Virus record (IMG/VR): IMGVR_UViG_3300019776_000305
Coordinates: 1 to 24,513 of that record
Reading direction: 5' to 3' (one strand)
Length of the DNA: 24,513 nucleotides
From: a virus
Both the position numbers and the translations under genes were made by a program. The notes under the pieces were generated by a model, which worked only from the letters and a program-made list of their open reading frames with translations, made no database searches and was not told where the DNA came from. Shown here one piece after another: positions 1 through 24,513 of the stretch; positions within the stretch are counted from its first letter, which is position 1; each line of letters begins with the position of its first letter.

Positions 1-1
1 A

Positions 2-268
2 AGAGACAACATGCAATGTCAGTATTGCTCAAAAAGGCTTAACTCAGAAGAGCATAGCGTAGATCATATTATCCCGGTTTCTAGATTCCCGTCAAAGCAT
101 CACGCTAATACCTGGGAGAACATGGTAGCCTGCTGTAAGACATGCAACTACAAAAAACACAACAAAACTCCAGATGAGGCCGGTATGAAATTATTATCCA
201 GGCCAAAAAAACCTAGACGTTATCTAATTAGCGGATCAATTCCAAGGCAATGGGGAAATTATTTATGA
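2..268 (+). CDS. HNH homing-type endonuclease, 5' truncated by window edge
   Basis: Cuts DNA; phage free-standing HNH enzymes usually act as homing nucleases or packaging-associated nickases. The reading frame is open back to the first base, and the codons before the ATG at 11 read R-D-N, which fits the usual 'RDN-x-CQYC' entry of phage HNH proteins. The ATG at 11 is therefore probably internal and the gene starts outside the window. Visible are a first CxxC (QYC region), the DHIIPVSR core with catalytic Asp-His, a WEN segment, a second CxxC (CCKTC) and the downstream N/H-rich helix (NYKKHNK), which together form the zinc-supported beta-beta-alpha fold. The TPDEAGMKLL and RPKKP tail is common in phage members. 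It ends with an ATGA overlap into the next nuclease-like gene. Family is confident; biological role is inferred. Confidence 0.9.
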   Translation, partial: RDNMQCQYCSKRLNSEEHSVDHIIPVSRFPSKHHANTWENMVACCKTCNYKKHNKTPDEAGMKLLSRPKKPRRYLISGSIPRQWGNYL

Positions 269-768
269 TTATAAAGTTTAATGACGAACAAATAGCGTTT
301 GCCGTTGATCTTGCAAAAAAAAGGCACGAAGCAAAGTCTATGGCTTTTAGAAATTCTAATATCTATATGAGGGAAAAAAGTAGCTATACACTTGAAAAGG
401 AATATATGCCGCACTTTGTTGGTATAATTGGTGAATTAGCTTGGTCTATCTATTCAGGTAATATAATAGACGAGAGAATCTATAAAGTGCGCGACAATGG
501 AGAAGATTTTTCAGGAGTGGAAGTAAAGACTATTACCTACTTTGGCGACGGAGAGCCTGAATTAAAAATTAAACAAGATGAATTCTTTAAAAAATCTCCA
601 GATACTTATGTTCTTGTTAGGTATGATGAAAGTAAAAAAGAAGCAGAAATTCTTGGCAGCATCTCAAGAGATAAGTTTGATAAATTAAAGAAATCAAAAA
701 GATACGGAAAATATAATCCAAACAATTTTGTTGTTCCAGCCTCTCTATTGGATAGGGTTGCTGGCTAA
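265..768 (+). CDS. PD-(D/E)XK nuclease-like protein
   Basis: 167 residues. The pattern suggests a restriction-endonuclease-like fold: G-E at 56-57 in a helix (GIIGELAW), an acidic turn at 77-81 (DNGED), and the E-V-K triad at 86-88 (GVEVKT), which would be the metal-binding D...ExK site. I chose the ATG at 265 because it overlaps the upstream stop as ATGA and has GGGGA at 252-256 eight bases upstream. The ATG at 250 lacks such a site. It directly follows an HNH nuclease, so the two may form a DNA-processing pair. It could be a degradative or restriction-like nuclease, or an inactive relative; the substrate cannot be told from sequence. No membrane segment is seen. Confidence 0.6.
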   Translation: MIIKFNDEQIAFAVDLAKKRHEAKSMAFRNSNIYMREKSSYTLEKEYMPHFVGIIGELAWSIYSGNIIDERIYKVRDNGEDFSGVEVKTITYFGDGEPELKIKQDEFFKKSPDTYVLVRYDESKKEAEILGSISRDKFDKLKKSKRYGKYNPNNFVVPASLLDRVAG

Positions 769-774
769 TATAAT
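769..774 (+). promoter_or_regulatory. Candidate -10 box (TATAAT) upstream of structured RNA
   Basis: A perfect TATAAT lies just after the stop of the nuclease-like gene. The -35 match is poor: TTGGAT at 748-753 with a 15-base spacer. A start about 7 bases downstream would fall near 781, where the possible closing stem of the structured region begins. Weak alone; positional agreement raises it. Confidence 0.4.
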
Positions 775-779
775 ACATA

Positions 780-1143
780 CTAAGATACCGATCAGCTTAG
801 ACCTTGGCTAAAAAAGGGCGTCGGGGCTTGTGCTTGCACAATCTCAGGTTTTCACCTTTATCCATGAGAGGTTTAATCGAAATCGCAGGCAGAGGCAATA
901 GTCGCTGTAGAATCTAGGCCGGTCAGGTAGCCAGACCTGACATTAGACTTTATGAGTCGGACCACGTTTGGCCTCGCAAGCCATGCCGTTTGACAAAAAT
1001 TTTTAGAGAAAATCTGAGCTATGCTGTAGAGCAACTCAGTGGGTCATGGGAGAAATCCTAATTATCTAAAGATTCAGTCAGGATTCTAACTGAAGTAGCT
1101 TAGTGGTGAGGGTAAGATGACCCTAAAAACTAGCGGTACGTAG
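780..1143 (+). ncRNA. Candidate highly structured non-coding RNA (unassigned family)
   Basis: No credible reading frame fills this stretch, and 781-960 is about 48% G+C, clearly above the A+T-rich genes around it. Local hairpins seen by eye: 828-832/837-841 (loop CTTG), 843-849 with 854-868 (CTCA-GGT...ACC...TGAG), 922-928/935-941 (perfect 7 bp), 946-949/955-958, 969-972/980-983, 1014-1018/1035-1039 with inner 1022-1025/1030-1033, and 1109-1113/1120-1124. An H-type pseudoknot is possible at 1051-1094. TACCG at 786-790 can pair with CGGTA at 1134-1138, and CTA at 780-782 with TAG at 1141-1143, closing the whole region. I see none of the signatures of tmRNA, RNase P, SRP RNA, 6S or group I/II introns. 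It may be a stand-alone RNA or a long structured leader of the gene at 1164; ends are approximate and the strand is inferred from the promoter and neighbours. Confidence 0.6.
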
Positions 1144-1163
1144 TTATAAAATAGGAGATGCGT

Positions 1164-1397
1164 ATGTATACATTATCAGACTTGTCGATGGCTTACAAGC
1201 ATTCAGTCGTTCTTAGTATTGAAAATTTAAAGAAATCAATTTCAAAAAAATCTAAGCAAATTAAAAAAATGGAAAAAGAGCTAAAATTTTTGGAAGATCA
1301 CTTGAAAAACGTAGATGATGCGCTATTATTAAGTAGACCAAAAGTAGTAAATGGCGGCGTAGCCATTTTTGCTACAAAAGAAGAGGACGGCGTCTAG
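1164..1397 (+). CDS. Small coiled-coil protein, unknown function
   Basis: 77 residues, not recognised. AGGAG at 1153-1157 sits six bases before the ATG at 1164, so this start is preferred over the ATG at 1158, which overlaps the ribosome site. Residues about 15-55 are a lysine/glutamate-rich heptad-like helix (SISKKSKQIKKMEKELKFL), strongly suggesting a coiled coil. The tail (VVNGGVAIFAT) is short and hydrophobic. It is the first gene after the structured RNA region, so that RNA may be its leader. Probably an oligomeric phage accessory protein; no enzymatic motif is seen. Confidence 0.7.
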   Translation: MYTLSDLSMAYKHSVVLSIENLKKSISKKSKQIKKMEKELKFLEDHLKNVDDALLLSRPKVVNGGVAIFATKEEDGV

Positions 1398-1425
1398 TTA
1401 GTTTTGTTTATTGGAGGAATTTTGT

Positions 1426-1734
1426 ATGAAGAGTCTTTTTTATCGGATGTTGAGATCTACCAGAAACAAGTACAATTGGATAATTAATGAAAATAATCAA
1501 ATTGTAGGAGTTTCTAAGAACGGCGTTTTAGTTAATCCATTAACAGCGGTTTTACATGAAATTTCTTCTGTCAAGGTGGGCCGTCCAAATAAAAAGCAAA
1601 CAGTTAGAGCCGCAAGAGAAGCTGGTTTTAATTCAAGGCTTGCCGAGCAGCTATACGATGGATCAAGCGCGTTGCAGAATAGAGGAAATGCGCAGGTTCT
1701 AAGGGGTAGAATCAGAGAAGCTCTAGGATTGTAA
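1426..1734 (+). CDS. Small basic protein, unknown function
   Basis: 102 residues, not recognised. GGAGGAA at 1413-1419 is an excellent ribosome site six bases before the ATG at 1426; the in-frame TTG at 1411 overlaps it and is rejected. The N-terminus is basic (YRMLRSTRNKYNW), followed by a beta-like segment and a helical, Arg-rich C-terminal half (VRAAREAGF, QVLRGRIREALGL) that could bind nucleic acid or pack as a helical bundle. No signal peptide or membrane segment. It lies between a coiled-coil protein and a membrane protein, in the same direction. Confidence 0.7.
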   Translation: MKSLFYRMLRSTRNKYNWIINENNQIVGVSKNGVLVNPLTAVLHEISSVKVGRPNKKQTVRAAREAGFNSRLAEQLYDGSSALQNRGNAQVLRGRIREALGL

Positions 1735-1742
1735 TACGCAAT

Positions 1743-2312
1743 ATGGATCCAGTGATTCAGTTTATTGGTCAATGCTCTGGAATGATAATAGCCTACTATG
1801 GTTTTTATGTTTTCTGTAAAGAACTTTTCAGTAAAAATAATAGATATAGTAGAGATGATTTTTTCAAAATAGGTGAAATAAGGCCAATTGAAGAAAAATC
1901 AACTAAAAAAATTCCAGAGCATAAAAAAAAGCCGACTGGCTTACCTCCAAAGCCCTCGGCAGAATTTCCTGCCACATTAAATGTTGGCAGCCGTCAATCA
2001 GAATATGAAATTAACAATAATATAAAACATATCAATAAACTCGTTGATAATATTAGAAAAAATCAAAAGGGTTTTGTTACTGTAGAAAATCTAAAAATAG
2101 AAGAACAAATCCGTAAGACGGATAAAAGTCCTGTTAAGAAAAATCAAAAGGCAGAGTTTAATTACGAGAAATTCAAAGACCACGTTGACGCTCTTATTGC
2201 AGTTGGATATAAGAAAAACGTTGCAAAGAATATCGTAAGAGATTACTTTTCTAAAAATCCAGAAATAAGTGCTAGCCAGTTTGTAGTAGAATTCTTTAAG
2301 AAAAGCTTATAA
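1743..2312 (+). CDS. Membrane-anchored protein with RuvA C-terminal-like domain
   Basis: 189 residues. An N-terminal hydrophobic helix (about 5-27) is followed by a long Lys/Pro-rich, probably disordered linker (about 35-140). The compact C-terminal helical domain (about 145-189: VDALIAVGYKKNVAKNIV...) resembles the UBA-like domain III of RuvA, the part that contacts the RuvB motor (the 'AL-x-x-LGY-x-x-x-EA' signature). The ribosome site is weak; the upstream stop is eight bases before the ATG. The layout suggests a tethered peptide-binding module: anchor, flexible arm, three-helix bundle. The RuvA resemblance is by motif only; membrane topology and partner are inferred. Confidence 0.65.
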   Translation: MDPVIQFIGQCSGMIIAYYGFYVFCKELFSKNNRYSRDDFFKIGEIRPIEEKSTKKIPEHKKKPTGLPPKPSAEFPATLNVGSRQSEYEINNNIKHINKLVDNIRKNQKGFVTVENLKIEEQIRKTDKSPVKKNQKAEFNYEKFKDHVDALIAVGYKKNVAKNIVRDYFSKNPEISASQFVVEFFKKSL

Positions 2313-2322
2313 AGGAAAATTA

Positions 2323-3390
2323 ATGATAAATTTAATGGCTCCAATAAATACACTTGGCTATGGAGTTGTTGGCACTAATATAGCTAGATCGTTAAACGAC
2401 TTTGGATACTCTCTATTTCCAATCGGCAATTTAGAATGGCAATCTGAACTTGATGGAGCCGCCATTAAAAGTGGAATCTCTAGAGCTGCTATGCATAATA
2501 AAAGCCATCCATCTGTAAAGATTTACCATCAATTTGATCTATCTGTGTTCCCGATGGGAAGTAGATATATAGGTTTTCCAATTTTTGAGCTTGATGATTT
2601 TTCAGAAAGAGAGAAGTGGCATCTAAAAAACGTAGACAAGCTTTTTGTATGCTCTGAGTGGGCTAAAAGCGTCATTGAGTCATCTGTTAACAATCATCCA
2701 GAGATATTTGTAGTGCCTCTTGGAGTAGATGGAAATATATTCTTTCCTGAGTCTTATAACTCTTGGAATATAAACAGTTTTAAAAATGAAAAAACGATAT
2801 TTTTTAACTGTGGCAAATGGGAAAAAAGAAAAGGTCATGATATTCTATGCGAAGCATTTAAAGCGGCCTTTGAAGACTCTGACGAGGTTGAGCTATGGAT
2901 GATGAATTCCAATCCCTTTCTATCATCCGATCAAACTTTAGAGTGGCATAATAAGTATAAGATGACAAACGTCAAAATCTTAGACAGAGCTAGGACTCAA
3001 TTTGATTTAGCAAATATAATGAGAGCTGTTGACTGTGGGGTATTTCCATCAAGAGCTGAGGGGTGGAATCTTGAAGCTCTTGAGCTAATGAGTTGTGGCA
3101 AGTCAGTTATTATAACAGATTATTCAGCCCATAAAGAATTTTGCAATTCTAATAATAGTCTACTAATAGAAATAGATGAACTAGAATCTGCTAATGATGG
3201 AATCTGGTTTCATGGTCAGGGAAGATGGGCAAAATTTGGTAAAAATCAATTTGACAATTTGGTTAATCATCTTAGAATGTTTCATAGCAGAAGAAAGGAG
3301 GTCGGAGTAGTAATAAATACTGCCGGACTTGAAACGGCTTGTGAATACACATGGAAAAATTCAGCTAGAAAGGTTTTAGAATATGCTTAA
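2323..3390 (+). CDS. Glycosyltransferase, GT-B fold (GT4-like)
   Basis: 355 residues, close to the usual size of group 1 glycosyltransferases. The N-terminal half opens with a glycine-rich segment (NTLGYGVVGTNIARSL) typical of the acceptor-binding Rossmann domain. The C-terminal half has the donor-binding domain: FNCGKWEKRKGHDIL (the sugar-phosphate binding 'G-x-x-x-x-KG' region) and the E-x7-E motif in AEGWNLEALELMSCGK near residues 246-261. It would transfer a sugar from a nucleotide-sugar. In phages such enzymes decorate DNA, virion proteins or host surface glycans; which applies here is not visible. AAGGAAA precedes the ATG. It overlaps the next gene by eight bases. Confidence 0.88.
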   Translation: MINLMAPINTLGYGVVGTNIARSLNDFGYSLFPIGNLEWQSELDGAAIKSGISRAAMHNKSHPSVKIYHQFDLSVFPMGSRYIGFPIFELDDFSEREKWHLKNVDKLFVCSEWAKSVIESSVNNHPEIFVVPLGVDGNIFFPESYNSWNINSFKNEKTIFFNCGKWEKRKGHDILCEAFKAAFEDSDEVELWMMNSNPFLSSDQTLEWHNKYKMTNVKILDRARTQFDLANIMRAVDCGVFPSRAEGWNLEALELMSCGKSVIITDYSAHKEFCNSNNSLLIEIDELESANDGIWFHGQGRWAKFGKNQFDNLVNHLRMFHSRRKEVGVVINTAGLETACEYTWKNSARKVLEYA

Positions 3391-3835
3391 AAAAATGATG
3401 GGATTATTTAAGATAAACAGAGAAGTTCGAGCTAATGGAGATAGTAATATTGAAGTCAATACTACACCTGAACCGTGGAGTATGCCAGAACAGCTAGAGC
3501 CAGTAGCTAAAGAAAATAGTCCAGACTTAGATAGATTTTTTGAACTTAATTTTTCAATAGAAGGGGATGACATTGTAACTGGAATAAGGTTAGATTCTAT
3601 GTCGGATGAAAGCATAGAAAAAGTTGGAATATTTTTCGGTAGGCTATATAGCATAAATATGCTGAATGATACTTTCGCATTATTGAAAGAAGAGCTTGAT
3701 AAAATTGACGGTTCTTTATTTATAAGAATTTGCAAAATAGCTTTGTCGGTAGCTGATGAAGCTTCTAGATCTAGAGATGCTATTGGTAGTGAAGAATTAG
3801 TTATAACACCATCGGAGTTTTTTCAAGATGAATAG
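3383..3835 (+). CDS. Acidic hypothetical protein
   Basis: 150 residues, not recognised. It starts inside the end of the glycosyltransferase gene, with AAAGG about nine bases upstream, implying translational coupling. The N-terminal ~45 residues look flexible (Asn/Thr/Pro/Glu-rich), and residues about 48-125 look like a mixed or mostly helical folded domain rich in Asp/Glu (DRFFELNFSIEGDDIVTGIR, LLKEELDKIDG). No membrane segment, no cysteine cluster, no P-loop. It overlaps the next gene by eight bases. Possibly a virion-associated or assembly protein, given the neighbours downstream, but that is a guess. Confidence 0.75.
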   Translation: MLKKMMGLFKINREVRANGDSNIEVNTTPEPWSMPEQLEPVAKENSPDLDRFFELNFSIEGDDIVTGIRLDSMSDESIEKVGIFFGRLYSINMLNDTFALLKEELDKIDGSLFIRICKIALSVADEASRSRDAIGSEELVITPSEFFQDE

Positions 3836-4268
3836 TAAAAAAATAGGATGGCAAAAATATGAAGATGCTATTGAAAAGCAATTAAAATCTCCAATAACTA
3901 GAATGTTTATGGACGCGGAAAGAAATTCAATAAATAAATCATTAGATGAATATGAAACTGGCGACGAAGATGAAACTTATGACGACAATGATTATGCGTC
4001 TGAGATGCCTAGAGCTGTAGCCGTATCAGAATCATTAGTGCAAGAGGCATTTGTTGCCGCCAATTTTGATTGCTGGATTGGTCATACCAACTTTGACATA
4101 ACTAAATCTGTTCAAAATACATTACAAAAGATTCCAGGTATCGAAATTTTAAAAGTAAACTCTAGATATAGGTTCTTTATTGGTATTGGAAAATTGTTTT
4201 CCTCAAGAGAAGTTAAGAAAAACATAGAATCAGAACTTGTAACAAGTGAAATGGAGATAGATAATTGA
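3828..4268 (+). CDS. Conserved phage-type protein, unknown function
   Basis: 146 residues. An N-terminal helical segment is followed by a strongly acidic linker at about 38-58 (DEYETGDEDETYDDND) and a folded C-terminal domain at about 66-135 containing CWIGHTNFDITKSVQ and GIEILKVNSRYRFFIGIGKL. That segment looks like a small alpha/beta domain that I believe recurs in proteins of other large phages, but I cannot name a function. It overlaps both neighbours, upstream by eight bases and downstream by four (TTGA), so it is translated as part of the same operon. No catalytic motif is evident. Confidence 0.75.
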   Translation: MNSKKIGWQKYEDAIEKQLKSPITRMFMDAERNSINKSLDEYETGDEDETYDDNDYASEMPRAVAVSESLVQEAFVAANFDCWIGHTNFDITKSVQNTLQKIPGIEILKVNSRYRFFIGIGKLFSSREVKKNIESELVTSEMEIDN

Positions 4269-4744
4269 ATAACGTTGACTCAAAAATTGAAAAAGAATAC
4301 ATTAAGATTGGTAAAAAGCTTGCAATAAGATATCGACAGTATTTATCCAAGGAAGATATAGAAAGATGTATTAATATAGCTTATTGGAAGGTTCAAAAAT
4401 TTTTCTCAGAAAAGCATGGAACAAAAACGACTTCATATTTTTATAATATTATTAATAACGAGTTTAGAAGTATAAGAAACTCATTTTTAAGAGATTATGA
4501 TAAAAAATCAAGGCTTAAAAAGGGTTATCTTAATCTTAAAAAAGTTAATAATGGAGATTCAGGCGAGGTTGATTTTATGGATTTGATTGAGATATGCGGC
4601 AAGGATAAAGGATTAATTTATAGCAAGTTTGCACTTGGTAAATCCATATCGGAAATTTCCAAAGAATTTAATATGTCAGAGGCGCTTATTAGGTCTAAAA
4701 TAAAGAAAAATTTATCCAAATTAAAGAGAGAGCTTTCTAAGTAA
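4265..4744 (+). CDS. Sigma70-family-like transcription factor (TTG start)
   Basis: 159 residues. The N-terminal half resembles sigma region 2 (about 15-75: a helical segment with YLSKEDIERCINIAYWKVQ and TSYFYNIINNEFRSIRN). The C-terminal half resembles sigma region 4, a helix-turn-helix (about 120-158: GKSISEISKEFNMSEALIRS). It would direct host RNA polymerase to phage promoters, as phage late sigma factors do. The start is TTG at 4265, overlapping the previous stop as TTGA, with TGGAG about eight bases upstream; no in-frame ATG occurs near. The rare start suggests limited expression. Just downstream come an inverted repeat and a probable structural gene, a plausible target. It could instead be a non-sigma DNA-binding protein with the same fold. 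Confidence 0.72.
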   Translation: MNNVDSKIEKEYIKIGKKLAIRYRQYLSKEDIERCINIAYWKVQKFFSEKHGTKTTSYFYNIINNEFRSIRNSFLRDYDKKSRLKKGYLNLKKVNNGDSGEVDFMDLIEICGKDKGLIYSKFALGKSISEISKEFNMSEALIRSKIKKNLSKLKRELSK

Positions 4745-4746
4745 GT

Positions 4747-4769
4747 GTATTATCCGTTATGGATAATAT
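4747..4769. repeat. Inverted repeat between sigma-like gene and structural gene
   Basis: ATTATCC at 4749-4755 and GGATAAT at 4761-4767 form a perfect 7-bp stem with a 5-base loop, extendable by T-A and a G.T pair. No T-tract follows, so it is not a standard terminator. It could be an operator, an RNA end-stabilising hairpin or a processing site. Confidence 0.55.
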
Positions 4770-4819
4770 GGAATAAAATCTAGGAACTTAGGAAGTTGAC
4801 TTCATTTTGGAGACTTAAA

Positions 4820-5449
4820 ATGGCAGTAACGACATCTAAAAATGGACAGCCTGTAAAAAATAACGGAGCTACTGTTATTGGGGCTGGAAACGTAGAGTCT
4901 ACCAGAGTTGTAACTAATGTTCTAGATATTGTTGAAATATCTGACCTAAGAAGTGGCCCAATCGGCTCAAAGATTGTTTCAAATGACGGAACTGGCGCTA
5001 ATACAACCGATAGAGTGGGCCTTTCTGGGGTTAGAGCTGGAGTTGCTCCTGGGTATAACTCAAGTGCAACTGAGTGGATTATCAGGGGTGTTACGACAAC
5101 TATTGCTGGTCAATCCAATACGGTCCTTCTAAGTAGAGGATCTGATTGGAACGGTCAGCCAAAAGATAATATATTTAAGCTCGTTTCTACCAGAAACTAC
5201 GGATCTGGCAATAGCACTACATATAATATGCTAGCTAGACCAAATGGTACGATAAACCCAAATTTTGTAAAAGGCTCTGGAGCTGGCGTCCTATCTAATT
5301 ATGTTAGACCAAGCGGCAATGGAACGATTACAGCATCTGACGACGCTGCTACTCTAACCAGATCTGCCCCTGGTGAGCTAACATATAGAACTGGCGCTAA
5401 ACTTCCAGTCAATGATGATTACAAGGCAAAAGACGCGTTTGAATCATAA
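4820..5449 (+). CDS. Probable virion structural protein
   Basis: 209 residues. The ATG at 4820 has TGGAGA at 4808-4813 upstream; an earlier in-frame TTG at 4796 has no such site. The protein is rich in Gly, Ser, Thr and Asn with alternating beta-like segments, almost no cysteine, and no membrane segment. This composition is typical of phage head, tail or fibre proteins. It is bracketed by an inverted repeat upstream and a strong G+C hairpin downstream, unlike the overlapping genes around it, which suggests its own mRNA unit and high expression. I do not recognise a specific family; a structural role is inferred from composition and context. Confidence 0.7.
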   Translation: MAVTTSKNGQPVKNNGATVIGAGNVESTRVVTNVLDIVEISDLRSGPIGSKIVSNDGTGANTTDRVGLSGVRAGVAPGYNSSATEWIIRGVTTTIAGQSNTVLLSRGSDWNGQPKDNIFKLVSTRNYGSGNSTTYNMLARPNGTINPNFVKGSGAGVLSNYVRPSGNGTITASDDAATLTRSAPGELTYRTGAKLPVNDDYKAKDAFES

Positions 5450-5471
5450 ATAAACCTTTATCTAAATTTTC

Positions 5472-5497
5472 TACGGCCCCCTTAATAGGGGGCCTAG
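5472..5497 (+). terminator. Strong G+C hairpin after structural gene (terminator-like, no T-tract)
   Basis: GGCCCCC at 5475-5481 pairs perfectly with GGGGGCC at 5488-5494 around a TTAATA loop, and CTA/TAG can extend the base across an unpaired C at 5474. The stem is followed by ATTGGGG, not a T-run, so it is not a canonical intrinsic terminator. It may mark or protect the 3' end of the structural mRNA. The next ribosome site (GGGGAAA) lies directly behind it. Confidence 0.5.
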
Positions 5498-5509
5498 ATT
5501 GGGGAAATA

Positions 5510-6067
5510 ATGATAACAAATGAACAAATTACAATTTTGTTTAGTATAATTGGCGGAATATCTGCGTTTTTAGCATTTGTATGGAAAAAAATAATAAAGC
5601 CAACCATTGAACTATTTAAAGATCATAAGCAAATAAAATCGTCGATAGACAAAATAGCTCATGAGGTTGTAACAAATGGTGGCGGCTCGCTGAGGGACGC
5701 TGTTAATAGAATAGAATCTGGTCAAAAAAAATTAGAGCAAAGATCTTTAGCATCATTAAACTATATAGGTGAACCATTATTTGAACTAGACTGTAACGGA
5801 AATTTAGTTTGGACAAATGAAAAGTTTTATGAAATAACTGGCGAAACATTGTCAGATGTAGAGGGTTATGATTGGATAACATACCTTAGAGAGCAGGATA
5901 GATCTTCATTTATAAATGAATTAAATTCCTGCGTTAAAATGTCTAGAAAGTTTGAATTTGATGCTTATTCTATGGATGGGAAAAAAATAAAATTCATAGG
6001 CTTTCCATATAAAGACCACGAGAAACAGTACGGTTTTCTTTTTACTTTAAAAATAATGGAGAGATAA
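5510..6067 (+). CDS. Membrane-anchored PAS domain protein
   Basis: 185 residues. Residues about 8-26 form a hydrophobic helix (ITILFSIIGGISAFLAFVW) followed by Lys residues, indicating an N-out, C-in anchor. Residues about 33-80 are helical, with the segment TNGGGSLRDAVNRIE that is also seen next to PAS domains in other proteins. Residues about 82-182 fit a PAS fold: FELDCNGNLVWTNEKFYEITG (strands A and B plus helix), GYDWITYLREQDRSSF, then two strands (FEFDAYSMDGKKIKFIGFP and YGFLFTL). No kinase, GGDEF or LOV cysteine motif is present. It probably senses a ligand or acts as a protein-interaction module at the inner membrane. The next gene, two bases away, encodes a holin-like protein. Confidence 0.85.
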   Translation: MITNEQITILFSIIGGISAFLAFVWKKIIKPTIELFKDHKQIKSSIDKIAHEVVTNGGGSLRDAVNRIESGQKKLEQRSLASLNYIGEPLFELDCNGNLVWTNEKFYEITGETLSDVEGYDWITYLREQDRSSFINELNSCVKMSRKFEFDAYSMDGKKIKFIGFPYKDHEKQYGFLFTLKIMER

Positions 6068-6068
6068 T

Positions 6069-6290
6069 ATGTTTGGAACTTCAAAAGGTTTATCATTAGA
6101 CAAGGTTGATGTAAAGGTATTGGTTAGAAATGCTGCATTAGTTGGGCTTGGATCTGCCATTGCATACCTAGCCAACAATTTTACCTCAGTGGATCTAGGA
6201 CCTCAGACAGCCTTACTTGTCCCGGTTATAGTTATGGCTCTTCAGTCTTTAGGAAGGTTTGTTACAGACTTTACAAAACCAAAGGAATAA
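6069..6290 (+). CDS. Holin-like small membrane protein
   Basis: 73 residues with a short charged N-terminus (KGLSLDKVDVK), two hydrophobic helices (about 20-37 and 47-64) separated by NNFTSVDLGPQ, and a basic tail (DFTKPKE). This matches two-helix phage holins, in which 'VDLGP' often sits in the loop. Holins form inner-membrane lesions that time lysis. GGAGAG precedes the ATG, which lies two bases after the PAS gene stop. A structural membrane role in the virion is the main alternative. No endolysin-like enzyme is clearly recognised nearby, apart from the protease-like gene at 7138. Confidence 0.75.
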   Translation: MFGTSKGLSLDKVDVKVLVRNAALVGLGSAIAYLANNFTSVDLGPQTALLVPVIVMALQSLGRFVTDFTKPKE

Positions 6291-6293
6291 TTT

Positions 6294-6641
6294 ATGATTG
6301 ACTTATTGATTGCTATTGGATTGATGTTATATGCTGGAGCGATATGGATATTTTCGTCTATGCCAATAGATTTTAAAAGCCTACTACAAATAGTAGTAGG
6401 CTTAGGAGGAGGAGCAGCTATACTTTGGATGAATAAAAATTATTTTTTATCTTTGCTTAAAAGTAGAAATTCAACTCCAGATAAAGAAAACGACTCAGTT
6501 CCTATGAGCGATGAAGATAAAGATTTTAAAGACTTTAAGGCTTTAAAGTATCTAAAAGATAGAGCCATTGAAATTGACTCAGTTGAGATGCTGGAGCTTG
6601 TTACCAAAATAAATAATATTTTATTTAAGGAGTCGTTATGA
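6294..6641 (+). CDS. Two-helix membrane protein of the lysis-type cassette
   Basis: 115 residues, not assigned to a family. Two hydrophobic segments (about 3-20 and 29-46, the second glycine-rich: LLQIVVGLGGGAAILW) are followed by a charged, soluble C-terminal domain (about 55-115, KENDSVPMSDEDKDFKDFK and a helical tail). AAAGGAA precedes the ATG, three bases after the holin-like gene. An 11-bp perfect hairpin lies inside the coding sequence at 6377-6403. Together with its neighbour it could form a holin/antiholin-like pair; this is inference from size, topology and position. It overlaps the next gene by ATGA. Confidence 0.7.
   Translation: MIDLLIAIGLMLYAGAIWIFSSMPIDFKSLLQIVVGLGGGAAILWMNKNYFLSLLKSRNSTPDKENDSVPMSDEDKDFKDFKALKYLKDRAIEIDSVEMLELVTKINNILFKESL
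6377..6403 (+). repeat. Perfect 11-bp inverted repeat inside coding sequence
   Basis: AAGCCTACTAC at 6377-6387 and GTAGTAGGCTT at 6393-6403 are exact reverse complements around a 5-base loop (AAATA). A GGAGGAGGAG purine tract at 6405-6414 and an in-frame ATG at 6429 follow. It encodes part of the second membrane helix, so it may be functional RNA structure or coincidence. Confidence 0.7.
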
Positions 6642-7141
6642 CTGTCGATTTTATTGAAACTACAAATAAGCGACCATTTCTCGGTCTAATTTTATTTATT
6701 ATCTTCTGGTGCGCTCCAGTTATAGGCATGACATTTATTGGCACTAACTTAATGCTGGATAGAAAAAGAGCAGATGAAAAAGTTATACCTACTGTTGCTT
6801 ATGGATCAACCGACTCTTTAAAATCTACCCTTGATAAAGTCAGACAGTCTTTTTTAAAAATAGAAAAACAAGACCAAGAGCTAATATATAAAATGATCGC
6901 AGGAGCTTCTGACTATTTAAAAAATGCAGAATCATTATCATCAACATCCCAATTTGATCCAGTTTTATCTAGGGTACAATCTTCTTACGGCTGGAATAGA
7001 GAAAAGTATCCAGAATTCACAGACGCCGTTTCAAATTATTTAATATCCGCTGGCTATGAAGAACCTAAAGAACTATCATCTAAAGAGGATAGGTTAAAAT
7101 TCGCCAAAATTTTTGAAGACCTAGAGGAATCTATAAAATGA
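6638..7141 (+). CDS. Single-pass membrane protein, unknown function
   Basis: 167 residues, not recognised. One strong hydrophobic segment at about 14-38 (GLILFIIFWCAPVIGMTFIG) near the N-terminus is followed by a helical, charged domain. The domain includes a coiled-coil-like stretch (SLKSTLDKVRQSFLKIEKQDQELIYKMI split over about 60-90) and a C-terminal acidic helix (LKFAKIFEDLEESI). With an uncleaved anchor and a long helical domain it could resemble an i-spanin, but orientation is not certain, and the domain ends in acidic residues. It starts by ATGA overlap with the previous gene and ends by ATGA overlap with the protease-like gene, so it is tightly co-translated with them. Confidence 0.7.
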   Translation: MTVDFIETTNKRPFLGLILFIIFWCAPVIGMTFIGTNLMLDRKRADEKVIPTVAYGSTDSLKSTLDKVRQSFLKIEKQDQELIYKMIAGASDYLKNAESLSSTSQFDPVLSRVQSSYGWNREKYPEFTDAVSNYLISAGYEEPKELSSKEDRLKFAKIFEDLEESIK

Positions 7142-8046
7142 GAACAACTAGCCTAGACAAAAATTGTGGATGGGTTGATGATCAGAAAAAAGTTGAATCT
7201 GTAATGTCGCAGCTTCCACACCCCGTCTTTGGAGACATATGGGGTGACATAAAAAACTCTGGGGCTGGCAAGTCTTTACTTCTATATGATGTAGTTAGAT
7301 CTTTAAATAATAAAGTCTATCCGAATAGAAAGCAAGAAACAGGTGACTGCGTATCAACTGGCGGAGCAAATGCAATTGACGTTACAAAAAGTTGTGATAT
7401 AATAGTTAAAAAGCAATTTGAAGAATGGGTAGCAGAAACTGCTAGTGAGGATTTATATGCTGGAAGTAGAGTTCAAATAGGCAAGGGTCGAATAAGCGGA
7501 AACGGGTCTATAGGTGCGTGGCTAGCTCAGTATGTAAACCTGTATGGCGCTCTACCAAGAGGAAAATATGGCAATGTTGATTTAACGACATACAGCGGAC
7601 AAAGAGCTGTGTTATGGGGGGCTGCCTCTAGGGGAGTTCCTCAGTCTTTGATACCATACGCAAAAGAGCATCCAATAGCTACAGTCTCTAGGGTTGACTC
7701 ATACGAACAAGCTAGAGATTTATTAGCTAATGGATATGGAATATTTATTTGTAGTAATCAAGGCTTCTCTGCTACTAGAGATAAAGACGGATTTTCTGCA
7801 CCATCAGGTATTTGGTATCATTGTATGTGCGCTAATGCACTTGATGATAAATTTAGAAGGCCTGGATTGTGCATTCAAAATACCTGGGGTACTTGGAATA
7901 GTGGCCCAAAGCGACACAATCAGCCAGATGGGTCTTTTTGGGTTGATGCCGATGTAATAAATAAAATGTTAAAACAAGGTGATAGCTGGGCTTTATCTGG
8001 ATATGAAGGCTTTAAGCCAAGAAAAATAAATACAAGGATATTTTAA
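7138..8046 (+). CDS. Papain-like cysteine protease-fold protein
   Basis: 302 residues. Motifs match the papain (C1A) active site in order: Gln66 and Cys71 (KQETGDCVSTGGANA, equivalent to Q-x-x-x-C-x-S-C-W-A-F), His228 (GIWYHCMCANALDD), and Asn248 followed by W-G (IQNTWGTWNSG, equivalent to NSWG). The C-terminal SFWVDADVIN fits the usual 'GyfWip' strand. It would hydrolyse peptide bonds by Cys-His-Asn chemistry. The papain Trp after the catalytic Cys is absent (VSTGG), so activity is likely but not certain. No signal peptide is seen. Located in the membrane/lysis cassette, it could act as a lysis factor, a virion-bound peptidase or a head-maturation protease; the last is less likely because no capsid or portal genes adjoin. 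Confidence 0.8.
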   Translation: MRTTSLDKNCGWVDDQKKVESVMSQLPHPVFGDIWGDIKNSGAGKSLLLYDVVRSLNNKVYPNRKQETGDCVSTGGANAIDVTKSCDIIVKKQFEEWVAETASEDLYAGSRVQIGKGRISGNGSIGAWLAQYVNLYGALPRGKYGNVDLTTYSGQRAVLWGAASRGVPQSLIPYAKEHPIATVSRVDSYEQARDLLANGYGIFICSNQGFSATRDKDGFSAPSGIWYHCMCANALDDKFRRPGLCIQNTWGTWNSGPKRHNQPDGSFWVDADVINKMLKQGDSWALSGYEGFKPRKINTRIF

Positions 8047-8048
8047 AT

Positions 8049-8534
8049 ATGAAGCTAAGCACAGTTATAGTATTATTATTTTTTGCAATAACTTTGATTC
8101 CTTCTAATGTATTAAACCGCAATTCAGTAGCGTCTATAAATAGAAAAAAAGCTGAAGGTTATGTAGCATTCATTGCTAACGACAAAGAAAATATTGACAA
8201 TAATACTGATAATGTTGTCGAGAAGTGTGAATGCAATGGAACAAAGCAAATAATCCACGGAGATGGTCACAGAACTCCATGTAATTGCGTAAATTCAGGA
8301 TCAGAATGTAAATGCAAGCCAAGCAGCTCTATCAATCATACTAGCGGCGAATCAATAATGTATTACTATTCTTCAAAAGACCCATGCTCTTCTAGGTTCG
8401 TAAACAATGAACTATCTCAACTATCTCTGCTTAATGATTGCGTTGATACAATAATTCCAGTTGACGTTGAAACAATTGAGACAAGTAAAAGACCACAGCA
8501 GGTTCCGTCATTTTCCAAATCTAGCGGACTATAA
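8049..8534 (+). CDS. Exported CxC-rich protein with thioredoxin-like C-terminus
   Basis: 161 residues. A short basic N-terminus and hydrophobic core (about 5-18) look like a signal peptide or anchor. Three CxC pairs follow (Cys60/62, 78/80, 87/89), the first two enclosing NGTKQIIHGDGHRTP, reminiscent of the DnaJ zinc-binding repeat (CxC, G-rich turn, CxC). From about 101 the pattern of hydrophobic strand, D-P-C-S-S-R (Cys113), helix, PVDVET and QQVPSF is reminiscent of the first part of a thioredoxin fold, with VP as the cis-proline. Only one active-site Cys remains and the last strands and helix are missing, so the domain is degenerate or truncated. It may bind zinc or act in envelope disulfide chemistry. 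Assignment is tentative. Confidence 0.7.
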   Translation: MKLSTVIVLLFFAITLIPSNVLNRNSVASINRKKAEGYVAFIANDKENIDNNTDNVVEKCECNGTKQIIHGDGHRTPCNCVNSGSECKCKPSSSINHTSGESIMYYYSSKDPCSSRFVNNELSQLSLLNDCVDTIIPVDVETIETSKRPQQVPSFSKSSGL

Positions 8535-8548
8535 AATAGGAGATTTAA

Positions 8549-8869
8549 ATGAGAAAGTTAACACCTGAAGACTTATTACATTTTAATATTAAAATCGGAG
8601 ATTCTTTTATAAAAGAAGAAGAAAGATCAATTGCAAGAAATGCGCTCGAACTTGCCATCCAGTGGGCTACAATAGCTAGTGAAGATAATACTAACTCTCC
8701 TAAAACCAGGAGTCAAGCTCTTAAAGAGTGCAAGAAGTATATATCCGAAAATATTAAACGACAGAAGTACGGAAATGTTTTTGTTAGTATTTTAATATCA
8801 CTAGCATTGAAATTAATAATTAATTATGTGGCTAATTTGATTATAGAAAGGCTTTTTGCAAATGACTAA
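8549..8869 (+). CDS. Tail-anchored small membrane protein
   Basis: 106 residues, not recognised. The first ~75 residues are soluble, charged and helical (TPEDLLHFNIKIG, SIARNALELAIQWATIASED). Residues about 77-101 form one hydrophobic helix (VFVSILISLALKLIINYVANLIIERLF), giving a C-terminal anchor with the domain probably in the cytoplasm. AGGAGA precedes the ATG at 8549. It ends inside the start of the reductase gene (eight-base overlap). As the last member of the membrane cassette it may interact with the holin-like or PAS proteins; this is inference from order only. Confidence 0.72.
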   Translation: MRKLTPEDLLHFNIKIGDSFIKEEERSIARNALELAIQWATIASEDNTNSPKTRSQALKECKKYISENIKRQKYGNVFVSILISLALKLIINYVANLIIERLFAND

Positions 8870-11141
8870 GCTTGACAAGCAATTTTTTGGTAAAATCTTT
8901 TTGTCGGATCTTAAGCTTTATTCGGATTATTTTAAGTGGGATGACGAAAAGGGTAGATATGAAAACTGGAGCGAGGCTTGTGAAGATATAGTAAATGGCC
9001 ATAAGTTGAAATATCAAAACCAAGAACTAGATAACTATTTAGAAAATGTTCTTGATTCTCTTAAATGTCAGAGGATTTTAGCGTCTCAGAGAAATCTTCA
9101 ATTTAGGCATAAAAATCTTGCTCAGCATAATGCAAAAATTTTTAACTGTACAGTTTTGCATTTATGCACACCAGAATCTTTTCAGAGAATATTTTATCTA
9201 GCGCTTTGCGGATGCGGCGTCGGCGTTTCTCTTTTAAAGCCATTCGTAAATTGCTTGCCAACAATTTCAAAAAGATCTAAAGGCACTTTGACCCATCTAG
9301 TCGAAGACTCTATTGAGGGATGGGCCGACGCTTTAGGAGCGTTGATGTCTTCATACTTTGAGCAAAATTCACCTATGCCAGAATATTCTGGATATGAAAT
9401 AAAATTTGATTTTAGCAAGATACGGCAAAAGGGAAGTTATATTAGTGGTGGATATAAAGCCCCTGGTCCAGATGGTTTAAAATCATCTTTAGAAAATATC
9501 GAAAAGAAGATAGAAAATCATCTTCAATCAAGTAATAAGCTAAGTACAGTTTTATGCTTTGACATTATATGTCATTCATCTGACGCTGTTCTGAGCGGAG
9601 GCGTTAGAAGGTCAGCTCTTAGTATGATATTAGATCCAAACGATGAAGATATGATTATGGCTAAAACTGGATCATGGAGAGCTGATCATCCTCATAGAGC
9701 TAGATCTAATAATTCTGTTTTAATTCCTAGAAACTCTCAAGACAAGGAATTTTTTAACAAAATAGTAGAATTAAATAATGGCGATAACGATATAGGATTC
9801 GTATTTTGCAACACATGGTTTGACGTATTCAATCCGTGTTTTGAAATTGGGTTTACTCCAGTTAATACAACAAAAGAAGATGCCCCATTAAGCGAAATAA
9901 AGTATTCAGATCTTGAAGAATGGACTAGGTCTAATATAGATAAGTTTGGCGTCCAAATGTGCAATCTCAATGAAATTAATGCTGAGAAATGCGAAACTGA
10001 AGAAGAATTTATTAGAGCTTGTAGAGACTCTGCCGTACTTGGAACACTTCAGGCGGGCTATAACAATTTTCCATATCTTGGGAAAACAACTGAAGATTTA
10101 GTAAAACGAGAAGCTTTGCTTGGAGTGTCTATTACTGGATGGATGAATAATCCAAAACTTTTTGATCCGGAGCTACTTAGAAAGGGAGCGAAAGAAGTAA
10201 TTCAAACAAATGAAAAAGTTTCTAAAATTATAGGTATAAACCCAGCGGCTAGAACAACATGTGTTAAGCCATCTGGAAATGCAAGCGTAGTTCTTGGCAC
10301 TGCGTCTGGAATACATCCAGAACATTCTGAACGATATTTTAGAATAATGCAGTTAAATAAAAATTCTGATACTGCAATTTGGATCTCTCAACATATGCCA
10401 TTTTTGCTTGAAAATAGCGTTTGGAGCGCTAATAATACAGACTATGTTGTTTTCGTGCCCATAATAAATCCAAAAAACGGATTATTTAAAAAAGATATGA
10501 AGGGCGTAAAGCATCTGGAAATAATTAAAAACGTTCAACAGAATTGGATCAATCCTGGAACTGTTAAAGAAAGAGGAATATCCAATTTAACTACGCATAA
10601 TTGCTCATGCACTGTGATTATTGATAATAGAGAAGAAATTATAAATTATATCTGGGATAACAGAAAAGACTTTACGGCTATTAGTTTTATATCTGACTAT
10701 GGAGATAAAGACTTCAATCAAGCTCCGTTTACATCTGTTCTATCTGCTGAAGAAATATATGAAGAATATGGTAAAGGTTCATTATTTGCATCTGGCTTAA
10801 TAGTAGACGGTTTACATTATTTTAATAATAATTTATGGGAAGCTTGTGACTCTGTTTTGAATAAAGAACTTCCAGTTGTTGGAACTAGAGAGCAAGTAAT
10901 GCTTAAAAAGTATTGGATAAAGAGAGTCAAGCAATTTGCTAAAAATTATTTTAAAAATGATGTAACAAAGACCGTTTATTGCCTCAAAGACGTTCATCTT
11001 TGTCATAAGTGGGAGTCTATATTAAGGCAAATGAAGCCGGTAAACTTTGGAGAAATTCTTAAGAAGCCATCATATAAGGACATATCAGAATTCGCCGCAA
11101 TGAGTTGTAGCGGCGGTTCTTGTGAAATAACAAAGATATAA
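8862..11141 (+). CDS. nrdJ: Adenosylcobalamin-dependent (class II) ribonucleoside-triphosphate reductase
   Basis: 759 residues, the size of monomeric class II reductases. It reduces ribonucleotides to deoxyribonucleotides using vitamin B12-coenzyme to create a thiyl radical. Seen in order: a redox Cys near 96 (FNCTVLHL), a glycine-rich segment (CGCGVGVSLL), GGVRRSA at about 246-252, NPCFEI at 324-329 with the probable radical Cys326 and Glu328, QMCNLNEI with the partner redox Cys, a P-S-G-N-A-S-V-V-L-G-T loop, and a C-terminal CSGGSC pair that would re-reduce the active site. No N-terminal ATP cone is apparent. The ATG at 8862 is preferred to the TTG at 8856. Because the enzyme needs no oxygen or small subunit, no nrdB is expected; host cobalamin is implied. 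Confidence 0.92.
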   Translation: MTKLDKQFFGKIFLSDLKLYSDYFKWDDEKGRYENWSEACEDIVNGHKLKYQNQELDNYLENVLDSLKCQRILASQRNLQFRHKNLAQHNAKIFNCTVLHLCTPESFQRIFYLALCGCGVGVSLLKPFVNCLPTISKRSKGTLTHLVEDSIEGWADALGALMSSYFEQNSPMPEYSGYEIKFDFSKIRQKGSYISGGYKAPGPDGLKSSLENIEKKIENHLQSSNKLSTVLCFDIICHSSDAVLSGGVRRSALSMILDPNDEDMIMAKTGSWRADHPHRARSNNSVLIPRNSQDKEFFNKIVELNNGDNDIGFVFCNTWFDVFNPCFEIGFTPVNTTKEDAPLSEIKYSDLEEWTRSNIDKFGVQMCNLNEINAEKCETEEEFIRACRDSAVLGTLQAGYNNFPYLGKTTEDLVKREALLGVSITGWMNNPKLFDPELLRKGAKEVIQTNEKVSKIIGINPAARTTCVKPSGNASVVLGTASGIHPEHSERYFRIMQLNKNSDTAIWISQHMPFLLENSVWSANNTDYVVFVPIINPKNGLFKKDMKGVKHLEIIKNVQQNWINPGTVKERGISNLTTHNCSCTVIIDNREEIINYIWDNRKDFTAISFISDYGDKDFNQAPFTSVLSAEEIYEEYGKGSLFASGLIVDGLHYFNNNLWEACDSVLNKELPVVGTREQVMLKKYWIKRVKQFAKNYFKNDVTKTVYCLKDVHLCHKWESILRQMKPVNFGEILKKPSYKDISEFAAMSCSGGSCEITKI

Positions 11142-11150
11142 GGATAAAAT

Positions 11151-11576
11151 ATGAAAGTTAAACGACTAAGCGAAGACGCTAAGCTACCTACTTACGGAAC
11201 TCCATTTTCTGCTGGATTAGATTTATATTCGATTGATGAAATTGAAATACCTCCACTTTCTAGGCAAATAATAGGAACTGGTATTTCAGTAGAATTAGAA
11301 AACGAGGATGAGCATGGATTTATCTGGCCTAGATCTGGGCTATCATTTAAAGCTGGATTGGATGTGCTAGGCGGAGTTATAGACAATGACTATAGAGGAG
11401 AGATAAAAGTAATAATTTTTAATTCAGACAAGAATTTTTCCTACAAAGTAGGCAAAGGAGAAAGAATTGCGCAGTTAGTAGTTCAAAAAGTGTCTAGGCA
11501 TACATTAATTGAGTCAGAAATTGAGAACAATACAGATAGAGGAAATTGCGGATTTGGCAGTACAGGACTATCTTAG
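11151..11576 (+). CDS. dut: dUTP diphosphatase (trimeric dUTPase)
   Basis: 141 residues, normal for trimeric dUTPases. It hydrolyses dUTP to dUMP and pyrophosphate, limiting uracil in DNA and feeding dTMP synthesis. All five conserved motifs are visible: 1, AGLDLYS (about 21-27); 2, PRSGLSFK (about 61-68); 3, GVIDNDYRGEI (about 75-85) with the catalytic Asp and the Tyr that excludes ribose; 4, GERIAQLVV (about 102-110); 5, RGNCGFGSTG near the C-terminus, closing over the nucleotide. AAGGATA precedes the ATG. It lies ten bases after the reductase gene, a logical dNTP-supply pair. Confidence 0.96.
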   Translation: MKVKRLSEDAKLPTYGTPFSAGLDLYSIDEIEIPPLSRQIIGTGISVELENEDEHGFIWPRSGLSFKAGLDVLGGVIDNDYRGEIKVIIFNSDKNFSYKVGKGERIAQLVVQKVSRHTLIESEIENNTDRGNCGFGSTGLS

Positions 11577-11599
11577 TTCTAAAATAGAAAGAAAACTCA

Positions 11600-12292
11600 A
11601 TGAGCAACTACAAAAGAAAAAAAGACTCTATAAATACTAAAAAAGATGGAATAACTTTTAAAGTAAAGCAAGTAGAAGGTAAGACTAAAAATCAAAAAGA
11701 ATATATACGAGCAATTCTAGAAAACGATATTATTATATGTACAGGCCCAGCCGGTTGTGGAAAGTCATATATAGCCGCTGGTCTATCTTGCGATCACCTA
11801 CATCGCGGAGATATAGAGCAGATTATAATAACAAGACCTCTAGTTTGCGCTGGAAAAGAAATAGGAGCGCTTCCTGGCGAACTTGGAGATAAAATAAATC
11901 CATACCTAAAACCTATGCAGGAAAATTTAAAATATTTTCTTGGCCAGGCTTATTACGGCGCATATATAATGGAGCATAAAATAAGATTTGAAGCTCTAGA
12001 AATGATGCGCGGATCTACTTTTCACAATTCTCATATAATTCTAGATGAAGCTCAGAACTGCACGGCAGAACAAATAAAAATGTTTATGACTAGGATTGGT
12101 GAAAACTCTAAAGTCTTGATAAATGGAGACCTGCGGCAGACTGATATAAGAAATAAAAGCGGCCTTTACCTATGCATGGATAAGGTAAGAAATGTTGAGG
12201 GCGTCGCAGTTGTATCTCTTGATAACTCCGACATACAGAGACATGGAATAATTGCTAAAATATTAAATGCGTTGGAGGACATAGATGGCTAA
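11600..12292 (+). CDS. phoH: PhoH-like P-loop ATPase
   Basis: 230 residues, typical of phage PhoH. The first ~30 residues are basic and probably flexible. The ATPase domain carries Walker A GPAGCGKS at 49-56, and HIILDEAQNCTAEQIKMFMT gives Walker B with the DEAQN signature of PhoH and superfamily 1 helicase-like proteins. A later INGDLRQTD supplies the sensor motif. PhoH proteins are frequent in phages; they bind ATP and are thought to act on RNA or DNA, and some are induced on phosphate starvation, but the phage role is unsettled. It overlaps the next gene by eight bases. Confidence 0.93.
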   Translation: MSNYKRKKDSINTKKDGITFKVKQVEGKTKNQKEYIRAILENDIIICTGPAGCGKSYIAAGLSCDHLHRGDIEQIIITRPLVCAGKEIGALPGELGDKINPYLKPMQENLKYFLGQAYYGAYIMEHKIRFEALEMMRGSTFHNSHIILDEAQNCTAEQIKMFMTRIGENSKVLINGDLRQTDIRNKSGLYLCMDKVRNVEGVAVVSLDNSDIQRHGIIAKILNALEDIDG

Positions 12293-12641
12293 TTATATTT
12301 TTGAGTGCGATAAGTGTGGATGCGTAATGGAATTTTCATGGAGTATGAAAGATTATGAACAAAATTTAAAAAAGCAAAAATGTTATTCGTGCAAATCAAA
12401 GAAAATATTTAGATCTTATGGAGCTGAAAACCCATATACTAAAGTTAAAAATATTGACACTATTGGAAAACTTGCTGATAAGAATTCAAAAATCTATAAG
12501 AATAAAATAAATGAAATGCAAGACATGAAGCCTAAGCCTAGAAAGCCTTGGTATCATGAATATGGAAATGCTGATATTAAAACGATAAATAAGATGAATG
12601 ATAAGCAAAAGATAAAATATATTATGGAGGGTAAAACGTGA
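12285..12641 (+). CDS. Zinc-ribbon (FmdB-like) small protein
   Basis: 118 residues. The N-terminal ~42 residues hold a zinc ribbon: Y-I-F-E-C-D-K-C (Cys8, Cys11) and KCYSCKSKK (Cys33, Cys36), in the 'Y-F-C-x-x-C...C-x-x-C' order of FmdB-type regulators, followed by FRSYG. The rest is Lys/Asn/Met-rich and helical (SKIYKNKINEMQDM), with KPRKPWYHEYGN in the middle. It probably binds zinc and possibly nucleic acid or a protein partner. GGAGGA lies before the ATG. The gene overlaps PhoH upstream and the next gene by GTGA. Confidence 0.8.
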   Translation: MANYIFECDKCGCVMEFSWSMKDYEQNLKKQKCYSCKSKKIFRSYGAENPYTKVKNIDTIGKLADKNSKIYKNKINEMQDMKPKPRKPWYHEYGNADIKTINKMNDKQKIKYIMEGKT

Positions 12642-12943
12642 TAACGACAAATAAAGTTCAGTTTGACAGGTATGGAGAAGAAGTTAGCGATTCCCGGATG
12701 GGAATGATATTTGCCTATGTTTTAGATCCAGAAAAGCCTAAATCTAGCTATTATATAGTGACGCATAATGGAATTCCATATGACCCACTAAACTCCATAG
12801 TCAGAAGATCTACGGCTGATGGATACAAGATGAAAAAGGTTAACAGGGATACTTTTGATTTTTATATTATGTATCTAAAAACAAATAACAAGGTTTATTA
12901 TACAAAAGCTAATAGGGAGTATATTAATGGCAAAACAAATTAA
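12638..12943 (+). CDS. Hypothetical protein (GTG start)
   Basis: 101 residues, not recognised. The GTG at 12638 overlaps the previous stop as GTGA, with TGGAGGG upstream, which decides the start. The sequence suggests a small mixed alpha/beta domain rich in Tyr and Lys (MGMIFAYVLDPEKPKSSYYI, GYKMKKVNRDTFDFYIMYLK). No metal cluster, P-loop or membrane segment is seen. It overlaps the following gene by 17 bases. Likely a phage accessory protein co-expressed with the DNA-metabolism genes. Confidence 0.72.
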   Translation: MITTNKVQFDRYGEEVSDSRMGMIFAYVLDPEKPKSSYYIVTHNGIPYDPLNSIVRRSTADGYKMKKVNRDTFDFYIMYLKTNNKVYYTKANREYINGKTN

Positions 12944-13313
12944 AGTAAAGCCTGGACCTTTGAGTGAGATTGAGATATTCTATATCCAAAATCATTTTGA
13001 AGTCTTTACAATTGAAGAGTTTTGTAAAAAAATGAATAGGCCAGCGGGCATAGTCAAAAAGCACGTAGAGGCGTGCGAAGCAAAGAAAGAAAAAGAGTTA
13101 AAATCGCAATCAAAGCAGGCTGCTAAAAAACAGGAACCAGCAACGGAAGAGCCATCTAATCAGGTAAAGTCCAAGCCAGCCATTGATGCAAGCGAACAGT
13201 TTGCTAGAAAAAGAGGCTCTGTTGTTATGACAATGAATGCCTCAATGCTTGGCGATACTGTAAAAAAGAAAGAATCCAGGGAATATCCTCATATTATGAA
13301 GATAAAGGAATAA
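12927..13313 (+). CDS. Helix-turn-helix protein with conserved phage C-terminal motif
   Basis: 128 residues. Residues about 12-50 fit a small helix-turn-helix (LSEIEIFYIQNHF, FTIEEFCKKMNRP, AGIVKKHVEAC), similar to homeodomain-like domains that probe DNA. A Lys/Gln/Glu-rich linker (about 50-88) leads to a short C-terminal segment, ARKRGSVVMTMNASMLGD, a type of 'R-K-G-x-x-V-M-T...AS' motif I believe recurs at the ends of unrelated phage proteins and may be a docking peptide. GGGAG precedes the ATG. Function not known; DNA or complex binding is inferred. Confidence 0.75.
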   Translation: MAKQIKVKPGPLSEIEIFYIQNHFEVFTIEEFCKKMNRPAGIVKKHVEACEAKKEKELKSQSKQAAKKQEPATEEPSNQVKSKPAIDASEQFARKRGSVVMTMNASMLGDTVKKKESREYPHIMKIKE

Positions 13314-13315
13314 AA

Positions 13316-13729
13316 ATGGACTCTTGGCATGATAACTATGTTAAAAATAAAAACGCCATATGGATAATAGTCAGATATAAGAATGGCTCAAATAGATATC
13401 TACAATCTATTCAAGAATGGATGTCTTTAGTAAAAGAAAATACTTTTTTAGATGATCTAAACGGAATGAGCTTGCGATTTAGGTCTCATGAATATATACT
13501 TGAGACAGTCGACTTAGACGGAGTATATTTATGTAATTGCATTTTAGCAACATTGACTTCATCAAGGGATACCATTGTTTTTGGGCAGGTTCGTGGATTA
13601 AAGATAAAAAAAGACTTTATCCTTGTTCCAGAATTAATTGTTGAAGATTCTGATACTGGCGAAATTGATGACTGTTTTCCAGAATTGATAATGTGGAAAA
13701 ATGAAAAGAAAAAGAACGGAAAAGAGTAA
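13316..13729 (+). CDS. Hypothetical protein
   Basis: 137 residues, not recognised. AAGGAATAAAA precedes the ATG. The sequence suggests a compact, mostly beta domain: NAIWIIVRYKNGSNRYL, then a helix (IQEWMSLVKEN), then several beta strands (SLRFRSHEYILETVDLDGVYL, DTIVFGQVRGLKIKKDFILV). Such a pattern could be a small barrel. The C-terminus is Lys-rich and overlaps the next gene by 29 bases, the longest overlap in this block. No catalytic residues are evident. Context is between DNA-binding small proteins and the RecA-like gene. Confidence 0.72.
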   Translation: MDSWHDNYVKNKNAIWIIVRYKNGSNRYLQSIQEWMSLVKENTFLDDLNGMSLRFRSHEYILETVDLDGVYLCNCILATLTSSRDTIVFGQVRGLKIKKDFILVPELIVEDSDTGEIDDCFPELIMWKNEKKKNGKE

Positions 13730-14144
13730 ATATAAGCATATCTCTACTGGTGATTATTGCACGTGCGCTGCATATGTTGCTGAGGTCATGTGCATGAAAA
13801 TGGCTGAATATCAGAACGTTGGGTCATTGCCTTATAAGTTTTGGAATAATGATCGATGGAAGTGGACGTTTTTAAAACAGTCTATGCTAGCTAGAGAAAT
13901 AATAAAAACATATCCAGAACAGGTGCTTGTTAAAGCTATATCTTCTGATGACTTTAAAGGTATATTTTCATTGAATAACCCAAGAGTTCCATCTATACTA
14001 AAAAAGTACAATCAGATATTTTTATCTCAACAAGACGCCGCGCCTATAGAAGTTATAGAAAATGCTACAATTAGAAAAACTACATTTGGCAAGAAAAATT
14101 CTTTGAATAAATTAAGGACACTTGATAATGGCAAAAAAGGCTAA
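13701..14144 (+). CDS. Conserved phage-type hypothetical protein
   Basis: 147 residues. It contains STGDYCTCAAYVAEVMCMK near the N-terminus (Cys20, Cys22, Cys31) and SLPYKFW...RWKWTF, a helix-rich domain with clustered aromatics that I believe recurs in other large phages without assigned function. The start at 13701 lies 29 bases inside the previous gene, with GGAAA upstream; the next in-frame Met (about 30) would remove the CxC segment, so the earlier start is preferred. The C-terminal ~30 residues are basic. It overlaps the RecA-like gene by 17 bases, so the two are translated together and may work in the same process. Confidence 0.74.
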   Translation: MKRKRTEKSKYKHISTGDYCTCAAYVAEVMCMKMAEYQNVGSLPYKFWNNDRWKWTFLKQSMLAREIIKTYPEQVLVKAISSDDFKGIFSLNNPRVPSILKKYNQIFLSQQDAAPIEVIENATIRKTTFGKKNSLNKLRTLDNGKKG

Positions 14145-15267
14145 GTCAGCTAAGTTTGAAGACGATATTGTAAGTAGCCAGATAGTCTCAAAATATGGAA
14201 ACATAATTGAGAATGGCGACAGTGTTTTAAATAGCTTAAAAAGCTTAAATGTTATTGGTTTTTCGCCAGCTCTTGACATGGCTCTTGGAGGTGGCCTTCG
14301 AGAAGGTTCATGCGTAGTTATGACTGGAGATCCAAAAACTGGCAAAACAACCTGTGCTTTATATTTTGCGGCTAAATGCCAGGCTTTAGGAAAGAATATT
14401 GTTTATGTAAATACAGAGGGAAGGCTAACAAAAGAAAATTTTACTGGAATAAAGGGGCTTAACCCATCTTTAATAAAGATTGTTCAATCTACGGAAGAAT
14501 GCCCAGTTATTTCAGCAGAAACATACTTGAATGTTATTGAGTCTTATGTAAAAAATACTTCAGATCTTGTATTGATAGTAGACTCAGTTTCAAATATGGT
14601 TCCTCAAGACGAGCTTGAAGGACAAATTAGAACCGGAATAAGAAACTCGCTGCCTAGATTGTTATCCCTTTTCCTAAAGAGAATTAGCGGAGACGTATCT
14701 AGAACCAAGGCTATTTTAATATTCATTACTCATAATATTGCGAATACTGGAGGCTCCAGATTTTCTCCTCAAAAAATGTCAGACTGTGGAAATATGTTAC
14801 AGTATCAAGCTGGAACAAATATGGTTATTACTCATAAAGGTAAATGGGTTTCAAATAGCGGACCTTCAGACGAAGACTCTGGAGATGGAAACGAGCCACA
14901 TATAGGGCAAATAGCATACTGGACAATTAAGACATCTGCGGCTGGAGGGATACCAAATTCAAAAGCTGATAGCTGGATACGTTATGGCGTTGGCATAGAT
15001 GAAGTTCAGGAAATAGTTCAAATAGCCACTGAATTTACATTAATAAAAAAGTCTGGCGCTTGGTATGAAATATCTGCGGCTATTGAACATAAAAATGATC
15101 CAGTGATTAAAAACTTTCTTATAAAGAATGGAGTAAATATTGACGATGACGAAGCCGTTTCTAAATCTTTCAAATTTCAAGGTGGGCCTAAAACAACTGA
15201 TTTTTTGAGGCAAAATGAAGATATTTCGAATTTCCTATACGGTCTCGTTAAAGAAATGATAAAATGA
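14128..15267 (+). CDS. recA: RecA-like recombinase
   Basis: 379 residues. It would polymerise on single-stranded DNA and use ATP to pair homologous strands, supporting recombination-dependent replication and repair. Seen: an N-terminal helix region, FSPALDMALGGGLREG (the typical RecA-core entry), Walker A GDPKTGKTT at 67-75, Walker B LVLIVDSV, and FITHNIANTG with the NMLQYQAGTNMV segment that fits the L2/ATP-sensing region. The ATG at 14128 is preferred (AAGGAC eight bases upstream) over the TTG at 14122. The C-terminus is longer than the core and may be a regulatory tail. It ends by ATGA overlap into a nuclease gene, a strong hint of cooperation. It is closer in style to phage UvsX/RecA hybrids than to host RecA. 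Confidence 0.88.
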   Translation: MAKKAKSAKFEDDIVSSQIVSKYGNIIENGDSVLNSLKSLNVIGFSPALDMALGGGLREGSCVVMTGDPKTGKTTCALYFAAKCQALGKNIVYVNTEGRLTKENFTGIKGLNPSLIKIVQSTEECPVISAETYLNVIESYVKNTSDLVLIVDSVSNMVPQDELEGQIRTGIRNSLPRLLSLFLKRISGDVSRTKAILIFITHNIANTGGSRFSPQKMSDCGNMLQYQAGTNMVITHKGKWVSNSGPSDEDSGDGNEPHIGQIAYWTIKTSAAGGIPNSKADSWIRYGVGIDEVQEIVQIATEFTLIKKSGAWYEISAAIEHKNDPVIKNFLIKNGVNIDDDEAVSKSFKFQGGPKTTDFLRQNEDISNFLYGLVKEMIK

Positions 15268-15692
15268 AAGTAATTGGGCTTAATGGCGTTCACTATAATA
15301 TTGATTTGAAAAAATACTTAATTCAGTCAGACGATGCGAAAAAAAAATCAAAGTACCATTTAATGGCTAGAGAACTTTTAACAGATTTATTTAAAGGGTA
15401 TTTTATATATGAAGAAGTTAAACTTCCAGGATCTAGAACTCCCGATAAGAAATCCGCTTTATTCTTTGACTTTTTTATACCATCTAGCTCACTAGCCGTT
15501 GAGGTGCATGGCTTGCAACACTATGAATTTTCAAAGTTTTTTCATAAGACTAAGTCAGGTTTTTTAAACCAAATGAGAAAAGATCAGATCAAGCGAGAAT
15601 GGTGCGATATAAATCGCATAACATTAATAGAACTTGACTGTAGAAAAGATCAAGAAGATTGGAGAAAACAAATTGTCAATTCAAGAATATGA
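15264..15692 (+). CDS. Vsr/DUF559-type PD-(D/E)XK endonuclease
   Basis: 142 residues. The core matches the very-short-patch-repair-like nuclease fold: Asp69 in FFDFFIP, Glu80 in LAVEVHGLQHY (E-V-H-G-x-Q-H), then RKDQIKREWC with Asp107 and Lys110, and a closing strand ITLIELD. These residues would bind Mg and cut DNA. In Vsr and DUF559 proteins the same 'E-x-D/H-G-x-Q-H...D-x-x-K' order appears. It starts at the ATGA overlap with the RecA-like gene and so is probably co-translated; a role in trimming recombination intermediates or branched DNA is plausible but inferred. No DNA-binding domain beyond the core is seen. Confidence 0.8.
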   Translation: MKVIGLNGVHYNIDLKKYLIQSDDAKKKSKYHLMARELLTDLFKGYFIYEEVKLPGSRTPDKKSALFFDFFIPSSSLAVEVHGLQHYEFSKFFHKTKSGFLNQMRKDQIKREWCDINRITLIELDCRKDQEDWRKQIVNSRI

Positions 15693-16152
15693 AGATAAAT
15701 TAAATAATTTTATTAAATCATTTGACGATTTCCTGCGCTCAAACTCAATAACCAAGACTGATTTAAAAAATTATGACCATATATTAAACATGACTCATGA
15801 AGAATTGTCTGAATTATCTCAAGAGGATTGTCATAATGCAGCATTTTGCTTAGCTTCTCATTCTGCGTCTATTTCTTTACATAAATCTAAATTGCAGGCT
15901 ATAATTAATTGGTGCGACGCCTCGCTAAATGAAATTATCGCAAAAGAAATGATTGAAAGCGGGCTAGATACAATGATAGCTAAGTATGAAATAAAGTTTG
16001 GCATTATACTAAATAAAAATATTCTGGCTAAAAATATAAACATCTGGAAGATAACAGCTCAATCGAGATATGATGTTCTTCTCTCGCTTGAGATTGCGTG
16101 CAAAAGACTTTACGACATTTTAATAGAGAAAGGTAGGAGACGGCAGCAATGA
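15673..16152 (+). CDS. Helical hypothetical protein (TTG start)
   Basis: 159 residues, not recognised. I place the start at TTG 15673, which has GGAG at 15661-15664 eight bases upstream; an earlier in-frame TTG at 15634 lacks such a site. Almost the whole protein looks alpha-helical (IQEYEDKLNNFIKSFDDFL, KLQAIINWCDASLNEIIAKE), with a basic end (GRRRQQ). No P-loop, zinc site or membrane segment. It sits between the recombination nuclease and a zinc-ribbon protein ahead of the helicase, so a replication-accessory role such as a loader or clamp-like factor is possible, but the sequence does not show it. Confidence 0.72.
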   Translation: MSIQEYEDKLNNFIKSFDDFLRSNSITKTDLKNYDHILNMTHEELSELSQEDCHNAAFCLASHSASISLHKSKLQAIINWCDASLNEIIAKEMIESGLDTMIAKYEIKFGIILNKNILAKNINIWKITAQSRYDVLLSLEIACKRLYDILIEKGRRRQQ

Positions 16153-16547
16153 GCGACTTTGATAGGTTTGAGGAATTTATTTCTAAGCTTTCAAAAGATG
16201 AGAAAGATAAAGTGGCCAAGTGGCTATCTTCCGATAAAGATCAAAAGCCCAAGTGGAACAAATCTAAGCCTAAAAATGTAGTCAATGAAGACTTTACAGT
16301 TCAAAGAGATAATAAAAAAGTCAGGAAGCCCGTGCGTTTTTCTAAAAATACATGGAATGATGACGGTGAAGATTTAGACATGAAAACTCCTCCTATAAAA
16401 GGTGGAAAGAGGCAGAGAAGGTCAGGTGAAAGCTCAAGAAAGATAGAAGTTGAATGCTGTGCTTGCGGAAGAGACTTTCTTGAATATGAAGAGCTTGTTT
16501 ATGGAGAGTTTTTAAAGTGCCCATCTTGCATTCAAAGGAGCGTGTAA
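16149..16547 (+). CDS. Zinc-ribbon protein with basic linker
   Basis: 132 residues. An N-terminal helix pair (DRFEEFISKLSKDEKDKVAKWL) is followed by a long, Lys/Arg-rich, low-complexity linker (about 30-98) and a C-terminal zinc ribbon: ECCACGRDF (C-x-x-C) and KCPSCIQ (C-x-x-C) separated by about 15 residues. Such short rubredoxin-like knuckles bind zinc and often contact nucleic acid or RNA polymerase. The ATGA overlap with the previous gene and its place right before the helicase suggest a replication or transcription accessory. The function is not established. Confidence 0.75.
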   Translation: MSDFDRFEEFISKLSKDEKDKVAKWLSSDKDQKPKWNKSKPKNVVNEDFTVQRDNKKVRKPVRFSKNTWNDDGEDLDMKTPPIKGGKRQRRSGESSRKIEVECCACGRDFLEYEELVYGEFLKCPSCIQRSV

Positions 16548-16551
16548 TCAA

Positions 16552-18015
16552 GTGGATCTTTTTGATATTGGCGCAGAGAGAGCAGTTCTAGCCGGACTGC
16601 TTTCTTTTGGCGCGGAAGTGTATGTTGATATATCTGAATATTTAGATTATTCATCTTTTGGTAATTATAAAAATGCATGTATTTATAGATGCATGAAAAA
16701 GGTTCTTGAGTCAAGCGATTCGATAGATATACCTACAATAATTTCAGCTTCTAAAGATCTTGGATTAATTGATGTAATCAATAATAAATCTGAATTAGAT
16801 TTTTTAAATAGCTTATCTTCATTTCCTATAAAAAAAGATAATGTTGCAACGTTTGCTATACAAATAAAAAAGTATGAACTTGCAAGAAATATTAAAAATG
16901 TTTCAGAAAAAATAAATACCCAAATACTTGGGATCGATGGAACTGAGTCTATAGATGATATTATCAAGATAATTGAAGACCCAGTATCAAAATTTCTTGA
17001 ACAAGGGCCAGTCGATGAAAAGCCAGAAAAGATTGGAGATGGGTTAAGCGAGTATCTAGATTTTATATCTGAAAACAAATGCGATCAAATGGGAATCCCG
17101 TCTGGATTCAGCGCTCTTGATTACGCGATAGGTGGAGGTCTTAGAAGAAAATGCGTTGACCTTATTGCTGCTAGGCCTAAGACAGGCAAGAGCGTTTGCG
17201 CCGACAATGTCGCTGTACATGTAGCCAGCATGGGCATACCAGTGCTAATGATAGATACGGAAATGTCAAAGGAAGATCACATTCATAGAATCATTGCATC
17301 AAAAAGCAGCGTCCCAATAAACGACATAGCTACTGGTAGATTTTCCGATAATGATGAAAGCAGTTTTAAGGTAAGAAAATCTGCTGAAGAAATATCCATA
17401 CTACCGTATACATATATTTCTGTAGCTGGTATGGCTTTTGATAAAATTCTAAATATTATAAAAAGATGGGTGGTGAAAGACGTTGGATTTGATGAAAATG
17501 GAAGACTGAAAGATTGCTTGGTTATCTTTGATTATCTTAAACTTATGTCTTCTTCGTCGATTACAAATAATATACAAGAATATCAGGCTCTTGGTTTTCA
17601 AATTACATCACTGCATAATTTAGCTGTAAAATATGATTTTCCATGTTTAGCATTTGTGCAATTGAATAGAGATGGTATAACTAAAGAAAGCACAGATGCC
17701 GTGTCTGGTTCGGACAGACTGATATGGCTATGTACTTCATTCACAATTTTTAAACTAAAATCTCCAGAAGAACTAGCCCAAGATGGGCCAAATGCTGGAA
17801 ATAGAAAAATGGTAACTATAGTAGCTAGGCATGGTCCTGGAATGGAGGACGGTAACTATGTAAATATGAGAATGAGGGGTGATATTGCTTTACTTGAACA
17901 AGTAGGGACTAGGGATCAGCTACTTCAATCTTCTCAATTAAATGGAGCTATTGACGGGGCCTTAGCTCCTATTAATCATGAACAGGATGATGATTTACCA
18001 TTTGACGAGGTTTAA
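16552..18015 (+). CDS. dnaB: DnaB-type replicative helicase (GTG start)
   Basis: 487 residues. A hexameric 5'-3' helicase would unwind the fork. The N-terminal domain begins with IGAERAVLAGLL, the usual DnaB opening. The RecA-like C-terminal domain has GIPSGFSALDYAIGGG at 181-196, Walker A ARPKTGKS at 207-214, MIDTEMSKEDH, and Walker B VIFDYLK at 324-330, then FVQLNRD (motif with Q and R near the DNA-binding loop) and a late arginine-containing segment (VARHGPG). The start is GTG at 16552, with AAAGGAG at 16534-16540, an 11-base spacing. The C-terminus ends in DDDLPFDEV, recalling the acidic peptide of SSB proteins. It is seven bases upstream of an unknown gene and then the primase. Confidence 0.92.
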   Translation: MDLFDIGAERAVLAGLLSFGAEVYVDISEYLDYSSFGNYKNACIYRCMKKVLESSDSIDIPTIISASKDLGLIDVINNKSELDFLNSLSSFPIKKDNVATFAIQIKKYELARNIKNVSEKINTQILGIDGTESIDDIIKIIEDPVSKFLEQGPVDEKPEKIGDGLSEYLDFISENKCDQMGIPSGFSALDYAIGGGLRRKCVDLIAARPKTGKSVCADNVAVHVASMGIPVLMIDTEMSKEDHIHRIIASKSSVPINDIATGRFSDNDESSFKVRKSAEEISILPYTYISVAGMAFDKILNIIKRWVVKDVGFDENGRLKDCLVIFDYLKLMSSSSITNNIQEYQALGFQITSLHNLAVKYDFPCLAFVQLNRDGITKESTDAVSGSDRLIWLCTSFTIFKLKSPEELAQDGPNAGNRKMVTIVARHGPGMEDGNYVNMRMRGDIALLEQVGTRDQLLQSSQLNGAIDGALAPINHEQDDDLPFDEV

Positions 18016-18021
18016 AAAAAT

Positions 18022-18465
18022 ATGGGAAAAAGTTTTTTAGCAACAAGTCCAAGTCTATATGATTCTTATATATCATCAATGGATATTGATCAAATACAAT
18101 GTATGAAAAAGAAAAATAACAGCCCTACTGGCCTTGAACTAGATATTAGGTCTAAACAATCGATTTCTAGTAAATGTATATCAAATAAGAATTATTCTAT
18201 ATATTTAGGATATTTATTAACAAATAATATGTTTATTAAAAGTGGCTCATCATCCGATCTAACTGTAGAACATTTTTCAAAACAGAGAGCGGCTAGTATT
18301 GTTGCTAACTTAAATATGTCTGGAGATTTTACTAATTGGATTTTGCATATTAACTCATTAAACACGTCTCAAAGCAATGGCTCTAATAGCATTGATGGAT
18401 ATTATATAAATTTGATTATAAATGATTTACGAGAAATTGGATGGGAGCTGTACAATGAAGTCTGA
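18022..18465 (+). CDS. Hypothetical protein between helicase and primase
   Basis: 147 residues, not recognised. It is rich in Ser, Asn, Ile and Tyr, with a helical C-terminal half (FSKQRAASIVANLN, YYINLIINDLREIGWEL). No motif for ATP, metal or membrane binding is visible. The ribosome site is weak (GAGG about 12 bases before the ATG). It overlaps the primase gene by 11 bases. Position between the helicase and primase would suit a small primosome partner, but this rests only on gene order. Confidence 0.7.
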   Translation: MGKSFLATSPSLYDSYISSMDIDQIQCMKKKNNSPTGLELDIRSKQSISSKCISNKNYSIYLGYLLTNNMFIKSGSSSDLTVEHFSKQRAASIVANLNMSGDFTNWILHINSLNTSQSNGSNSIDGYYINLIINDLREIGWELYNEV

Positions 18466-19489
18466 AAAGACTACTGATCTTGAAAAAATAAAATCAATAG
18501 TTTTATCCGATATTTCGCCGTTGTTTAATGAATTTGGCGTAAACGTAAACTTTAAAAGACTTGGCAGACACCAAATGAAATGCCCGATTCATGATGGAGA
18601 CAACTCTAGCTCCTTCTCGATAAATTTAGATACTGGATATTGGAGATGCTGGACAAAAAATTGTCATGAAGATTTTGGTAAAGATATATTTGGCCTATGT
18701 CGAGGAATGCTATCATCAAATGGTAAGAATAGTTCATTTTATCATGCAATTCAAGAGTTGAAAAAGATATATAACATTAAAGACTCAAATGTTTTAAAGG
18801 ATAAAACATCGAAAGACGAAGATTGCGATTATTTTTCACATTTAGTAAAGCTAGTAAAGCCAAGCAATAAGGAAGTTAAGAATGTTAAAGCTATAGATGA
18901 AATACCATTTACCACTCCGTCAGAATACTTTAAAAACAGAGGCTTCTTGGAAAGCACGTTGAAGCACTTTGGCGTTTTTGACTGCACTATTAATAAGTAC
19001 AAAATGAAAAGCAGAGCAGTTCTGCCAATTCATAATAAAGACGGAATATTGATAGCATACGCCGGAAGAGCTATTAAAGAATACATCGAGCCAAAATTTT
19101 TATTTACTGAGGGATTTAAGAAAAATGATATTCTTTATAACCTTCACAGGGCTATTGAGTCTATAACTAGATCAGAGTCAATCATCCTAGTGGAAGGCCA
19201 AAGCGACGTATGGAGACTATACGAATGTGGAGTTTGCAATGTCGTTGGCTTGCTTGGCAAAGAGCTATTAGAGAGTCAGCTCTCTATAATAAAAGAGCTT
19301 CCAATAACGAAAATTGCTATTTTTACTGATGACGACCAGCCAGGAAGAGAGTCAAAATTTTTTCTTCAACGCAAGCTAAATAGATTATTTACTCTTAAGT
19401 TTCCATCTCTTCAAAAAAAAGATGCTGGTGATATGTCTATAGAAGATCATTTGAAGTTTACATTACCCCAAATAAGAGGCTTTTTTTAA
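18455..19489 (+). CDS. DnaG-type primase
   Basis: 344 residues, shorter than bacterial DnaG (about 580) and lacking a helicase-binding C-terminal domain. It makes RNA primers for the replicase. The zinc-binding domain is seen as Cys43-x2-His46 (KCPIH) with Cys65 and Cys70 (WRCWTKNC). The catalytic core contains SRAVLPIHNKDGILIAYAGR and the Toprim fold: Glu247 in ILVEGQSDVW and the acidic triplet DDD at 292-294 in FTDDDQPGRES, which bind metal. The ATG at 18455, with GGGAG upstream, is preferred over the ATG at 18422. It ends one base into the next gene (TAATG). Close neighbour of the helicase, as expected for a primosome. Confidence 0.92.
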   Translation: MKSEKTTDLEKIKSIVLSDISPLFNEFGVNVNFKRLGRHQMKCPIHDGDNSSSFSINLDTGYWRCWTKNCHEDFGKDIFGLCRGMLSSNGKNSSFYHAIQELKKIYNIKDSNVLKDKTSKDEDCDYFSHLVKLVKPSNKEVKNVKAIDEIPFTTPSEYFKNRGFLESTLKHFGVFDCTINKYKMKSRAVLPIHNKDGILIAYAGRAIKEYIEPKFLFTEGFKKNDILYNLHRAIESITRSESIILVEGQSDVWRLYECGVCNVVGLLGKELLESQLSIIKELPITKIAIFTDDDQPGRESKFFLQRKLNRLFTLKFPSLQKKDAGDMSIEDHLKFTLPQIRGFF

Positions 19490-20298
19490 TGAAGATAGTT
19501 GGAATTTCTGGAAAGAAACAATCTGGTAAAAACACCATTGGAAACATACTTACCGGAATAGTATTAAAAAGAACAAATCAAGTTGACGATTTTTCTATAT
19601 CTACAAATGGTGAACTTGTTATACATAAAAAAGAAGAGTCTGGAATTCTGGACTTATCTAGAAAAGATTCTGATTTTGTTAATTACGCTAGTGCTAATAT
19701 ATGGCCTTATATTAAAATATATAGCTTTGCAGATGAGCTAAAAAGAGTTTGCGTTGAATTATTTAATATCGATCCAGAATGCGTATATGGAACAGATGAG
19801 CAAAAAAATAAAATACAACAGCATCTACTGTGGGAAAATATGCCAGGCGTTACCACTGACAAAGGTTTCTACGACGCTGCTATGCAGAGTAATTATGGCT
19901 TTGCCGTAAAAGAAATAGTTTCAAAAATGGTTTACCATAATTCTGGACCTATGACCGCTCGTGAATTTATGCAGTTTCTAGGAACTGAAGTAATGAGAAA
20001 AATATATTCTGATGTATGGGTTGGCTCTACAATCAGAAAAATCGTAACAGAGCAAAGCCAGGTGGCGGTTATATGCGACGTTCGTTTCCCAAACGAGGCA
20101 GATGCAATACATGAATGCGGCGACGATGGAAAAAATATTAAATCTATGAATATTCGTCTTCATAGAGACACTGGTATAGATAGACATTCTAGCGAGCTAG
20201 CTCTAGACGATTATAAAAATTTTCAACTGCATATAGATAATAATTCATTAACGTTGTCTGACTTAATGCAAAAAGTCATAGATTGTAATTTAATATAG
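19489..20298 (+). CDS. Deoxynucleoside monophosphate kinase-like protein
   Basis: 269 residues. It has an N-terminal P-loop (VGISGKKQSGKNT, Gly8 to Thr16) of the nucleoside-monophosphate kinase type, and later WVGSTIRKI, VAVICDVRFPNEADAIHECG and RLHRDTGIDRHSSE, which resemble the substrate-binding and lid segments of phage dNMP kinases such as T4 gene 1 product. It would phosphorylate dNMPs released from host DNA or made by the RNR/dUTPase branch. It overlaps the primase gene by one base. The insert at about 40-65 is unusual, and a few residues differ from T4, so the exact base specificity is open. Confidence 0.85.
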   Translation: MKIVGISGKKQSGKNTIGNILTGIVLKRTNQVDDFSISTNGELVIHKKEESGILDLSRKDSDFVNYASANIWPYIKIYSFADELKRVCVELFNIDPECVYGTDEQKNKIQQHLLWENMPGVTTDKGFYDAAMQSNYGFAVKEIVSKMVYHNSGPMTAREFMQFLGTEVMRKIYSDVWVGSTIRKIVTEQSQVAVICDVRFPNEADAIHECGDDGKNIKSMNIRLHRDTGIDRHSSELALDDYKNFQLHIDNNSLTLSDLMQKVIDCNLI

Positions 20299-20308
20299 AA
20301 AGATAAAC

Positions 20309-21346
20309 ATGATTGTAACGTACATAAGATCTTCCAGTTATAACCAGTGGTCGTATTGCCAGATGTCATATTTTATGACTTATGTTTTAGGATATTACGG
20401 CGATTCAAATAAAAAAGCGGAACTTGGAACTATATGTCACAAAGTATTTGAAGTGTTAGCGGCCCAAAAAAAAGATTTGCAACAGGCTTCAAAAAGTAGA
20501 AAATTTATAAAAATAAAAGATGATGGAATTGGCGAAGTTAAAATAAACATATCTGACTTTCTAAGCCAAGGAAACGTAGAGACTCTTTTGGATAAAAGTT
20601 TTGAATACTATTCATCTAATTCTATTCATGAATGGGAAAACGCCGATAAAGACAAATGTCTTGAATTAATAATTGGAGCGTTATCTTACAATAATGGCCA
20701 GTTTGACCCAAGGCTTAGAACTATAGTAGATCCAGAAGCTCATTTTGACATACCAATAGAGGCAGATTGGGCAAAATTTTCTCACAATATAAACGGAGAA
20801 AAAGTAGAGGGAACTTTAGCTATAAAGGGAACTATTGACCTTGTAACTCAAATAGATGATGATACAATAGAGGTTATAGACTGGAAAACTGGTAAAAGAA
20901 TAGACTGGAGTACGGGTGAGGAGAAAGACTTTAAAAAATTGATGGAAGATCCGCAGCTTTTATTATACCATTATGCAATTTCTAAACTATATCCGTCATA
21001 TAATCAGGCAATTATGACTATCTTTTTCATAAAAGATGAGCCAGTTGGAAATAGAGCCGCTATAAGTCTTCCATTTGAAGAAAAACATAATGATTTATTT
21101 CTAGAAATGCTAAAAGATAGATATTATGAGATATTAAAAAATAAGAATCCAGTACCTATAGATAGGTGGAGAAGTAACTTTAAGTGTAAAAAACTATGTC
21201 ATTTTTATAAAAATAAATGGCCAGGAAGTGAAAAAACAATGTGTCATTATGTTGAAGACAGTATTAAATTGCATGGAATAGAAAATACTGTTAAATCGTG
21301 TACAAAGCCTGGATTTTCTGTTGGATATTATTCAGCTCCAGGTTGA
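20309..21346 (+). CDS. Cas4/RecB-like PD-(D/E)XK exonuclease
   Basis: 345 residues. The nuclease motifs appear in order: SSSYNQWSYCQMSYF, then GTICHKVFE with His44, KGTIDLVTQ (Asp), EVIDWKTGK (Asp, Lys), and QLLLYHYA (the 'Q-x-x-x-Y' helix). This matches the PDDEXK_1 family of RecB C-terminal domains and Cas4. Cys17 near the start and FKCKKLCHFYK plus a later MC at the C-terminus could hold an iron-sulfur cluster as in Cas4/AddB, though the spacing is not exactly that of known members. It probably resects DNA ends for recombination or replication. The gene lies ten bases after the kinase and has no Cas neighbour. Confidence 0.87.
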   Translation: MIVTYIRSSSYNQWSYCQMSYFMTYVLGYYGDSNKKAELGTICHKVFEVLAAQKKDLQQASKSRKFIKIKDDGIGEVKINISDFLSQGNVETLLDKSFEYYSSNSIHEWENADKDKCLELIIGALSYNNGQFDPRLRTIVDPEAHFDIPIEADWAKFSHNINGEKVEGTLAIKGTIDLVTQIDDDTIEVIDWKTGKRIDWSTGEEKDFKKLMEDPQLLLYHYAISKLYPSYNQAIMTIFFIKDEPVGNRAAISLPFEEKHNDLFLEMLKDRYYEILKNKNPVPIDRWRSNFKCKKLCHFYKNKWPGSEKTMCHYVEDSIKLHGIENTVKSCTKPGFSVGYYSAPG

Positions 21347-21367
21347 TCAAAATTAAAGGAGAGTAAA

Positions 21368-22264
21368 ATGCCGATTCCAGAAAAAAAACCAGGAGAATCT
21401 TCTAATTCCTATATGGGACGCTGTATGTCGAGTGAAGTAATGAAAAGAGAATTTCCAGGCCAAGAGCAAAGAACAGCGGTTTGCATGTCTAAAGCAGTAC
21501 AAGGCTTGACTCATATTGAAGCTGCCGATTTTTCTAAAATGTATGATGATCATGGCTTCGATGAAGATCTAAACGAAGATAATCTATATATTCCATTGCA
21601 AAGTGAATATGTATCAGCGGAAGAAGTTTATTATGAAGATTCTGAGGTCGAAGAATGGGATGTCGCAGTAGAAAAGCCTGGCTTGTGGGAAAATATTCGA
21701 AAGAAAAAGGAAAGAGAAGGTAAGAATTACAAGCCAGCAAAGCCTGGGGACCCAGATCGTCCAACGAAAGATGCGTGGAAGAAGTCTCAGTCAAGCGAAG
21801 AAGTTGGTATGGTTAAGTCACAGGTAAAAAAGATGATGGACCAGTGCCTGCAAATGTATAAAATACTCGAAATGGCTACCGAAGTAGAGCCTTGGGTTCA
21901 GGACAGCATATCAAAAGCAGATGCGCATTTACAGTCAGCATATGACTACATGAAATATGGAGAAAGTTCAGAAGAAGAGGATGAAGATGAAATGGAAGAC
22001 GAAGAATCTTCTACGATTGGAGCAGAATATCAAGGCAGAAAAGTCCAACTAGGAAAGCCATTTAGAACTCCGGGCGGGCCAAAGAAATTTAGCGTTTATG
22101 TAAAAAATGATAAGGGGAACGTTGTTAAGGTCAATTTTGGCGACCCAAATATGACAATAAAGAAAAATATTCCAGAAAGGCGCAAAAGCTTTAGAGCTAG
22201 GCATAATTGCGATACTCCTGGCCCAAGATGGAAGGCTAGATATTGGTCCTGTAGAGCTTGGTAA
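21368..22264 (+). CDS. Multi-module phage protein (several conserved phage peptide modules)
   Basis: 298 residues. Four separate blocks are visible: 1-42 (PIPEKKPGESSNSYMGRCM...AVC), 104-140 (PGLWENIRKKKEREGK and KPAKPGDPDRPTKDAWKK), 148-197 (a helix pair with EPWVQDSISKADAHLQSA), and 234-298 (PGGPKKFSVYVKNDKGNVVK through ARHNCDTPGPRWKARYWSC). Each block resembles short conserved modules I know from proteins of uncultured phages, where they occur alone or in other combinations. Acidic linkers (60-100 and 200-215) join them. They are thought to be virion- or capsid-associated, but their biochemistry is unknown to me. AAAGGAGAG precedes the ATG at 21368. Confidence 0.8.
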   Translation: MPIPEKKPGESSNSYMGRCMSSEVMKREFPGQEQRTAVCMSKAVQGLTHIEAADFSKMYDDHGFDEDLNEDNLYIPLQSEYVSAEEVYYEDSEVEEWDVAVEKPGLWENIRKKKEREGKNYKPAKPGDPDRPTKDAWKKSQSSEEVGMVKSQVKKMMDQCLQMYKILEMATEVEPWVQDSISKADAHLQSAYDYMKYGESSEEEDEDEMEDEESSTIGAEYQGRKVQLGKPFRTPGGPKKFSVYVKNDKGNVVKVNFGDPNMTIKKNIPERRKSFRARHNCDTPGPRWKARYWSCRAW

Positions 22265-22276
22265 ATCAAGGTAAAG

Positions 22277-22282
22277 TATAAT
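22277..22282 (+). promoter_or_regulatory. Candidate -10 box in the 22265-22367 gap
   Basis: TATAAT is perfect, but no -35 match is found at 16-18 bases upstream, so the site is weak. The 103-base gap downstream holds CAGGTTGA at 22309-22316 and the ribosome site of the next gene (GGAGGG at 22357-22362). No terminator hairpin is seen in it. Confidence 0.25.
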
Positions 22283-22367
22283 TACTAATAAAGCCTATTC
22301 AAAACCGACAGGTTGAAAGAATTTATGCAAAAGTCTGGATTAAATTATAAAAATATGGAGGGTTAAA

Positions 22368-22664
22368 GTGCCTGAAAAAGACATTACTCTTAGAGGCTCT
22401 GGCGAGCTAGTTCATCTAATTAAAGAAAAAAAAATGTCAATTGAAGATGTATCAGCTTTTTGTAAGTTGGTATGGTCTATAGACAGTTCAACATGTCTAA
22501 GTGAAGCAAAAGATATTCCAATGGAGATTCTAGAAAAACTCAGATCTTTAGATCTATTGAGACTTCACAGTGAGGGCGTTGTTATATTAAATCCTCATGT
22601 TGCGTGCGTTGGGGATGAAAAGAAAAGGGGAGAGTTTAGATTAAAATTTAGGAGCTTGCAATAG
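22368..22664 (+). CDS. Winged-helix-like small protein (GTG start)
   Basis: 98 residues. The GTG at 22368 is decided by GGAGGG at 22357-22362, five bases before it. The sequence runs as two or three helices (SGELVHLIKEKK, SIEDVSAFCKLVW, MEILEKLRSLDLLR) followed by a short beta segment HSEGVVILNPHVACVG. The 'L-x-x-L-x-L-L...G-V-x-x-L-N-P' end resembles the wing of replication-initiator (RepL-like) winged helices, in which 'NP' is common. It may bind DNA as a repressor or activator, but the resemblance is short and no family is confirmed. It sits two bases upstream of the glycosyltransferase gene. Confidence 0.6.
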   Translation: MPEKDITLRGSGELVHLIKEKKMSIEDVSAFCKLVWSIDSSTCLSEAKDIPMEILEKLRSLDLLRLHSEGVVILNPHVACVGDEKKRGEFRLKFRSLQ

Positions 22665-22666
22665 AA

Positions 22667-23779
22667 ATGTATCGTCCATTAGACAATGTTGAGCAGCCAT
22701 TATATGTGATAACGCCTTTATTCAATCCGCAAAGGTTTAAGAGAAGATGGAAATTATATACTGATTTTCAAAAGCACGTAAGAGACTCTGGGGCTATTCT
22801 TCTTACCATAGAGGCTTCATTTGGAGAGCGTACAAGCGCTATGGATAACTGGGCCAATCCTTCAGCAGCTCAGGCCGATGACATAAGCTGGAAGTCAAAA
22901 GGCCCAACAGATGCGCCAATTTCTGCTAAATTCCCTAAAAATAGACTAAAGCAAGACTATATAAAAGTGCGAGTGGACTATGAACAAGAAATATGGACAA
23001 AAGAATCTTTGCTTAATATCGGCCTTCAACACCTTCCGCCAGATTGGAAATATGTTGCTTGGGTTGATGCGGATCTTATTTTTTCAAGGCCAGACTGGGT
23101 ATCTGAAACACTACATCAGTTGCAGCACTACCATTTTGTTCAAATGTTTAACATAGCAGTCGATCTATCTCCAAGATATGAGCCAATAGCGGCTCATCAA
23201 GGATTTATTTATTGTTATTCGCAGGGCAGAGAGCTTCCTCCAAATGGATATTATGAAAAACAAAAAGAAAAGCAGTCTATAAATAAATGGCATCCTGGAT
23301 ACGCCTGGGCTGCTAGAAGAGAGGCTCTTGAATCGGTTGGCGGATTTATCGACTGGGCTATCTTAGGGGCTGCTGATAATCATATGGCTAGGGCTTTAAT
23401 AGGCCAAGTAGAAAAAAGCGCAAATCAAAATATACATGTTAACTATATGAAAAAACTCTTAAACTGGCAGAAAAGAGCTGAAGAAAAAATAAAAAGAAAC
23501 GTTGGGTATGTCGATGGAACAATATTGCATTATTGGCATGGAAGTAAGATAAATAGAAGATATTGGGATAGATGGAAGATTCTAATTGACAATAACTTTG
23601 ATCCAGAGGAAGATATTTATAGAGATTCTAGAGGTATATACAGATTAACTGGAAACAAGCCAAAACTAAGAGACCAAGTTCGTCAGTATATGAGACAAAG
23701 AGAAGAAGATTCTTTAGATATGCATCCAGATGATGATAAGTTAAAGTTCATATCAAATGATACAATTTTACCGTGGTAG
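22667..23779 (+). CDS. Glycosyltransferase, GT-A-like
   Basis: 370 residues. It opens with LYVITPLFNPQRFKRRWKL, the GT-A nucleotide-binding strand and helix. The D-x-D motif is in YVAWVDADLIFSRPDW near residues 123-139, where the acidic pair binds a divalent metal and the sugar nucleotide. A later KWHPGYAWAARREALESVGG segment fits the acceptor-side loop of many such transferases, and HYWHG may close the metal site. The C-terminal ~80 residues are charged and helical. It would transfer a sugar to a DNA base, virion protein or host glycan. AGGAG is about 11 bases before the ATG. It is unrelated in fold to the GT-B enzyme at 2323. Confidence 0.82.
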   Translation: MYRPLDNVEQPLYVITPLFNPQRFKRRWKLYTDFQKHVRDSGAILLTIEASFGERTSAMDNWANPSAAQADDISWKSKGPTDAPISAKFPKNRLKQDYIKVRVDYEQEIWTKESLLNIGLQHLPPDWKYVAWVDADLIFSRPDWVSETLHQLQHYHFVQMFNIAVDLSPRYEPIAAHQGFIYCYSQGRELPPNGYYEKQKEKQSINKWHPGYAWAARREALESVGGFIDWAILGAADNHMARALIGQVEKSANQNIHVNYMKKLLNWQKRAEEKIKRNVGYVDGTILHYWHGSKINRRYWDRWKILIDNNFDPEEDIYRDSRGIYRLTGNKPKLRDQVRQYMRQREEDSLDMHPDDDKLKFISNDTILPW

Positions 23780-23802
23780 CTGTAATTTTGAACTTCTTAT
23801 GA

Positions 23803-23830
23803 TTGACGCATCTATTTTGTAGGCTATAAT
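23803..23830 (+). promoter_or_regulatory. Sigma70-type promoter
   Basis: TTGACG at 23803-23808 and TATAAT at 23825-23830 are separated by 16 bases, a five-of-six and a perfect match to the consensus. This is the best bacterial promoter in the window. Transcription would start near 23837. It lies after the glycosyltransferase stop and before the DNA polymerase gene. Confidence 0.75.
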
Positions 23831-23836
23831 AAAATA

Positions 23837-23909
23837 TATCCCCAACTAACAGGTTGATCGCTGTCAGTTCAGTTCAATGGGCGCAGAGGTACTCGTGAGC
23901 CCTTTTTTT
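23837..23909 (+). ncRNA. Candidate ~73-nt small RNA or attenuated leader
   Basis: From the predicted start near 23837 to the T-run at 23909 there is a short self-contained unit. A first hairpin is formed by AACT (23844-23847) and ACAG (23849-23852) with CTGT (23861-23864) and AGTT (23866-23869), an 8-base loop GTTGATCG and a single A/C mismatch. A terminator hairpin follows. No open reading frame of use is present. It may be a stand-alone regulatory RNA, or the terminated leader of the polymerase gene that is read through under some conditions. Confidence 0.5.
23879..23909 (+). terminator. Intrinsic terminator (hairpin plus T7)
   Basis: GGGC at 23879-23882 pairs with GCCC at 23899-23902. Inside, CA (23884-23885) can pair with TG (23896-23897) and GAG (23886-23888) with CTC (23892-23894) around a GTA loop. 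Seven T bases follow at 23903-23909. This is the only canonical rho-independent terminator I found. It would end the small transcript and also stop read-through from the glycosyltransferase operon. Confidence 0.8.
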
Positions 23910-23934
23910 GATCTTGATTGTTGAAAGGAATTTT

Positions 23935-24513
23935 ATGAACTGGTTTCCTCTATGTAATGTTACTCATTATAGCCTATTAAAAGGCTATTCTAAACCCAAG
24001 CAAATCGTGCAGAAGTGCGTGCAAAATAATTTTGAAGCATGTGGTATTGCTGACTATAAGACGCTATCAGGATCTGTATCCTTTTTTAAAGAATGCAAAG
24101 ATGCTGGAATAAAACCAATTATTGGATGCTCGTTTGATAACTTTTCTCTTTTTGCAAAGAATAAGTCAGGCTGGCACAATCTTATACAGATTGTTTCACA
24201 TCCAGATTCTCTATTAGACATTTGCAGATTAGGTAATTTAATTTGCATTGGCGATAGCGAGCTTTCATGTCCAGTTCAAAGTGGAGACTTTTATAAAAAG
24301 TCTGACATATTTAGCGAGTCGTTTTACTGTGATAAAAGTGAAGCCGACTTACACAGAATACTACTTTGCTCAGACGCTGGAGTAACAATGTCTCAGGCCT
24401 ATAAATCCTTATCGACTGATAAGCCCATCTCTAGCTATAAGTTTTTTGAATCTAATTTTTTTCATGTTAAAAATAGAAACGAGGCTATAGAGTCTTTTGT
24501 TAACTGTTCTGAT
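23935..24513 (+). CDS. dnaE: DnaE-type DNA polymerase III alpha, N-terminal part (cut by window edge)
   Basis: The reading frame is open for 193 codons to the last base. AAAGGAA at 23924-23930 precedes the ATG. Residues 1-67 match the PHP domain of bacterial replicase alpha subunits: FPLCNVTHYSLLKGYSKPK at the position of the usual 'H-x-H-T-x-Y-S-L-L-D-G', CGIADYKTLSG in place of 'LTDHGNLxG', and FFKECKDAGIKPIIGCSF, the near-invariant 'AGIKPIIG' segment. The metal-binding His residues are mostly replaced (L-C-N-V for H-x-H, Tyr for His after Asp), so PHP proofreading is probably lost, as in E. coli DnaE. The polymerase active site lies outside the window. It would be the phage's own replicase, working with the helicase and primase upstream. 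Confidence 0.85.
   Translation, partial: MNWFPLCNVTHYSLLKGYSKPKQIVQKCVQNNFEACGIADYKTLSGSVSFFKECKDAGIKPIIGCSFDNFSLFAKNKSGWHNLIQIVSHPDSLLDICRLGNLICIGDSELSCPVQSGDFYKKSDIFSESFYCDKSEADLHRILLCSDAGVTMSQAYKSLSTDKPISSYKFFESNFFHVKNRNEAIESFVNCSD

Follow-up and report, generated by a model that had tools for sequence, protein, structure and literature searches.

Introduction

The leader of phage T4 gene 32 is a pseudoknotted RNA that is bound by SSB, and ROOL RNAs are roughly 580 nt in length. GOLLD and ROOL are large intricate noncoding RNAs (ncRNAs) that are encoded by phages, contain pseudoknots and are often found near tRNA genes (PMC12286853). The wider kind, that of large phage ncRNAs, has precedents. 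We describe here a conserved, structured and pseudoknotted RNA that lies outside every Rfam family and most of whose helices are proven by covariation. Judged against Rfam, it is a new RNA class.

GOLLD and ROOL offer the closest comparison for how this RNA might work, and it belongs to neither by sequence or by model; the Rfam models of GOLLD and ROOL matched neither the window (the whole 24.5 kb virus record analysed here) nor the member loci that were scanned. Like them, the RNA is encoded by phages and is pseudoknotted, and in several members tRNA genes are near it, a likeness that serves as a works-like comparison only. It differs in its length, about 365 nt as against more than 800 nt for many GOLLD members, and in its sequence and helices (PMC12286853).

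The gap and its neighbouring genes

The genes of the window are tightly packed. By its list of ORFs the longest gap by far is one of 389 nt (769–1157), bounded by the stop codon (766–768) of an ORF of 172 amino acids and by the next ORF, and its G+C content is about 0.445 compared with roughly 0.33–0.36 around it. A sequence-only reading of this DNA had drawn attention to a gene-free gap in a packed genome, to the locally raised G+C content and to a TATAAT just upstream of a candidate RNA, and each of these observations holds. The ends of the ncRNA (Table 1) were placed from conservation and the −10 box.

The folding energy is only moderately unusual, with a z value of −2.6 for the plus strand and −3.1 for the minus strand. 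With both strands alike it was rejected as proof of an RNA and, since it does not decide the matter, a comparison of homologues was needed. A protein-coding gene was also rejected, there being several stops in each of the three forward frames in every member and no open frame conserved across them.

The sequence-only reading placed two nuclease genes upstream of the gap. The HNH gene is confirmed, as an ORF that ends soon after the HNH; the second gene, of a family that we call c0, shows only a PD-(D/E)XK-like motif with the conserved pattern D-x4-E-x-K. Family c0 comprises the window gene and 31 loci, in phages with or without the RNA. It has no sequence match in Pfam or the PDB, and a fold search gave no significant match, the best being the N-terminal domain of the restriction enzyme Eco15I (probability 0.21).

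Downstream of the RNA the usual order is c4 (a small coiled-coil gene), c1 (106 amino acids) and SSB, with c4 next after the RNA in nearly every member other than the window. In L164 and L168 (L numbers denote loci) c4 is present, with c1 and SSB not close by. The coiled-coil gene of the window matches the c4 profile with an i-E of 9e-4 in a single-sequence search, a value that coiled-coil composition alone could produce. The c1 protein of the window is 45% identical to its nearest relative.

Table 1. Features of the RNA locus, in window coordinates.
Feature	Position	Strand	Evidence or remarks
HNH endonuclease ORF	2–268		Cut by window edge; HNH weakly like IscB/Cas9 and retron-associated nucleases
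Upstream gene, family c0	250–768	+	172 amino acids, start probably 265; PD-(D/E)XK-like motif
TATAAT −10 box	769–774	+	Directly after upstream stop codon, at RNA 5' end
Structured ncRNA	781–1145	+	nhmmer homologues, core model, covariation
P1, 5' hairpin	CUAAG 780–784 / CUUAG 796–800	+	Several members; own versus cross-species duplex test not significant; weakly supported
P2	824–828/841–845	+	Two-sided changes in 4 of 5 pairs
P3, hairpin	AGGU 846–849 / ACCU 854–857	+	Nearly invariant, 95% paired
P4	889–894/903–908	+	Two-sided changes in 6 of 6 pairs
P5	911–915/1081–1085	+	Long-range, closes central domain; two-sided changes in 5 of 5 pairs
P6, hairpin	924–928/935–939	+	100% paired; two-sided changes in 3 pairs
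P7, variable hairpin	946–950/954–958	+	Own duplex −5.4, cross-species −1.7 kcal/mol
P8, hairpin	969–972/980–983	+	Loop with UC[A/G]CA; two-sided changes in 4 pairs
P9	991–994/1077–1080 and 998–1007/1065–1074	+	Duplex energy
P10, hairpin	1013–1018/1035–1040	+	97.8% paired; two-sided changes in 4 pairs
P10b, inside P10	1022–1025/1030–1033	+	100% paired; two-sided changes in 3 pairs
P11	GGGUCAU 1041–1047 / AUGACCC 1117–1123	+	100% paired in 15 members; two-sided changes in 3 pairs
P12	ACCAC 961–965 / GUGGU 1103–1107	+	Second crossing helix, crosses P5
Small coiled-coil gene	1158–1397	+	Start 1158 or 1164; weakly similar to c4

Homologues of the RNA

Loci were fetched from IMG/VR around relatives of two window genes, a glycosyltransferase gene (2323–3390) and a reductase (8856–11141). 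The latter is a ribonucleotide reductase, with a PHROG match and a weak match to a B12-dependent insertion domain, and is 58–72% identical to copies in many IMG/VR contigs. The window protein of 4265–4744 shows weak similarity to factors of the sigma-70 family (NCBIfam E of 9e-5, PHROG E of 8e-6), and in many relatives a gene like it stands after that for the glycosyltransferase.

With the window sequence alone, nhmmer found the RNA in four contigs at the matching place (E of 3e-17 to 3e-10). Further members came from IMG/VR motif scans built on the growing alignment and from a scan with the neighbouring protein family. In total 18 IMG/VR contigs besides the window carry a homologue at the same locus, which makes 19 with the window, some near-identical; 15 distinct members were aligned. 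The pattern hits L181, L187, L193, L195 and L226–L231 were taken as chance; L227, as the contig of L211, is not counted among them.

The RNA family is conserved in a group of uncultivated phages and is absent from the databases searched. The window RNA region gave no blastn match in 50 697 phage records, the other members found no relative in those records, and a search of phage records with c0 gave none either. A specific pattern matched twice in 84 980 genomes, both times without the rest of the RNA. The core covariance model (R1, 131 positions) scores 116.8 bits on the window, which is among its training sequences. Run over related phage DNA (about 2 Mb), it found the members and nothing comparable elsewhere, and 28 records that lack the RNA at the locus likewise gave nothing comparable. 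The strongest non-member matches are either short and weak or are loci that the motif scan had brought in. The search for diverged copies elsewhere in relatives that lack the RNA gave nothing convincing, only two weak and short hits (37 and 34 positions).

Covariation and the fold

In the alignment of 15 members, nine helices (P2–P6, P8, P10, P10b and P11) account for 47 pairs, 93.6% formed. Two-sided changes are seen in 32 pairs and 127 cells; shuffles gave 40 ± 6 cells and slid structures 8–19. Because relatedness can mimic covariation, a tree-preserving simulation was run as a control for kinship, with alignments simulated along the inferred tree and substitutions re-dealt among the columns. 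Under this null the fixed structure gave 24 ± 5 cells, with a maximum of 38 in 100, compared with the real 127. An unguided stem finder returned best scores of 26, 19, 18 and 16 on the real alignment against null maxima of 16, 10, 8 and 7. The top covarying pair, 913–1083, occurs as UA, CG or GC, is paired in 15 of 15 members and had no equal in 60 tree-null alignments. With 15 sequences, the pairwise tree-null E-values are strong for few pairs only and the case therefore rests on the helix-level tests. Helix cells contain 58 G–U combinations against a single A–C, which identifies the plus strand as the folded molecule.

The near-invariance of P3 leaves it with no two-sided change and hence no covariation test. 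The loop of P6 is near-invariant, A[G/A]CCA[A/G], and P7 is missing in some members. P9 was tested by duplex energy because it is too variable for column counting: the mean for a member's own duplex is −11.7 kcal/mol compared with −4.8 kcal/mol across species, and the own duplex is best or in the top three in 15 of 15 members.

P11, of 7 bp, links the 3' tail with the inside of the central domain and crosses P5 and P9, giving a pseudoknotted fold. Its 5' strand reads GGGUCAU, GGGUGAA, GGGUCAA or GAGUCAU, each with a matching partner, the two strands changing in step in L164/L168, L166 and L194. The evidence for P12 is weaker than for P11. Its own duplexes beat permuted partners (29/5000, p about 0.006), most clearly in L197, L194 and the window, and L043 has no clear pairing.

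Several other pairings were tried and not supported: a helix between the 3' segments C and E, a GGGCA–UGCC pairing and a contact of the P3 loop with the P10b loop. The sequence-only reading had also suggested that the RNA is closed by TACCG (786–790) with CGGTA (1134–1138) and by CTA with TAG; these pairs are present in the window and are not conserved (own duplex −3.6, cross-species −3.9).

Comparison with known RNA families

A search of the window against Rfam 15 gave nothing at the gathering thresholds and, at E ≤ 10, two spurious eukaryotic hits (E of 4.5–5.1). Ten member loci gave tRNAs only, and six loci searched at E ≤ 1 gave nothing over the RNA. Group I and II introns, RNase P, SRP, 6S and HEARO/omega-RNA resemble the RNA in size range and in having multiple helices, and none of them matched the window even at permissive thresholds. 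A self-splicing intron was rejected on the lack of a group I or II match in Rfam and on the position of the RNA between ORFs, with no gene interrupted; the HEARO/omega-RNA of IscB was set aside with no Rfam match and no adjacent iscB. The sequence-only reading had proposed an unassigned structured RNA, to be checked for an Rfam match and for covariation and conservation in related phages. Covariation and conservation are both strong among the 15 members, and neither the window nor, over the RNA, the scanned member loci gave a significant Rfam match.

Transcription and the downstream operon

TATAAT stands upstream of the RNA in all 12 aligned members with intact upstream sequence and in L168; it is not present in L196 and L197, the most diverged pair. 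Directly upstream of the RNA in L197, where TATAAT is missing, there is a tRNA-like sequence (about 3535–3600) that ARAGORN did not call. The best −35 element in the window is weak (TTGGAT, spacer 15), which is why a promoter scan made no call at the −10 box there. The member records hold 26 exact matches to TTGACA-N15..19-TATAAT and none to a reversed control pattern, so that such promoters can be taken as real in these phages.

The sequence-only reading left a choice between a new phage RNA and a leader of the coiled-coil gene, and the evidence now leans to the former. The leader is the main rival to an independent ncRNA: the RNA would be a large cis-acting element of the c4–c1–SSB operon, placed between promoter and c4, that controls expression of the operon, either by binding SSB as the T4 gene 32 leader does or by P11 exchanging with other GGGUC pairings. 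The position of c4 behind the RNA in nearly all members fits such a role, as do the U-rich tracts before the ribosome-binding site in many members. In relatives that lack the RNA a TTGACA/TATAAT-type promoter of the operon's own often stands immediately ahead of c4, so that the RNA looks inserted between promoter and gene. Furthermore, in the window and most members the stretch from the RNA to the next gene contains neither a separate promoter nor a canonical terminator. As this gene has no visible promoter of its own in the window, co-transcription is probable there, and we consider it likely in the window and in members without a second promoter.

A leader would always lie upstream of the same gene and be transcribed with it, and this is not what the family shows. 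In L170 a perfect TTGACA-16-TATAAT lies between the RNA and c4; in L163 the RNA is followed by a terminator-like hairpin with a T-rich tail and by TTGAAA-16-TATAAT, and L002 has the same sequence after the RNA. In L194 the RNA stays and both neighbouring genes are replaced, neither c0 nor c4 being found adjoining it. L170, in which a separate promoter further down serves c4, shows the U-tract as well. Many relatives lack the RNA, and in them the operon works without it. On the c1 tree the presence of the RNA needs four changes, at least three of which are forced by well-supported branches, so that the RNA is lost or gained as a unit.

GGGUC can pair with an upstream GACCC as well as with the 3' AUGACCC, but a switch between the two was rejected, since the A–B pairing is not significant (312/5000); P12 and P11 together explain the four segments better, and a local C–D hairpin also scores (6/5000). 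The likeness to the T4 gene 32 leader is that of a pseudoknotted RNA upstream of an operon that holds SSB. The present RNA differs in being nearly ten times longer, in having SSB as the third gene, in being missing from many relatives with the same operon and in having second promoters downstream in some members. We regard the leader as doubtful, though to be taken seriously. That the RNA is a separate gene is well supported in L170, L163/L002 and L194 and likely across the family.

Other explanations

A highly derived transfer-messenger-like or ribosome-directed RNA, standing in for the permuted tmRNA found at the corresponding locus of a relative, is improbable. That relative, L075, lacks the RNA described here and has, ahead of the same c4–c1–SSB operon, a permuted (two-piece) tmRNA gene (L075:2883–3241; RF04321, E=1e-17) that also resembles alpha_tmRNA; tRNA-Gly and tRNA-Asp lie just upstream of this gene. 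The two RNAs are alike in being structured, of similar length and from aquatic phages (PMC9004378; RF04321). tRNA genes also occur on the fetched stretch of several members, mostly within about 1 kb of the RNA; ARAGORN found none in the window or on the other members. Against this, neither a tRNA-like domain (T-arm, acceptor stem) nor CCA was recognised in the RNA, ARAGORN found no tmRNA in the window, and covariance-model searches gave no tmRNA match in the window (E up to 10) or in six member loci (E up to 1). The same covariance-model search found the L075 tmRNA, which ARAGORN missed. The positions relative to the promoter differ too, the L075 tmRNA lying before the operon promoter and the present RNA after its own TATAAT.

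A shade less probable still is the RNA component of an RNP with the c0 protein, or an RNA that guides an IscB-like HNH nuclease. In its favour, c0 is upstream of the RNA in all members with upstream sequence except L194, and the truncated HNH ORF weakly resembles the HNH of IscB/Cas9. As an obligatory partner c0 was rejected, because it occurs without the RNA in many phages and the RNA occurs without adjacent c0 in L194; in other members the HNH ORF was not recognised next to the RNA, and HEARO/omega-RNA gave no Rfam match. A conserved DNA-level element (a replication origin or R-loop site) would suit the promoter beside it and the replication genes nearby (SSB, UvsX, DnaB), but it is very improbable, for both the ratio of G–U to A–C and the covarying helices that cross each other require a single RNA strand that is folded.

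Function of the RNA

We prefer, with some reserve, an independent ncRNA, trans-acting or structural, made from its own sigma-70-type promoter, over a leader of the downstream operon. Transcription would start from such a promoter at the 5' end, and the RNA, once folded, would have a structural role or act in trans. Where a second promoter is lacking, it would be co-transcribed with the downstream genes and then either processed or left attached. The near-invariant loops of P6 (A[G/A]CCAA), P8 (UC[A/G]CA) and P10b (GNGG), together with the joining segments, may form a contact surface for a protein or another RNA, an idea drawn from conservation; two loop or segment pairings that were tried gave nothing.

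We favour the view that the RNA may be like GOLLD and ROOL in kind but unrelated to them. More tentatively, it is possible that it represents a new phage RNA machine, compact and doubly pseudoknotted, which would be expressed during infection and act on a host or phage component as an RNA-only assembly, an RNP or a ribozyme, with a standing like that of GOLLD and ROOL and a separate origin.

Large RNAs whose elaborate folds are conserved are rare. Of the classes that are understood, most serve basic tasks, namely catalysis, translation, sensing or scaffolding. With an alignment, a secondary structure and a covariance model in hand, the family is directly testable. The RNA has been kept while the phage proteins drifted far apart, and elsewhere it has been lost as a whole; this pattern points to an accessory function in infection that is under selection.
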